Assembly: GCA_003862155.1 (NCBI GenBank) | Contig: QOUV01000009.1 | Location: 1 to 64,000 of the forward strand | Length of the DNA: 64,000 nucleotides | Reading direction: 5' to 3' | Source: Lachnospiraceae bacterium | Lineage (GTDB): Bacteria; Bacillota; Clostridia; Lachnospirales; Lachnospiraceae | Part shown: positions 1-64,000 of the stretch, in pieces | Layout of the letters: each line of letters starts with the position of its first letter | How positions within the stretch are numbered: the first letter of the stretch is position 1 | Position numbers and translations under genes: made by a program | The notes under the pieces: model-generated | Told to the model about the DNA's origin: nothing | The model's input: only the letters and a program-made list of their open reading frames with translations | Database searches by the model: none

Positions 1-42
1 CATCTGAACGTGGTGTACTGGTTGCTTTTCTCTTCTTGCCAT
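1..42 (-). CDS. IS256-family transposase, N-terminal 14 codons (runs off left edge)
   Basis: On the minus strand an ATG at 42-40 follows a GGAGGG ribosome binding site by 9 bases and opens MARREKQPVHHVQM before the window ends. From memory of the family, clostridial IS256/Mutator transposases begin much like this (MAR-K-xx-HxVQM, then TEGKRN). The upstream sequence to about 115 resembles an IS256-family terminal inverted repeat, which supports the call. The protein would be a DDE transposase of about 400 residues. Only the start is visible, so intactness is unknown. It lies between the CRISPR leader and whatever is to the left, where cas genes would normally be. Confidence 0.6.
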   Translation of the reverse strand, partial: MARREKQPVHHVQM

Positions 43-115
43 AATAATAGGCCCTCCATGAATTAAAATAATTGTATCATGAAAGACCCTATATGAAAAC
101 TTTTACAGACTTTTT
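1..115 (-). mobile_element. Right end of an IS256-family insertion sequence
   Basis: Read on the minus strand from about 115, the sequence holds GTCTGTAAAAGTTTTCATAT, a typical outer inverted-repeat pattern of IS256-family elements, and then the transposase start at 42. The outer boundary is approximate, because the other end and the 8-9 bp target duplication lie outside the window. The element abuts the CRISPR leader. Confidence 0.5.
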
Positions 116-328
116 TTCAAACTCTCTGAACCTGGAGCAATTATTCTCTAAACGTCAAATAAACATAATTTTCGATACTATAATTGTGAATAATGCACAA
201 AATATACCGCCCATTTTTGTGCGAATTTTCTTAAGGGCGGTTTGATTTTTTTTATTTGAGCTCATATTTTTGGCAGATTTACATGAACTCGATTTGGATA
301 TTTTCTATTTTTTTGTTAAAAATCTGCC
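116..328 (+). promoter_or_regulatory. CRISPR leader
   Basis: This AT-rich, gene-free stretch sits directly 5' of the first repeat in the orientation in which the repeat ends in GGATAGAAAT, so it is the leader side where new spacers enter. The degenerate final repeat at the opposite end agrees. It holds a TATAAT -10-like box at 179-184 without a good -35, a hairpin with a T run at 207-250, and a 9-bp inverted repeat (GGCAGATTT at 272-280, AAATCTGCC at 320-328) whose right arm touches the first repeat. The IS256-family end may have cut off the leader's upstream part. Confidence 0.7.
207..250 (+). terminator. Terminator-like hairpin inside the leader
   Basis: ACCGCCC and GGGCGGT form a 7-bp GC-rich stem separated by about 22 bases, followed by TTTGATTTTTTTT. 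It could be the old terminator of a gene to the left (cas2 would be usual) now cut off by the IS, or it could act on a leader transcript. Confidence 0.5.
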
Positions 329-3300
329 GATCCCGCTCGTAAGAGCGGGTGGATAGAAATCACAGGGAGCTAAAAACCTTTTCAACTCCGTGATCCCGCT
401 CGTAAGAGCGGGTGGATAGAAATCTCTGTGGCTCTGTAGCACGGTTCAAATGGTGATCCCGCTCGTAAGAGCGGGTGGATAGAAATGACCTAACTATCCT
501 TTCCATCATCGCATTAACGATCCCGCTCGTAAGAGCGGGTGGATAGAAATAACTTTTTCGCCCGGTTTCATTGCTGGGTGGGGATCCCGCTCGTAAGAGC
601 GGGTGGATAGAAATACATGTCGTCCGTGAAGCTGATCTCCGGAAGGGATCCCGCTCGTAAGAGCGGGTGGATAGAAATAGGATGTCCGTGATCGGGTTGT
701 CGTCGCTTCGGATCCCGCTCGTAAGAGCGGGTGGATAGAAATAGTGCTACTCCGAGGTAAGTCGTTCCGTGATAGATCCCGCTCGTAAGAGCGGGTGGAT
801 AGAAATAACAGATCAGAAAGGCTGTTGGAAAGGATTGGATCCCGCTCGTAAGAGCGGGTGGATAGAAATACATGTCGTCCGTGAAGCTGATCTCCGGAAG
901 GATCCCGCTCGTAAGAGCGGGTGGATAGAAATACACCTGGGACAAAATCGCCTACTCGCAACTCGGATCCCGCTCGTAAGAGCGGGTGGATAGAAATACG
1001 GGTCTTGCATGATCACGTAGCCCAGCATGATCCCGCTCGTAAGAGCGGGTGGATAGAAATAGCGACACAATCGCCCTCACGGTTTACAACGAGATCCCGC
1101 TCGTAAGAGCGGGTGGATAGAAATGTCCTCCGCTCATCTTCATGGAATCCAGGAGGATCCCGCTCGTAAGAGCGGGTGGATAGAAATACTGCATTACTGA
1201 TAAAATCGACCGCACCACTGATCCCGCTCGTAAGAGCGGGTGGATAGAAATATTGATAAACTCAAGCCGTCAGTAATCCTTGTGATCCCGCTCGTAAGAG
1301 CGGGTGGATAGAAATAAGGTCACGCACGAAGTATATGATGATCAGTGATCCCGCTCGTAAGAGCGGGTGGATAGAAATTGAGATGAAGTCGATGTGGTAA
1401 GGGACTGGCTGATCCCGCTCGTAAGAGCGGGTGGATAGAAATGATTCCCCACCATTCATAAATTTCCTGCATATGATCCCGCTCGTAAGAGCGGGTGGAT
1501 AGAAATATTATTGCTACGATTATCCAAGTGATAGGACAGATCCCGCTCGTAAGAGCGGGTGGATAGAAATTTCGACAAGAGGGCTGAAGTCTTGCAGATG
1601 TGATCCCGCTCGTAAGAGCGGGTGGATAGAAATCAACGTCATTGGCATTTCTTACCATCTCGTTCGATCCCGCTCGTAAGAGCGGGTGGATAGAAATAGA
1701 GCTGACAGACGATGAGGCCGCAGAGCTTGATCCCGCTCGTAAGAGCGGGTGGATAGAAATATCGGAGAAACGATCGAAAACATCACGAACAAGATCCCGC
1801 TCGTAAGAGCGGGTGGATAGAAATATGTCCATGCAGCAGATCACGATGGCCGTCAGATCCCGCTCGTAAGAGCGGGTGGATAGAAATATAGGAATGCAGA
1901 TCAAAATTGAGAAGGATAAGGATCCCGCTCGTAAGAGCGGGTGGATAGAAATGTTACTGTTGCTCCGTCTGCAGTTCTAGCCCAGATCCCGCTCGTAAGA
2001 GCGGGTGGATAGAAATACGTTTACGGGGTCAGAGTTTGTTCAGGCACCGATCCCGCTCGTAAGAGCGGGTGGATAGAAATGCCATTGCAACACCGGTATT
2101 CATACCACTCATCGATCCCGCTCGTAAGAGCGGGTGGATAGAAATATTCTTGACTATGCTTTTGATGACAAGGAAAGATCCCGCTCGTAAGAGCGGGTGG
2201 ATAGAAATACCGACCGTGTGCCTTATGACGTTTGGGTTGATGATCCCGCTCGTAAGAGCGGGTGGATAGAAATTATGCCGTCGATAGAAGCCCAGGAGAT
2301 CCTTGGATCCCGCTCGTAAGAGCGGGTGGATAGAAATTCGAGGAACTCGCTTTCCCACTCCTCAACGGTGAGAGATCCCGCTCGTAAGAGCGGGTGGATA
2401 GAAATTTTTATCGCACGAGTGATGGAACCGCCAGTCTGGATCCCGCTCGTAAGAGCGGGTGGATAGAAATCCGCCTATTATGTATATTCAGAAAGATGCC
2501 TAGGGATCCCGCTCGTAAGAGCGGGTGGATAGAAATATCTATGACGCTTTATGACAACTTCAAGGCAGGATCCCGCTCGTAAGAGCGGGTGGATAGAAAT
2601 TGCCTCTTGTCAATGCTGTAAAGCCTCTGCAGATCCCGCTCGTAAGAGCGGGTGGATAGAAATCTTGTACATCGCCCTTATCAGCTTTCCAATCGATCCC
2701 GCTCGTAAGAGCGGGTGGATAGAAATTTTATTATGTAAAATTATACCGCTTGATACCCGATCCCGCTCGTAAGAGCGGGTGGATAGAAATCAGAAAGCCT
2801 CAGAGAGTGCTTCTGATGATCGGATCCCGCTCGTAAGAGCGGGTGGATAGAAATACATAATAACACGCAGATTCTATCACCTTGCGATCCCGCTCGTAAG
2901 AGCGGGTGGATAGAAATGATTATTTTCCTGATGATCTTGGAGAGGGTGCGATCCCGCTCGTAAGAGCGGGTGGATAGAAATAGGAACAGGATGTAGCATA
3001 ACCTGAAGCTGCAGGATCCCGCTCGTAAGAGCGGGTGGATAGAAATAATCGGATGCCTCGATGATCTCTTCCAGTGCGATCCCGCTCGTAAGAGCGGGTG
3101 GATAGAAATAATCGGATGCCTCGATGATCTCTTCCAGTGCGATCCCGCTCGTAAGAGCGGGTGGATAGAAATCGGGCTATGCAGAGCAGTTCGCAAAAGC
3201 AATGAGATCCCGCTCGTAAGAGCGGGTGGATAGAAATATGCCCTTTTTATACTTATCATCTTCAAGCAGGATCCCGCTCGTAAGAGCGGGTGGATAGAAA

Positions 3301-6300
3301 TTATGAGAGGTCTGCCTTGGTAAGTTCCCTTAGAGATCCCGCTCGTAAGAGCGGGTGGATAGAAATATATATTCATAAAGAACGATGAGTACTGTATCGA
3401 TCCCGCTCGTAAGAGCGGGTGGATAGAAATCTTTCTTTCCGCACTCGAAGCAGAAAACATAGGATCCCGCTCGTAAGAGCGGGTGGATAGAAATACTACC
3501 GAGAGATGAAGAAGACCGCCGACACGATCCCGCTCGTAAGAGCGGGTGGATAGAAATTTCATACCGACGAAGACGACGTAGGAGATACAGATCCCGCTCG
3601 TAAGAGCGGGTGGATAGAAATGCTTTAGAGACTCTCTTAGTAGCCTCTACATCAGATCCCGCTCGTAAGAGCGGGTGGATAGAAATTGAAGTACTAACTT
3701 TGTATGGTCAAGAGGTACAGATCCCGCTCGTAAGAGCGGGTGGATAGAAATCAGTTGATGCATTCCCTTCTTTTTTCTCCCGGATCCCGCTCGTAAGAGC
3801 GGGTGGATAGAAATTATCGCCCTGGACGCTTCGAGCCGGTCACCGATGATCCCGCTCGTAAGAGCGGGTGGATAGAAATCAAAGAATACGATAGGATATT
3901 CAGATAACTGGATCCCGCTCGTAAGAGCGGGTGGATAGAAATGGGTATGGTAATTTTACAGAAGATAGTAAATTCGATCCCGCTCGTAAGAGCGGGTGGA
4001 TAGAAATAATCAGATCATTAAGAAGGTTTATGATATTTGGATCCCGCTCGTAAGAGCGGGTGGATAGAAATTTGAACACCACAAGCAAGCCGAAAGTGGC
4101 AAGGATCCCGCTCGTAAGAGCGGGTGGATAGAAATAAATTTATTGAGGTAGTAAACGAAGAAAAGAAGATCCCGCTCGTAAGAGCGGGTGGATAGAAATT
4201 CCTGATTCTTTTGCGACTTACTGACCGCCTGATCCCGCTCGTAAGAGCGGGTGGATAGAAATACTACACCTTTTGCAAGGTTCACGCCGACTTCGGATCC
4301 CGCTCGTAAGAGCGGGTGGATAGAAATTATTCGTCAGTTTGTTCGTAGAGCAGAACGAAGGATCCCGCTCGTAAGAGCGGGTGGATAGAAATCTGATTAG
4401 GACTATAATCGAACATCCATGTCTGATCCCGCTCGTAAGAGCGGGTGGATAGAAATAGTTATAGGTGTCTGTCATGTTCTCGACGAATGGATCCCGCTCG
4501 TAAGAGCGGGTGGATAGAAATTAACTGGGTAGATGCAAATAATGTAACGTTCGATCCCGCTCGTAAGAGCGGGTGGATAGAAATAATGAAAAATCCCGTT
4601 AGCCATACGCTTGCTCGATCCCGCTCGTAAGAGCGGGTGGATAGAAATTTCTGCAAAAATGACGTTACTTTTGCTGCACCGATCCCGCTCGTAAGAGCGG
4701 GTGGATAGAAATATGATAGCCGGCAAAGATATTATCAAGTCTGGATCCCGCTCGTAAGAGCGGGTGGATAGAAATAATAGGACGAACAATACTAGAAGGA
4801 ATGGAAGGATCCCGCTCGTAAGAGCGGGTGGATAGAAATACTTGAAAACAACTTGAAAATAACACTTGACAATCCCGCTCGTAAGAGCGGGTGGATAGAA
4901 ATGTACGTTCATTAGGAATCTGATATACATTCCAGATCCCGCTCGTAAGAGCGGGTGGATAGAAATTAATTGTGCACTCTGGCAAGATTCCAGTTGGGAT
5001 CCCGCTCGTAAGAGCGGGTGGATAGAAATAATGAAAAATCCCGTTAGCCATGCGCTTACTCGATCCCGCTCGTAAGAGCGGGTGGATAGAAATGACGGTG
5101 GATATACGGAGATTGGTGGTGGTACGATCCCGCTCGTAAGAGCGGGTGGATAGAAATAAGTTAATTCCATACACGGTGTTCACAGGTGGATCCCGCTCGT
5201 AAGAGCGGGTGGATAGAAATGTATGGCCGGATCAGGAACTCCCTGCCTGTCTGATCCCGCTCGTAAGAGCGGGTGGATAGAAATATGCAAATGTTATATA
5301 TGAAGCAGGCGACAAAGATCCCGCTCGTAAGAGCGGGTGGATAGAAATATTGGCTTCAGCTACTTTATCCATAGCTTCAGATCCCGCTCGTAAGAGCGGG
5401 TGGATAGAAATAAACAGATTATATAAGAAGTCTTGAAGAAAAAGATCCCGCTCGTAAGAGCGGGTGGATAGAAATATAGGATGAAGAACACCATGATCTG
5501 TTCCCGATCCCGCTCGTAAGAGCGGGTGGATAGAAATATCACAAGCATTACAGATACTATCGGAGCAAGGATCCCGCTCGTAAGAGCGGGTGGATAGAAA
5601 TAAACAGATTATATAAGAAGTCTTGAAGAAAAAGATCCCGCTCGTAAGAGCGGGTGGATAGAAATTATCAACCTTCTTTTAGTGCTTCACGCACCTTGGA
5701 TCCCGCTCGTAAGAGCGGGTGGATAGAAATGTAAGAAAGAGCAGAGGTGATACAGATGATAGGATCCCGCTCGTAAGAGCGGGTGGATAGAAATTTTGCC
5801 TGCATATCTGCCGTGTAGGTCACTCTTGATCCCGCTCGTAAGAGCGGGTGGATAGAAATTTTATCTCATTGATTGCAGCAACTGCACTCGGATCCCGCTC
5901 GTAAGAGCGGGTGGATAGAAATAAAGGCATCACGAACATGAACCTTGCGGAGTTCGATCCCGCTCGTAAGAGCGGGTGGATAGAAATTATGCAATCATTG
6001 ATTCAACAACTGCTGGGGGATCCCGCTCGTAAGAGCGGGTGGATAGAAATCCAGTATTTGGCTCATCCTTGCCCTCGTTTGGATCCCGCTCGTAAGAGCG
6101 GGTGGATAGAAATAGTTCGCTGAACCATCAGGATTGATAATAGGGGATCCCGCTCGTAAGAGCGGGTGGATAGAAATCATAGACCTTTCATCCTGGAGTC
6201 TTTCTATTGATCCCGCTCGTAAGAGCGGGTGGATAGAAATTCAGACTCGCTCTCTGATGAAGAATTTGTCCGTGATCCCGCTCGTAAGAGCGGGTGGATA

Positions 6301-8033
6301 GAAATGCATAAAGGGTGTGTTTGCTGCAATGGGCGCAGATCCCGCTCGTAAGAGCGGGTGGATAGAAATTCCGAGCTCATAGGCAGCTCTTAATGTAGTT
6401 GATCCCGCTCGTAAGAGCGGGTGGATAGAAATGCCACCTATGGATTCTGTGAGTTCATCCACTGATCCCGCTCGTAAGAGCGGGTGGATAGAAATATAGC
6501 TGACTACAATACCAGGCTCGGGCTAACGATCCCGCTCGTAAGAGCGGGTGGATAGAAATTTGAAGAAATAGACGGTCGAGACGGTGATATTGGATCCCGC
6601 TCGTAAGAGCGGGTGGATAGAAATAGGCTTGTCAAGTTGAAATGTATCAACTTGCGATCCCGCTCGTAAGAGCGGGTGGATAGAAATGCAGGTCGGAATC
6701 CCTACACTGACTCCGGCAGAGATCCCGCTCGTAAGAGCGGGTGGATAGAAATGGTATCTGGGACAACTACAGCATGATGCTTGGATCCCGCTCGTAAGAG
6801 CGGGTGGATAGAAATATAAAAGCTACTCCTACTCGAATACAGGCACGGATCCCGCTCGTAAGAGCGGGTGGATAGAAATACGAAATGCTCGTGATCTATG
6901 ACAAGGAAGACCGATCCCGCTCGTAAGAGCGGGTGGATAGAAATACCGGAGAGGAACCGCTCTCAACCGAAACAACGGATCCCGCTCGTAAGAGCGGGTG
7001 GATAGAAATACTGGACTGTATCTCAGACTAAAGCTCTTACTGATCCCGCTCGTAAGAGCGGGTGGATAGAAATTAATAGCCTTGATAGAGCCTTTAGGGA
7101 GCAAGGATCCCGCTCGTAAGAGCGGGTGGATAGAAATACACAACAACCGTGAATTTATCACGGAAAATGGATCCCGCTCGTAAGAGCGGGTGGATAGAAA
7201 TTTTATATTTATAGTTATGCCTTGAATAAGGACGGATCCCGCTCGTAAGAGCGGGTGGATAGAAATTTATAACGTTCCTGCAAACTTGCCTTGACGATGA
7301 TCCCGCTCGTAAGAGCGGGTGGATAGAAATATTCGATGGCTTTTCGTGCTTTCACGAATGCTGAGATCCCGCTCGTAAGAGCGGGTGGATAGAAATGAAG
7401 GGTTGTTGCTGGAGCAACGTACACTGGCGATCCTGCTCGTAAGAGCGGGTGGATAGAAATGAACAACCTTATAATAGAATTTTGGCTGTTCGATCCCGCT
7501 CGTAAGAGCGGGTGGATAGAAATTTCGTATCGTCTTCCAAGACCTGACTCATGTGATCCCGCTCGTAAGAGCGGGTGGATAGAAATAAAGAGTTCCCGCT
7601 CCGTTGGTCGCCAATGTTGATCCCGCTCGTAAGAGCGGGTGGATAGAAATTTCGTATCGTCTTCCAAGACCTGACTCATGTGATCCCGCTCGTAAGAGCG
7701 GGTGGATAGAAATAAAGAGTTCCCGCTCCGTTGGTCGCCAATGTTGATCCCGCTCGTAAGAGCGGGTGGATAGAAATTTCGTATCGTCTTCCAAGACCTG
7801 ACTCATGTGATCCCGCTCGTAAGAGCGGGTGGATAGAAATAAAGAGTTCCCGCTCCGTTGGTCGCCAATGTTGATCCCGCTCGTAAGAGCGGGTGGATAG
7901 AAATCCTGCAAAGGCAGCAGGCTTTACGCTTTTTACGATCCCGCTCGTAAGAGCGGGTGGATAGAAATAATATTCCTTTAGGTATCGCTATGAAGTTACC
8001 AGATCCCGCTCGTAAGAGCGGGAGGATAGAAAT
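329..8033 (+). CRISPR. CRISPR array, 121 repeats / 120 spacers, type I-C-like
   Basis: The repeat is 32 bp, starts GATCCCGCTC, has a loop GTAA between CCCGCTC and GAGCGGG (a 7-bp stem), and ends GTGGATAGAAAT. Length, central stem and the GTGGATxGAAAT 3' end are as in type I-C systems, where Cas5 cuts the repeat to leave an 11-nt handle. I counted 121 repeat starts by hand, from 329 to 8002. Spacers are mostly 31-34 nt. Nearly all repeats are identical. Exceptions are the repeat at 4871 (first base A), at 7429 (C to T at position 6), and the last at 8002 (GGAGG for GGTGG), which marks the leader-distal end. Several spacers recur: 615-646 with 870-900, 3047-3077 with 3110-3140, 5412-5443 with 5602-5633, and a two-spacer block three times at 7524-7872. 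No cas gene is in the window, so the subtype rests on the repeat alone. Confidence 0.98.
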
Positions 8034-8197
8034 TTTGGCTATCCGCAATATAAGGTTGAAAACTTGAGATAACTTTTAACAGTCTGTAGTGGCTTTTGGT
8101 TGAAAACTCTTTTCCGGGAAGGCTAAGTGCCATAGAAACGGCATATTTAAGCCATTTGCTGAATGCAGTTATCTCAGTAGTAAATAGTTAAATCCAA

Positions 8198-9048
8198 ATT
8201 TGTGTGTAAATTACCTTTTTGCAAAAAAGAATATCAGGCGGCCAGCATTCCCTTCTGATTTTCAGCTATAGTTTCAAAATCATTGCGTAAGTCGGAAGAT
8301 AACAACTTCTGGTATGTTGGTTTGCCAAACTCCACGTATTCGCCTGCATAAGCATCATCAATCTTAAGCAATACAGAACCTGTAAGGCGGACAAGCGATG
8401 CCTCATTAGGAAATACTCCTATTACATTGGATCTGCGCTTAAGCTCCCTGTTGATTCGTTCTATATGGTTCGAAGTGCGGTAATACTGACGTATCCCAGC
8501 AGGAAGGTGCATAACAGTCATGATACTTTCAAAGCCTTAATCCAGTACAGAGATCCGATACAGCTGACTTGGATATTCCAGTACCGCACAGCTTCTCGAC
8601 AACGTTCGACACTTTTCTTGTAGAGACCCCACATACCACCATTTCTGCCATGCCTGCAATAAGAGCGGATTCACTTCTTGAATAATTGTCGAAGATCATT
8701 GTCTTGAACGGCTGATTGCGGTGTCCTGGCACCTTAAGCCTCTGGACAAGGTCACGCTCACGGCTGCCATTACGGCTGTCTGTGCGCTCTTCAGTGCGCT
8801 CATAAGGCTCTGCCTTAAGCTGTTCAGTAGATTCCGCCTTGAGCATACTGTTTAAGCAGTTCTGCAGTAAAACTTTGAAAGCATCATCACATTTTCTGAA
8901 AGTAACTGTAGAATTTCTTCCTGATTTAGTGTAATATTGAGTTTAGCCATTGATTCCTCCTTCTAGGTACATTGTTTATTTTCGTCGATTTACATTATAC
9001 CAAAAGGTTGAGCCAATGGCTCTTCTTATTTTTAAATTTACACATTTA
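8198..9048 (-). mobile_element. Decayed IS256-family element
   Basis: A broken transposase gene lies between inverted ends: the left end holds GTGTGTAAATTACC at 8202-8215 and the right end, read on the minus strand, holds ATGTGTAAATTTAAAA. The shared core is GTGTAAATT. The boundaries are approximate and no target duplication was identified. The 160 bases between the last CRISPR repeat and this element (8034-8197) show no gene. The element differs from the one at the left edge, since the transposase starts and ends are unlike. Confidence 0.6.
8234..8950 (-). pseudogene. IS256-family transposase, frameshifted and internally deleted
   Basis: An ATG at 8950 behind a GGAGG site opens MAKLNITLNQEEILQLLSEN. 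The frame then shifts, and the next frame continues DDAFKVLLQNCLNSMLK through an IS256-type N-terminal part (8529-8846, with NYSRSESALIAGMAEM and GVSTRKVSNVVE). That part stops after KSAVSDLC. The final segment (8234-8521 and a few codons upstream) is the family C terminus, with RTSNHIERINRELKRRSNVI. About 717 bp remain of the usual 1.2 kb, so the middle with catalytic residues is missing. It cannot make an active transposase. Confidence 0.85.
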
Positions 9049-9100
9049 TAAGGCCTTGATCCACTATTTAGCAGATAAATAAGTGTTGCGAGATTTTATT

Positions 9101-9406
9101 ATGAATGATGAAGAGTTTTTTCAAAAAACGCGGCAGGAAATGATAGATGAAGTCGTAAATCTTGGCTTCCCAGAAGAATTGGGAGAGGCTGTCGCCAAGA
9201 ATTTAAATTCAGTAAAAACGATGCAGCGAATGGCATCTTATCTCAGAAACGTCAGGCCAAACAGTGATGTTCTGATAGTCGATGAGATGCTTGCAATCAT
9301 GGATGACAGAAGACGCTGGATCGAGAAGAAAAAGAGCGAAGAGGCGAACGCAAAGTACAATGAGTTCCTTGAAGAACAGAAGAGAAACGAAGAGGATGAT
9401 AGCTAA
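9101..9406 (+). CDS. Small hypothetical protein, 101 aa
   Basis: The ATG at 9101 opens MNDEEFFQKTRQEMIDEVV. An in-frame GTG at 9083 is a possible but less likely start, and the ribosome binding site is weak in both cases. The protein is rich in charged residues and probably mostly helical, with a Glu/Lys-rich tail (EKKKSEEANAKYNEFLEEQ). No signal peptide, membrane segment or known catalytic motif is visible. I recall similar short proteins in Lachnospiraceae but know no function. It stands between the IS remnant and the broken MATE gene, converging with the latter. Confidence 0.65.
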   Translation: MNDEEFFQKTRQEMIDEVVNLGFPEELGEAVAKNLNSVKTMQRMASYLRNVRPNSDVLIVDEMLAIMDDRRRWIEKKKSEEANAKYNEFLEEQKRNEEDDS

Positions 9407-9424
9407 AAATGGCAATCATCTTTT

Positions 9425-10236
9425 TTATTCATCCTTCCCTGGCAGCGACCTCAAAAATCTTATTGCGAGTGGCAGCGTCGTAAATGCTGCGAGAACATCG
9501 GCGATTGGCTGGGCTGTTTCGATGCCTGTGACACCAAGAAAATGCGGCAGAATAAGTATCAGCGGGATGAAGTACAGCCCACTCCGAAGCGATGCGGCTG
9601 TATTTTTTTGCACCGTAGTTAAATGACGCTACAGGCTGCAGGCCCTGACCGAGTCCGATCATTACAGAGCCTGCAAAAAATTGGATTCGCCCGACAATGC
9701 TCATGGCTGCGATGCAGGCGTCGCCGTACGGGATCGATGCTCTGTTCAAAAAAATCGTTGAAGCTGCATTTAGAGCCTGCCTCACCAGGGACGAGAAGCC
9801 AACCTTCATAATGTTTGTATATGTGCGCGCTGAATGAGAAGCGTGACGAAGCGAAACGTCGGTCACAACTTTTCCTGACCTGAACATATAGAGCAGTATG
9901 AAAAAGCTGATCGTCTGCGATAGTCCTGTCGAAAGCCCAGCACCTGTAACGCCCATTCCGACACCAAACATCAGGATTGGGTCCATAACCATATTTACAA
10001 TGCTTCCAGCGAGAAGCCCGATCATTGCAAGATTTGCACGGCCGTGGTACCTGAGCTGGTTATTCAACGTGCAGGATGCCGACTGCAGCGGGCCGGCAAG
10101 TATTATAAAAATCGCATACTGCCTTGCGTACGGGTAAATGGTCTTCGTGCTTCCGAGAATGTAAAGCAGTGGCTCTGACCGGAGTTGTCGTCATTTTTTT
10201 ATATTGTTTTGCAGCGATGGCGTCATTATCGTTCAT
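9425..10236 (-). pseudogene. MATE-family efflux transporter, broken
   Basis: The start at 10236 opens MNDNDAIAAKQYKKMTTTPV, as in MATE/NorM-like Na+- or H+-driven drug exporters. After this the frame changes and a segment of the first half is absent. The reading continues as EPLLYILGSTKTIYPYARQY and through 9600-10067 with membrane segments and NQLRYHGRANLAMIG. Near NYGAKKYSRI another frameshift occurs, and the C terminus is found in a different frame at 9425-9600 (GLYFIPLILILPHFLGVTGI). At least two lesions mean no full transporter is made. Its ATG overlaps the stop of the YwaF-type gene (ATGA), so the two were once translationally coupled. Confidence 0.8.
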
Positions 10237-10997
10237 TTTTGTATCTCCATATGCTTTCTTGATATACCAGCAGCAATCTCAAATGGTACATATATAAGTG
10301 CCATCACTGAAACCGCCATTACAGCGTAGCCGATAAGGTACCCCGGAACTCCCATAAACGATGCCATCCACGACAGCGGCGTGCCTTCATCCGGCCAGTT
10401 GATGAAGAGATAGTTGCAGTCGAATTTTTTATCAAAAATAAATATCGGCGGGACGATCACAGCCAGAAATACGATTTCATACCACAGATGAAAAATCCTC
10501 GGTTTTACGCGCCTGTCGATAAGCAGAAGAAGTGGGTAGAGCAGCAGAAGCTCGTGCCAGATGTAGCCGTAAATATTGAAGAAATTCCAGACCGGGTAGA
10601 ATGACCAGTCCGGAAGCAACAGCGCGAAAACCGAACCTGGTCCGAGAAGTATCACGGCCACCTCACCGAAAAATGCCCGGGCTTTTTTTGATGGAAGAAA
10701 CGAGGCCGGCACAAAGTCGTAGACCGCGAGCCCGCAGAGGTGAAGCGGCAGCATTCCGATGTTTGCCTTGTGAATGGAGAAGAGCACGATCCATTTCGAA
10801 GCTTCCATGCACAGCAGAAAAATCGGAATTTCTTTAAGAATCCTGTCGCGGCCTTTTTCTCTGCATCTGATAAAAATCACGGCGATTACCGCCATGACAG
10901 CACCGACAGCGGCAAGGCAGAAAAAGTGCGTCGCAGAAAAAATCTGGTATCCGGAGCCTTTTGGAATATCGTCCTGATATGTGAAAAATGGAATCAA
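10233..10997 (-). CDS. ywaF: YwaF/TIGR02206-type integral membrane protein
   Basis: This 254-residue protein has about seven hydrophobic segments and the pattern of the YwaF family: a first helix after QIFSATHFFCL, a second half with LPLHLCGLAVYD, PGSVFALLLPDWSFYPVWNF and IWHELLLLYPLLLL. No transport substrate or reaction is established for bacterial members; the fold is related to eukaryotic TMEM164. The likely start is TTG at 10997, preceded by GAGGCG. The stop overlaps the start of the broken MATE gene. It follows the flavoenzyme gene by 21 bases, so the three may have formed one transcript. Confidence 0.75.
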   Translation of the reverse strand: MIPFFTYQDDIPKGSGYQIFSATHFFCLAAVGAVMAVIAVIFIRCREKGRDRILKEIPIFLLCMEASKWIVLFSIHKANIGMLPLHLCGLAVYDFVPASFLPSKKARAFFGEVAVILLGPGSVFALLLPDWSFYPVWNFFNIYGYIWHELLLLYPLLLLIDRRVKPRIFHLWYEIVFLAVIVPPIFIFDKKFDCNYLFINWPDEGTPLSWMASFMGVPGYLIGYAVMAVSVMALIYVPFEIAAGISRKHMEIQK

Positions 10998-11018
10998 AAT
11001 GGATCGCCTCTTTTGGAT

Positions 11019-11966
11019 TTACAGTCTGTGCAGCACGCTTGGATCGAACGACTTCATATCTTTGACTCCGGTGTAGATGCACATTTCAGAAAGCTGGGCG
11101 TTCATTCCTTTTACCTTCCTGACAACTCCTTTGCGGCCCTCTTTGAGAAGCGGCATCAGAATTCCACGTCCGACAGCAACAGCATCTGCGCCGAGAGCTA
11201 AAGCCTTGTAGGCATCGTAACCGGTATCGATCGAGCAGTCGCAGAAAATGGAGACTCCGCTTCCGGCAAGAGCTTCTTTGATCTTCGGCAGAATGTAAAG
11301 TGGCGGAATGCCAAACGGAACTCTGCCATGATGGTGTGAAACGAATACAGCAGCGGCGCCAGCGTCGCGGGCCATCAGGGCATCATTTACAGATAGTACG
11401 CCTTTTACAACAAATGGAACTCCGGCGGCTTTTACATATTCCAAGAGATCTTTGAAAAATACCGGCCCGATCGGCAGTCCATCGACGACATCGTAATTTC
11501 CATCTTTTCCGGCAACATGGTCGATATCCATTCCTACAGCGACAGCCCCACATTTTCTGGCAAATTCGATCTCTGAAAATATTCGGTCGTGATCAGCAAA
11601 AGGCTTGATGATCCGGACAGTATCAGCGCCCTCCTTTGAGAGCTCCTCAAAAGTCTCGTTGGTTTCCATTCCGACCCAATTTAAGGTGTTAAGCTCTTTA
11701 GCAGCCGCAGCATATTCAGACATGGGTTTTCCCTTAGAAGAATTTGTCTTGTTCAGATGCGAAAAGGCAGGCATCATGATCGGAGTGCTGTACGTCTTAC
11801 CAAAAATATTTGTACTTAGATCCGGCTTGACCGAATCGATAATCCGCATTTCAACGTGCAGACTGTCCAGAAATCTTCGTGTCGTGACATTTGCATCCTC
11901 AGGCGACTTGTCCGTAACCGGGATAACTCCCTCGGGATCCGGCCAGGGTGATTTAACATTTTCCAT
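11019..11966 (-). CDS. FMN-dependent alpha-hydroxy-acid oxidizing protein (lactate-oxidase family)
   Basis: This 315-residue protein is a TIM-barrel flavoenzyme of the glycolate/lactate oxidase family, which oxidizes 2-hydroxy acids with FMN. Family marks seen include TPIMMPAFSHL near the N terminus, FVVKGV (the FMN-contacting Lys), the active-site VSHHHGR in place of the usual SNHGGR, and the phosphate-binding GYDAYKALALGADAVAVGRG. The His and Arg of the active site are kept. It is shorter than classical members (about 350-380), and its HHHGR variant marks a clostridial branch whose substrate I do not know. In an anaerobe it may be a dehydrogenase rather than an oxidase. An AAGGAG site precedes the ATG. 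Confidence 0.82.
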   Translation of the reverse strand: MENVKSPWPDPEGVIPVTDKSPEDANVTTRRFLDSLHVEMRIIDSVKPDLSTNIFGKTYSTPIMMPAFSHLNKTNSSKGKPMSEYAAAAKELNTLNWVGMETNETFEELSKEGADTVRIIKPFADHDRIFSEIEFARKCGAVAVGMDIDHVAGKDGNYDVVDGLPIGPVFFKDLLEYVKAAGVPFVVKGVLSVNDALMARDAGAAAVFVSHHHGRVPFGIPPLYILPKIKEALAGSGVSIFCDCSIDTGYDAYKALALGADAVAVGRGILMPLLKEGRKGVVRKVKGMNAQLSEMCIYTGVKDMKSFDPSVLHRL

Positions 11967-11986
11967 TTTAATTCTCCTTTCATAAA

Positions 11987-12068
11987 TGGGACAGCGGGGA
12001 CGGTTCTTTTTGTCCCAAAATCAGAATTGTCAGATTTTGGGACAAAAAGAACCGTCCCTATTGTCCCA
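11987..12068. repeat. 82-bp palindromic repeat, copy 1
   Basis: Two 36-base arms beginning TGGGACAGCGGGGACGGTTC pair with three mismatches around a 10-base loop. The same element recurs at 23317-23398 (perfect arms), as one arm at 20344-20374, and as a longer diverged form at 21614-21769. The stop codon and last two codons (GQ) of the AraC regulator lie inside it, so insertion replaced that gene's 3' end. Transcribed from either side it would form a strong hairpin. I recall this GGGACGGTTC...GTCCC pattern as a dispersed clostridial repeat of REP/MITE type. Confidence 0.85.
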
Positions 12069-13017
12069 GCCTGACGGCTTTGGGACTTTTTCCGTACGTC
12101 TTTTCAAAGAGCCGGTAGAAGTAGCTTGTGTTTTCGTAGCCGACTGACAGCGAAATTTCGGTGACAGGGAGAGCGGTGTTTTTCAGGAACCATGTGGCCA
12201 TGTCCATCCGCTTTTCTGAGAGCAGGCGGGTGAAATTTTTGCCGGTATTTTTTTTGATGATGCGTCCCATCGTGTAAATGTCGATGTGGTTTTTTTCACA
12301 AAACGATGAGAAACTCGCGGTCCTGTAGTCGGTGTTGATGTAGTCGAGGAGGGTCAGCATCATTTTTTTGTCGTACGAGTCATCGGCCATATGAAGGTGT
12401 TCGGTCTGATTCATCAGGTGCAGAAAAAGAAGAGCCATCGTCTGCTGGCTGATCTGGCGGTTTTTCTCCGGCGAGTCGAGCATCAGGATGATCAGGTTTT
12501 CCATCAGGTTCTGCACCGGCAAAACGTCCGATACATCAAAATACAGATAATTTCCCCCGATACCTTTGCTGGTCAGACACCCGATCAAAAAATCGCAGAG
12601 AGTGGATTTTGTGTCTCCGATCCTCTTGAGCACTTCATCGAAAAATGCCGGCAGTATTATAAAATTCACTGCGATATCATCTTTGCCGGCTGGCTCGATT
12701 TCCTGCTTCGCATGCTGATTCATAAAAAGCAGATCGCCGCTTTTCAACTCGACCTTATTTCCATCGATGTAGTGAGTGGTATGCCCCTGCACCATGTAGA
12801 CGAATTCTACGAAATTATGCGTGTGCTCCGGAAAGTGTACAAACCTTGTATTTGGCCGTATATCAATCAGTCGCCCCTGCTTCAGCAGCAGTGCCGCATC
12901 GATCTCATTCTGCTTCGAATGGTAGTAAATACTTCTATCTATATCTTTATTACCATCCAGAATTTTTTGCTCCTCAGGAGTGATTTTCGAGAGTCTTTTG
13001 ATTAACTTTTTCTTCAT
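12058..13017 (-). CDS. AraC-family regulator, probable rhamnose regulator
   Basis: The 319-residue protein has an N-terminal cupin sensor domain (residues about 55-140: FPEHTHNFVEFVYMVQGHTT, then LKSGDLLFMNQHAKQEI) and a C-terminal AraC double helix-turn-helix (about 220-319) with TGKNFTRLLSEKRMDMA and SVGYENTSYFYRLFEKTYGK. It is divergent from the rhaD-isomerase-rhaB operon across a 150-bp gap, the usual place for a RhaS/RhaR-like activator, so L-rhamnose or its product is the likely effector; this is inference. Its last codons come from an inserted palindromic repeat. The ribosome binding site is weak. Confidence 0.85.
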   Translation of the reverse strand: MKKKLIKRLSKITPEEQKILDGNKDIDRSIYYHSKQNEIDAALLLKQGRLIDIRPNTRFVHFPEHTHNFVEFVYMVQGHTTHYIDGNKVELKSGDLLFMNQHAKQEIEPAGKDDIAVNFIILPAFFDEVLKRIGDTKSTLCDFLIGCLTSKGIGGNYLYFDVSDVLPVQNLMENLIILMLDSPEKNRQISQQTMALLFLHLMNQTEHLHMADDSYDKKMMLTLLDYINTDYRTASFSSFCEKNHIDIYTMGRIIKKNTGKNFTRLLSEKRMDMATWFLKNTALPVTEISLSVGYENTSYFYRLFEKTYGKSPKAVRLGQ

Positions 13018-13097
13018 ATATGAGTCCCATTCTGGAAAACCTGAGCGGTTACACTATTCAGATTATACTACGAAAAGCGCAAAATAGGACGCATTTT

Positions 13098-13125
13098 TTT
13101 ACAAATCCTGTTCTATAAATATAAC
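13098..13125 (+). promoter_or_regulatory. Probable promoter of the rhamnose operon
   Basis: TTTACA at 13098-13103 and TATAAC at 13120-13125 are 16 bases apart, 45-70 bases before the rhaD start. The rhaD ATG at 13169 has a strong AGGAGG site. The operator for the divergent AraC protein should lie just upstream, but no clear direct-repeat half-sites were recognized. Confidence 0.4.
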
Positions 13126-13168
13126 CCTACAGGGCGTAATATCAAAATAATAACAGGAGGAAAAATAT

Positions 13169-14051
13169 ATGAAGGTCATAGACTCAGAACTATTAAAAGC
13201 GTACGCCCGTATGGCGATGGATGGATTTAATCAGGGATGGCACGAGAGAAATGGCGGCAACCTGACATACAGACTTAAAGACAGTGATGTCGAGGAACTG
13301 AAGGACGATTTTGATGAAAAAGGCGTCTGGGAGGACATCGGCTGGCAGGCTGGACACGAGGACGACAGCGCATTTCCGGACCTCGGTGGAGAGTACTTCA
13401 TGGTAAGCGGATCGGGAAAATATTTCAGAAATATTCAGCCGGATCCAGAGAACAACGTCGCAATCATCAGGTTAAATAAAGAGGGCACCAGATTTATGAA
13501 AGTCTGGGGCTTAAAAAATGGTGGCAGACCGACTTCGGAGCTTCCAACTCACCTCGCAAATCTGGACGTACTAAAGAAGAGAGATGCTGATATCAGGATC
13601 GTCTATCACTGCCATCCGACAAACTTAATTGCACTGACATATGTGCTGCCGCTCGATGAGAGAGTTTTCACCAGAGAAATCTATGAGATGGCAACTGAGT
13701 GCCCCGATTGTTTTTCCAGAGGGGATCGGCATAGTACCATGGATGCTCTGCGGCGGAAAAGAGATCGGAGATTACACCGCAAATCTTATGAGGACTCACG
13801 ACATCTGCGTCTGGGCTCAACATGGAACGTTTGTCTGCGGCCGCACTTTTGACGAAGCGTTTGGGCTTATACACACGGCTGAGAAAGCAGCAGAGGTTCT
13901 TGTAAAAGTTATGTCCATTTCAAATGTGAAGAGGCAGACCATTACTCCGGACCAGTTCAGAGAGCTGAATGCGCCATTCGGAGTTCATATCAATGAAAAA
14001 TTTCTCTATGAGAAAAAAGACAACACAATTGGGCAGATGCCGGAGGACTGA
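13169..14051 (+). pseudogene. rhaD: Rhamnulose-1-phosphate aldolase, single-base frameshift
   Basis: RhaD splits L-rhamnulose 1-phosphate into dihydroxyacetone phosphate and L-lactaldehyde with a Zn ion. The first frame (13169 to about 13705) holds NGGNLTYR, PTSELPTHL with the likely Glu, and YHCHPTN with two metal His. At a run of four C (13702-13705) the frame breaks after MATECP. The next frame continues IVFPEGIGIVPWML and then VWAQHGTFVCG, with the third His, to 14051. Removing one C restores a normal-length protein of about 293 residues. It is either a true mutation, a phase-variable C tract or an assembly error; the intact genes downstream favour a recent event or an error. It is first in an operon, 3 bases from the isomerase gene. 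Confidence 0.9.
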
Positions 14052-14053
14052 TC

Positions 14054-15472
14054 ATGTTAGTAGATACAAAAGCAAGAGTTGGAGTATTTTCAATTGCACT
14101 CGGTGCATATCTGCCGCAGTTCCCACAGCTGGTGCCTGAGTTTAAGGGACAGTACGAAGTTTTTAAGAAGATGCTTCCTGACACCATAGAGATAGTCGAT
14201 GGCGGACTTGTCACGACAAAGGAGGAGGCACAGGCAGCTGGAGATAAGTTCAGGGCGGCTGACGTTGACCTTGTATTTTTACAGCTTCTAACTTATGCGA
14301 CATCCTACAATATGCTTCCGGCTGTTAAGGATCTCGATGTACCGGTCATTCTTGTAAACCTTCAGAAATTAAGAGTTCCGGATTATAAAAATGCACAGAT
14401 CCCTGACTGGCTCGGCAAGTATTACGCCTGCGGGGCTGTCGGCGAGATGGCTGCGGATTTGAACCGCTTTGGTAAGAGACACGCGGTGATCACCGGGGTT
14501 GTTGAGGGCGGAGATGAGCAGGCTAAGTGCGAGATCAATGACTGGTGCAGGGCTGCTCAGGTCAGACGCAGATTCAGAGACACTAACATTGCGCAGATCG
14601 GCCGTCCTTACCCGGGAATGATGGATCTCTATATCGATGAGTCGAACCTCTACAGAAGGCTCGGCCTCTACACTAAGCAGTTCGACTGGGAAAAAATGTG
14701 GGCAATCGCAGACAACATAGACGATCAGGCTGCTATCGAAGCAAAGGTAGAAGATATCCACGGCACTTTTGACATAACAGGTGAATACGAAGAGAGTGAC
14801 ATCAGGACAATGGCCAAATACGTCGTTGCCTTTGAAAAATGGGTCAGAGACGAAAAACTCGGGCTTATCGCTTCGCATTACGATGGTTTCGCAAAAGGAC
14901 AGGCCGGTGTGCTCGATTCTATGCTTATCCCGGCATTTTCAATGCTTATAAAACAGGGCACTGCCTGCGCAGTTGAAGGTGATATGAAGGTCGCAATGGC
15001 GATGAGCATCATGAAGACAATATGCGGAAGCGGCCAGCTTTCTGAGATGTATTCGATTGATTTTGACGACGACATCTGCATCATAGGGCACTCTGGTTCC
15101 GGCGACTACGATATTTCAAAGGCGAAGAAGCCGACTATGAAGATCGTTCCTGTTTTCCATGGTAAAACAGGCGGCGGTTATCTGACACAGTTTTATCCGC
15201 CGGCTGGAGACATTACCTACCTTGCAATCACTCAGGACGGAGACGGCAATTTCAAATTTGTAGCCGCAGAGGGCGTAAATGAGGACGGTCCAATCTATGG
15301 ATTCGGCGATACAAATATGCGCACGAGATTTTCATGCGGAGCAAAAGAATTTGTAAACCGCTGGAGCCAGGCCGGCCCGACACACCACATGGCAGCAGGT
15401 ATCGGCCACAATATCGGGACCATAAGAAAAGTGGCTGAGATCCTTAACGTACCACTGGAGGTAATTGAATGA
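14054..15472 (+). CDS. L-fucose/L-arabinose isomerase-family protein (likely rhamnose-operon isomerase)
   Basis: This 472-residue protein has the AraA/FucI ketol-isomerase fold. An N-terminal Rossmann-like part includes VFLQLLTYATSY. Likely Mn-binding positions sit in CAVEGDMKVAMAM, LSEMYSIDFDD, GHSGSGDY and PTHHMAAGIG (an acid, an acid, His and His, as in AraA). It lies between rhaD and rhaB, and no RhaA-type rhamnose isomerase is in the operon, so it may convert L-rhamnose to L-rhamnulose, or act on fucose or another 6-deoxy sugar. That assignment is inferred from context only. Its stop overlaps the rhaB start by 4 bases, which suggests coupled translation. Confidence 0.8.
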   Translation: MLVDTKARVGVFSIALGAYLPQFPQLVPEFKGQYEVFKKMLPDTIEIVDGGLVTTKEEAQAAGDKFRAADVDLVFLQLLTYATSYNMLPAVKDLDVPVILVNLQKLRVPDYKNAQIPDWLGKYYACGAVGEMAADLNRFGKRHAVITGVVEGGDEQAKCEINDWCRAAQVRRRFRDTNIAQIGRPYPGMMDLYIDESNLYRRLGLYTKQFDWEKMWAIADNIDDQAAIEAKVEDIHGTFDITGEYEESDIRTMAKYVVAFEKWVRDEKLGLIASHYDGFAKGQAGVLDSMLIPAFSMLIKQGTACAVEGDMKVAMAMSIMKTICGSGQLSEMYSIDFDDDICIIGHSGSGDYDISKAKKPTMKIVPVFHGKTGGGYLTQFYPPAGDITYLAITQDGDGNFKFVAAEGVNEDGPIYGFGDTNMRTRFSCGAKEFVNRWSQAGPTHHMAAGIGHNIGTIRKVAEILNVPLEVIE

Positions 15473-16860
15473 GCAGCGAATACCTGGCGGTAGATATTGG
15501 CGCTTCGAGTGGAAGGCACATTGTCGGAACGGTTGATAACAAAAAGATAAATATGACCGAGACCTACCGCTTCGAAAATGGTCTCATCGAAAAAAATGGG
15601 CACAAATGCTGGGATATAGAGAATCTGAAAAACAGCGTGATCGCAGGAATTAAAGAGACTTTAAAAAGAGGCTTCTATCCAGAGACTTTGGGTATAGATA
15701 CCTGGGCAGTTGACTTCGTACTTCTAGATAAAAATGATGAAATAATTGGCGATGCTGTTGCCTATAGGGATTCGAGAACGAATGGAATTTGCGAAGAACT
15801 TGAGAAACTTAAGGTTATTTCATTCAGGGAGCTCTATTCGAAAACCGGAATCCAATACCAGAAATTCAATACGATCTACCAGCTTTTTGCTTTGAAAAAA
15901 GAGCACCCGGATTATTTTGAAAAAGCTGAGACTTTTCTTATGATCCCGGATTATCTGAACTTTGTGCTGACGGGCGTCAAGGCAAATGAATACACCAACG
16001 CCACGACGACGGCTCTTGTGAATGCAAAAACCGGTGACTGGGATTTCGAGATCATTGACCGGCTCGGCCTTCCTGGACATATTTTTCAAGAAATACAGAT
16101 GCCAGGCACCCCGCTTGGCAGACTCCGCCCGGAGATAGCTTCAGAAACTGGAGCGGATATTGAAGTCATACTTCCGGCAACTCACGACACCGGTTCTGCT
16201 TTTCTATCAGTCCCTGCAAAAAATGACACCTCTGTATTTTTAAGCTCTGGCACCTGGTCGCTGATGGGCGTCGAGAATAGAGAGGCAATCGCATCAGACG
16301 CAAGCCGTGCTGCAAATTTTACAAATGAGGGTGGCTACGAGCACCGCTTCAGATATCTGAAAAATATCATGGGTCTATGGATGAACCAGAATGTGCGCAG
16401 AGAGCTTGATCCAAAGCCTGCATTTCCGGATCTTATCGCAAGTGCGCAGAAGTTTTCAGACATAAAGACTACAGTGGATGTAGATGACGAGAGGTTTCTT
16501 GCGCCGGTTTCGATGATCGATGAAATCAAAAAAGCCTGCGCCGAAAAGAATGAACCAATCCCAGACGAGACAGGCGCTGTGATGCAGGTCATCTACAACT
16601 CACTGGCAGACGACTATGCAAAGACAGTAAAGCAGCTTGAAAAGCTGACTGGAAAGAAATTTACCTGCATAATCGTAGTTGGTGGAGGAAGCCAGGATAA
16701 GTATTTGAACAAACTTACATCCGAGGCTTCTGGACTTCCGGTATATTGCGGCCCGGTCGAGGGCACTGCGCTTGGAAATCTTATTGTTCAGTTTATCCAT
16801 GCGGGAGAATTTGAGGATTTAAAAGAAGCCCGAAAAGCTGTCTCCATTATGAAACAGTGA
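15469..16860 (+). CDS. rhaB: Rhamnulokinase
   Basis: The 463-residue FGGY-family sugar kinase phosphorylates L-rhamnulose at O1 using ATP. It opens with the phosphate-1 motif LAVDIGASSGRH, typical of RhaB. GIDTWAVDFVLLD carries the catalytic-region Asp, FLSSGTWSLMGVE is a RhaB-type ATP loop, and IIVVGGGSQDKYLNKL is the adenosine motif. Length fits the family (460-490). Its ATG lies inside the end of the isomerase gene. No rhamnose transporter is adjacent, so uptake must be encoded elsewhere. No strong terminator follows, although a T-rich stretch is present at 16879-16905. Confidence 0.93.
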   Translation: MSSEYLAVDIGASSGRHIVGTVDNKKINMTETYRFENGLIEKNGHKCWDIENLKNSVIAGIKETLKRGFYPETLGIDTWAVDFVLLDKNDEIIGDAVAYRDSRTNGICEELEKLKVISFRELYSKTGIQYQKFNTIYQLFALKKEHPDYFEKAETFLMIPDYLNFVLTGVKANEYTNATTTALVNAKTGDWDFEIIDRLGLPGHIFQEIQMPGTPLGRLRPEIASETGADIEVILPATHDTGSAFLSVPAKNDTSVFLSSGTWSLMGVENREAIASDASRAANFTNEGGYEHRFRYLKNIMGLWMNQNVRRELDPKPAFPDLIASAQKFSDIKTTVDVDDERFLAPVSMIDEIKKACAEKNEPIPDETGAVMQVIYNSLADDYAKTVKQLEKLTGKKFTCIIVVGGGSQDKYLNKLTSEASGLPVYCGPVEGTALGNLIVQFIHAGEFEDLKEARKAVSIMKQ

Positions 16861-16907
16861 AACGGTTGAGACAGTCATGCTTTTTTTTAAAAACGTTGTT
16901 TTTCCAA

Positions 16908-16936
16908 TTGACGGGAATATGTTTATAGGTTATTAT
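16908..16936 (+). promoter_or_regulatory. Promoter of pflB with possible operator downstream
   Basis: TTGACG (16908-16913) and TATTAT (16931-16936) are spaced by 17 bases. Downstream there are two dyads: GTTAG...CTAAC at about 16948-16963 and a perfect 10-bp palindrome TAACATGTTA at 16978-16987. Either could bind a redox or fermentation regulator; the match to the known Rex site is poor. A GGGAGGT ribosome binding site precedes the ATG. Confidence 0.6.
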
Positions 16937-17028
16937 ATTTTTTGCAGGTTAGGAGATGCTAACAAATAAGCTATGCCTAACATGTTAAGATACCAATCAA
17001 CCCACATACACCTAATTGGGAGGTCGTA

Positions 17029-19302
17029 ATGACAAATTTTGATGCATGGGAAGGCTTTACGCCGGGCCATTGGAACGACGATGTGAATGTTCGTGACTTC
17101 ATTCAGAAGAACTACACTCCATATGATGGAGATGAGAGCTTCCTTGAGGGACCGACTGAACGCACCAACAAACTCTGGGGCAAACTGCAGGAGCTTCAGA
17201 AGCAGGAGAGAGCAAAGGGAGGAGTTCTCGATATGGAGACAGACGTTGTCTCAGATATCGATGCTTACGGACCGGCTTATATCGACGATTCTATGAAGGA
17301 TGATGAGCAGATTGTCGGACTTCAGACAGACAAGCCGCTGAAGCGTGCTTTCATGCCATACGGTGGTATCAGGATGGCAGAGGAAGCACTGACTACTTAC
17401 GGGTACACACCGAACCCGCAGCTTCACGAGATTTTTACAAAATACCACAAGACTCATAATGAGGCTGTTTTCGATACTTACACTCCGGAGATGATCACAG
17501 CCCGTCACTGCCATATCGTTACCGGACTTCCTGATACTTATGGAAGAGGCCGTATCGTTGGCGACTACAGAAGAGTCGCTCTCTACGGTATCGATTACCT
17601 GATCGAGAAGAAGGAAGAGGACAAGGCTGCAACTGGTCACAACGATATGATGACTGGTAAGGTTGTACGCTTAAGAGAAGAGATCGCTGAGCAGATCAAG
17701 GCTTTAAAGAAGATGAAGAAGCTTGCTGCCTCTTACGGATTTGATATCTCAAAGCCGGCAAAGACTGCCAAGGAGGCTGTTCAGTGGCTGTACTTCGGCT
17801 ACCTTTCAGCTATTAAGCAGCAGAACGGCGCCGCTATGTCAGTAGGCCGTATCTCTACTTTCCTCGATATCTATATCACAAGAGATTTAAATAAGGGACT
17901 TATCACTGAGAAGGAAGCGCAGGAGCTTATCGACCATCTGACTATGAAGTTTCGAATGGTAAAGTTCGCCCGTATCCCTTCATACAACGAGCTCTTCTCA
18001 GGTGATCCGGTATGGGCTACACTCGAGGTCGCCGGTATCGGTATGGACGGAAGAAGCATGGTTACAAAGAACGACTATCGTTTCCTTCACACCCTTGAGA
18101 ACATGGGACCGGCTCCTGAGCCGAACCTCACTGTTCTCTACAGCAGTGATCTCCCTGATAACTTTAAGAAATATGCCGCAAAGATCTCTGTTGATACTTC
18201 ATCTATCCAGTATGAGAACGATGATGTCATGAAGCCTGTCTGGGGCGATGACTACAGCATCTGCTGCTGCGTTTCCGCTACTCAGACCGGTAAGGAGATG
18301 CAGTTCTTCGGAGCCCGCGCCAACCTTGCAAAGGCTCTTCTGTACGCTATCAACAGTGGTAAGGACGAGAAGTTCAAGGATAAGCAGGGCCACCATATGC
18401 AGGTTGGACCGGAGCTTGCTCCTATGACTTCTGATATTCTTGACTACGATGAGGTCATCCACAAGTATGATATGACTCTCGACTGGCTCGCCGGTCTCTA
18501 TGTCAATATCCTCGACCTGATCCACTACATGCACGACAAGTACTACTATGAGTCAGCAGAGATGTCTCTTATCGACACCAACGTTCGCCGTACTTTCGCA
18601 ACTGGTATTGCCGGTTTCTCACACGTAGTTGATTCACTTTCAGCTATCAAGTACGCAAAAGTAACCGCTATCCGTGACGATGAGGGTGTTACCACTGACT
18701 TCAAGATCGAGGGAGACTTCCCTAAGTATGGTAACGACGATCCTAGAGCCGACGAGATCGCTGTCAAGCTCTTAAAGACTTTTATGGGCAAGCTCAGAAA
18801 GTTCCATACTTACAGAGATTCAGATGCTACCACCTCTATCCTTACTATCACTTCAAACGTTGTTTATGGTGAGGCTACAGGTGCTACTCCTGATGGAAGA
18901 AAGGCATTCACTCCATTCGCTCCTGGTGCAAACCCGGCTTATGGCGCTGAGCAGAACGGTCTTCTCGCTTCCCTCAACTCTGTTGCAAAGCTTCCTTACG
19001 AGTATTCTCTCGATGGTATTTCAAATACCCAGACTATGACTCCGGATTCTCTTGGCCATGATGAGGATGAGAGAAAAGGCAAGCTCGTAAATGTTCTCGA
19101 TGGTTACTTTGATCAGGGTGCTCATCACCTTAACGTTAACGTCTTCGGTAAGGAGAAGCTCCTTGACGCTATGGATCATCCTGAGAAGCCTGAGTACGCT
19201 AACTTCACAATCCGTGTTTCTGGTTACGCTGTTAAGTTCATCGACCTGACCAGAAAGCAGCAGCTCGATGTAATCAACCGTACATTCCACGATCATCTTT
19301 GA
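17029..19302 (+). CDS. pflB: Formate C-acetyltransferase (pyruvate formate-lyase)
   Basis: This 757-residue glycyl-radical enzyme turns pyruvate and CoA into acetyl-CoA and formate in the cytoplasm, the main anaerobic pyruvate route. The active-site pair is in ICCCVS (Cys413-Cys414), and the radical Gly732 is in RVSGYAVKF close to the C terminus. [18 protein letters not shown] and [10 protein letters not shown] also match the family, and the length equals E. coli PflB. Codon use is strongly biased to a few codons, as expected for a highly expressed gene. The activase gene follows 293 bases later, after a large hairpin repeat. Confidence 0.98.
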
Positions 19303-19323
19303 TCTGACTGTAGGATTTTTCTA

Positions 19324-19548
19324 AACAGCTGCCGCAGATAATGGTTCTCTAGGTTACGCTTTTCTGTTCATTCGCGCGCGCCTATTTGCGGCCCTCTGAC
19401 AAAACGCACAGAATTGCTTTTATAAAAATTGCTGACGCAATTTTTTTTAGCAATTCTGTTTGAACGGTTGTCACCCGGGCCGCAGCTGGCGCGCTCATTC
19501 ACAACGAAAAGCGCAACAATCGTTTACCATTTATCTGCGGCAGCTGTT
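19324..19548. repeat. Long hairpin repeat A, between pflB and pflA
   Basis: About 225 bases fold back on themselves. AACAGCTGCCGCAGATA pairs with TATCTGCGGCAGCTGTT at the ends, followed by CGCTTTTC/GAAAAGCG, GCGCGC/GCGCGC and TGCGGCCC/GGGCCGCA. The tip is an inner hairpin ACAGAATTGC/GCAATTCTGT. Related copies lie at 20414-20612 and 21375-21574, and a partial one near 58336-58401. No open reading frame is present. It may act as a terminator or a processing or stability element between pflB and pflA. Confidence 0.85.
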
Positions 19549-19595
19549 ATTGTAATGTACAGAATTTAGTAAAGATATTCATAGATAGGAAAAAT

Positions 19596-20345
19596 ATGGA
19601 AAGTATTAAAGCGCGTGTTCATTCGATTGAGACGTTTGGCTCGGTGGATGGTCCGGGAATCAGGTTTGTGCTGTTTCTTATTGGGTGCAATTTCAGGTGC
19701 CGTTACTGTCACAATCCTGATACCTGGAATCCGAATGGTACCAAAAAGACAAAACCGGAGCTTATGACTGCGGATGAAGTGATTGAGAAGGCCCTGCGTT
19801 ATAAGCCCTACTGGGGAAAAGAAGGCGGTATCACTGTAAGCGGCGGCGAGGCTCTGCTCCAGATTGATTTCCTGATCGATCTATTTAAAAAATGCCACGA
19901 GCGCGGGATAAACACCTGCCTCGATACGTCTGCCGGCCCATTTACAAGGGAAGAACCATTTTTTTCAAAGTTCAATGAGCTTATGAAATACACTGACCTC
20001 GTGATGCTTGACATCAAGCAGATTTTCGATGACGAGCACATTAAGCTTACTGGCCACACGAATAAAAACATCCTCGATTGTGCGACCTATATGTCAGACC
20101 TCGGAGTTCCGATGTGGATCCGCCATGTCCTTGTTCCGGGAATCACCACAGATGAAAAAGAGCTTAAAGAGCTTCGGAAATTTATCGACACCTTAAAGAC
20201 AGTCAAGCGTGTGGAGGTGCTTCCTTACCATACTCTCGGAATTTACAAGTATGAGGAGCTTGGAATCCCATACACACTGCAGAACGTAAATCCGCCAACC
20301 GAGGAGCAGATAAATACCGCCCGAAAACTCCTCAGAGCCAAATAG
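19596..20345 (+). CDS. pflA: Pyruvate formate-lyase-activating enzyme
   Basis: This 249-residue radical-SAM enzyme makes the glycyl radical on PflB from S-adenosylmethionine and a 4Fe-4S cluster. The cluster cysteines are in GCNFRCRYC (Cys31, Cys35, Cys38). GGITVSGGEALLQ is the SAM-binding GGE motif. SVDGPGIRFVLFL at the start and LPYHTLGIYKYEELG near the end are typical of PflA. Length is normal (about 245). The stop codon TAG abuts one arm of the GGGACGGTTC repeat. Confidence 0.97.
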   Translation: MESIKARVHSIETFGSVDGPGIRFVLFLIGCNFRCRYCHNPDTWNPNGTKKTKPELMTADEVIEKALRYKPYWGKEGGITVSGGEALLQIDFLIDLFKKCHERGINTCLDTSAGPFTREEPFFSKFNELMKYTDLVMLDIKQIFDDEHIKLTGHTNKNILDCATYMSDLGVPMWIRHVLVPGITTDEKELKELRKFIDTLKTVKRVEVLPYHTLGIYKYEELGIPYTLQNVNPPTEEQINTARKLLRAK

Positions 20346-20374
20346 GGACAGTAGGGACGGTTCTTTTTGTCCCA
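20344..20374. repeat. Single arm of the 82-bp palindromic repeat
   Basis: AGGGACAGTAGGGACGGTTC and the following TTTTTGTCCCA match one arm of the elements at 11987 and 23317. No second arm follows, so this looks like a half-deleted copy. It begins at the last base of the pflA stop codon. Confidence 0.75.
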
Positions 20375-20413
20375 TTTTTAGATTATTCAGATAATTATGC
20401 TTTTTTTAGCCCA

Positions 20414-20612
20414 AAGCAGCGTCGCAGATGGCCAGGTCTCGCTCAGTAGGATTTTTCTGTTCGCGTGTGCGCGCCTAATTGCGGCCTTCTGGCCAATGTA
20501 TGGTTTTCATGCGTTTATGGTTTAAGCGGGTGGCCACCCAGGCCGCAGCTAGCGCACACGCTTACAACGAAAAATCCTAAGGTCGCGAGCCTGACCATCC
20601 GCGGCGCTGCTT
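20414..20612 (+). repeat. Long hairpin repeat B, after pflA
   Basis: About 199 bases with pairing ends AAGCAGCGTCGCAGATGG and CCATCCGCGGCGCTGCTT. Inside are AGGATTTTTC...GAAAAATCCT, GTGTGCGCG...CGCACAC and GGCC/GGCC steps. The core matches copy A in GCGCGCCTA-TTGCGGCC and matches copy C in inverted orientation over nearly the full length. Confidence 0.85.
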
Positions 20613-20713
20613 CTGAGGTGAAGTCATTTGTATCTGCAATGGTTTATTTTTAAGGAGGTGCAATGGGACAAAGAAGCTCCGCATGGGAGGGATATGGGGT
20701 AAGCACACTGTAA

Positions 20714-21190
20714 AGAATTATCTTCCGGCTCCGCGGTAGTGGTACTTTCAATATAGGCTTACATGTAGTTGAAAATCATCAAATGTGTCTGCCTGCAGCC
20801 GGTATGTATGAAATGATTTAAATGTAGAGATTTGCGTAGCTGGAAATATACAAATGTGTCTGTCTGCTTCGCGGTATGGAAGAATTGTTTCAATATTTAA
20901 ATTCGTGGAGCTTGAAATATACAAGCTTCGTTCTCGCAGTTTCAGTATGGATATACATGAGACTAAAAATCTTAAAGACTAAAAAGTCATTCTCGATATA
21001 GATTCACGAAGCGTTGAAAATCTTAAACGCTCAAATGTACGCTCTCAATATAGCCTGTCGCGGAGCTGGAAATCTTAAGTGCCTTGTAGAATATTCAGAA
21101 GCAATGGCTGTATATAAAAATTTGAAATATACTCTTTAAGATTTTTGAGCATTATCCCACACATCTTGAGAATGTTTGAAAGCTCTTTAA
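20714..21190 (+). repeat. Non-coding degenerate tandem repeats
   Basis: About four to five imperfect units, 60-100 bases each, share the pattern AGCTGGAAATATACAAATGT, then a CTGCTTCGCGGTATGG-like part and an AT-rich tail (for example at 20766, 20836, 20907, 21012 and 21063). No convincing gene is present. The stretch lies between hairpin repeats B and C. A 16-codon reading frame with a very good ribosome binding site precedes it at 20663-20713. Confidence 0.5.
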
Positions 21191-21300
21191 GAATTTGACT
21201 TCTTCCCTGATCTATCTTGAGACTGGAGGAAAGCCATTGTATAAATTTCACCCCGAGAGGGACTATACTGAAAACGTGGCCAAACAGATATCCGTGCAGA

Positions 21301-21388
21301 AAAAAGCAGCACTGCGGATACGGCGCCTTTTAACCAAAAAGCAGTTCTGCGGATACGGACGCCTTTTAACCAAGAAGCAGCGTCGCAG
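21301..21388 (+). repeat. 35-bp tandem repeat, about 2.5 copies
   Basis: The unit AAAAAGCAGCACTGCGGATA followed by CGGCGCCTTTTAACC starts at 21301 and again at 21336, and a partial third begins at 21372 and runs into hairpin repeat C. The AAGCAG-x-CTGCGG part resembles the outer arm of that hairpin, so the tandem copies may have arisen from it. Confidence 0.7.
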
Positions 21389-21574
21389 AATGGAACGGGC
21401 GCGCGACCTTAGGATTTTTCGTAGAGAGCGGGCGTGCTAGCTGCGGCCTGGGTGGCTACCCGCTTAAACCATAAACGCATGAAAACCATACATTGGCCAG
21501 AAGGCCGCAAATAGGCGCGCGCACGCGAACAGAAAAATCCTACGGAGCGAGCCCGGCCATCTGCGGCGCTGCTT
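21375..21574 (-). repeat. Long hairpin repeat C (inverted relative to B)
   Basis: About 200 bases with ends AAGCAGCGTCGCAG and CTGCGGCGCTGCTT. The loop region is the reverse complement of that in copy B (for example CATTGGCCAGAAGGCCGC here and GCGGCCTTCTGGCCAATG there), so B and C form a long inverted pair around the tandem-repeat region 20613-21374. No gene lies between them. Confidence 0.85.
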
Positions 21575-21613
21575 CAGACTTAAATGGTATGATTTATCTG
21601 AATAATCTAAAAA

Positions 21614-21769
21614 TGGGACAAAAAGAGCGGTTCGCCGTTTCCGCTCTGACTTCGTCCTACGGACTCGTCAATCGCGGACGGCTATCGCATGGGCGGTTTA
21701 TAATGCTCTCGCTTCGTCCTGCGGACTCGCGACAGCATAACAACCGCTCCAACCGTCCCTTCTGTCCCA
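21614..21769. repeat. Long, diverged form of the palindromic repeat
   Basis: Outer arms TGGGACAAAAAGAGCGGTT and AACCGTCCCTTCTGTCCCA resemble the 82-bp element, but the interior is longer (about 118 bases) and has its own dyads, GCGGACGG and TCGTCC-xCGGACTCG twice. It ends two bases before the pgeF stop codon, just beyond its 3' end. Confidence 0.6.
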
Positions 21770-21771
21770 TG

Positions 21772-22614
21772 TCAGAGAAGTTTGATGAAGGCGCCCTGCA
21801 CGCCTCGCTTTCCGTGGCTGGCCCGGTGGGAGAAGAGGAGGTCGGGATTTTCGCAGGTGCAGATGTCGGTGGTGTGGATGTGATCTGGCAGGACGCCGGC
21901 CTCTTTTAATGTGATTGAGACGGCGCTCCAGAGATTGAGCTGAAAGTGGCCGTTGTGTTTATCGAGAAGGATTTCTGGAGTGTGCTCTGGAAATTCTTTT
22001 TTGAATTGTAAGGCGACGTCGGTGCTTATTTCGTAGCAGTCAATGCAGATCGAGGGGCCGATCGCGCAGATGATATCTGATGGAGCGGAGCCGAAGTTGT
22101 CATGCATCGCACGAATAGTATTCAGACTGATGCGGGAAACTGTGCCTCTCCAGCCGGAGTGGCAGGCACCGATGCATTTTCTGACTGGGTCGAGGAAAAG
22201 GACAGGGACGCAGTCCGCGGAAAATATTGAAAGCACAAGGTTCGGCACATCTGTGACGAGCCCGTCCACATCGCTGTAGTCGCGTGGGAGGGTTACTCCC
22301 TTTCCGGCGTCGGATTCTTTTACGACGCGGACGTTTGCAGTATGGGTCTGCTGGCTCAGGACGATTCTGTCTGGAGTCGTATCAAAAGCAGCCGATACGC
22401 GCCGGAAATTTTCGGCAACATTTTCAGCAGTATCGCCGAGCTCTTCTTTAAAATTCAGACTCTTTAAAAATCCTCTGCTTACGCCGCCGAGTCTTGTCGT
22501 AAAGCCGTGCATGGCGCAGGACTCCTTTGAGAGCGAATCAAAGGTCAGGAGAGGGATATTTTTTGAGGTGTCAAATCTAAGGTGTTCAGTAGAGTTTTTT
22601 CTTATAATATTCAT
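21772..22614 (-). CDS. pgeF: Laccase-domain protein, peptidoglycan editing factor PgeF (YfiH/YlmD)
   Basis: The 280-residue protein belongs to the multicopper-oxidase-like DUF152 family. In E. coli, PgeF keeps L-serine out of the cell-wall peptide; members have also been reported as purine nucleoside phosphorylase or adenosine deaminase. Seen motifs are FTTRLGGVSRGFLKSLN near the start, LSQQTHTANV, DGLVTDVP, SADCVPVLFLDP and ACHSGWRGTV, followed by IGPSICIDCYEI and SHRASHGKRG; His and Cys in these form the Zn site. Length (about 245-280) is normal. A palindromic repeat lies just after its stop. Confidence 0.92.
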   Translation of the reverse strand: MNIIRKNSTEHLRFDTSKNIPLLTFDSLSKESCAMHGFTTRLGGVSRGFLKSLNFKEELGDTAENVAENFRRVSAAFDTTPDRIVLSQQTHTANVRVVKESDAGKGVTLPRDYSDVDGLVTDVPNLVLSIFSADCVPVLFLDPVRKCIGACHSGWRGTVSRISLNTIRAMHDNFGSAPSDIICAIGPSICIDCYEISTDVALQFKKEFPEHTPEILLDKHNGHFQLNLWSAVSITLKEAGVLPDHIHTTDICTCENPDLLFSHRASHGKRGVQGAFIKLL

Positions 22615-22793
22615 AGAAAAAGAATATCACAGAGCGACAGAATATTCCACCAGTTATCTTAACCGGGAAGAGTTTAATTTTTTAAGCATAATAATGGCAG
22701 CGGCTGCGGCAGCGATTTCTCCGGCATATTTTCCTGATTTTTCTTATCCACAAATACTCCTTGTTCTGCCAGAAGTAAGAGCACAGGGATGGA

Positions 22794-23300
22794 TTATTTT
22801 TTTTCTGGAAAAATTTTCCCGAACAGCCAGTGTGTGAATGGAGCTGCTGCGAACATGTTCCAGAAAAATGCCATCGGAAGATTTTTAATGACCGTTCCGA
22901 CCCAGATGGCAGGAAGATTGCAGATGGGCTGGTGCGCAAGGATCACATTAAAAAGGATCGAGGCGATCATGCTCATGGTCGGGCACATGATGGCGACGGT
23001 TCCAGCCTGGCGCATGACACGGCAGAAGTATGGGTTGTCCGTTTCCGGGTTCGTGTGGCGGGCTGCGAAAGCAGCGCCAATCCGGTTGCCCCAGAGGCTC
23101 GAAGTGATGAAAACAAATATTCCCATGTAGGACGCTTCAATCAATGCGTCGAGAAATACGTGGTTTGTCATCGTCGAAAAACCGCCGATGTTCAGGTTAA
23201 AACCTTCCTTGATCGCAACATTGTACACTTCCATACCGTAGGCCATTGCGTAGGACATGATCAGTCCGAACACAACACCCTGTATCTTAGTTTTTGGCAT
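22794..23300 (-). CDS. DUF2798-family membrane protein
   Basis: The ATG at 23300, with GGAGC five bases upstream, opens MPKTKIQGVVFGLIMSYAMA, giving 168 residues with about four hydrophobic segments. FGLIMSYAMAYGMEVYN and PTMSMIASILFNV resemble the DUF2798 repeat, a pair of two-helix units. No biochemical role is known. A longer reading frame upstream runs through the palindromic repeat and is not used in this call. A possible attenuator hairpin lies at 23408-23474 ahead of the gene. Confidence 0.75.
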   Translation of the reverse strand: MPKTKIQGVVFGLIMSYAMAYGMEVYNVAIKEGFNLNIGGFSTMTNHVFLDALIEASYMGIFVFITSSLWGNRIGAAFAARHTNPETDNPYFCRVMRQAGTVAIMCPTMSMIASILFNVILAHQPICNLPAIWVGTVIKNLPMAFFWNMFAAAPFTHWLFGKIFPEKK

Positions 23301-23316
23301 TTCTGCTCCTTTCCTG

Positions 23317-23398
23317 TGGGACAGCGGGGACGGTTCTCTTTGTCCCATTTTCTGAAAATTTTGAAAATGGGACAAAGAGAACCGTCCCCGCTGTCCCA
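23317..23398. repeat. 82-bp palindromic repeat, perfect copy
   Basis: Two exactly complementary 36-base arms (starting TGGGACAGCGGGGACGG) flank the loop TGAAAATTTT. This is the best preserved of the copies. It lies 17 bases upstream of the DUF2798 start codon, in its 5' untranslated region, where a folded transcript could affect expression. Confidence 0.9.
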
Positions 23399-23407
23399 AA
23401 TTTACGC

Positions 23408-23474
23408 GCAAAAAAAGAGCAGCGAGGAGATGTCTTCCAACGGAGTTCCGTCTGCCAACGTCCCGGCTGCTCTT
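23408..23474 (-). terminator. Terminator-like leader hairpin upstream of DUF2798 gene
   Basis: On the minus strand AGAGCAGC (23473-23466) pairs with GCTGCTCT (23423-23416), followed by seven T. A smaller inner stem CGGA/TCCG is present. It lies between a possible promoter near 23500 and the DUF2798 start, so it may be an attenuator, or a terminator protecting that gene from upstream transcripts. It matches no riboswitch I recognise. Confidence 0.45.
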
Positions 23475-23613
23475 ACAGATAGCGGGTTAAATATATTTTT
23501 ATCATATAAAATCATAGCTCATCAATAAGAAAAAATGCAAAGGTAATTTTTTACAAAATTTGCAGCTTTTTCACCGCCTCGTTTGTTTATATAGTGAAAG
23601 AAAACCATACCAT

Positions 23614-23662
23614 TTGACTCAGAGAAGTCTGATAATATATACATTCCAAACATGAATGTATA
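23614..23662 (+). promoter_or_regulatory. Promoter and operator of the MMPL operon
   Basis: TTGACT (23614-23619) and TATATA (23636-23641) are 16 bases apart. Overlapping the -10 is a perfect 9-bp inverted repeat, TATACATTC (23638-23646) and GAATGTATA (23654-23662), with a 7-base spacer, as expected for a TetR-type repressor site. A second palindrome, GATTGAAtatTTCAATC, lies at 23728-23744. No regulator gene is nearby. Confidence 0.55.
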
Positions 23663-23831
23663 AATAGAATTACCCTCAGATTGACAATCAGCCCGAAATG
23701 TATATTTGAAAAAGACATTAAATCCCCGATTGAATATTTCAATCAGAGATTAAACTTTTATAATTAGAACTGGATAGAAAAAAATTTAGCACTCGGCCTC
23801 TTTGGCTGATAGAAACGGAGTGATCTTTTCA

Positions 23832-25940
23832 ATGCTTAAATTCGGAAAGGCGGTAGTTAAGGGTAGATTCTTAATCCTTATCGCAAGTGTGCTGCTTCTT
23901 ATCCCAGCAATTATCGGGTATGTGCACACCAAGGTAAATTACGATATCCTCTCTTATCTTCCGGAAAATATCGACACGATGAAGGGACAGGACATCCTTC
24001 TTGACAAATTCGGGACAGGAGCCTACTCGACGGTCGTTATAGAAGGAATGGATAACAAACAGCTGAAAAAAACAGCTGACACCATTTCCAAAATTCCTCA
24101 CGTAAAAAAGGTACTTTGGTATGGATCGTTCGGTGATATGAACATCCCTAAGGAAGCACTTCCTACAAAAGTTTACAAGTTCATCCACAACGCTAAGAGT
24201 AATTCTGACCTGATGTTTGTATTGTACGATCAGGGAACATCGGAAACAGGTACGATGAACGCTCTGAACGCGATGGACAAGAAACTTTCGAAGCAGTGTT
24301 TTGTAGCTGGAATGGCTTCAGTCACGAATGACACGAAGAACCTTTCGAAGAAAGAGGTTCCATTCTATGTCCTTCTGGCAGTGATCCTGTGTACTATCGT
24401 TTTGATGCTGACTCTCGATTCAGCATTTGTGCCAATCCTCTTCCTTGTTTCAATTGGAATGGCAGTTGTGTACAACCTCGGAACGAACTTCCTGCAGGGA
24501 CAGATCTCATATCTGACGCAGGCGCTGGCAGCAGTACTTCAGCTCGGTGTCACTATGGACTACTCGATATTCCTCTGGCACAGCTACGAAGAGCAGAAGA
24601 CCGTGTTCGACGATAATAAGAATGCTATGGCGCACGCTGTTGCAAAGACCTTTGGTTCTATAGCAGGATCTTCTACGACGACCATCGCAGGATTCATTGC
24701 ACTGTGCTTCATGAGCTTCAGAATCGGCTTAGATCTCGGCGTTGTAATGGCAAAGGGCGTACTCTTCGGACTTATTTCCTGTGTTACGATCCTTCCATCA
24801 CTTATCCTGGTATTTGACCCGATCGTAAGAAGGACGAACCATAAGGTCATCATGCCGGATCTCGGACGTACTTCAAAGTGGATCGTAAAACACTGCTACG
24901 TATTTTTCGTAATATTTCTGCTTCTTATCTTCCCGGCCTTCTATGGACAGGCTCACACGAAGGTTTATTACGATCTGGCGAGCAAGCTTCCTGACTCTAT
25001 GAAGAGTAAGAAGGCCAATGAAAAAATGAACAAAGAGTTCAAGATGGGCGCCACTTCGATCATTATCGCCGACAGCAAGCTCGATTCCCAGAAATCTGAG
25101 CAGATGATAAACGATATCAAGAAGCTCGATGGTATCAAGATGGCTGTTTCGATGGATTCACTGACAGGACCTATGGTCCCTTCAAGCGCTATTCCGGACA
25201 GTATCAGAACTAAACTCAAAAAAGGTGACAAGCAGCTTATGGTAGTTACATCAAACTACGCAACAGCTTCAAATGCCATCAACAAGCAGTGCAATCAGAT
25301 CGAGAAGATCATAAAGAACTATGACAAGTCGGCAATGCTTATCGGCGAGGCTCCTTGTACGAAAGACCTTATGGAGATCACGAACACTGATTTCAACAGG
25401 GTAAACAGTGTATCTATAATCATCGTATTCCTGATCATCTTAATCGAGTTCAGGTCGATCTCGATACCTATCATCCTTGTCGCAGTAATCGAGTTCGCTA
25501 TCTTCATAAATATGGGAATTCCTTACTATACTGGAACGACGCTTCCGTTCATCGCAAGCATCGTAATCGGAACCATTCAGCTTGGTTCTACAGTCGATTA
25601 TGCTATACTTATGACGAACCGTTACAAGGTAAACCGTTACAACGGCCTTGAAAAGCATGCTGCGATAACAGATGCCCTCGGCGGGTCTATGACTTCGATC
25701 ATTGCATCGGCGCTGACATTCTTCGGCACTACCTTCGGAGTTGCAGTATACTCAGATATTGATATTATCTCTTCTATGTGCAACCTTATGGCAAGAGGAG
25801 CTCTTATCAGTATGGCAGTAGTTATCTTCCTGCTCCCATCGATGTTCATGATCTTTGATAAGGTCATCATTCATACGAGTGCAGGTTTCATAAATAAAAA
25901 CGCAGTCACGCAAACAAACACAAACACCGCAAAGGCATGA
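23832..25940 (+). CDS. MMPL/RND-family transporter
   Basis: This protein of about 702 residues belongs to the MMPL branch of the RND superfamily: two halves, each with one membrane helix, an outer domain and five more helices, about 12 in all. Seen are YDILSYLPENIDT after the first helix, TMDYSIFLWHSYEEQ with family-typical Asp-Tyr in the middle helix of half one, and the matching STVDYAILMTNRYK in half two. It probably uses the proton gradient to move lipids or hydrophobic compounds. The ATG at 23832 has GGAG 11 bases upstream; a TTG at 23802 is an alternative. It is followed after 15 bases by the repeat-rich surface protein, its likely partner. Confidence 0.9.
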   Translation: MLKFGKAVVKGRFLILIASVLLLIPAIIGYVHTKVNYDILSYLPENIDTMKGQDILLDKFGTGAYSTVVIEGMDNKQLKKTADTISKIPHVKKVLWYGSFGDMNIPKEALPTKVYKFIHNAKSNSDLMFVLYDQGTSETGTMNALNAMDKKLSKQCFVAGMASVTNDTKNLSKKEVPFYVLLAVILCTIVLMLTLDSAFVPILFLVSIGMAVVYNLGTNFLQGQISYLTQALAAVLQLGVTMDYSIFLWHSYEEQKTVFDDNKNAMAHAVAKTFGSIAGSSTTTIAGFIALCFMSFRIGLDLGVVMAKGVLFGLISCVTILPSLILVFDPIVRRTNHKVIMPDLGRTSKWIVKHCYVFFVIFLLLIFPAFYGQAHTKVYYDLASKLPDSMKSKKANEKMNKEFKMGATSIIIADSKLDSQKSEQMINDIKKLDGIKMAVSMDSLTGPMVPSSAIPDSIRTKLKKGDKQLMVVTSNYATASNAINKQCNQIEKIIKNYDKSAMLIGEAPCTKDLMEITNTDFNRVNSVSIIIVFLIILIEFRSISIPIILVAVIEFAIFINMGIPYYTGTTLPFIASIVIGTIQLGSTVDYAILMTNRYKVNRYNGLEKHAAITDALGGSMTSIIASALTFFGTTFGVAVYSDIDIISSMCNLMARGALISMAVVIFLLPSMFMIFDKVIIHTSAGFINKNAVTQTNTNTAKA

Positions 25941-25955
25941 TTGGAGGAAAAATAA

Positions 25956-28805
25956 ATGAAGTTACCAGAGCTTAAAAAAATTTTCCGAAAGAAATACATC
26001 ATCAGGGTAGTAGCAGGTGCCCTTGTAGTTGGACTTGTAAGTACAAGTTCAGTTCAGTACACTGCTTTAGCTGATAAGGCAGCCACGACAGAGCAGACCA
26101 CAAACGACATAATAAGCACTGACGATGTAAAGGTATCGAACAAGGATATTGACAAGGACGAGACAGTTTACCTGATCTCAAAGGCAGACGGAACTGTTTC
26201 AGATACGATCGTAGCTTCTCACCTTGTAAATAAGGATGGTGCGGATAAGATCGAAGATGTCGCTGACCTTAAGAACATCAAGAACACAAACGGCAATGAG
26301 AAATTTACCCAGAACGGCACAGAAGTAACCTGGCAGGCAAATGGTAAGGATATTTACTATCAGGGCCATACGACAAAGGAAGCCCCGGTTTCTGTAAAAG
26401 TCACCTATACTCTCGATGACAAAGAGGTAAAGCCAAAAGACCTTGCAGGAAAGAGCGGTCATGTAAAGATTCACTACGAGTACACGAACAATTCGACCTA
26501 CACTGAAAATGTAAATGGTGAGAGTGTAACGACAGTAGTTCCGTTCGCTGCCATCACCGGAATGGTCTTAAACGATGATTTCACGAATATTAAGGTCACA
26601 AACGGCCGTGTAGTTCAGAATGGCACAAAGTCAGTAGTGATCGGCTACGCGCTTCCTGGACTTAAGGATTCACTCGAGAAAGCCGGAGGCAAATTTGACA
26701 AGGACGTCGAGCTTCCTGACTCACTCGATATCGAGGCAGATGTAAAGAATTTCGACCTTGAGACTCAGATGACAGCCATTGTAGATGCCTCAAATACTAT
26801 TACATCAAGCTCCAAGTCATCTAATACAATCTCAAATGATATTGATAAGCTCTCAGATGCAGGAGATCAGTTAAAGGATGGCTCAGAGCAGCTCGCAGAC
26901 GGCACCAGCCAGTTAAATGACGGCGCAAAGAAGCTTGCAGGTGGCGCAAAGAGTGCCAAAGACGGCAGCAGCAAACTCGCTTCAGGCACTAAACAGCTGA
27001 AGGACGGCCTCGGCACCCTGAATTCAAACATGGGAACATTCAAGAGCGGTGCCTCATCTCTTTCCAGTGGCTTAAACCAGTACACAGCGGGAGTTTCAAA
27101 GCTGAACGGCGGCATTGGAACACTTAGATCCGGACTCTCTCCACTCAGGAGCCAGCTTCCAGCTTTAAAGAAGATAAACTTTAACGACCTGGCAAACCAG
27201 CTTACTGCACTTTCAACTGGTGTAAGTCAGTTGAAGAGTGGTTCTGACCAGCTCCTCGCAGGATATAACGGCGATGGCACCGCAAAGAATCCTGGACTTG
27301 TAAAGAGCATGGATCAGCTGACAGCTGGCGCAAAGTCGGTATCTGACGGAGCTTCATCTGTATCTTCTGGCGCTTCAAGTTTATCTGATGGTGCCACGAA
27401 GGCATCGACTGGCGCCTCAAGTGTATCGAGTGGAGCATCGGATGTATCGAATGGTGCTGCAAATGTATCAAATGGAGCTTCGACACTTTCAGATTCAGCT
27501 TCAAAGCTGGCAGGTGGAGCCAAATCAGTATCTGATGGTGCTGCAAAGGTAGATGCCGGAATCGGTCAGCTTGAGACTCAGCTTTCAGGGCTTGGTACGC
27601 AGTTTGGCACAATATCGCAGGAACAGCTGACAGAGACAATAGACAAAAGCTTGAACACAAATCAAAGTCTTATATCTCTTCTAAAAAGTACAAAAATTTT
27701 AACAGACGATAAGATCACGCTTGCAAATATTGACGGTGTCGTTACAAAACTTACAGAAAATCAGACTCAAGTAATAGATGCTCTGGCAAAGGCAAATAGC
27801 AACGATACAGTAACAGCAACAGCTACTTACTATACAGCTCTTGATGTTCTGCATCGTGTACAATCAGCACGTGATGCACTCAATACAGCCGAACAGTCAC
27901 TTCAGGACATGCTGACAAATGAAACAACTCAGAAACAGCTGAAGGAACTTAAAGATGGATCTGCGCAGGTGGCAAATGGAGCTAAGCAGGTTTCTGAAGG
28001 ATCACAGCAGCTTGCAGCCGGATCAAAGCAGCTTGCAACTGGATCGAAGTCACTGGCTGATGGATCTAAGAATCTCGCAACTGGATCAAAGTCACTGGCC
28101 GATGGTTCAAAGACACTGGCAGATGGAGCTAAGCAGCTTGCCGACGGTTCAAGCACACTCGCTACAGGATCAAAGACCGAGAGCGACGGCATGACCCAGG
28201 CCAATGCTGGAGTTAAGCAGCTTGCCAATGGACACAAGCAGCTGTCCGATGGAATCAATGAGCTTTACACCTCGCTTAACAATTCCGGCATCAGCAAGCT
28301 CGATGTAAAGAAGTACTCATCACTTCCGACAGCGGCAGAGACTCTTATCGATGGTGTTGATCAGCTTTACAAGGGCGGCAATACTCTTGTGGCAAATAAC
28401 AGTAAGCTCACCGGAGGAGCTTCGAAGCTTTCAAGTGGTGCAGGTCAGATTTCAAGCGGTGTCAGCAGACTCTACAGCGGAGCCGGAACACTGTTCAACG
28501 GACAGAATACTCTGACGAGTGGACTTTCAACACTCTATGATGGCACGAACACTCTCGCTGACGGAGCCGAAAAGCTCACAAGCGGTGCAGATAAGCTTCA
28601 TGACGGAATCGTAAAGCTCGACAAGGAAGGCATTGAAAAACTTGTAAACTCTTACAACGGAGACATCAAACCTCTTGCAAATCAGCTTCGTGCAGCACTA
28701 GATGCCGGCGAGGACTACCAGAGCTTCTCAGGTCTTGCCGATGGCAAGCAGGGATCAGTTCAGTTCCTTTACAGAATGGATGGCATCTCAAAGGATGACG
28801 ACTGA
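25956..28805 (+). CDS. Surface protein with XXXLXXG heptad repeats, MMPL partner
   Basis: The 949-residue protein has a basic start and one hydrophobic segment (about residues 16-34, VVAGALVVGLVSTSSVQY), then a beta-rich domain to about 270. A long middle region consists of short repeats of the form LADGSKxLATGSK (about 300-540 and 665-900), as in the YhgE/Pip-like TIGR03057 repeat that forms long helical structures. A less repetitive insert lies at about 545-660. No C-terminal membrane segment or LPXTG is seen. Repeats of this type occur next to MMPL or YhgE genes in Firmicutes and may form an extracellular stalk. The operon ends at a strong terminator. Confidence 0.85.
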   Translation: MKLPELKKIFRKKYIIRVVAGALVVGLVSTSSVQYTALADKAATTEQTTNDIISTDDVKVSNKDIDKDETVYLISKADGTVSDTIVASHLVNKDGADKIEDVADLKNIKNTNGNEKFTQNGTEVTWQANGKDIYYQGHTTKEAPVSVKVTYTLDDKEVKPKDLAGKSGHVKIHYEYTNNSTYTENVNGESVTTVVPFAAITGMVLNDDFTNIKVTNGRVVQNGTKSVVIGYALPGLKDSLEKAGGKFDKDVELPDSLDIEADVKNFDLETQMTAIVDASNTITSSSKSSNTISNDIDKLSDAGDQLKDGSEQLADGTSQLNDGAKKLAGGAKSAKDGSSKLASGTKQLKDGLGTLNSNMGTFKSGASSLSSGLNQYTAGVSKLNGGIGTLRSGLSPLRSQLPALKKINFNDLANQLTALSTGVSQLKSGSDQLLAGYNGDGTAKNPGLVKSMDQLTAGAKSVSDGASSVSSGASSLSDGATKASTGASSVSSGASDVSNGAANVSNGASTLSDSASKLAGGAKSVSDGAAKVDAGIGQLETQLSGLGTQFGTISQEQLTETIDKSLNTNQSLISLLKSTKILTDDKITLANIDGVVTKLTENQTQVIDALAKANSNDTVTATATYYTALDVLHRVQSARDALNTAEQSLQDMLTNETTQKQLKELKDGSAQVANGAKQVSEGSQQLAAGSKQLATGSKSLADGSKNLATGSKSLADGSKTLADGAKQLADGSSTLATGSKTESDGMTQANAGVKQLANGHKQLSDGINELYTSLNNSGISKLDVKKYSSLPTAAETLIDGVDQLYKGGNTLVANNSKLTGGASKLSSGAGQISSGVSRLYSGAGTLFNGQNTLTSGLSTLYDGTNTLADGAEKLTSGADKLHDGIVKLDKEGIEKLVNSYNGDIKPLANQLRAALDAGEDYQSFSGLADGKQGSVQFLYRMDGISKDDD

Positions 28806-28886
28806 TCTCGGATGCATAGCATCTTGAAAATGAGAACGCTATGGACTAAAAAATAGCTGATTGATTAACGATCAGATGTATGCTAA

Positions 28887-28924
28887 AATACCCCCGGCAG
28901 GTAAATCTGCCGGGGGTATTTTTA
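28887..28924 (+). terminator. Rho-independent terminator of the MMPL operon
   Basis: ATACCCCCGGCAG and CTGCCGGGGGTAT form a perfect 13-bp stem with a 6-base loop, followed by TTTTTA. It lies about 80 bases after the surface protein gene and 57 bases before hisA. Confidence 0.93.
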
Positions 28925-28980
28925 AAATGGCAAAGGGCTTCGACTGCCATTTACATTAAAAAAGCCAGAGGTACTTTATT

Positions 28981-29760
28981 ATGAGATTCAGACCGTGTAT
29001 CGATATCCACGATGGACAGGTTAAGCAGATTGTAGGCTCAAGCCTCGATGACAGGAGTGACAGCGCAAAGGAAAACTTTGTCTCGGCTCACGATGCAGGA
29101 TATTTTGCTTCGATGTATCGGGAAAAGGACCTGCCGGGTGGGCACGTCATAATGCTTAATGCCCGCGGGACCGACGAGTATGAGGCCTCGAAGAGACAGG
29201 CCATGCTCGCTCTTGAAGCCTATCCGGGCGGGCTTATGGTTGGCGGCGGATTAAATGACGAAAATGTAGGAGAATTTCTGGATGCGGGCGCGAGTCACGG
29301 CATTTTTACAAGCTTTATATTTTCGGATGGACAGATCCAGATGGACCGTCTGAGAAGGCTTGTGAGATCGGCCGGAAGAGAGCATATCGTCTTAGACCTC
29401 TCGTGCAAAAAGAGGGACGGCGATTACTACGTCGTAACCGACCGCTGGCAGAAATTTACGGACCAGAAGCTTTCTTTGGACCTGCTCAGATACTTAGAGG
29501 ACAGCTGCGACGAGTACCTGATACACGCTGCCGATGTCGAGGGAAAGAAGGCCGGCGCCGATGAGCAGCTTCTTAGTGTGCTCGCAGATTACGACGGACT
29601 GCCGGTGACTTACGCAGGAGGAGTCGGAAGCTACGACGACCTGCGTGAGATAAAAAAACTCACGGATGGCAGGATAGATGTGACGATCGGGAGCGCGCTC
29701 GATATTTTTGGCGGCACACTTGAACTGGAGCAGATTTTAAGTATAATAGAAAAGGGCTAA
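28981..29760 (+). CDS. hisA: ProFAR isomerase, eukaryotic (HIS6) type
   Basis: This 259-residue TIM-barrel enzyme catalyses the fourth step of histidine synthesis, the Amadori isomerisation of ProFAR to PRFAR. It resembles yeast HIS6 (TIGR02129) rather than the usual bacterial HisA: CIDIHDGQVKQIVGSSL at the start, HVIMLN, VLDLSCKKRDGDYYVV, EYLIHAADVEGKK and SALDIFGGTLEL at the end. The two catalytic Asp are probably in CIDIH and AADVEG. It stands alone from other his genes, ahead of dapF (11 bases), which suggests it joined the locus separately. Confidence 0.9.
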   Translation: MRFRPCIDIHDGQVKQIVGSSLDDRSDSAKENFVSAHDAGYFASMYREKDLPGGHVIMLNARGTDEYEASKRQAMLALEAYPGGLMVGGGLNDENVGEFLDAGASHGIFTSFIFSDGQIQMDRLRRLVRSAGREHIVLDLSCKKRDGDYYVVTDRWQKFTDQKLSLDLLRYLEDSCDEYLIHAADVEGKKAGADEQLLSVLADYDGLPVTYAGGVGSYDDLREIKKLTDGRIDVTIGSALDIFGGTLELEQILSIIEKG

Positions 29761-29771
29761 GGAGGATTTTT

Positions 29772-30665
29772 ATGACATCGATAGATTTTACGAAAATGCA
29801 TGGCTGCGGTAATGACTATGTCTATGTCGACTGCACGAAGGATGTTATAGAGGATGGTTCTTCTATCGCCAGATTCGTCAGCGACAGGCATTTTGGCATC
29901 GGTTCGGACGGACTGATCCTTATAAAAAAGTCCGACGTGGCCGATTTTCTGATGGATATGTACAACGCCGACGGCTCGAAAGGTGAGATGTGCGGAAACG
30001 GTATCCGATGCGTAGCGAAGTTCGTATATGACAATGGACTTACGGATAAGACGACTATCACTGTTGAGACTCTTGCCGGAGTAAAGACCTTAGAGCTTAC
30101 CGTAAAGGAGGGAAAGGTTGCTGAAGTCCTTGTAAATATGGGCTCTCCAGACCTTATCGCATCGCATGTTCCGGTCACATTCCCGAAAGAGAAGATGATA
30201 AACGAACCTATGGAGGTCGATGGTAATATTTACCGTGTGACCTGTGTTTCGATGGGAAATCCGCACTGCGTCATTTTTACAGATGAGGACAACAGGACAC
30301 TCGATCTGCCACATATCGGACCTATTTTCGAGAATCATTCGACCTTCCCGAAGAGGACGAATACCGAATTCGCGAATATCCTCGACAGGAAGAATATCCG
30401 GATGAGAGTCTGGGAGAGAGGCAGCGGTGAGACGCTTGCCTGCGGAACAGGCGCCTGTGCTACGACTGTAGCAGCAGTTGTAAATGGACTGACTGACGAG
30501 GAAGTCACGATGCACCTTCTTGGAGGTGACCTGACAGTCAGATACGACAGGGCCAATGATACAGTCTGGCTCAAGGGACCTGCGACTACTGTATTTACAG
30601 GACATATAGATATTCCGGATTCGTTTGAGAAGGACGATGTGAAGATCTACGAACCGGGTAAATGA
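29772..30665 (+). CDS. dapF: Diaminopimelate epimerase
   Basis: The 297-residue cofactor-independent racemase converts LL-diaminopimelate to the meso form for lysine and cell-wall synthesis. Two catalytic cysteines are seen: Cys74 in MCGNGIRC and Cys224 in TLACGTGAC. MHGCGNDYVYVD at the N terminus and GIGSDGLILI are also family marks. GGAGG precedes the ATG. The next gene, dapL, supplies its LL-substrate, so the two form a short pathway block. Confidence 0.96.
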   Translation: MTSIDFTKMHGCGNDYVYVDCTKDVIEDGSSIARFVSDRHFGIGSDGLILIKKSDVADFLMDMYNADGSKGEMCGNGIRCVAKFVYDNGLTDKTTITVETLAGVKTLELTVKEGKVAEVLVNMGSPDLIASHVPVTFPKEKMINEPMEVDGNIYRVTCVSMGNPHCVIFTDEDNRTLDLPHIGPIFENHSTFPKRTNTEFANILDRKNIRMRVWERGSGETLACGTGACATTVAAVVNGLTDEEVTMHLLGGDLTVRYDRANDTVWLKGPATTVFTGHIDIPDSFEKDDVKIYEPGK

Positions 30666-30723
30666 TTTTTTCTAAACATATATGGACCAGGTAAATTTTT
30701 TTCAAATAGATAAGGAGAAACAG

Positions 30724-31938
30724 ATGTATCAGGTTAACACGAATTATCTGAAGTTACCGGGAAGCTACTTGTTTTCGACTATTGCGAAGAAGGTAGCAGC
30801 TTTTCAGGAAAAGAATCCTGACAAGGAGATCATCAGGCTCGGAATCGGAGACGTAACCCAGCCTCTTCCAAAGGTCGTTATCGATGCCCTTCACAAGGCT
30901 GTCGATGAGCAGGCTGATGCGAAGACATTCAAGGGCTATTCACCGGATCTCGGCTATCAGTTCCTTAGAGACGCCATCGCAAAGCACGATTTCAAGGACA
31001 GAGGATGCGACATCGCATCTGATGAGATTTTCGTATCTGACGGCGCGAAGAGCGATTCAGGAAATATCCAGGAACTTTTCTCAGAGGACAATGTGATCGC
31101 TGTGACGGATCCTGTCTACCCTGTATATGTAGATTCAAATGTAATGGCCGGACGCTGCGGAAACTACGATCCGAATACCGGTATGTGGGACAGGGTGGTT
31201 TATATGCCTTCTACCGCCGAGAACGGATTTGTGCCGGAGCTTCCTGAGAAGACACCTGATATCATCTACCTCTGCCTTCCGAATAACCCGACAGGAACTA
31301 CTCTTAAGAAAGCAGAGCTCCAGAAGTGGGTTGACTACGCAAATCAGAAGGGCTCTATCATTATTTTCGATGCAGCCTATGAGCACTACATTTCATCACC
31401 AGACGTTCCTCACTCGATCTACGAGTGCGAGGGAGCAAAGAACTGCTGCATAGAGATCAGATCGTTCTCGAAGACAGCCGGATTTACCGGACTTCGTCTC
31501 GGATACACTGTAGTTCCGAAGAGCCTGAAGTCGGGAGACGCTTCTCTTCACGACATGTGGGCCCGCCGTCACGGAACAAAGTTCAACGGAGCGCCTTACA
31601 TCGTACAGCGAGCTGGTGAGGCTATCTTCTCAGAGGAAGGCCAGAAGGAGATAGATGAGCTCGTCGGCTACTATATGGAGAACGCACGTATTATCCGCGA
31701 GGGACTTTCATCCGCTGGCTTTACCTGCTTCGGCGGCAAGGATGCTCCTTACATCTGGATGAAGACACCTGACAATATGTCAAGCTGGGAATTCTTCGAC
31801 TACCTGCTTGAGAAGATAAATGTCGTAGGTACACCGGGAAGCGGTTTCGGTCCTTCAGGAGAAGGCTACTTCAGACTGACAGCTTTCGGCACTCACGAGA
31901 ATACAAAGAAGGCAATCGAGAGATTCAAGACTCTCTGA
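30724..31938 (+). CDS. dapL: LL-diaminopimelate aminotransferase
   Basis: This 404-residue fold-type I PLP enzyme turns tetrahydrodipicolinate and glutamate directly into LL-diaminopimelate, bypassing the succinyl or acetyl routes. The PLP Lys is in SFSKTAGFTGLRLGY. CLPNNPTGTTL and FDAAYEHYI carry the cofactor-binding Asn, Asp and Tyr. MYQVNTNYLKLPGSYLFSTI matches the family N terminus, and ATAAGGAG before the ATG at 30724 fixes the start over an upstream in-frame ATG at 30682. The gene ends at a strong terminator shared with the convergent phosphoesterase. Confidence 0.95.
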   Translation: MYQVNTNYLKLPGSYLFSTIAKKVAAFQEKNPDKEIIRLGIGDVTQPLPKVVIDALHKAVDEQADAKTFKGYSPDLGYQFLRDAIAKHDFKDRGCDIASDEIFVSDGAKSDSGNIQELFSEDNVIAVTDPVYPVYVDSNVMAGRCGNYDPNTGMWDRVVYMPSTAENGFVPELPEKTPDIIYLCLPNNPTGTTLKKAELQKWVDYANQKGSIIIFDAAYEHYISSPDVPHSIYECEGAKNCCIEIRSFSKTAGFTGLRLGYTVVPKSLKSGDASLHDMWARRHGTKFNGAPYIVQRAGEAIFSEEGQKEIDELVGYYMENARIIREGLSSAGFTCFGGKDAPYIWMKTPDNMSSWEFFDYLLEKINVVGTPGSGFGPSGEGYFRLTAFGTHENTKKAIERFKTL

Positions 31939-31949
31939 CAGACAAAAAG

Positions 31950-31982
31950 GTCCGCTGCAGTTTCTGCAGCGGGCTCTTTTTT
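31950..31982. terminator. Terminator between dapL and the phosphoesterase gene
   Basis: CCGCTGCAG and CTGCAGCGG form a 9-bp stem with a short TTT loop, followed by GCTCTTTTTT. It ends dapL and touches the stop codon of the convergent gene at 31981. Confidence 0.9.
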
Positions 31983-32727
31983 ATTTCAATACTTTTATCG
32001 GTTTAAAATTCAGATAGTCGCCGGATACGAGAGAGTACTTCACACCGTGATGCATTCCATGGATGCTGTCGTGAAAACGCTCTCTGCCGTGGCTGTGCGA
32101 GTAGATGACCTGCTCGACCCCGAGCTCCTCGGCGATACGGGTAAAGGTCGAGTCGGTCTCTAAGATCGAAGTAGGCGGATAGTGGAGAAAGATGATAAAT
32201 TTCTTGAAGCCGGCTTCCTTTGCGGCATTGATTCCTGTCACAAGCCGGCTCCTCTCGCGCTCTATGAGCTCCTTCGAGTGCTCAAAGGCGTCTCTGTCAT
32301 AGCCTGTGATCATATTTGTCCTGGTATCGACATAGAAAGGTCCCTCGAAACAGAATCCCTTGGTGCCAACCAGGGCATAGTCTTTGTAAGTGTAAAAATT
32401 ATTCTGAAGGAAATAAAGCCTCCCTTTGAAGATATCGTTAAGCTTTTTAGTCTGATTAGCCTTCCAGAAGTGGTCGTGGTTTCCGCGCAGCAGGATCTTC
32501 CTGCCTGGAAACGCTGCGATAAATTCCAGATCGCGCTGAGACTGCACGAGGTTGTTTCCCCATGAGTGGTCGCCGGTAAGCACCAGCGTGTCGTCTGGTT
32601 TTACAAGTTTTTCTATATTTTTCTTAGCCTTCCACTCGTGATCTTTCCAGATTTTTCCAAAGCGCTCCTGCGACTTTTCCGGATTCGAAAAGGAAAGGTG
32701 AAGGTCGCCCAATGCGTAAAGTGCCAT
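31981..32727 (-). CDS. Calcineurin-like metallophosphoesterase
   Basis: This 248-residue protein shows the complete two-metal phosphoesterase set: GDLHLS, GDHSWG, LRGNHDHFW, a His in FLHYPP and HSHGRE. It probably hydrolyses a phosphomono- or diester in the cytoplasm; the substrate cannot be told. No signal peptide or membrane segment is present. AGAGG lies 6 bases before the ATG. It converges with dapL and is divergent from the GNAT gene. Confidence 0.88.
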   Translation of the reverse strand: MALYALGDLHLSFSNPEKSQERFGKIWKDHEWKAKKNIEKLVKPDDTLVLTGDHSWGNNLVQSQRDLEFIAAFPGRKILLRGNHDHFWKANQTKKLNDIFKGRLYFLQNNFYTYKDYALVGTKGFCFEGPFYVDTRTNMITGYDRDAFEHSKELIERERSRLVTGINAAKEAGFKKFIIFLHYPPTSILETDSTFTRIAEELGVEQVIYSHSHGRERFHDSIHGMHHGVKYSLVSGDYLNFKPIKVLK

Positions 32728-32799
32728 ATTGTGCCTCTTGTCTTTCGGTTTGCTTCTAATTATAATAAAGATGTTGACAAAATCAAGAGAAAGGAATGA

Positions 32800-33591
32800 A
32801 TGGGACAGGTCAGATTTTTTCTAAAAAATAAAACGGCAGAGGACGAGGCTTTCCTTAAAAACAATGCGCTCTCGCCCGATATCGCACACGATGTCGCAGT
32901 CTGTGATTCGGCAGAGGATGCCGAAGAACTTAAGAAAAAGCAAGTGGCGGTGATCTGCTATGAGAGAAATGAAAAGCTCTCCGGGAGATACATCATAGAC
33001 TCGCTTTCGGCGCTCGATGATGAATTCATTAAAAAAGTGCACGACGCCTTTTACAGGGTGCCGAGGGTGATCTTAGAGACAGAGCGCACGATAATAAGGC
33101 AGTGCGATCCTGAAAGAGATGTCCTGCCGATGACTAAGCTCTACTCGAAGCCCCATGTGACGGATTATATCGAAAACCTCTACCCGCTCGCGCAGGAGAC
33201 AGTCTACCAGAGAGAGTACTTCGACAATATCTATGACCTGTATGATTTTGGCATGTGGAATGTCTTTTTAAAAAGCACGGGAAAGCTAATAGGAAGGTGC
33301 GGACTCGAGTACATGGACCCGCCGGCAGAGCTTTTTTATACGACTGACCCGACACTTGAGCTGTCGCGGACAGAAGATCCGTGGCTTGAGCTCGGCTATG
33401 TCATTGATCCGGGTCTGTGGCATACGGGCCTTGGATTTGAGACGACATCTGCAGTGATGTCTCTTGCGATACAAAAAGGCCACAGCCACTTTTTCGCAGA
33501 GATCGATCCGAAAAATATCTCATCAAAAGGACTTGTGAAAAAGCTTGGCTTCAGGAAGACCAAGCCGGATCTCTGGGTGCGTATCATTTAA
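32800..33591 (+). CDS. GNAT-family N-acetyltransferase with N-terminal extension
   Basis: The last 175 residues of this 263-residue protein are a GNAT domain of the RimJ/RimL type: LETERTIIRQCDPERDVLPM, then VFLKSTGKLIGRCGLEYM, LELGYVIDPGLWHTGLGFET (the acetyl-CoA loop) and FFAEIDPKNISSKGLVKKLGF at the end. The first 85 residues are an unassigned domain with ALSPDIAHDVAVCDSAEDA. The acceptor is unknown; the family acetylates protein N termini, antibiotics and metabolites. An AAGGA site overlaps the start region. Confidence 0.85.
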   Translation: MGQVRFFLKNKTAEDEAFLKNNALSPDIAHDVAVCDSAEDAEELKKKQVAVICYERNEKLSGRYIIDSLSALDDEFIKKVHDAFYRVPRVILETERTIIRQCDPERDVLPMTKLYSKPHVTDYIENLYPLAQETVYQREYFDNIYDLYDFGMWNVFLKSTGKLIGRCGLEYMDPPAELFYTTDPTLELSRTEDPWLELGYVIDPGLWHTGLGFETTSAVMSLAIQKGHSHFFAEIDPKNISSKGLVKKLGFRKTKPDLWVRII

Positions 33592-33596
33592 TTGGA

Positions 33597-33875
33597 TCAG
33601 GATTCTTTCATCTCAGATGATTTTTCGGAAATCCATTTTGCGATTTCGTCAAGTGCCTCCTCTTTGAATTCAAAGTTCACAGAGGACATTTTTTCTTCAG
33701 GGGTCTTGTCGAAAGAGAACGGCCCTGGCCAGATGGTCACTTTCATGACTTTCTTTTTCGCGTCATCCTCCCCCTCTTCAGACTTTTCAATGCGATACCT
33801 CAATGGCCCGTCACTTCCGAGATACGGGCTTTTTTCGTAGAAACTCAGGTGCAGCAGGTCTTTTCTTTGAACCAT
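33597..33875 (-). CDS. Conserved hypothetical protein, 92 aa
   Basis: A GGAGG site five bases before the ATG supports expression. The protein opens MVQRKDLLHLSFYEKSPYLG, has a strongly charged middle (EEGEDDAKKKVMKVTIWPGP) and an amphipathic C-terminal helix. No known domain is recognised. I recall similar small proteins in Lachnospiraceae. It converges with the GNAT gene and is divergent from the phospholipase-like gene. Soluble, with no signal peptide. Confidence 0.7.
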   Translation of the reverse strand: MVQRKDLLHLSFYEKSPYLGSDGPLRYRIEKSEEGEDDAKKKVMKVTIWPGPFSFDKTPEEKMSSVNFEFKEEALDEIAKWISEKSSEMKES

Positions 33876-33972
33876 ATTTCCTCCATAAGAAAAACAGACT
33901 GCCCCTTTTTACTCCGGGGCGTTTGTGGTAAAATAAATAGCGCAACTAAATGATATACGAAAAGAGACATGT

Positions 33973-35001
33973 ATGCAAAGGTTTTTCAGAGAAAACAGGG
34001 ACAGACTGATCTCGGCTCTGGTTGTTTTTGTAATGCTTATTGTCTGCTTTGCAAATTCGGGCAGCGGACAGATCGAAGATGCTGTGACCGACTCGAAGCA
34101 ATACAAACCGACTACGGAGTGGATGCAGGAGATAGACGACGACACGCCGATTTCATCTATTTCTATTCCGGGCACTCACGACAGCGCCGCAGAGCATATT
34201 TTCCCGGGATATTTTTTACAGACACAGAGTATGTCGATAGCCGACCAGCTGACGAATGGCTTCAGGTATCTTGATATCAGACTCGAAGTCGAGTCCGGAA
34301 AGAACGGAGATTTCCTGGGCTTCGTGCACAATTTTGGAAAGTGCCGCAGGTCGGGCAGCATTTTTTCAAAGCAGCTAAGATTTGAAGAGATCGTAGATCA
34401 GATCTATGCGTTTTTGAAAGCGCATCCGTCCGAGACGGTGCTGTTTGCCGTAAAGGATGAGAACAAGAGCGACAACGCCAGGGAGTTCGAGAGTCTGCTT
34501 TTTAAGGAGATCAATCAGCACAGAGACAACTGGTATATTTACGATTCTATACCGAAGCTTTCGAAAGTCAGGGGCAGGATCGTACTGATCCGAAGATTTT
34601 CAGATGCCCTGGACTATGGCAGCGCCGGGCTCAATTTCAACTGGAACGACCAGGGCTCTAAGATAAGCGTCGATCTTCCGTATGTGATGTATTCCTTAAA
34701 TGGCATGGATAAGCTCTGGGTTCAGGACAGGTACAGGTTCAATGTAGGGCAGAAGAGGGATGCGTTCCTCGACATGCTGCGAAACGTTGCGGCCGATGAC
34801 CACACCTTCGCGCTGAACTATCTCTCGACTGCGGGAGACGGTGCGGCGGGGCACCCGCAGGGATATGCCGATATTTTAAATAATATACTGCTGTCCACGC
34901 GTCTGGCATCCCAGACCAGCTACGGCACCATTGTCGTAGACTTCGGAACGAGGCGCATCGCACAGCACATTTATATGTCAAATTTCATGCAGGAATCATA
35001 G
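33973..35001 (+). CDS. PI-PLC X-domain phosphodiesterase, membrane-anchored
   Basis: The 342-residue protein has an N-terminal membrane segment (about residues 13-28, ISALVVFVMLIVCFA) and then a phosphatidylinositol-specific phospholipase C X domain. The first catalytic His is in SIPGTHDSAAEH and the second in GFVHNFGKC; RYLDIRLE carries the Asp/Arg of the active site. KAHPSETVLFAVKDEN and the late WNDQGSK follow family order. It would cleave phosphatidylinositol or glycosyl-PI at the outer surface. Whether the substrate is host lipid or self lipid is not shown. The gene is followed by a DUF1653 gene. Confidence 0.88.
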   Translation: MQRFFRENRDRLISALVVFVMLIVCFANSGSGQIEDAVTDSKQYKPTTEWMQEIDDDTPISSISIPGTHDSAAEHIFPGYFLQTQSMSIADQLTNGFRYLDIRLEVESGKNGDFLGFVHNFGKCRRSGSIFSKQLRFEEIVDQIYAFLKAHPSETVLFAVKDENKSDNAREFESLLFKEINQHRDNWYIYDSIPKLSKVRGRIVLIRRFSDALDYGSAGLNFNWNDQGSKISVDLPYVMYSLNGMDKLWVQDRYRFNVGQKRDAFLDMLRNVAADDHTFALNYLSTAGDGAAGHPQGYADILNNILLSTRLASQTSYGTIVVDFGTRRIAQHIYMSNFMQES

Positions 35002-35015
35002 ATAGAAGGATTTAT

Positions 35016-35624
35016 ATGAGTATCAGACCATTTGATAAATATAAGGATAAAAACGGCAACCCGTACCAGGTTATCGCCACAGCGATCTCGTTTACGACTG
35101 AGTCCGAGGAGATCGTTGTTCAGCAGCTCTACGGCGGATATGTAAATATCTCGATCCCTAAGGATAAGTTCGAGAGGATATTTACCAGGGTGGAGAGTGA
35201 AGAGGATAGCAGGACAGCTGCTTCCGATAATAATACGATGGTTCCGGAGAAGAGGACCGCTATAAACAAGCCGATCGAGACTGTAAAAAAGCCTACGGTC
35301 ATAAAGCCCGCTTCTTCACCAGAGGTCGTCGTCCGCCCGTCACCTGCCACGATAACTACGGTAAATGACAGTGACGAAGACACAGAAAAGACTCCTGCCG
35401 TAAGGGATATGCTCGCATTCCTCGACACAGATGATTTCGATGAGAAATATATGATAATAGAGCACATGGCCCAGAATGACGAGTTAAACGATACTTTTAT
35501 AGACAATATGGCAGCGTCCATTGATATAGTAATAGACGACGGGCCGCTGGACGGCAGGATAAAAGAGCTGTTAAAGTGCGTTGGGACCAGAAAACACTTC
35601 GAGGGCACAAGGCTTAGAGATTAA
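35016..35624 (+). CDS. DUF1653-domain protein with acidic C-terminal part
   Basis: Residues 1-60 resemble the small DUF1653 domain: RPFDKYKDKNGNPYQVIATA, then VVQQLYGGYVN and KFERIF. A Ser/Thr/Pro-rich linker (about 61-130) joins a helical, acidic C-terminal part with LAFLDTDDFDEKYMIIEHM. The role of DUF1653 is unknown. Its end overlaps by four bases the end of the convergent CYTH gene. A GAAGGA site precedes the ATG. Confidence 0.7.
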   Translation: MSIRPFDKYKDKNGNPYQVIATAISFTTESEEIVVQQLYGGYVNISIPKDKFERIFTRVESEEDSRTAASDNNTMVPEKRTAINKPIETVKKPTVIKPASSPEVVVRPSPATITTVNDSDEDTEKTPAVRDMLAFLDTDDFDEKYMIIEHMAQNDELNDTFIDNMAASIDIVIDDGPLDGRIKELLKCVGTRKHFEGTRLRD

Positions 35625-36133
35625 GCTTTATCTGTGATGCCGGGAAGACCGTTTAAAGAGAGGTCGGAGTTCGAAAAGCCCCTGATCTCCGTTACGTCTT
35701 TTCCAAACCACTCCGGCGGGGTGTAGCTTCTGGCAGAATCCTTTGAGTCGAATTCCACTTCGGCATAGACAAGTCCCAGAAACTCTCCTTCGAAGACATC
35801 GAGCTCTATAGTCAGATCCCTTCCTGAAGAGGTGTCCTTCACTCCGGCCGGGATCAGGTAGCGCGTCTTTTCGATGATGTGCCCATCACACTTAGTAAAG
35901 AGCTTTTCACCGGCATCCGCAGGAACTTCGATATTTATCTCCTGCCTTGCGAGCCCGCCGTTGTCCTTGTAGGTCATAATGTATCTGGGATCGCTGTCAC
36001 CTGACTGCTCTTTTCTTATACGAAGGCAGGGACGATGCAGTACGTATCCCTGTTTTAAAGACTTGGATGGGTAAGTTTTGTAGTTTTCGGGCAGCCTGCC
36101 CTTATCGATTAAAAATTTGCGTTCTATTTCCAT
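35621..36133 (-). CDS. CYTH-domain protein (triphosphate tunnel enzyme)
   Basis: This 170-residue protein begins MEIERKFLI, the ExExK signature of the CYTH/triphosphate tunnel metalloenzyme fold. LKQGYVLHRPCLRIRKEQ and YIMTYKDNGG add the basic residues lining the tunnel, and LTIELDVFEG and YAEVEFDS give further acids. Bacterial members cleave inorganic triphosphate, or thiamine or nucleoside triphosphates. Which applies here is unknown. AGGAG lies 7 bases before the ATG. Confidence 0.88.
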   Translation of the reverse strand: MEIERKFLIDKGRLPENYKTYPSKSLKQGYVLHRPCLRIRKEQSGDSDPRYIMTYKDNGGLARQEINIEVPADAGEKLFTKCDGHIIEKTRYLIPAGVKDTSSGRDLTIELDVFEGEFLGLVYAEVEFDSKDSARSYTPPEWFGKDVTEIRGFSNSDLSLNGLPGITDKA

Positions 36134-36186
36134 GTTGAGCTCCTAAGCTGTGTTTGTCAGCTTCATTATAGAGAAAGGATGGTATT

Positions 36187-36738
36187 ATGTCAAAAGTAGC
36201 GATTCTTATAGCGGACGGTTGCGAAGAGTGTGAGGCTCTGATTCAGGTGGATATGCTCCGCAGGGCGAAAATAGATATCGACATGGTGTCTGTCAGTGAT
36301 TCAAGGCAGGTTACGAGTGCGAGAAATATCACATTTATCTGCGACAGAGTTCTGAGTGACCTGGATCCGGACGCATACGACGGGGTTATCCTCCCTGGCG
36401 GAATGCCTGGGACCACTAATCTGAAGGAAAATCCGAAGGTCATCTCACTGATAAAGAAGTACAACGCCGAGAAAAAACTCGTCGCTGCCATCTGTGCAGC
36501 CCCGACTGTCTTAGGTTATGCGGGTATCTTGAAAGGCAGGAATGCCACCTGCTATCCGGGAATGGAGGATGGCCTGACAGGTGCCCTGAAGAAGACGGAT
36601 CCGGTCGTTCGCGATGGAAATGTAATAACGAGCCGAGGACTCGGCACGGCGCTCTCATTCGCAGGCGCGATTATAGAGTATTTTACAGATCAAGCCACAG
36701 CTAAGGATACGCTTACGAAAGTGGTCTATAAATACTGA
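36187..36738 (+). CDS. DJ-1/PfpI-family protein (YajL/ThiJ type)
   Basis: The 183-residue protein has the DJ-1 fold: VAILIADGCEECEAL with the conserved Glu near residue 15, YDGVILPGGMPGTTNL, and the nucleophile Cys in VAAICAAPTVLG at the elbow. Members act as protein or nucleotide deglycases, chaperones or oxidative-stress proteins; the exact activity cannot be deduced. A terminator follows after about 60 bases. GGATGG precedes the ATG. Confidence 0.9.
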   Translation: MSKVAILIADGCEECEALIQVDMLRRAKIDIDMVSVSDSRQVTSARNITFICDRVLSDLDPDAYDGVILPGGMPGTTNLKENPKVISLIKKYNAEKKLVAAICAAPTVLGYAGILKGRNATCYPGMEDGLTGALKKTDPVVRDGNVITSRGLGTALSFAGAIIEYFTDQATAKDTLTKVVYKY

Positions 36739-36800
36739 TTCGACAGTCTGTTCGCAACACCTGTTCCGAACGTAATTTTTGTAACATTTGCACAAAGTAA

Positions 36801-36836
36801 AGCATCTACCGTAATATCTGGTAGGTGCTTTTTTTG
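36801..36836 (+). terminator. Terminator after the DJ-1 gene
   Basis: GCATCTACC and GGTAGGTGC form a stem with one G-T pair and a 9-base loop, followed by seven T. It separates the DJ-1 gene from the division cluster. Confidence 0.85.
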
Positions 36837-36963
36837 CTGCCACAATATATTGTAACTTCCGGCTTGAAAAAATGCCCCCACAACGCCCCACTCCTTGTTT
36901 TACAAGGGAAATCGAACAGCCATTTCATTGAAAAATGTCTCGATAATGTATAAAATTGTAACA

Positions 36964-37001
36964 AAGTGGTAAGAAGTGGTGGAAAGTGCCACAAAAGTGG
37001 T
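36964..37001 (+). promoter_or_regulatory. MraZ operator boxes upstream of mraZ
   Basis: Four direct repeats of AAGTGGT type lie at ten- or eleven-base steps: GTGGT at 36966, GTGGT at 36976, a variant GTGCC at 36986 and GTGGT at 36997. MraZ is known to bind such helically phased boxes in its own promoter and to control the division cluster. A likely promoter, TTGAAA at about 36928 and TATAAA at about 36949, lies just upstream, so bound MraZ would sit near the transcription start. Confidence 0.75.
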
Positions 37002-37027
37002 GAGCCGGGAAGGAGGTGACAGCCGTT

Positions 37028-37459
37028 ATGTTCATGGGTGAGTATAATCACACTATAGATCCGAAGGGCAGGGTGATAATCCCGGCTAAATTTCGTGAAA
37101 ACCTTGGTGCCCAGTTCGTGATCACAAAAGGACTTGACGGCTGTCTCTACGGCTACTCTTATGATACCTGGGAGGAAGTAGGAGAAAATTTCAAACAGTC
37201 TATAAAGGCCAGTAAAGAGGCCAGAAAATTTTCGAGATTTTTCTTTGCGTCTGCTTCGAGCTGCGATATCGACAAGCAGGGCAGGATACTTATACCGGCA
37301 AATCTCCGCGAGTATGCAGGACTGAAAAAAGACGTTGTCCTGGCAGGAAACCTGACTCACATAGAGATCTGGGACAAGGAAAAGTGGGATGAGGCCAGCT
37401 CGTTTGACAATATGGATCAGGTGGCTGACAATCTTGCGGATCTGGGGCTTACATTATGA
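37028..37459 (+). CDS. mraZ: Transcriptional regulator MraZ
   Basis: The 143-residue protein has two AbrB-like MraZ repeats, each with a DxKGR motif: [20 protein letters not shown] at the start and [20 protein letters not shown] in the second half. It binds the boxes at 36964-37001 as a ring-shaped oligomer in the known systems. The ATG at 37028 is chosen because AAGGAGGTG lies 10 bases upstream; a GTG at 37016 would overlap that site. Its stop overlaps the rsmH start (ATGA), so the two are coupled. Confidence 0.97.
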
Positions 37460-38427
37460 CAGAATTCAAACATTATCCGGTGATGCTTGAAGAGGTCATA
37501 GATTCTCTCGATATAAAGCCGGACGGAATATATGTGGACGGCACACTTGGCGGCGCCGGACATTCATTTGAGATAGCAAAGCGCCTCACAGAAGGCGGAA
37601 GACTTATTGGAATAGATCAGGATACCGACGCGATAGCGGCGGCGGGCGAGCGGCTTTCACCTTTCAGTGACAGAGTTACTATAGTTCATGACAACTACGA
37701 GCATATAGGAGAGATCCTCTCATCTATGGGCATTGAAAAAGTGGACGGAATCCTCCTTGATCTCGGGGTTTCATCGTATCAGCTCGATACGGCGGAGAGA
37801 GGTTTTTCCTATAAGACCGACGACGCCCCGCTTGATATGAGAATGGACCGGGATTCGGATTTTACGGCGAAAGAGCTTTTAAACACCTATTCTGAGAAGG
37901 ATCTGACGAGGATAATAAGAGATTACGGTGAGGAAAAATTTGCCGACCGCATTGCAAAAAATATCGTAAAAGAGAGACCGTTAGAGACTACGGGCGACCT
38001 GAACCGTATTATCAGGGAGTCGATCCCGGAGAAGTTCAGAAGGACCGGCGGAAACCCGTCGAAGAGGACGTTTCAGGCGATAAGGATCGAGCTTAACAGG
38101 GAGCTTACAGTCCTTACCGACACGATTGATACGATGATAGACCTGCTCGAAGAGGACGGAAGACTTGCGATTATAACCTTCCACTCACTTGAGGACAGGA
38201 TAGTAAAGAGCCATTTTAAAAAGAAAGAGTACCCGTGTACGTGTCCGCCGGACTTTCCGGTATGCGTCTGCGGGAATATTTCAAAGGGGTATCAGCTTAA
38301 AAAAAAGCCGATACTTCCGAGTGAAAAAGAGTTAACAGAAAATAAGAGATCGAAGAGCGCAAAGCTTAGGGTCTTTGTAAGAGCGACATCACAGAATTCC
38401 CAGCCAGTCAGGAGGAGAGTTAAATGA
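37456..38427 (+). CDS. rsmH: 16S rRNA m4C1402 methyltransferase RsmH
   Basis: The 323-residue SAM-dependent enzyme methylates N4 of C1402 in 16S r[16 protein letters not shown] at the start, [14 protein letters not shown] (SAM loop), [24 protein letters not shown] and [17 protein letters not shown] are all typical. Length fits the family (about 310). It overlaps both mraZ and ftsL by four bases. Confidence 0.97.
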
Positions 38428-38876
38428 AGCAGACATATATTTTTGAACAGGGTTCAGAGGCACATGCATTTGTAACGGAGAGAGAGCACGAGGAGAGGCT
38501 TAGAAGAGAGAGGGAGGAATTAAAACGCAAGCGCAGGGCCCGCGCCAGAAAAAATGCCAAACTCCTCAGAATCAAGAGGAGACGTTTCAGAATTTCCCTT
38601 GTCGCAGGCGCTCTTCTTTTTGTAATGTTCGGGGCTTTTGTATTTCTTGAGAACGGCATAACATCTTCGATCAGAAATATTTCATCCTGTGAGCAGCAGA
38701 TATCTGATATAAAGGCCGAGAATTCAGCACTGCTCTCAAAGATCAACACAGACGCCAACCTTTCCAATGTCAAGAAGAAAGCTACGAAAGAGCTTGGAAT
38801 GAAGTATGCAAAGTCTGGACAGATAGTGTATTATACTATGGACGAACAGGATTACATGACCGTGGATAATAAATAG
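38424..38876 (+). CDS. ftsL: Cell division protein FtsL-like
   Basis: This 150-residue protein has a very basic N-terminal cytoplasmic part (about 1-55, Arg/Lys-rich), one membrane helix (about 56-76, [19 protein letters not shown]) and an outer coiled coil (about 80-120, [20 protein letters not shown]). This architecture and its place between rsmH and a class B PBP identify an FtsL-type septal protein that joins DivIB and DivIC. Sequence is poorly conserved in the family, so the call relies on layout. GGAGGAG precedes the ATG. Confidence 0.85.
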
Positions 38877-38882
38877 AGTTTT

Positions 38883-40769
38883 ATGAGCGTTAATCAAAAA
38901 TATCATAGAAATCACAGAAGAGGGAACAGGATATACAAGAGAATGCAGGCCACTCTTACGCTTGTATTCTTTGCGTGTCTGGCCCTTTTTTGCGTTATAC
39001 TGGGGCGGGTAATTTCAATCCAGGCAAAGGACGGACCCAAATACGCAAAGCAGGTTTTAAGCCAGATGTCCTATCAGAACAGGGTTATTCCCTATAAGCG
39101 GGGGGATATAGTAGACAGCAAGGGAACGACTCTTGCAACTTCTATTGATGTCTACAACGTTGTCTTGGACTGCAAGGCCTTAAAAGAAGAAAAAAAGAAT
39201 AAAAAAGGGATCATCGAAAGCACTGCAAAGTACGTACACCAGTATTTTCCAGATATTAAAGAGAGTGCGGTGACAGATGCCGTTGAAAAACATCCGAAGA
39301 GTCAGTATACAGTCTTAAAGAAAAGAGAAAGCTACGAGAGAATGAAGGCTTTCTCTGATTTTTCATCTTCAAAAAAGGGGAAGAAGGCAGTCGCCGGCAT
39401 CTGGTTTGAAAAAGAGTACAAGAGACAGTACCCTTATCCAAACCTCGCTTCGCAGCTTATAGGCTTTGTCGCATCGGGAAACACCGGAGTCACGGGACTT
39501 GAGAATCAGTACAATTCTGTATTAAACGGCACCGACGGCCGCTCCTTTGGATATCAGAACGAGGATAACTCCGTCGAAAACAGTGTCATCGAGCCTGTAA
39601 ACGGCAACACGATCCAGACATCTCTCGACGTTTTTACTCAGCAGACTGTAAATAACGCTGTCACCAAATTTAACAAGAGAATGGAGAAGGCTGCCGGAAA
39701 TCACAAGAGAGGTTCAAAGAACACCGCAGTTCTCGTAATGAACCCGAATAACGGCCAGATCTATGCGATGGCGACTTATCCGTCATTTTCACTGAATAAA
39801 CCGAGGAAGCTCTCTAGTCTGTATACGAAGCAGGAACTGAGCGGCATGTCATCAAAAGATCAGCTCGACGCCTTAAACGGGCTGTGGCAGAACTTCCCTG
39901 TAAGCCATACCTTTGAGCCGGGTTCTACGTTCAAGCCTTTTACAGTGGCAGCAGGACTTGAGACAGGACGTCTTAAGGATTCGGATACATTTTTGTGCGA
40001 CGGCGGCATGAAGTTTGCGGACAACGTCTATGTAAAGTGTGAGTCCCATCACGGAATTGAGACAGTCAGAAAAGCACTGATGGATTCGTGCAATGATTCC
40101 CTGATGCAGATCGGACTTAGGCTCGGAGCGAAGAATTTTGAATTCTACCAGCACCTGTTCGGCTTCGGACAGAAGACCGGTGTAGACCTTCCGGGAGAGC
40201 CAAGGACGAACACCCTTCTTTACTCTGAAAAGGAGCTGCAGAGAACTCCAGTAAACCTTGCGACCAACGCATTCGGACAGAACTTCAATGTCACGATGAT
40301 ACAGATCGCGAGCGGTTACTGCTCACTTATAAACGGGGGAAACTATTACAAGCCGACAGTCGTGACAAAGGTCGAAGATGATTCCGGAAACACAGTTTCA
40401 AAGAATGATCCGGAGCTTCTTAAAAAGACTATCTCAAAGGAAACTTCAGATCAGATCAGAAGCTATCTGAAGTCGGTAGTTACCGGAGGTACCGGTGTCA
40501 CTGCCCAGGTCAAAGGTTATTCCATCGGAGGAAAAACAGGAACAGCTGAGAAACAGCCTAGAAAACAGGGCAATTATCTGGTATCATTTATAGGGTTTGC
40601 GCCGGTCGAAAGTCCGAAGCTCCTTGTCTACGTTGTAGTCGATGAGCCGAACGCACCAGACCAGGCACATTCCAAATTCGCTCAGGAGATAGCTCACGAT
40701 ATTTTCAAGACCCTTCTTCCGTACTATAATATAGAGAAGACTTCGAAGAAGAAAAACAGTAAAAAATGA
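38883..40769 (+). CDS. Class B penicillin-binding protein (FtsI/SpoVD type)
   Basis: The 628-residue protein has one N-terminal membrane helix (about 22-43), a dimerisation domain (RGDIVDSKGTTLATSIDVYN) and a transpeptidase domain. The active-site Ser is in PGSTFKPFTVA (about residue 348), SCN follows as the SxN motif, and KTG is in IGGKTGTAEK (about 551). It cross-links septal peptidoglycan with FtsW, encoded in the same cluster. There is no C-terminal PASTA domain, which favours vegetative FtsI over SpoVD, but the two are hard to separate. Lys-rich tail. Confidence 0.93.
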   Translation: MSVNQKYHRNHRRGNRIYKRMQATLTLVFFACLALFCVILGRVISIQAKDGPKYAKQVLSQMSYQNRVIPYKRGDIVDSKGTTLATSIDVYNVVLDCKALKEEKKNKKGIIESTAKYVHQYFPDIKESAVTDAVEKHPKSQYTVLKKRESYERMKAFSDFSSSKKGKKAVAGIWFEKEYKRQYPYPNLASQLIGFVASGNTGVTGLENQYNSVLNGTDGRSFGYQNEDNSVENSVIEPVNGNTIQTSLDVFTQQTVNNAVTKFNKRMEKAAGNHKRGSKNTAVLVMNPNNGQIYAMATYPSFSLNKPRKLSSLYTKQELSGMSSKDQLDALNGLWQNFPVSHTFEPGSTFKPFTVAAGLETGRLKDSDTFLCDGGMKFADNVYVKCESHHGIETVRKALMDSCNDSLMQIGLRLGAKNFEFYQHLFGFGQKTGVDLPGEPRTNTLLYSEKELQRTPVNLATNAFGQNFNVTMIQIASGYCSLINGGNYYKPTVVTKVEDDSGNTVSKNDPELLKKTISKETSDQIRSYLKSVVTGGTGVTAQVKGYSIGGKTGTAEKQPRKQGNYLVSFIGFAPVESPKLLVYVVVDEPNAPDQAHSKFAQEIAHDIFKTLLPYYNIEKTSKKKNSKK

Positions 40770-40795
40770 GAGCGTATCTCTACAAAGGAGAAAAC

Positions 40796-41758
40796 ATGTT
40801 ACAGATAGTCGTACCACTTATTGCAGCTTTCGCTGTTTCAGTATTACTCGGGCCGGTCGTTATCCCGTGGCTTAAAAAGCTCCACGCGAGCCAGACCGAG
40901 AGGGATTATTTAAAGACCCATGTCGCGAAGAACGGGACGCCTACTATGGGCGGCATTATGATCCTTGCAGGACTTCTGGTGGGAACTTTGATCGGAGCTG
41001 CAAAGTATCCGAAGGTGCTACCAATTTTAGTCCTTGCTATAGGATTCGGAATCATAGGTTTTTTAGATGACTTTCTTAAAGTCGCACTTCACAGGACAGA
41101 CGGACTTTTTCCGTGGCAGAAGATGCTTTTGCAGATTATAGTTACTACAATTTTTGCAGTGTGGCTTATAAAATTTACCGATGTAGACCTTGCGATCATG
41201 ATCCCTTTCACATCGCAGAATCTTGTAAATATTCCGGAATGGCTCGCGATAGTCATATTGTATTTCGCAGTGCTTGGCACAGTAAACGGGACGAACTTTA
41301 CAGACGGACTCGATGGACTCGCCTCATCTGTTACGATAGTGGTCGCTGTATTTTTCATGATCGCATCACTTCTGCTCGACGGAGATATCGAACCGGTCTG
41401 CGCTGCCATGGCGGGTGCCCTCTGCGGATTTCTGGTTTACAATCACTATCCGGCAAAGGTCTTCATGGGAGACACAGGTTCCCTTGCACTCGGAGGGTTT
41501 GTGGCAGGAGCCGCATACCTTCTCCATATGCCGATCTTTATCCTCATCGCTGGGTTTATTTATCTGATCGAGGTCGTATCCGTAATCCTTCAGGTCGGAG
41601 TCTTCAAGCTGACTCACGGGAAAAAGCGCCTGTTCAAGATGGCACCTATTCACCATCATTTTGAAAAGAGCGGATACTCTGAGAAGCAGATAGTTATCGC
41701 ATTTACGCTGGTTACGGTGGGCTGCTGCGCTGTTGCGCTGCTCGGCCTTATCTTATGA
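40796..41758 (+). CDS. mraY: Phospho-MurNAc-pentapeptide transferase MraY
   Basis: The 320-residue membrane enzyme attaches phospho-MurNAc-pentapeptide to undecaprenyl phosphate, making lipid I. It has about ten helices and the catalytic Asp residues in GFLDDFLKV and in NGTNFTDGLDGLASS and VFMGDTGSLALGG; APIHHHFEKSG is the family His loop. The ATG at 40796 follows AAAGGAG and is preferred to an upstream in-frame ATG at 40766. Confidence 0.97.
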   Translation: MLQIVVPLIAAFAVSVLLGPVVIPWLKKLHASQTERDYLKTHVAKNGTPTMGGIMILAGLLVGTLIGAAKYPKVLPILVLAIGFGIIGFLDDFLKVALHRTDGLFPWQKMLLQIIVTTIFAVWLIKFTDVDLAIMIPFTSQNLVNIPEWLAIVILYFAVLGTVNGTNFTDGLDGLASSVTIVVAVFFMIASLLLDGDIEPVCAAMAGALCGFLVYNHYPAKVFMGDTGSLALGGFVAGAAYLLHMPIFILIAGFIYLIEVVSVILQVGVFKLTHGKKRLFKMAPIHHHFEKSGYSEKQIVIAFTLVTVGCCAVALLGLIL

Positions 41759-41777
41759 TCATATGGAAAGGAAAAAA

Positions 41778-43127
41778 ATGAAAGACAAGTATCTTGTAGT
41801 TGGTCTCGGAAAGAGCGGAGTAGCAGCAGCCAAGCTGCTTCTTGCAGAGGGAAAAGATGTTGTACTGTTTAACAGCTCTGATATGGATGCGGACGATTTT
41901 CTAAAGAAAAATCCACAGCTTAAAGGTCTGCCGTTTTACACGGAAGAACTGCCGAAGGAGCAGTATGAGGACATAAAAGAGGCGGTATTAAGCCCTGGTG
42001 TGCCGCTCGATATCCCGTTTGTAGAAGATCTGAAGAATCGCGGGATCCATCTCTCGGGTGAGGTGGAGCTCGCTTACTCATTTTCACATGGGACAATTGC
42101 AGCTATCACCGGAACAAACGGAAAGACCACAACGACGGCTCTGACCGGACATATTTTAAAGGATTACTATGACGATGTAAGGGTTGTAGGAAATATCGGT
42201 ATCCCGTTTACAGACGAGGCCGCTACTACAAAAGACGACACGAGGATCGCGATCGAGGTCTCATCGTTCCAGCTCGAGACAATCGATACTTTCCATCCTC
42301 ACGCCGCAGCAATCTTAAATATCACTCCGGACCATCTGAACCGTCACCACACGATGGAAAACTACATCGCAGCCAAGGAGTCGATCGTAAAGAATCAGAC
42401 TCCTTCAGACGTCACTGTTTTAAACTACGAGGATGACGTATTAAGGGAGTTCGGAAAGACATTAAAGACTCATGTAGTATATTTTTCAAGTAAAAGAAAA
42501 GTGGAGAACGGTCTCTACTACGATGAGAGCAGAAAGGCCATTTTTATAGACAGAGATGGCTTGGAGGAGAAGGTCATCGATGTCAGTGACCTTCAGATAA
42601 TCGGCGCGCACAATTACGAGAATGTGTGTGCAGCTGTGGCCCTCTCGCTCTCTCTCGACGTCCCGATGGATTCTATAAGAAAGAGCCTTACCTCTTTTAA
42701 GGCTGTTGAGCACAGAATCGAGTTCGTCTGCGAGAAGAACGGCGTAAAGTATTACGACGATTCAAAGGGCACGAACCCGGATGCCGCTATAAAGGCGGTC
42801 CTTTCAATGCCTGCACCTACTCTTCTTATCGGAGGCGGCTTCGACAAGGGAAGCACCTACGATGAGTGGGTCGAGACATTCCCGGGCAGAGTTAAAAAAC
42901 TCGTGCTTATAGGGGTCACAAAGGACAAAATCGCAGCCTGCTGCGATAAACACGGATTTAAAGATTATGAATTTGCCGACACTCTGCAGGAGGCTGTAGA
43001 CAAGTGTGCAGCAGAGGCATCGAGCGGTGACTGTGTACTGCTTTCACCTGCATGTGCCAGCTGGGATATGTTCCCGAACTATGAGATCAGGGGAGACGAG
43101 TTCAAAGAGCACGTAAGGAAGATGTAA
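41778..43127 (+). CDS. murD: UDP-MurNAc-L-alanine:D-glutamate ligase
   Basis: The 449-residue Mur ligase adds D-glutamate to UDP-MurNAc-L-Ala. N-terminal YLVVGLGKSGVAAAKLL binds the uridine part, AITGTNGKTTTTAL is the ATP P-loop, LNITPDHLNRHHTMENY and KYYDDSKGTNPDAAIKA are central and C-terminal family motifs, and VLLSPACASWDMF is typical of MurD. The start at 41778 is chosen from the family N terminus; it overlaps a weak AAAGGA site. murE, murF, murC and murG are not in this cluster. Confidence 0.96.
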   Translation: MKDKYLVVGLGKSGVAAAKLLLAEGKDVVLFNSSDMDADDFLKKNPQLKGLPFYTEELPKEQYEDIKEAVLSPGVPLDIPFVEDLKNRGIHLSGEVELAYSFSHGTIAAITGTNGKTTTTALTGHILKDYYDDVRVVGNIGIPFTDEAATTKDDTRIAIEVSSFQLETIDTFHPHAAAILNITPDHLNRHHTMENYIAAKESIVKNQTPSDVTVLNYEDDVLREFGKTLKTHVVYFSSKRKVENGLYYDESRKAIFIDRDGLEEKVIDVSDLQIIGAHNYENVCAAVALSLSLDVPMDSIRKSLTSFKAVEHRIEFVCEKNGVKYYDDSKGTNPDAAIKAVLSMPAPTLLIGGGFDKGSTYDEWVETFPGRVKKLVLIGVTKDKIAACCDKHGFKDYEFADTLQEAVDKCAAEASSGDCVLLSPACASWDMFPNYEIRGDEFKEHVRKM

Positions 43128-43130
43128 GGA

Positions 43131-44288
43131 ATGAGTCGTAGAACAGGCGCAAAAATAGCAAAATTTAAAGATTACAGCCATGCGAAGTATTTTGACTATA
43201 TTCTGCTTGGCGTAGTTGTGCTGCTGGTTTTGTTCGGCCTGATGATGCTCTATTCCTCGAGTGCTTTCACGGCGTCTACAAGACTTGGAGATCCGGCTTT
43301 TTATCTGAAGAGGCAGGCGGTATTTGTCCTGATCGGAGCGGTGCTTTGTGCAGGTATCGCATTTATTCCGTATAATATTTACAAAGCTGGTGCAAACGTG
43401 ATCTATGCCCTGACTTTTCTTTTAAATATTGCCGTGCTTTTTGTCGGAAGGTCGAGTAACGGTTCCACGAGATGGATAAGAATCGGGTTCTTTTCCTTTC
43501 AGCCGTCTGAGCTTATGAAGATAGCCCTTATCATATCTATGGCTGCTGTAATCACGCATAACAGGAACCATTTCGGCAGTTTTAAATTTGATTTAAAATG
43601 TCTGATTCTTATTGCATTCTCTATCGTGCCGGTTCTCTCATCGAATTTAAGCACAGCCATAATCATTGCAGGCATCGGCTTTATCATGCTTTTTATAGCA
43701 AGCAAAAGGAAGGCACGACTGGCGGTAGTGGCAGGGATAGGAATGACAGCGGTCATCGTGGCAACTGTTTTTGGAGAGGGCTATAGAAGTGACCGTATAA
43801 AGTACTGGCTGCACCCTGAGCAGGCGACATCCGGCAAAGGATTCCAGGTCCTTCAGGGACTCTATGCAATAGGATCCGGCGGCTTTTTTGGAAAGGGGCT
43901 CGGCGCATCGGATACGAAGCTTGGCAACCTTCCTGAGTCACAGAACGATATGATCTTTTCGGTCATAGTAGAGGAGCTCGGGACATTCGGGGCGATCTGC
44001 CTGATACTTATGTATGTCGTGCTTCTCTGGAGAATCTACCTGATAGCAGTAAATGCGAAGGATATGTTCGGATCGTTCCTGGTGATAGGGGTGTTTGTGC
44101 ACCTTTCACTGCAGATGGTATTAAATATGCTCGTAGTTACGAAGACTATTCCAAATACAGGCGTCACTCTTCCGTTCATCAGTTACGGAGGCAGTTCTAT
44201 GATCGGGATACTGATGGAGATAGGCATAGTCCTGTCCGTGTCGCGGCAGATATCACTCGAAAATCTTTCGCTCGATGAGGAGGCGTGA
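43131..44288 (+). CDS. ftsW: Peptidoglycan glycosyltransferase FtsW
   Basis: The 385-residue SEDS-family protein has about ten membrane helices and polymerises lipid II at the septum with its PBP partner. MMLYSSSAFTAS, FQPSELMKIALIISMA, the outer loop YWLHPEQATSGKGFQVLQGL and the late NTGVTLPFISYGGSSM are typical. It follows murD by 3 bases, and its stop overlaps the start of ftsQ. An FtsW rather than RodA role is inferred from the cluster. Confidence 0.94.
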   Translation: MSRRTGAKIAKFKDYSHAKYFDYILLGVVVLLVLFGLMMLYSSSAFTASTRLGDPAFYLKRQAVFVLIGAVLCAGIAFIPYNIYKAGANVIYALTFLLNIAVLFVGRSSNGSTRWIRIGFFSFQPSELMKIALIISMAAVITHNRNHFGSFKFDLKCLILIAFSIVPVLSSNLSTAIIIAGIGFIMLFIASKRKARLAVVAGIGMTAVIVATVFGEGYRSDRIKYWLHPEQATSGKGFQVLQGLYAIGSGGFFGKGLGASDTKLGNLPESQNDMIFSVIVEELGTFGAICLILMYVVLLWRIYLIAVNAKDMFGSFLVIGVFVHLSLQMVLNMLVVTKTIPNTGVTLPFISYGGSSMIGILMEIGIVLSVSRQISLENLSLDEEA

Positions 44289-45037
44289 TGGAAAGAGATG
44301 GACATCGCTATTCACCGGCGAAATTTTATAAGATAAACATAATTATACTTATTATCCTTATCATCCTGGGAACTGCGGTTTTTCTGATTTTTGCCTGCAA
44401 TGTAAACAATGTCACGGTAAGGGGAAACACCCTGCTTGGCGCGAGTGAGATCGAAGGCTATGTGATGGCGGACAAGTACAGAAACAACGGCGCCTGGGAT
44501 GTTGTAAAGAACACGCTGCGCCCTCCGGAGATTCCGTTCGTAAAGGAAACGAAGGTGAGTCTTCACAATCTGCACGACCTGGTGATCACAGTTAAGGAAA
44601 AAGAGCTTACGGGACGGCTTAAGGACAAAAACGGAAACTATGTCTATATTGACAGGAACGGGATAGTAACTGAAGTCGATCCGAGGCTTCTCGGCAAAGC
44701 GGTCCCGGTAGAGGGGCTTACGACAAAAAAGTCAGCAGTCGTCGGAAAAGCCTATCCGGCGGCCGAGAACAGAGTCAAGGCACTGTCCGTTATATTTAAG
44801 TCGATGAAAAATATGGGCCTTGATATCAGCAAAGTGACATTCGGAGACAGCGGCCAGATCACACTTACCTGCGGAAAGGTCACGGCTTCATTTGGCACGG
44901 CGGACAGACTCAAAGACAAGCTCCTGCGCCTGTCATACATACTTCCGAAAGTCAAAGGGAGCGCTGGAATACTACATTTTGAGGATTTTACAGAGGATAA
45001 TACAGATATTGTATTTGAAAAAAAGAAAACCAAATGA
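44288..45037 (+). CDS. ftsQ: Cell division protein FtsQ/DivIB
   Basis: The protein of about 249 residues has a short cytoplasmic start, a membrane helix (about 17-36, IIILIILIILGTAVFLIF) and a POTRA domain (NNVTVRGNTLLGASEIEGYV) followed by a FtsQ-type beta domain. Together with FtsL it holds the septal synthases. The ATG at 44288 overlaps the ftsW stop; a GTG one codon earlier is possible. It is less conserved than its neighbours, so placement matters in the call. Confidence 0.88.
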   Translation: MERDGHRYSPAKFYKINIIILIILIILGTAVFLIFACNVNNVTVRGNTLLGASEIEGYVMADKYRNNGAWDVVKNTLRPPEIPFVKETKVSLHNLHDLVITVKEKELTGRLKDKNGNYVYIDRNGIVTEVDPRLLGKAVPVEGLTTKKSAVVGKAYPAAENRVKALSVIFKSMKNMGLDISKVTFGDSGQITLTCGKVTASFGTADRLKDKLLRLSYILPKVKGSAGILHFEDFTEDNTDIVFEKKKTK

Positions 45038-45055
45038 TTTTTTAGATAAAAAGGG

Positions 45056-45084
45056 TTGCGAAACCTGCTGAAAAATCTTATTAT
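45056..45084 (+). promoter_or_regulatory. Probable promoter of ftsZ
   Basis: TTGCGA (45056-45061) and TATTAT (45079-45084) are spaced by 17 bases. A second TTGACA at 45111-45116 lies closer to the gene but its -10 is poor. A separate promoter fits the 112-base gap between ftsQ and ftsZ in an otherwise tightly packed cluster. Confidence 0.5.
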
Positions 45085-45149
45085 ATATAAGTGTATAAAT
45101 TTGACATTTACGAAATTCTCGTATTGGAAATAAGAAGGAGGAACTACCC

Positions 45150-46463
45150 TTGAACGAAGTGGTGAGCAGTACAAACGACGCATCCGGTCCAAGAATATAT
45201 GTGGATGCACCGACACAGCAGGAAGGCGCAAAGATTCTTGTCATCGGAGTCGGCGGAGGCGGTAATAATGCCATAAACAGAATGGTCGAAGTCGGAATTA
45301 ACGGAGTGGATTTCCTCGGGGTAAATACAGATATGCAGGTTCTGCAGCGATGCAAAGCTCCGAATCATCTCCAGATCGGCGAGAAACTGACCAAAGGACT
45401 CGGGGCCGGAGGTAAGCCTGAAGAGGGCCAGAAGGCCGCAGAGGAGAGTGCAGAGGATATCACTTCGGCTGTCAAGGGCTACGATATGGTCTTCGTCACC
45501 TGCGGTATGGGCGGCGGAACAGGAACCGGTGCTTCCCCTGTTATTGCAAAGATCGCGAAGGAGATGGGCATTCTTACCGTTGCTATCGTAACGAAGCCTT
45601 TCACTTTCGAGGCACGTGTCAGAATGGAGAACGCTATCGGCGGTATTGAGAAGCTCAGGGATAATGTAGATACACTTATCGTGATTCCGAACGACAAGCT
45701 TCTTGGTATTGTAGACAGACGGACATCTTTCAGAGATGCTATGAAGGTTGCAGATGAGGTTCTGCAGCAGGCTGTAAGAGGCATTACTTCCATCATCTAC
45801 ACACCTATGGATATCAACCTCGACTTCAGAGACGTCAGGAACGTCATGGAGGACAAGGGGCTCGCACATATCGGTATCGGTGAAGGACAGGGAGACGACA
45901 AGGCGAAGCAGGCTGTACAGCAGGCTGTTTCTTCTCCACTTCTCGAGACAGATATTGCAGGCGCTTCGGATGTGCTCGTATCTATCTCCGGAGACATCAC
46001 CCTCTACGATGTCAACGACATTCAGGAATACATTGTCGAGAAGGTCGGCGACCAGGCCAACGTTATCATGGGTGAGCTGACTGATGAAGAGATGACAGAC
46101 GAGATCAGAGTCACGGTTATCGCTACAGGACTTGCTGAGGACCAGAAGAAGAACAACCCTGCTGGACCACAGAAGGATGAGAACGGAAGAATGAAGTTCC
46201 CTCCGTACACTCCACCTACACCTCCTGTATCACATCCGTCTCCGGCAGCACAGGCCCAGGCTCGTGCCGCACAGCAGAGTTCCAAGGAGATGGAGGAGAT
46301 GCTCAATCGCATCAAGAACGACAGTCCTGTTACACCATCTCACAGCACTTCACAGACTCAGACTTCCGGCGGCTTTACGGGTATGAGAAGACCTGAGCCT
46401 CCGAAGAGCAGCGTTCAGGAGCGGGATATACAGATTCCTGATTTTCTCAAAAATAAACAGTGA
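45150..46463 (+). CDS. ftsZ: Cell division protein FtsZ
   Basis: The 437-residue tubulin-like GTPase forms the Z ring. [17 protein letters not shown] is the N-terminal nucleotide site and [17 protein letters not shown] the tubulin signature. After the GTPase domain (to about residue 335) comes a Pro/Ser/Gln-rich linker, and the end [11 protein letters not shown] is the C-terminal peptide that binds partners such as FtsA. Translation starts at TTG (45150) with AAGGAGG 10 bases upstream. Confidence 0.98.
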
Positions 46464-46468
46464 TTTTT

Positions 46469-46495
46469 AGCCGCGGCCAAGCTGCGGCTTTTTTT
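46469..46495 (+). terminator. Terminator after ftsZ
   Basis: AGCCGC pairs with GCGGCT around a 9-base loop, followed by seven T. It closes the division cluster, seventeen bases before the next gene's start. Confidence 0.85.
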
Positions 46496-46512
46496 ACAGG
46501 AAGGGGTATATT

Positions 46513-48120
46513 ATGAAGATCAAGTTTATAGGGGCCGACCATGAGGTGACGGGGAGCTGTCACTATGTTGAGGTCGGGGATAAGAAGTTTTTAGTTGACT
46601 GCGGTATGCAGCAGGGGCCGGATCTGTATGTGAATCAGGATCTGCCTGTAGCTGCGGCGGATATTGACTATGTGTTCGTAACCCACGCACATATCGATCA
46701 CTCGGGCCTTCTGCCGCTTCTGTACCAGAGGGGATTCAGAGGACAGATCTTTGCGACTGAAGCGACATGTGATCTCTGCGACATTATGCTTCGTGACTCG
46801 GCTCACATTCAGGAGTCTGAAGCGGAGTGGAAGAACAGAAAGGCCAAGAGGTCCGGAGGAGAAGAGGTCACACCGATCTATACGATGGAGGATGTGTATG
46901 GGGTACTTCCTCTTTTCGTGCCGGTCAGGTATCACGACGAGATCCATGTCTCGGATGAGATCACGGCGACATTCTATGACGCCGGTCATCTTCTCGGGTC
47001 AGCTTCGATCTCTATCGACCTGACTGAGAACGGCGTAACGAAGACTGTAGTCTTCTCAGGCGATATTGGAAACCCGGACAGGCCGCTTATTAAGAATCCG
47101 GAATTTCTTAAAAAGGCTGACTACGTGCTGACAGAGTCCACATACGGCAACAGGGAACACGGCCCGAAGAGGGATTTTGCGAAGCTGTTGGCTCAGGTGA
47201 TCGATGAGACTCTTGTTCTCGGCGGAAATGTAGTTATCCCTGCGTTTTCAGTCGGCAGGACGCAGGAGATTCTCTACACGATAAGGAGGATCAAGGAAGA
47301 GAAACTCTTAAAGCATGTGAAGAACACCTTCCCGGTAGTCATGGATTCGCCGCTCGCGGTTGAGGCCACTCATGTTTTTTCAATGAATGTCTCAGAGTGC
47401 TTTGACGAGGAAGCTATGGACCTTGTCAGCCGCGGGATAAACCCTGTTTCATTCCCTGGACTGAAAGTCGCTGTTACGCCTGAGGAGTCGAAGGCTATTA
47501 ACTTCGATCCTGAGCCGAAGGTCATTATTTCAGCTTCAGGTATGTGCGAGGCTGGCCGTATCAGACACCACTTAAAGCACAACCTCTGGAGAGCGGAATC
47601 TACAGTGGTCTTCGTAGGCTATCAGGTCCCGGGAACTTTAGGATTTAACCTGCTGAACGGTGCGAAGGAAGTAAGGCTTTTCGGCGAGGATGTAAAGGTT
47701 GCAGCCCGCATTGAGAACCTGCCTGGCATCAGCGGACATGCGGACCACACAGAGCTTTTAAAGTGGATAAGCAGTTTTGAGGCGCCTGTACAGAAGGTTT
47801 TCGTAGTACATGGCGATGACGACGTTGTAGACGGATATGCGAAGGAAGTGACGGAACACACGGGATTTGCGGCATACGCTCCATATTCGGGCGATGCATT
47901 TGACCTTATCACGGGAGAGATGGTCGAAGAGGGAAGTCATGAAAAAGTACGCAGGACCAGGTCTGGAAAGATCAGGGTTGCGTCGAATGTATTTGCCCGC
48001 CTTGTTGCAGCTGGACAGAGACTTATGTCAGTTATTCAGAAGTGCGAGGGCATGGCAAACAAGGATCTGGCCAGATTTGCAGACCAGATCAATTCGCTCT
48101 CTGACAAATGGGACAGATGA
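46513..48120 (+). CDS. Beta-CASP metallo-beta-lactamase hydrolase (RNase/CPSF-like)
   Basis: The 535-residue protein has a metallo-beta-lactamase core with THAHIDHSGLLPLL (motif 2), a His in YDAGHLLGSASI and the Asp in SGDIGNPDRPLIKN, then a beta-CASP domain and a C-terminal RMMBL motif with GISGHADHTELLKW. Bacterial members of this KH-free type (YSH1/CPSF-related) are exo- or endoribonucleases. Substrate is unknown. A tail with RTRSGKIRVASNVFARLVAA is extra. An AAGGGG site precedes the ATG. Confidence 0.9.
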   Translation: MKIKFIGADHEVTGSCHYVEVGDKKFLVDCGMQQGPDLYVNQDLPVAAADIDYVFVTHAHIDHSGLLPLLYQRGFRGQIFATEATCDLCDIMLRDSAHIQESEAEWKNRKAKRSGGEEVTPIYTMEDVYGVLPLFVPVRYHDEIHVSDEITATFYDAGHLLGSASISIDLTENGVTKTVVFSGDIGNPDRPLIKNPEFLKKADYVLTESTYGNREHGPKRDFAKLLAQVIDETLVLGGNVVIPAFSVGRTQEILYTIRRIKEEKLLKHVKNTFPVVMDSPLAVEATHVFSMNVSECFDEEAMDLVSRGINPVSFPGLKVAVTPEESKAINFDPEPKVIISASGMCEAGRIRHHLKHNLWRAESTVVFVGYQVPGTLGFNLLNGAKEVRLFGEDVKVAARIENLPGISGHADHTELLKWISSFEAPVQKVFVVHGDDDVVDGYAKEVTEHTGFAAYAPYSGDAFDLITGEMVEEGSHEKVRRTRSGKIRVASNVFARLVAAGQRLMSVIQKCEGMANKDLARFADQINSLSDKWDR

Positions 48121-48131
48121 AAGGAAATTAA

Positions 48132-49919
48132 ATGACTGGGAAAAATCTAAAGAGACTGCGCCTCGAGATGGAAAAGGAAGGCGTAGACATATATGTGATG
48201 ACACTTGCAGACTATCATATGTCTGAGTACGTTGGTGATTTCTTTAAGGAGATAGAGTACATTTCAGGTTTCACCGGAACCAATGCGACTCTTATCGTAA
48301 CTGGAGACGAGGCCGGCCTCTGGACAGACGGCAGATATTTCATCCAGGCGAGAGAGCAGATGGATGGAAGCGGTGTCAGGCTCTATGAGATCGGCACCGA
48401 GGGTGTTCCGACGGCCGATGAGTTTATCGAGAGCCACCTCTCAGATGGAAAAGTCTTAGCCTTCGATGGCAGGCTCTTCCCGTACAGCTGGTATGAAAAG
48501 ATTGACAAAGTAGTCGATTCATACAACGCGGATATCAGGACAGATATCAACCTTCTCGATGCATTTTTTAAAGAGAGAAAGCCGATGCCGGCAGAGCCTG
48601 TATATATCTTAGAGGACAAGTATTCAGGAAAGAGCGTTCAGCAGAAGATAGATGATGTCAGAAAAGTCATGAGGGAAAAGGGCGCAGAGGCACACCTTCT
48701 GACGAGTCTCTACGACATTGCATGGCTTTTAAATATCCGTGGAAACGATATTCCGTCAGTTCCGGTATTCATGTCATATCTCTATCTGACACAGGATGCC
48801 TGCCTCCTCTATGCGCAGGAGCAGTCATTTGATGTAAAGACTCACGAGTATTTAAATGACAACGGCATAAGGCTCCTGCCTTACGATTCGATCTACACAG
48901 ACCTTCGCAGGATAAATGAGAAGTCAGTTCTTATAGATCCGACAGTCGTAAACTCAGAGCTTGTAAATGAGCTTCCAAGCTCAGTGACTCTGATCCGCAC
49001 GGATTACAATCCGACGACAGAGATGAAGGCCATAAAGAACTCTGTCGAGATAAAGAACACAGAGGACGCACATATCGACGACGGTGTAGCTGTCACGAGA
49101 TTTATTTACTGGTTAAAGCACAATGTCGGAAAAGAAAAGATCACCGAGATGAGTGCCGCTGACAAGCTCCTCGAGTTCAGAAAAATGGCCCATGATTTCA
49201 TCGAAGTAAGTTTCGACACTATCAGCGCCTACAAAGCAAACGCTGCCCTGATGCACTATGAGCCGGGACATGATCACGAGGTGGAGCTTGCTCCGGAGGG
49301 AATGCTGCTTGTAGACTCAGGCGGTACATATTACAGAGGTACTACAGATATCACAAGAACTATCGCTTTAGGACCTGTTACAGAGAAGGAGAAGAAGGCC
49401 TACACCGAGACTTTAAGAAGCCATCTGAGACTTATGAAGGCGAAGTTCCCGAAGGGAGCCTGCGGTGCGAACCTTGATATCCTCTCCCGCGGACCGATGT
49501 GGGACCTTGGACTCGACTACCGCTGCGGCACAGGTCACGGCGTCGGACATATTTTAAATGTTCACGAGGGACCGAATGTCTTCGCATGGAATCTTCACAG
49601 GTCCGGGGCAAACTATCCTATCGTTCCTGGAATGGTCACGACCGATGAGCCGGGACTCTATTTTGAGGGCGAGTTCGGTATAAGAATCGAGAGCGAGCTG
49701 CTCTGCGTAGAGGACGAGAAGACCGAGTATGGCCAGTTCTATTCATTCAAGGACCTGACATACTGCCCGATCGACCTTGAGCCGGTCATCCCGGAGATGC
49801 TGACTCAGTACGAGAGAGAGGCATTAAACGCTTACCACGCAGACGTATATGAGACTATCGCTCCGCGTCTTCCGAAGGAAGAAGCAGCATGGCTCAAAGA
49901 GGCCACGAGGGCTATATAA
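48132..49919 (+). CDS. Xaa-Pro aminopeptidase P, M24B
   Basis: The 595-residue enzyme removes N-terminal residues before proline. Two creatinase-like N-terminal domains (about 1-310) precede the pita-bread catalytic domain. Metal ligands lie in LVDSGGTYYRGTTDITRTI (two Asp), GTGHGVGHILNVHEGP (His), TTDEPGLYFEGEFG (Glu) and RIESELLC (Glu). The length equals the long, APP1-like form. Its TAA stop shares bases with the polA start (TAATG), indicating coupled expression. Confidence 0.94.
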   Translation: MTGKNLKRLRLEMEKEGVDIYVMTLADYHMSEYVGDFFKEIEYISGFTGTNATLIVTGDEAGLWTDGRYFIQAREQMDGSGVRLYEIGTEGVPTADEFIESHLSDGKVLAFDGRLFPYSWYEKIDKVVDSYNADIRTDINLLDAFFKERKPMPAEPVYILEDKYSGKSVQQKIDDVRKVMREKGAEAHLLTSLYDIAWLLNIRGNDIPSVPVFMSYLYLTQDACLLYAQEQSFDVKTHEYLNDNGIRLLPYDSIYTDLRRINEKSVLIDPTVVNSELVNELPSSVTLIRTDYNPTTEMKAIKNSVEIKNTEDAHIDDGVAVTRFIYWLKHNVGKEKITEMSAADKLLEFRKMAHDFIEVSFDTISAYKANAALMHYEPGHDHEVELAPEGMLLVDSGGTYYRGTTDITRTIALGPVTEKEKKAYTETLRSHLRLMKAKFPKGACGANLDILSRGPMWDLGLDYRCGTGHGVGHILNVHEGPNVFAWNLHRSGANYPIVPGMVTTDEPGLYFEGEFGIRIESELLCVEDEKTEYGQFYSFKDLTYCPIDLEPVIPEMLTQYEREALNAYHADVYETIAPRLPKEEAAWLKEATRAI

Positions 49920-52279
49920 TGGTCAGATTTATAGCTGATGTAAATAGCATAGCAAAGGCAGCCGCAGACGGGCTGCCTTTTTGCGGTACAAGCGAAAGAG
50001 AAGAGAAGACAGGCGCCTTTTTTCACCTGCTCTCGGCTGCCACAGCAAAATACAGTGCAGACGAGCTCTATTTATTCTACAGTGCAGAAGACGGGCTTGT
50101 AAACAGTATCGCAGAGGAGTGCGCTAAAAAAGGTCTCTGCCTTATAGAGACCGACGATATCTATCACGGGGTCGGTGCGCTGCTCTCTTCAAAGAGTTCG
50201 GGCAATGTCCTGCTCACTGTAAGATCCGATCTTTTAGTCTACGCATCTTCTGATACGACTGTACTTCTGATAGAGTTCGATGAAAACGGAAGCCACCTTT
50301 CTGAAGTAAATGAGGCTGTAGGAGCTGATCAGCTCGCACTTGAGTGTGCGCTTGGGGCCGCAACTGCACAGAGTGTCTGTGAGCAGTACGGACCACTTGA
50401 AAAAATTCTAAAAGATCCACTGTCAGTCGACTTTTTCGGAGCCGGGAAGGTCATAGAGCAGAAGACATCTGAGATAAAAGCGCGATATGATTTCCTGAAA
50501 GAGGCTTCGGCTCTTGATTTTAAAATCCCGAATGAGGCAGATGCCGGACTCGAAGGGAAGGACTTAAGCTGCGATGCAGCTTCAGCAGAACTTTCTTCAG
50601 TCGATACATCGGGAGTTGCATTCTTTGACAAAAAAGACGAGAAGGTGCTGTCTGAATTCTTAAGCGAAGCGAAGCAGCGTATCAAAGATGGAAAGACCAT
50701 TATTTTCTATGACTTAAAGGACCTTCTCCATTCGCTCGGAAAAGCCTGTGGCTTCCCGTTTGAAATCAGAAAGAACGGGACACACGAGGAGGAGAGCGGA
50801 CAGCTCTCATTTACTCAGACTATCCCAGAGGAGAACAGCGCGGCGAAGGCACTATACGATTTCATTATAGCGACCGAGCAGAAGGCCTGGGATGAGTCGG
50901 TGGAATCTGATATAAGCTACGGAAAAGCGCTTCACAGGTATTTCGACGATGTAAAGATCGAGGGGTATATTGCGGATCCGCTGAATGAGACAGTCTGCAA
51001 AAATGCCGCTGAGGTGGCCGCCTCACACGAGAGACTGTCAAAGGAGCTTAAGGAAAGCGGCACTGAAAAGCTCTACGAAGAGCTCGAGCTTCCGCTTATT
51101 TTTGTGCTCTACGACATGGAAAAGACCGGGATTTATATGGAAGCCGACCGCCTGCAGGAGTACGGCAGTATGCTCGAGGTGCAGATCAGATCTCTCGAGT
51201 CGAAGATCTACGAGGAGGCCGGGGAGGAGTTCAATATCAACTCTCCAAAGCAGCTCGGTGAGATACTCTTTGGAAAGCTCGGACTTCCAAAGGGAAAGAA
51301 GACAAAGACCGGTTACTCGACTTCTCAGAAGGTACTCGACGAACTGGCTGAAGACTATCCGATAGTTGCTGATGTGCTCTCCTACAGAAAATATGCGAAG
51401 CTTAAGAGCACTTACGCCGATGGGCTTTTTAACTGTGTTTCGGAGGACGGCAGGGTCCACACGACTTACCAGCAGACAGTAACTGCGACAGGAAGGCTTT
51501 CGAGCACTGACCCGAACCTTCAGAATATTCCCATAAGGCTTGAACTTGGAAAGCAGATCAGAAAAGTCTTTCTGCCAAATCCTGATTCACTTTTTATAGA
51601 TGCGGATTACTCGCAGATTGAGCTCAGGGTGCTTGCCCATATGTCGGGCGATGAAAATCTTATCAAAGCTTACAGGGCTGATAAGGATATTCACACTGCG
51701 ACGGCCGCGCTCGTATTCCATGTGCCTGCGGATCAGGTTACGCCGCTTCAGAGGCGCTCCGCAAAGGCAGTAAATTTTGGAATTGTTTACGGCATAAGTT
51801 CGTTCGGGCTCGGGCAGAATCTCTCGATTTCGAGAAAGCAGGCCCAGCAGTATATAAACGACTATTTCAAGGCCTATCCGGGGCTCCACTCATTTTTGGA
51901 TGGCCTTGTAGCATCTGCAAAAGCGAATGGATTTGCCGAGACGATGTACGGCAGGAGACGGCCGGTGCCGGAACTGAATGACTCACAGTACATGAGAAGA
52001 CAGTTTGGAGAGAGAGTCGCCATGAATGCGCCGATTCAGGGAAGCGCGGCCGATATTATAAAAATAGCGATGCTTCACGTCTTTGAGAGGCTGAGGAGAG
52101 AGGGTATGAAGTCGAAGCTCCTGCTCCAGGTTCACGACGAACTTTTGATAGAGGCACCGAAGTCTGAAGAGGCTGAGGCAAAGAAAATTCTAAAAGAGGA
52201 GATGGAAAACGCATCAGCACTGAAAGTGCCGCTCGAAGTTGATCTGGAGGAAGGCAATGACTGGTACTCAGCACACTAA
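49919..52279 (+). CDS. polA: DNA polymerase I with degenerate 5'-nuclease domain
   Basis: The protein of 786 residues is a family A polymerase. The polymerase half is complete: DADYSQIELRVLAH (motif A), RRSAKAVNFGIVYG (motif B) and LLQVHDELLIE (motif C). The N-terminal 200 residues keep only a shadow of the FEN domain: FIADVNSIAKAAADGLP stands where LIDGNSxxxRAFYAL is usual, and the helical-arch and EADD acids are missing. The 3'-5' exonuclease-like middle also lacks clear DEDD residues. It should fill gaps but probably not remove RNA primers or flaps. It starts at the TAATG overlap, and cls begins inside its last codons. Confidence 0.93.
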   Translation: MVRFIADVNSIAKAAADGLPFCGTSEREEKTGAFFHLLSAATAKYSADELYLFYSAEDGLVNSIAEECAKKGLCLIETDDIYHGVGALLSSKSSGNVLLTVRSDLLVYASSDTTVLLIEFDENGSHLSEVNEAVGADQLALECALGAATAQSVCEQYGPLEKILKDPLSVDFFGAGKVIEQKTSEIKARYDFLKEASALDFKIPNEADAGLEGKDLSCDAASAELSSVDTSGVAFFDKKDEKVLSEFLSEAKQRIKDGKTIIFYDLKDLLHSLGKACGFPFEIRKNGTHEEESGQLSFTQTIPEENSAAKALYDFIIATEQKAWDESVESDISYGKALHRYFDDVKIEGYIADPLNETVCKNAAEVAASHERLSKELKESGTEKLYEELELPLIFVLYDMEKTGIYMEADRLQEYGSMLEVQIRSLESKIYEEAGEEFNINSPKQLGEILFGKLGLPKGKKTKTGYSTSQKVLDELAEDYPIVADVLSYRKYAKLKSTYADGLFNCVSEDGRVHTTYQQTVTATGRLSSTDPNLQNIPIRLELGKQIRKVFLPNPDSLFIDADYSQIELRVLAHMSGDENLIKAYRADKDIHTATAALVFHVPADQVTPLQRRSAKAVNFGIVYGISSFGLGQNLSISRKQAQQYINDYFKAYPGLHSFLDGLVASAKANGFAETMYGRRRPVPELNDSQYMRRQFGERVAMNAPIQGSAADIIKIAMLHVFERLRREGMKSKLLLQVHDELLIEAPKSEEAEAKKILKEEMENASALKVPLEVDLEEGNDWYSAH

Positions 52280-53828
52280 GCTGGCACCTGAGAGAAAGGC
52301 TGCCAGAAAAAACGGAATATTCAGGTTCATCGTCGCACTTGCGGCAATCATTGCAGAGATCTATCTGATAGTAAACCTCTTCACAAGGCTGAATGATTAT
52401 TCGGAGTGGATTTCCCTCTCTACCAGAGTTCTGGCGGTGCTGCTTGTCCTTTTCATCTACAACACGGGCTACAACTCAGCTTTTAAAACCCCCTGGATCA
52501 TCCTGATACTGGCATTGCCGATCTTTGGCATCATCATGTTTCTACTGGTCGGTCTGAATGCCCACACGTTTACGATGAAGAAGCGCTACAGGGAGATCGA
52601 TGAAAAGCTCGAGCCGCTTTTGAACGTAAATGACGATATTACACAGGACATCAGGGACAGGGATTCCGGGGCCGGCGGCATAGCCTACTATTTGAAGAAT
52701 CAGGCAGATTTTCCAGCGTACAGGGATACCGATGTCACCTACTTTTCGGATACAAATGATGCTCTGGAGTCGATGCTTAAAGACCTGAGGAGAGCAAAGC
52801 ACTTTATCTTCATGGAGTACTTTGCAATCGACGATAAAATTTCGTGGCACCGCATCGAGGAAATCCTCGTAGAAAAAGTCAGGGCCGGAGTCGAGGTCAG
52901 AGTCTTCTACGACGACCTCGGAAGCATTGGATTTATAAACACAGCCTTTTCCAAAAAGCTGAATGGCCTTGGCATAAAGTGCAGGGTGTTTAACCCGTTC
53001 TTCCCTGGCCTGAACAGATTCTTAAATAACAGGGACCACAGAAAAATAACAATAGTAGACGGCAGAGTAGCTTATACCGGAGGGTACAATCTGGCCGACG
53101 AGTACTTTAACATCGAGCGGCCTTACAAAGCCTGGAAGGACTGCGGGATAAGAATCTGCGGCAGCGCAGTGAACTCGATGACGGTCATTTTTCTTGAGAA
53201 CTGGAACGCCACGAAAAAGCACTTCGAAAAGGATAAGATCTACGACAAGTATATGACCGCTGTGCCTGAAACATCGGCGAAAGGCTTTGTCGTTCCATTT
53301 TCAGATTCTCCAATGGACAATCTGCAGGTTGGCGAGGACGTATATATCAGTATGATAAACAGGGCTGAAAATTACGTCTGGTTTATGACGCCCTACCTTA
53401 TTATCACAGATGAATTAAAGACTGCACTCTCGCTCGCAGCCATGCGCGGAGTCGATGTCAGGATCATAACTCCAGGTGTTCCTGACAAGAAGCTCGTCTA
53501 CTCGATCACAAGGTCGTTTTACCATGCGCTGTGCCTTAAGGGTGTTAAGATTTACGAGTGGACACCTGGCTTTATGCACGGAAAGCTCTGCGTCTCAGAT
53601 GATACGGTCGCCGTCTGCGGCACTATAAATCTGGATTACCGGAGCTTTTACCACCACTTTGAGAATGGTATTTTCTACGGCTACTGCGACGCGGTGATAG
53701 ATGCTAAACACGATTTTGAAAAGACACAGTCCGAGTGCAGCGATGTGACGCTCGACTACAAAGTCGGCCGAAAAGGGATCATGGGACTGTGGCAGATGTT
53801 TTTACGTCTGTTTGCAGAGCTGTTGTAG
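52257..53828 (+). CDS. cls: Cardiolipin synthase
   Basis: The 523-residue membrane enzyme joins two phosphatidylglycerols into cardiolipin. Two N-terminal membrane helices (about 20-80) precede a phospholipase D domain with two HKD motifs, NRDHRKITIVDG and FMHGKLCVSDDTV with INLDYRSF. Length fits bacterial Cls (about 480-520). The ATG at 52257 follows GGAGGAAGG and overlaps the end of polA by 23 bases, so translation is probably coupled. Confidence 0.93.
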   Translation: MTGTQHTKLAPERKAARKNGIFRFIVALAAIIAEIYLIVNLFTRLNDYSEWISLSTRVLAVLLVLFIYNTGYNSAFKTPWIILILALPIFGIIMFLLVGLNAHTFTMKKRYREIDEKLEPLLNVNDDITQDIRDRDSGAGGIAYYLKNQADFPAYRDTDVTYFSDTNDALESMLKDLRRAKHFIFMEYFAIDDKISWHRIEEILVEKVRAGVEVRVFYDDLGSIGFINTAFSKKLNGLGIKCRVFNPFFPGLNRFLNNRDHRKITIVDGRVAYTGGYNLADEYFNIERPYKAWKDCGIRICGSAVNSMTVIFLENWNATKKHFEKDKIYDKYMTAVPETSAKGFVVPFSDSPMDNLQVGEDVYISMINRAENYVWFMTPYLIITDELKTALSLAAMRGVDVRIITPGVPDKKLVYSITRSFYHALCLKGVKIYEWTPGFMHGKLCVSDDTVAVCGTINLDYRSFYHHFENGIFYGYCDAVIDAKHDFEKTQSECSDVTLDYKVGRKGIMGLWQMFLRLFAELL

Positions 53829-53924
53829 CGAATTCACGGTTACAAAAAACTCCAAGTGTGATATACTACTACCAGATGTTGTGGAAAACAGTCCATTTTT
53901 ACAGCTAAAACACGGAGAAAACTC

Positions 53925-56864
53925 ATGCATTTTATAGGAATTACAGGAGGGGTCGGAGCCGGTAAGAGCGAGGTTCTGAATTTCCTTGAAAAAAATTACA
54001 ACGTAGAGGTCCTGCGCTCGGATGATCTCGCTAAGCAGCTGATCCTTCCGGGTCACGCCTGCTATGACATCATCAGGGAGCAGTTCAAGAATGAAAATAT
54101 CTGGGGCCGCGAGGTGGCATCGGCTCCGGGTAAGCCGCTTATCGACAAGGGAAGGCTCGCTAAGCTTATTTTCACAGATGAGGCCAAGCGCAGGAAATAC
54201 GACGATATCGTTCACCCTGCAGTGCGGGAGGAGATCATCCGCCGCGCCGAATATGCAAGGAAGAGCAGGGAGGTCGATGTATTTTTCTTAGAGGCTGCTC
54301 TTCTGATCGAGGAAGGCTACAAGCAGGTCTGCGATGAGCTCTGGTACATCTATGCTCCGGTCGGAGTCAGGAGAATGAGACTTAAGAGCTCACGCGGCTA
54401 TACCGATGAGAAGATCGACCAGATACTGGCTTCGCAGCTTCCGGACGACGAGTTCAGGAATGCCTGTGACGTCGTCATCGACAATACCAGGGGTATGGAG
54501 GACAATTTTTCAGCTGTGAGTAAAGAGATGGACAGACTCCTTGCGGAAGACAGGAGGAAGCACATTATAGAGGTAAAAGAGGCGGAAGATGACACTATAG
54601 AGCTTCCGGATAATGCCGATGAGCTGGTCTACAGTCTCGATATCGGCACCAGAAATGTCGTCGGAACCGTCGGATACCAGACAGAGGATGGCAGTTTCAC
54701 CGTTGTCGCGATGAAGAGCAGAGAGCACAAGAGCCGTGCGATGCTCGACGGACAGATTCACGACATCGGAAAAGTTGCTGACATTATAAGAGAAGTGACT
54801 GACGACCTCGACGAACAGCTCGGAACCAGACTTCACGACGTCTGCATCGCAGCCGCCGGCCGTGTGCTTCGCACTGTAACGACCAGAGTCGAGATGGATT
54901 TCGACGAGGAGAGAGTTGTCACAGGAGAAGATATTAATACCTTAGACCTGATGGGAGTAGATCAGGCGCAGCGGGATATAAATATGGACGGCGGACCGTA
55001 CAGATTTTACTGTGTAGGCTATTCGCCGATGAAGTATTACCTTAACGGCGAGCTCTTTTCAAATCTCGAAGGGCACAAGGCAAGCCGCGTGGAGGAAGTT
55101 ATTATCGTGACTTTCCTTCCTGAGGACGTTGTAGACGGCCTCTATTCTGCGGTCGAGAGAGCCGGACTTTCAGTCATGAACATGACTCTCGAGCCTATTG
55201 CCGCTATTGCCGTCGCAATCCCTAGAAATTACAGAATGCTTAATATCGCACTTGTCGATGTAGGTGCCGGAACCTCCGATATCTGCATTACGAGGGACGG
55301 AACGATCACGGCCTACGGCATGATACCGTTCGCCGGCGACGAGCTGACGGATGTCCTCGTGCAGGCTTATCTCGTGGATTTTGACACGGCTGAGCAGATA
55401 AAGAAGGACTCGACTGTAAAGGAAAAGGTCACATATTCTGATATCATGGGAATCGAGCACACAATCCCGGCCAAGGATGTCTGGAAGATCACTGACCCTG
55501 TCATGGAAAAAATCACCGACGCCGTCGCAGAGAAGATCATCGAGTTAAATGGAGATAGGACTGTGGCTGCAGCTTTCGTAGTCGGTGGTGGCGGAAAAGT
55601 CCACGGCTTTACGACACATCTGGCAGACAAACTCGGAGTCGTTCACGAGCGGGTGGCTCTCCGTGGCGAAGAAGTCATGAAGAATATCACCTTCCCGGAT
55701 GGAATACATAAGGACCCGCTCTATGTTACTCCGATAGGTATCTGCCTGAATTATTACGAGCAGAAGAACAACTTTATAATGATCCACTTCAACGGTGAGA
55801 TCATGAAGCTTTTCGACAATGGTCATCTGAAGATTGTAGATGCCGCCATGCAGAGTGGCATGGACACCGAAGAGCTTTTCCCAAAGCGTGGAAAAGAGAC
55901 GAGATTTACTGTAAATGGCGAGGAGAGGATGGTCCGCGGCACCGAGGGCGAGTCGGCCCGTGTCATGATGAATGGACACGAGGCATCGCTTAATACGATA
56001 CTTATTCCGAACGCCACAGTAACGATCACCGGTTCCACCGCTGGAAATCAAGGCGTTATGCGTATTGAGAGTCTCGACGAGTATTCGAAGTCGTTTATCT
56101 CGTTTATTGTGAATGGGACCAAGATAAAATGCCCGAAGTTTGTCGAGGTAAACGGTGAGCTCGAGCCTGGCTCTTACGAGATAAAAAATGGTGACAGCAT
56201 TGAGACCAGAGATTTCTACACGGTCGGCGAGCTCGCGGCCTTTATGGACGTCGAGGTAGATCAGAACCACCAGATCCTCGTCAATTCAAATGTTGCCGAC
56301 ATGAATACGCTGATCTATGAGAACTTTGCTATAGACTGGACTGTGACCGGCTATGGCCACGATCAGGCAGTCTACCAGCCTTCGGATCTCGACGGCTACA
56401 CGGATCTTTCGGACGTTCCGGAGAAATCTGATTCTGATCTGGACGGCACAGAAGATACAGGAGTTGAAAAGATTTCAGGGGACAAAGAGAGTACAGCTGC
56501 AGAGACAGGAGAAGCTGCGGAATCAAAAACATCAGACAAAGAACAGACAGATTCTGAGTTTAAAGTTCCGGCAGGAGAGCCGGAGGCGCCTACAAATAGA
56601 CCGGACAGGCCGTCCACTCCACTGACTGAAGAAGCTGCTGACCAGATGGGCATTCCGAAAAATGTGATCTATGTTACCTTCAATGGTGCAAAGGTCAGCC
56701 TCTCTGGCAGAAACGACTATATTTTCGCTGATGTCCTGGCTAAAGTGAACTTCGATGTGGGTCAGGCCAACGGACGTACAGTAACGGCTTTGAGAAACGG
56801 TGTCAAATGCGGTTACGCCGATGCCATCAAAGATGGCGATGAACTGAGGATTGATTTAGAATGA
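53925..56864 (+). CDS. coaE: Fusion of dephospho-CoA kinase (CoaE) and FtsA-like protein
   Basis: One 979-residue frame joins two proteins. Residues 1-206 are CoaE, which makes CoA from dephospho-CoA and ATP: P-loop ITGGVGAGKSEV, DDLAKQL, HPAVREEI and FLEAALLIEEGY. From about 233 an actin-fold FtsA/PilM-type domain follows: VYSLDIGTRNVVGTVGY, AAAGRVLRTV, IALVDVGAGTSDICI and VVGGGGKVHGF. About 640-860 holds a domain of unknown kind, then an acidic linker with EAPTNRPDRPSTPL and a C-terminal beta region. No in-frame start codon lies between 54530 and 54640, so one polypeptide is expected. Such long FtsA-like proteins occur in clostridia; fusion to CoaE is unusual to my knowledge. Its stop overlaps the next gene. 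Confidence 0.88.
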   Translation: MHFIGITGGVGAGKSEVLNFLEKNYNVEVLRSDDLAKQLILPGHACYDIIREQFKNENIWGREVASAPGKPLIDKGRLAKLIFTDEAKRRKYDDIVHPAVREEIIRRAEYARKSREVDVFFLEAALLIEEGYKQVCDELWYIYAPVGVRRMRLKSSRGYTDEKIDQILASQLPDDEFRNACDVVIDNTRGMEDNFSAVSKEMDRLLAEDRRKHIIEVKEAEDDTIELPDNADELVYSLDIGTRNVVGTVGYQTEDGSFTVVAMKSREHKSRAMLDGQIHDIGKVADIIREVTDDLDEQLGTRLHDVCIAAAGRVLRTVTTRVEMDFDEERVVTGEDINTLDLMGVDQAQRDINMDGGPYRFYCVGYSPMKYYLNGELFSNLEGHKASRVEEVIIVTFLPEDVVDGLYSAVERAGLSVMNMTLEPIAAIAVAIPRNYRMLNIALVDVGAGTSDICITRDGTITAYGMIPFAGDELTDVLVQAYLVDFDTAEQIKKDSTVKEKVTYSDIMGIEHTIPAKDVWKITDPVMEKITDAVAEKIIELNGDRTVAAAFVVGGGGKVHGFTTHLADKLGVVHERVALRGEEVMKNITFPDGIHKDPLYVTPIGICLNYYEQKNNFIMIHFNGEIMKLFDNGHLKIVDAAMQSGMDTEELFPKRGKETRFTVNGEERMVRGTEGESARVMMNGHEASLNTILIPNATVTITGSTAGNQGVMRIESLDEYSKSFISFIVNGTKIKCPKFVEVNGELEPGSYEIKNGDSIETRDFYTVGELAAFMDVEVDQNHQILVNSNVADMNTLIYENFAIDWTVTGYGHDQAVYQPSDLDGYTDLSDVPEKSDSDLDGTEDTGVEKISGDKESTAAETGEAAESKTSDKEQTDSEFKVPAGEPEAPTNRPDRPSTPLTEEAADQMGIPKNVIYVTFNGAKVSLSGRNDYIFADVLAKVNFDVGQANGRTVTALRNGVKCGYADAIKDGDELRIDLE

Positions 56865-57667
56865 TGGAGATGTTTTCAATAGCGAGCGGGTCGAGCGGCA
56901 ACTGCATCTGCGCGGGAAACGACGACACACACGTGATGATCGATGCCGGGATTTCCGGAAAAAAGATCGAGGCCGGTATGAATACCTACGATCTTACGAC
57001 AAGAGATATGGCCGGTATTCTCGTGACGCACGAGCATATTGACCATGTGTCGGGACTCGGCGTCGTGATGCGCCGTTACGGTCTTCCGGTCTATACGACG
57101 GAGGGCACGATAAAGGCAATCTTAAGAGATGGCCGTATAGGAAAAGTCGACGAGAGTCTTTTTCATGTGATAGAGCCTGATCAGGTTTTTCAGATTGGAA
57201 GTCTCCTTGTAAAGCCAATCCGCATCTCGCATGATGCAGCCGATCCGGTGGCCTACATCATAAGAGATGGCAGCAACGGCAAAAAAGTCGGAGTCATTAC
57301 TGACCTAGGAAAATATGATGACTACATAGTTTCAAACATTAAGGGCCTTTCGGCCGTGCTCCTCGAGGCAAACCACGATGTGAACATGCTCGAGGTCGGG
57401 CCTTACCCTTATCAGCTCAAACGCCGTATTTTAAGCGATTACGGGCATCTGTCAAATAATCTCTCGGGGCAGCTTCTCGGAAAAATTTTAAATGACAATA
57501 TGGAGCACGTATTCTTAGGCCACCTTTCGGAGCAGAACAACTACGGCCGCCTGGCGCTTGAGACTGTCTGCGACGAGGTGACTGATGGCGACAATCCTTA
57601 CAAGGGCCGTGATTTCAATATTACAGTCGCTTCTAGGCATGAAGTTTCAGAGCGGGTAATTGTATGA
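56861..57667 (+). CDS. MBL-fold hydrolase, WalJ/YycJ type
   Basis: The 268-residue protein has the metallo-beta-lactamase motifs THEHIDHVSGLGVVMRRYG, ISHDAADPVAYII and GVITDLGKYDDYI, with LLEANHDVNMLE and FLGHLSEQNN, as in YycJ/WalJ. YycJ has been described as a 5'-3' DNA exonuclease in mismatch repair of Gram-positives, and earlier as tied to WalRK wall signalling. The walRK genes are not present here. The ATG overlaps the fusion gene's stop. Confidence 0.88.
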   Translation: MMEMFSIASGSSGNCICAGNDDTHVMIDAGISGKKIEAGMNTYDLTTRDMAGILVTHEHIDHVSGLGVVMRRYGLPVYTTEGTIKAILRDGRIGKVDESLFHVIEPDQVFQIGSLLVKPIRISHDAADPVAYIIRDGSNGKKVGVITDLGKYDDYIVSNIKGLSAVLLEANHDVNMLEVGPYPYQLKRRILSDYGHLSNNLSGQLLGKILNDNMEHVFLGHLSEQNNYGRLALETVCDEVTDGDNPYKGRDFNITVASRHEVSERVIV

Positions 57668-57760
57668 TATAAGTGTCGAAAGTCACGCGTTGACCGCCAA
57701 ATCATTGTATAAAATACAATTACCTATTTTTTTAAAACAATCACATATCATTTTTCGTTA

Positions 57761-57794
57761 TATAATGGTCTGGTGGTTAAAGGGTTGACCACCA
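57761..57794 (+). promoter_or_regulatory. Probable -10 box and operator before the ACT gene
   Basis: TATAAT at 57761-57766 has only a weak -35 region. Five bases on, TGGTGGT (57771-57777) and ACCACCA (57788-57794) form a perfect 7-bp inverted repeat with a 10-base spacer, placed near the likely transcription start. A repressor site or a 5' hairpin is possible. Confidence 0.45.
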
Positions 57795-57845
57795 AGCCAT
57801 AATATTTTGGCAGGATTTATTTTGGAAAAAGGAAAAGGAGCAAAA

Positions 57846-58127
57846 ATGGAAAGTAAGAACCGCACCATTATCAGTGTAGTCGGAAAAGATGCAGTGGGCA
57901 TCATCGCAAAGGTATGCACATACCTGTCAGATCATCACGCAAATGTCCTCGATATTTCGCAGACGATCCTCGATGGTTTCTTTACGATGATGATGATCGT
58001 AGACACCAGCGCCGCAGATCAGTCGTTCGGCGATATTCAGAAAGGTCTGGCCGACGTCGGCAAAGATATCGGAGTCGACATCCGCTGCCAGAAGGAAGAA
58101 ATTTTTGAAATGATGCACAGAATCTGA
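57846..58127 (+). CDS. ACT-domain protein, UPF0237
   Basis: This 93-residue protein is a single ACT domain (IISVVGKDAVGIIAKVCTYL, then NVLDISQTILDGFFTMMMIV), the amino-acid or small-ligand sensing fold related to GcvR. UPF0237 genes are usually next to a UPF0210 gene, as here. The ligand is unknown. The start at 57846 is set by AAAGGAG. The gap of 354 bases to the partner gene holds repeats. Confidence 0.9.
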   Translation: MESKNRTIISVVGKDAVGIIAKVCTYLSDHHANVLDISQTILDGFFTMMMIVDTSAADQSFGDIQKGLADVGKDIGVDIRCQKEEIFEMMHRI

Positions 58128-58481
58128 CCGAAAGCTTCGGGATGAGAACGAGGCTAAGGCGAAGTTCGAATCCGAAGCGAGGGCGTTCTCTTAGGTCAGC
58201 GATTGCTATGAGCGCTTAGGCGGCGTATTTTGCCGCCTTACGCGCGTTGCATGCAAGTCACTTGCAGCACAATCCATAGGCTAAGTGCGAGCTTAACGTA
58301 GAGAACTTCCTTGTTCAGCCTGTACAATAGATAACGGATGTCACAGCTGATGGCTCCCAACGCGACAATCGTTCGCCATTCATCTGTGGCAGCCGTCATC
58401 CCCAAAGTCCAGGTTTACAGACTAACGTGCCAAATACGAAATGGGATGTTTTAAAAACTTTCCAGGTATTGTGAGGATTAC
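58128..58481. repeat. Repeat-rich gap between the ACT and UPF0210 genes
   Basis: No gene is seen. At 58130-58199 there is one diverged copy of the 70-bp unit found at 59918-60127 (ATCCGAAGCGAGGGCGTTCT). A GGCGGC...GCCGCC hairpin lies at about 58219-58237. At 58336-58401 the ends GGATGTCACAGCTGATGG and CCATTCATCTGTGGCAGC pair, and ACAATCGTTCGCCATTCATC resembles the right arm of hairpin repeat A near pflB. Confidence 0.6.
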
Positions 58482-59846
58482 ATGATTAACATATTAGAAG
58501 TCGAAGAGACCAACCGCATGGTCTCGGACGAAAACCTTGACGTCAGAACCATTACGATAGGTATCAGCCTTTTTGACTGTATCGATTCTGATCTCGACAA
58601 ATTAAACGAAAATATTTACAAAAAGATTACGACAGTGGCAAAGGACCTTGTTCCGGTCGGAGATAAGATTGAGAAGGAATTCGGAATCCCGATCGTACAC
58701 AAGAGGATTTCGGTAACACCGATTGCGATGATCGGTGCCGCCGCATGCCACAGCCCAAAGGACTATGTGACGATCGCAAAGACACTCGATAAGGCCGCCA
58801 AAAAGGTCGGAGTTAATTTCCTCGGGGGCTATTCTGCAATCGTAAGCAAGGGTATGACTACTCAGGACAAGATGCTTATCGAGTCTATCCCTGAGGCCCT
58901 CTCGTCGACTGATTTCGTCTGCTCATCTGTAAATGTCGGCTCGACGAAGACCGGCATAAATATGGATGCCGTCCGCCTTCTGGGCCAGATCGTAAAAGAT
59001 ACGGCGCTCGCCACTGAGGAGAACGATTCCCTCGGCTGCGCGAAGCTCGTTGTATTCTGCAACGCTCCTGATGACAATCCGTTTATGGCAGGCGCATTCC
59101 ACGGCGTTTCAGAGGCTGACGCGATAATAAATGTCGGCGTCTCAGGCCCTGGCGTTGTAAAGACTGCTTTAAGCCATGTCAGAGGCGAGTCATTCGAAGT
59201 CCTCTGTGAAACTATAAAAAAGACTGCATTCAAGATTACAAGAGTTGGTCAGGCTGTTGCCAAAGAGGCCAGCAGGATGCTCCATATCCCGTTCGGTATC
59301 ATTGACCTCTCGCTCGCTCCGACACCGGCTGTCGGTGATTCTGTAGCTGACATCCTCGAGGAGATTGGCGTTGAAAAGGCCGGCGCTCCGGGAACTACGG
59401 CTGCGCTTGCACTTTTAAACGATCAGGTTAAGAAGGGCGGAATCATGGCTTCTTCTTATGTCGGTGGCCTCTCCGGTGCTTTCATTCCGGTTTCAGAAGA
59501 TCAGGGAATGATCGACTCCGTGGAAGCCGGCGCGCTTACTATTGAAAAGCTCGAAGCCATGACCTGCGTCTGCTCTGTTGGCCTGGATATGATCGCAATC
59601 CCTGGTGATACAAAGGCCACTACGATCTCCGGTATTATTGCCGATGAGATGGCTATCGGAATGGTAAACCAGAAGACGACAGCTGTCCGCCTGATCCCGG
59701 TTATCGGAAAGACAGTGGGAGATTCCGTAGAGTTCGGCGGCCTTTTGGGACACGCACCTATTATGCCTGTAAACCAGTTCGACTGCCAGGATTTCGTAAA
59801 CCGCAAAGGCAGGATTCCGGCGCCGATACACTCGTTCAAGAACTGA
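58482..59846 (+). CDS. PFL-family protein UPF0210/DUF711
   Basis: The 454-residue protein is the UPF0210 family: [22 protein letters not shown] near the start, [34 protein letters not shown], and [20 protein letters not shown]. Length (about 450) is normal. The family is structurally linked to pyruvate formate-lyase-like barrels, but lacks a known reaction and shows no glycyl-radical motif here. It is the partner of the ACT-domain gene upstream. Confidence 0.93.
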
Positions 59847-59917
59847 CCGAAAGCACAGAGACGAGGTCAAGCGTAAGCGCCGACCGAGTCATGTGCGAGG
59901 GCGTTCTTTGAGATTGC

Positions 59918-60127
59918 ACGAAAGTTTCGAGATAAGACCGGGCAAAGCGAAGGTCGAATCCGAAACGAGGGCGTTCTTTGAGATTGCACGAAAGTTTCAA
60001 GATAAGACCGAGCAAAGCGAAGGTCGAATCCGAAACGAGGGCGTTCTTTGAGATTGCACGAAAGTTTCAAGATAAGACCGAGCAAAGCGAAGGTCGAATC
60101 CGAAACGAGGGCGTTCTTTGAGATTAA
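59918..60127 (+). repeat. 70-bp tandem repeat, three copies plus partial
   Basis: The unit begins ACGAAAGTTTC and contains GAAGGTCGAATCCGAAACGA and GGGCGTTCTTTGAGATT. Copies start at 59918, 59988 and 60058 and differ by one to three bases; a diverged copy precedes them at 59848-59917 and another is at 58130. Inner dyads (GACC/GGTC, TTCG-AATC-CGAA) suggest hairpins. It lies just before the YoaK-type gene. Reading frames across it are not maintained in the gene. Confidence 0.9.
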
Positions 60128-60203
60128 CGAGAACGAGCCGAAGGTGAAGCTCGAGTTTAGCGAAAAGAACTTCCTTATATTCAAGTTTTTGGAGGAAAAT
60201 AAC

Positions 60204-60929
60204 TTGTCTGACACAAGCACGAGAGAAGACACGAAGTTTCTCGAATGTGAAAAACAGTATATTTTTTATTTGTTGATATTCGCCGGAGGTGTCTTCGGCG
60301 GATATACTTTTGTACAGAGAGGTGGAATTTTCTGCAACGCCCAGACTGCAAACCTCGTAATGCTTGCTATTCATCTGGGAAAAGGCGACTGGGGCGGAGC
60401 TCTCTATTATTTTATTCCGTTTACTGCATACTTAGGTGGAATAATGTTAAGCGAGCTGTTGGCATACTCTATCAAGCCGCTTCATCTGATGCGCTGGGAC
60501 ACGCTGTTAGTTGGCATCGAGGCAATAGTCACTATCATACTTGGCTTTATTCCAAAGTCAGCGCCTGACCAGATCAGCCAGATTTCTTTGAATTTCCTGG
60601 CTGCTATGCAGTTCAACACTTTCAGACAGGCCGAGGGCGTCGGTATGGCTACGACTTTTGTCACTAACCATGTAAGGCAGATGGGAAGCCACCTTGTTCA
60701 GTATCTTCACCACAGAAAACCGGAGAATTTCAACCGTTTCAGAAGACATGCCCTGATGGTCGCCTTCTTTGTCGGCGGAGCCGCCGTCTGCTCATCTTTA
60801 TGCATGATAGTTGGCGACTATGCCATCTGGTGCGCGACCGGAGTCGAGATTTTCGTCTTCTTCCGCCTGCTTTATGCTGACCGCACCTACGAGAGTGAGC
60901 TTTTGTACAGAAAGCCGAAGGGACACTGA
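60204..60929 (+). CDS. YoaK/DUF1275-family membrane protein
   Basis: The TTG at 60204, eight bases after GGAGG, gives a 241-residue protein; a longer frame running into the tandem repeats is rejected. It has about six membrane helices, with FAGGVFGGYTFVQRGGIFCNAQTANLV, the family's G-x-N-x-Q-TAN pattern, and FLAAMQFNTFRQAEGVGMATTFVTNHVRQM (in the DUF1275 style). Bacterial members are of unknown transport function. The first 25 residues are charged and cytoplasmic. Confidence 0.88.
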   Translation: MSDTSTREDTKFLECEKQYIFYLLIFAGGVFGGYTFVQRGGIFCNAQTANLVMLAIHLGKGDWGGALYYFIPFTAYLGGIMLSELLAYSIKPLHLMRWDTLLVGIEAIVTIILGFIPKSAPDQISQISLNFLAAMQFNTFRQAEGVGMATTFVTNHVRQMGSHLVQYLHHRKPENFNRFRRHALMVAFFVGGAAVCSSLCMIVGDYAIWCATGVEIFVFFRLLYADRTYESELLYRKPKGH

Positions 60930-60935
60930 GGTGGA

Positions 60936-61620
60936 TTACGGAGTGAGGATAGAAAATGCTGCTGAGTCCGTAAGCCGAGCTTGTGAATTACGGACTGGAG
61001 ATGGGAAATGAGTCTGAGTCCGTAAACTGAGCTTGTGAATTACGGACTGGGTATGAAAAATGCTGCTGAGTCTGTAAAAGCAGTTAAGAGATTACGGACT
61101 GGAGATGGAAATTGAGATTGAGTCCGTAAGCTGATCTTGTGAATTACGGACTGGATATGGGAAATGAGTCTGAGTCCGTAAACTGAGCTTGTGAATTACG
61201 GACTGGGGATGGAAAATGCTGCTGAGTCCGTAAAAGCAGTTAAGAGATTACGGACTGGGGACGAAAAATAGCTGTGAGTCCGTAAATTGAGCTTGTGAAT
61301 TACGGACTGGGGATGAAAAATGCAGCTGAGTCCGTAAATGAAGACAAGAGATTACGGACTGGGGACGAAAAATAGCAGAGAGTCCGTAAATTCAGTCAGT
61401 AGATTACGGATCGGAGTTGAAAAATAGCTGTGAGTCCGTAAATGAAGTCAGTAGATTACGGATTGGAGTTGAAAAATAGCAGAGAGTCCGTAAATGAAGT
61501 CATGGGATTACGGACTGGAGATGAGAAATGCTGCTGAGTCCGTAAATGAAGCCAGGAGATTACGGATTTGAGCTGAAAAATAGCAGTGAGTCTGTAAATC
61601 CAAGCATGAGATTATAGTTT
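60936..61620 (+). repeat. 52-bp hairpin-repeat array, block 1 (13 units)
   Basis: Thirteen units at about 52-base steps each pair TTACGGACT with AGTCCGTAA (9 bp) around a 20-base loop of the form GG-GATG-AAAATGCTGCTG. Linkers are about 14 bases (AAGCAGTTAAGAGA, ACTGAGCTTGTGAA and variants). A last, degenerate unit ends near 61620. The period is not a multiple of three and no frame is kept, so it is non-coding. After the array comes GCCCGGATGGGCG (61654-61666), shared with block 2. Confidence 0.95.
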
Positions 61621-61678
61621 TGAATTGAAAAAAGTTCTCCAGTTCGTAGTGATGCCCGGATGGGCGAAGTTAATAAAC

Positions 61679-61716
61679 AAGTGCCAGGAGGATTGCCTCC
61701 TGGCACTTGTTTTGTT
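61679..61716. terminator. Terminator after repeat block 1
   Basis: AAGTGCCAGGAGG and CCTCCTGGCACTT form a perfect 13-bp stem with an ATTG loop, followed by GTTTTGTT. It could stop transcripts from the array on the + strand and from the nuclease-like gene on the - strand. Confidence 0.88.
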
Positions 61717-61774
61717 ACAAGTAATTCCTGAATATGGCTGCATGTAGATAAAGTGTTTTTTTTATCATGCTGTG

Positions 61775-62563
61775 TCAAATATAAAATTCCCTGATGATAT
61801 TATTTATAACGTTCATGGCGAGATTGACATGCTCACTCTCAAATGTCAGGATAAGCTGTTTGCCCTGCATTATGCCATTCTTCTCGTAGGCGTTTATTTT
61901 TTGCAGATTTTTAATGAGATAATCGGAGTTTTCCATCATTCCAAGATGTTCGTGATAATATATATGGCCGGTTCGTTTGTTTAAAACTGTGAAATCGGGA
62001 TATACGGAGCTGTAACCCTTCAGGTCGAGTCTGCATTCATACCTGAATGGGACGCCGGCATCTTTTAAGGCATTGGCAATCAGCAATTCGGACTTTGAGC
62101 GGTATCGTTTGCCATCGTTAGAAATAAATTCTTCGCTTATTTTGAAATCAAGCTTTGGGTATTCGGCCTCAGCCCATTGCTTTGCATATGTTTCCTTATC
62201 AATGCAGAGGGGTTGAACAAGCTCTTGTTTCATTGATGGAAGATGTCTGTAAATTTCTTCGATTGGAACTATGGAAATGCCTTTTAAGAATCTGGATATT
62301 ATACCAAGTTCTTTTTTGGCACTTGATAAAACTTTAGAGTGATAGTCCTTGGAAACAAGCTTTTCTGCCAGATCCTTGTCTTTCAGATATGTACGATTGA
62401 AATCAGAATCATCGCAAAAATAATACTGCGCTCTGCCATGAGACCTCGATGCTATCAAATGTCCTTCTGGTGCTGACGCGAGTTTTTTCTCGCACGATGA
62501 GATGATTGTTTCCAGATACTTCTTCCTGGAATTGAGTAATGTGATAAGCTCTTCCCTTGTCAT
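61775..62563 (-). CDS. PD-(D/E)XK nuclease-like hypothetical protein
   Basis: The start at 62563 follows AAGGAGG; the 262-residue protein opens MTREELITLLNSRKKYLE with a coiled N-terminal half. The C-terminal half looks like a restriction-endonuclease fold: RYRSKSELLIANALKDAGVP with the Glu, YPDFTVLNKRTGHIYYHEHL with the Asp and a His-Glu-His in place of ExK, then GKQLILTFES. I recall it as a widespread, unassigned clostridial family. It lies between two 52-bp repeat arrays. Whether the catalytic residues are intact is uncertain, because the usual Lys is absent from the HEH step. Confidence 0.75.
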   Translation of the reverse strand: MTREELITLLNSRKKYLETIISSCEKKLASAPEGHLIASRSHGRAQYYFCDDSDFNRTYLKDKDLAEKLVSKDYHSKVLSSAKKELGIISRFLKGISIVPIEEIYRHLPSMKQELVQPLCIDKETYAKQWAEAEYPKLDFKISEEFISNDGKRYRSKSELLIANALKDAGVPFRYECRLDLKGYSSVYPDFTVLNKRTGHIYYHEHLGMMENSDYLIKNLQKINAYEKNGIMQGKQLILTFESEHVNLAMNVINNIIREFYI

Positions 62564-62643
62564 AGAGACTCCCTCCTTTTTAAAACCCCGTCCATTGTTG
62601 TGCATCCTTCTGCTGCACAATACTGGACAAATCAACGCAGAAT

Positions 62644-62701
62644 AATGAATCCAAAATCTCTGAAACACTTGGAATTTTCACTGACGACAGTTGGATTCAT
62701 T
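62644..62701 (-). promoter_or_regulatory. Inverted repeat upstream of the nuclease-like gene
   Basis: AATGAATCCAA (62644-62654) and TTGGATTCATT (62691-62701) are perfectly complementary 11-base arms 36 bases apart. A further hairpin CATTGTT/AACAATG lies at about 62702-62719, and GTGCA/TGCAC at about 62601-62619. These suit an operator or folded leader for the minus-strand gene starting at 62563. The AT-rich stretch 62720-62800 could hold its promoter. Confidence 0.5.
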
Positions 62702-62810
62702 CATTGTTTTTCAACAATGTGAAAAAGATACTGGAATTATACCACGATTATAATGATTTGGCAATTTTTTTTGAATTTTCACATATTTTATTCAGCACGA
62801 TATAATTGGA

Positions 62811-63264
62811 TTACGTATTGTAAATGAAAAATGAGCCTGAGTCCGTAAAAGCAAGCAGGGGATTACGGACTGGGGAAGGAAAATGAGTGTGAGTCCGTAA
62901 ATGCGAGTGGGGATTTACGGACTTGAGACGAAAAACGAGCCTGAGTCTGTAAAGATACCTTGGGGATTACGTACTGGGGAAGGGAAATTAGTGTGAGTCC
63001 GTAAATGAAGTTAGAAGATTACGTACTGGAACTGGAAAATGCTTCTGAGTCCGTAAAAGCAAGCAAGGGATTACGTACTGGAGATGAAAAACGAGCCGGA
63101 GTCCGTAAATGCAAACAGAGGATTACGGACTGGGGCTGAAAAATAGCTGTGAGTCCGTAAATAAAAGTGTGGATTTACGGACTTGAGATGGAAAATGCTT
63201 CTGAGTCCGTAAAAGCAAGCAGAAGATTACGTACTGGAGATGGAAAACGAGCCGGAGTCTGTAA
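62811..63264 (+). repeat. 52-bp hairpin-repeat array, block 2 (9 units)
   Basis: Nine units at about 52-base steps match block 1 in the hairpin arms (TTACGGACT or TTACGTACT with AGTCCGTAA) and the GATGAAAAA-type loop. Linkers here are AAGCAAGCAGGGGA-like. As in block 1, the last unit is followed by GCCCGGATGGGCG, then TAGATAAACAGATGCC at 63283-63298. The same orientation as block 1. Non-coding. The rest of the gap up to the ABC-F gene (63300-63397) shows only an AT-rich promoter-like region. Confidence 0.93.
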
Positions 63265-63364
63265 AAGGAGCCCGGATGGGCGTAGATAAACAGATGCCGG
63301 AAAGGAACGGATAAGAGATTTTTGGCGGGATACTTGAAAATAGGTTATTTTTCTTGTATGATAA

Positions 63365-64000
<636 letters not shown>

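Follow-up and report, generated by a model that had tools for sequence, protein, structure and literature searches.

The locus considered here lies in a stretch of 64,000 nucleotides (the window) from a Lachnospiraceae gut bacterium. It raises the question of why two arrays of a 52-bp inverted repeat should bracket the gene of a nuclease, and whether the repeats and the enzyme belong together. An earlier note on the same DNA had left three readings of the arrays side by side: protein-binding sites, a transcribed multi-hairpin RNA, or a mobile tandem element. The reading preferred here, with a probability of roughly 0.62, is that the units are dyad sites of a dimeric nuclease encoded between the arrays, and that the gene and the array on its 5' side form a two-part element. 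The flanking arrays, together with the matching upstream arrays found across the family, point to a nuclease-and-repeat system of which no description was found in the open-access literature searched. The features of the locus are the following (window coordinates, strand, description):

60930-63330, no strand: 2.4-kb segment missing in relatives (67-69 bp separate DUF1275 from ABC-F in G007 and G005)
60936-61611, plus: array 1, with thirteen 52-bp units, starting 6 bp past the DUF1275 stop codon
61612-61649, plus: degenerate 14th unit of array 1, found by direct reading
61654-61666, plus: end motif GCCCGGATGGGCG of array 1, present only at this locus
61675-61716, no strand: intrinsic-terminator-like inverted repeat with a T-run, found by direct reading and, on the minus strand, by script; absent from the consensus scan
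61775-62563, minus: gene of a predicted EDxHD/Vsr-like PD-(D/E)XK nuclease, 262 aa, with conserved RSK-E159, PD190F and E205-H206
62736-62764, minus: predicted nuclease promoter, TTGCCA-17-TATAAT with extended -10, a consensus match only
62778-62806, plus: promoter-like site into array 2, TTCACA-17-TATAAT, a consensus match only
62811-63264, plus: array 2, with nine 52-bp units, on the 5' side of the nuclease gene (63264 is the end of the last arm)
63270-63282, plus: end motif GCCCGGATGGGCG of array 2, present only at this locus

Direct reading and repeat analysis agree that the arrays are real. Every unit of both follows the formula TTACGGACT-N20-AGTCCGTAA-N14, that is, a 9-bp arm, a loop of 20, a second 9-bp arm and a linker of 14, giving exactly 52 bp. 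The 13 and 9 units counted in the earlier note were confirmed, and array 1 gained the decayed 14th unit. The 20-base loop had been described as conserved, which is true of its length but not of its sequence: adjacent units differ on average at 7.2 of the 20 loop positions and 5.6 of the 14 linker positions, compared to 0.76 of the 18 arm positions. The 72 comparisons of adjacent units in the host genome contained 916 loop or linker substitutions and no length change or indel. It is the length of the unit that is kept, and not the sequence of its loop.

The motif GCCCGGATGGGCG does follow both window arrays, as had been noted, but it is not the fixed end of an array. The host genome contains two copies, both of them here, so the motif belongs to the window locus and was rejected as a general array terminus. 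The AAACA-xx-TGCC tail, thought to be shared by the two arrays, turned out in array 1 to be the start of the terminator-like inverted repeat at 61675-61716; array 2 is without that inverted repeat. Another motif, resembling CGCGGAGCCGGAAAT, is dispersed: it flanks several arrays (L018, L019, L022) and recurs at window positions 20780-20924.

The 2.1-Mb host genome (G000) contains 82 hairpins at two or fewer mismatches, in about a dozen array loci. The reversed pattern gave no hairpins in the same genome, so the arrays are not a product of chance. Within the genus, arrays are present in two of 13 genomes, G000 and G008. Copy number, which the earlier note had singled out for comparison, does vary between these relatives and does so by whole units: two orthologous sites contain 17 and 6 units in G000 and one unit each in G008, with the flanks joining at the unit. 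In G007 and G005 the gap between the DUF1275 and ABC-F genes is 67 and 69 bp, respectively, with neither arrays nor nuclease, and the segment at 60930-63330 is therefore an insertion relative to these two genomes. A homing endonuclease cuts a cognate site that lacks the element and is copied into it; of this, relatives show an empty site at the DUF1275-ABC-F junction. In G009 (L127) this gap is occupied by about 1.1 kb of DNA whose ORFs resemble a toxin-antitoxin pair, which makes the gap a hot spot for accessory genes. G008 also carries a second array family (L048, L049, L051, L120), with arms CTACGTGTG/CACACGTAG and a period of 53, adjoining the TTACGGACT arrays; this arrangement suggests two specificities in one genome.

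No Pfam or NCBIfam model covers the nuclease. A tally of Pfam domains around the arrays found no recurrent neighbor, which is explained by the missing Pfam model; tblastn then revealed relatives of the nuclease. RSK-E159, PD190F and E205-H206 are invariant in an alignment of ten sequences, and all 53 later sequences have E159, P189-D190 and E205-H206. The AlphaFold model (mean pLDDT 84, pTM 0.55) consists of an N-terminal domain of long helices and a C-terminal PD-(D/E)XK core, in which the conserved E, PD and E-H residues are accompanied by the expected helix-strand order. The closest matches of the C-terminal domain model are I-Bth0305I (3r3p; Z 8.6, rmsd 2.6 over 90) and Bax1 (8gy8; 8.5), followed by Vsr (1vsr; 7.2) and 7lvv (6.2), where Z values of 7-9 are modest and can arise without homology. 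The best Foldseek hit of the model has an E value of 0.014. The residues and the model together place the enzyme, as a predicted member, in the EDxHD/Vsr-like branch of the PD-(D/E)XK nucleases.

On Rhizobium, Paracoccus and Embleya plasmids (NZ_CP013539, NZ_CP115765 and NZ_CP108786), AAA ATPases also end in the C-terminal nuclease domain, which is all that they have in common with the nuclease. A profile of the nuclease family has matches in 121 of 397 Lachnospiraceae genomes, and a single genome can contain up to six paralogues. The rpsI gene (ribosomal protein S9) is found directly upstream of nine of 70 nuclease loci (L156, L159, L163, L164, L166, L169, L173, L178 and L181); the site downstream of rpsI is apparently either an insertion hot spot or the ancestral location of the nuclease.

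A generic pattern, TACG-N28/29-CGTA-N16-TACG-N28/29-CGTA, was run on the same 397 genomes and matched in 27 of them, many with other arm sequences. The reversed control matched once in each of two genomes. With loop and linker left free, loops were still 28-29 in 293 of 297 cases and linkers 16 in 228 of 236, at loci preselected by a matching pair. The nuclease is present in 22 of the 27 TACG-array genomes versus 99 of the 370 without such arrays (Fisher 2e-8), and in 12 of 17 when the 10 seed genomes are removed (p=3e-4); the remaining five of the 27 are without a nuclease match at E 1e-20.

The association extends well beyond the TACG core. By tblastn, nine other genera have homologues of the nuclease (31-37% identity) that adjoin arrays with different arms. 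In many nuclease genomes outside the TACG set, arrays with other cores are positioned upstream of the gene, including TGACCGCA, TTGACCTCA, GTGACCGCA/TGCGGTCAC, CCGACT, TGATGC, ACAGCG, TACTGC, GCATGC and more. A periodic array is located directly 5' of the nuclease gene at 61 of 83 loci; the earlier note had asked whether the gene regularly adjoins such arrays in other genomes, and it does. The other 22 loci have no array by the score used, though some show one by eye. In the first locus set an array is upstream at 47 of 62 loci and downstream at 3 of 43 (p=4e-13), compared to 4 of 541 control windows; loci that are related do not count as independent observations in these statistics, and the genomes are mostly drafts or MAGs. 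Array 1 of the window is one of the three downstream cases, and array 2 is the upstream array.

The sequence of the arms changes together with the enzyme. Half-sites were called by eye from the arrays, prior to the nuclease tree, and arm type follows that tree (Mantel r -0.40; 0 of 2000 permutations). Clades have arms of their own: the TGACCGCA type in 7 of 7 members, TGATGC, CCGACT and ACAGCG/ACATCG in 3 of 3 each, in addition to a TACGGTT clade. A half-site is identical to that of its nearest relative at 5.5 of 8 positions, compared to 4.2 when shuffled, and half-sites are retained even as loops and linkers diverge. Common descent of a gene and its neighboring array could produce part of this co-variation. 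Dispersed arrays bear the arm of the resident nuclease where both are known, for instance TACGTACT in G309 and TACGGACT in G000, and since these arrays were mostly found by the TACG pattern, it is arm positions 5-8 alone that test the match. In G316 a dispersed 52-bp array (L224, 8300-8600) has arms TGCACCA/TGGTGCA, unlike the array beside the nuclease of that genome (L186); some arrays may thus belong to another, undetected nuclease.

The periods of the arrays at nuclease loci fall into separate classes of 51-54 bp (33 arrays), 61-64 bp (18) and 70-75 bp (9), with one outlier at 85 bp and none between. The three classes correspond to 5, 6 and 7 turns of 10.5 bp. On the nuclease tree, nine or more changes of class have taken place, for example between 62 and 73 bp inside the TGATGC clade and between 52 and 64 bp on the sister branches L186 and L192. 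Whole-turn steps of this kind are expected if the sites must face the same side of double-stranded DNA; RNA hairpins or slippage would not readily account for them.

Outside the Lachnospiraceae, the phylum-wide sample contained no TACG arrays, its matches being those of G000 and a single one in G219; a distribution throughout the phylum was therefore ruled out for the genomes sampled. A contig of an Atopobiaceae MAG from reindeer rumen (L050, 1200-2072) has the same TTACGGACT arms with a 52-bp period, following another array whose arms are CAACTT/AAGTTG, and within 8 kb of this contig there is no nuclease beside the array. Carriage by phages or plasmids was rejected: IMG/VR contained neither arrays nor confirmed relatives of the nuclease, the palindromes on viral contigs are single and isolated, and the plasmid matches are the AAA ATPases mentioned above. 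An unannotated fecal record, MT839528, encodes a relative at 34% identity without an array. Of 46 arrays, 18 are between convergent genes, 19 between co-directional and 9 between divergent ones. Some begin directly after a stop codon and others are beyond a terminator.

Of the three readings in the earlier note, sites for a protein, presumably the adjacent nuclease, agrees best with these results. Each 52-bp unit would consist of two 9-bp half-sites arranged as a dyad in double-stranded DNA and would be bound by a dimer of the nuclease encoded between the arrays, and tandem repetition would present the sites on the same side of the helix. Together, the nuclease and the array immediately 5' of its gene would constitute a two-part element comparable to REPtrons or homing elements, and the array probably also controls the gene, by a hypothetical autoregulation. 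Arrays elsewhere in the genome with the same half-site would be non-autonomous copies or additional targets. Spread and expansion of arrays might proceed through breaks made by the nuclease and recombination, as in homing and REPtrons; this step is less well supported than the others. A mobile tandem element with a nuclease is a possible description. A wider proposal is tentative and falls somewhat short of even odds, namely that the element belongs to a class, widespread in Lachnospiraceae and not described before, with an EDxHD-like nuclease, a fast-diverging cognate half-site, and a helically phased palindromic array that is both operator and target, and that it spreads arrays of its sites through the chromosome.

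In the main rival reading, a defense or toxin nuclease might be held by the arrays, acting as DNA sponge and operator, and be released when host DNA is damaged or taken over. PADLOC relates the C-terminal domain to the C-terminus of the defense candidates PDC-S68/S69, the plasmid ATPases end in a related domain, and both the patchy distribution of arrays in the genus and the numerous paralogues would suit a defense gene. However, the PDC entries are candidates only, defense-island neighbors were not seen, and the growth of arrays at many sites is unexplained by defense alone; this rival is considered unlikely. Dyad sites of a nuclease are also preferred to a reading in which a Y1 (RAYT) transposase made ordinary REP/BIME-like repeats and the nuclease is a passenger. 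The repeats are indeed palindromic, intergenic, dispersed and often between convergent genes. A REP is defined as a palindrome of 20-40 bp, tagged at one of its ends with GTAG or CGTC (PMC3733652), but neither tag was found in the sequences of the array units. The Y1 transposase is absent from G000 and is found in 7 of 18 array genomes versus 12 of 18 array-less ones, which led to the rejection of a RAYT/REP identity, and the nuclease is strongly associated with the arrays. This explanation is disfavored to the point of being very improbable.

A transcribed multi-hairpin RNA, be it a leader, a 3' UTR element or a guide-like array, is improbable as well. Mismatches in the arms are uncompensated inside arrays, contrary to the stem covariation for which the earlier note had proposed a check, which makes a conserved RNA stem unlikely. 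Sense-strand mismatches comprise 63 G-U and 44 A-C, with no clear G-U excess, and no Rfam covariance model matched at E<=1; a conserved RNA stem was rejected on these grounds. Sense units do fold slightly better than antisense units (-9.8 vs -9.0 kcal/mol, p=0.04), a marginal bias. The central A-tract tends to be on the sense strand, a promoter-like site reads into array 2, which may thus be transcribed, and some arrays begin right at a stop codon. On the other hand, arrays are also found beyond terminators and between divergent genes, and fixed 14-bp linkers and 10-bp steps of the period are unexpected for an RNA hairpin.

Several known systems resemble the proposed element in part. BOX elements of pneumococcus (boxA-boxB(n)-boxC) have a variable number of internal units between fixed ends and no associated gene. 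The variable unit number is similar, but BOX differs in sequence and length and in lacking a gene, and the end motif of the window is private to one locus. REPtrons likewise have an enzyme gene next to palindromic repeats that also occur dispersed between genes, and their enzymes are specific to their repeats. Their enzyme is of the HUH (Y1) type, whereas the one described here is a predicted PD-(D/E)XK nuclease, and the window repeats are without the GTAG tag and would be helically phased tandem double-strand sites, with the array upstream of the gene. I-Bth0305I, whose structure is the best match of the modeled catalytic domain, is an EDxHD homing endonuclease that dimerizes on its target, a site nearly 60 bp long (PMC3943268). 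This length is close to that of one array unit and favors the reading of a dimer on each unit. Unlike the window nuclease, which is a free gene with tandem arrays, I-Bth0305I is encoded in a phage intron and has one target.

In TIGR-Tas, variable spacers of 8-12 nt lie between constant edge and loop repeats, and the proteins have a Nop domain (PMC12045711). The tandem arrays beside an effector gene are similar, as are arm-like parts that are constant within a locus and differ between loci. Here, however, the 9-mers are the constant part of the units, the spacers are mutually related, and the protein is a predicted PD-(D/E)XK nuclease; TIGR-Tas was rejected by its spacers. A Pfam search for a Nop domain had no match, and the N-terminal helical hairpin resembles the TasH coiled coil with Z 8.5, a value that is unspecific for long helices. 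The window arrays are not CRISPR arrays, with identical direct repeats and unrelated spacers, either, given that their loops and linkers are mutually similar and their arms inverted.

An unnamed nuclease family present in about 30% of the sampled Lachnospiraceae genomes is linked to matching sites that change with it. DNA specificity could be decoded from the dozens of enzyme-site pairs that occur naturally, and the spacing by 5, 6 or 7 turns makes selection for helical phasing testable. A new route for the origin of repeats in bacterial chromosomes is a further possibility. The element may be a selfish element, a defense system or a system that organizes the chromosome.

The window contains other repeats. 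A very long CRISPR array with the 32-bp repeat GATCCCGCTCGTAAGAGCGGGTGGATAGAAAT occupies positions 329-7904; at 7487-7904 a block of two spacers is repeated 3.3 times with 99% identity, the spacers having been duplicated. A 70-bp tandem repeat (59896-60125; 3.3 copies, 98%) begins shortly ahead of the DUF1275 gene and runs into its 5' part. A 979-aa ORF at 53925-56864 contains, by eye, a domain like dephospho-CoA kinase followed by one like FtsA.
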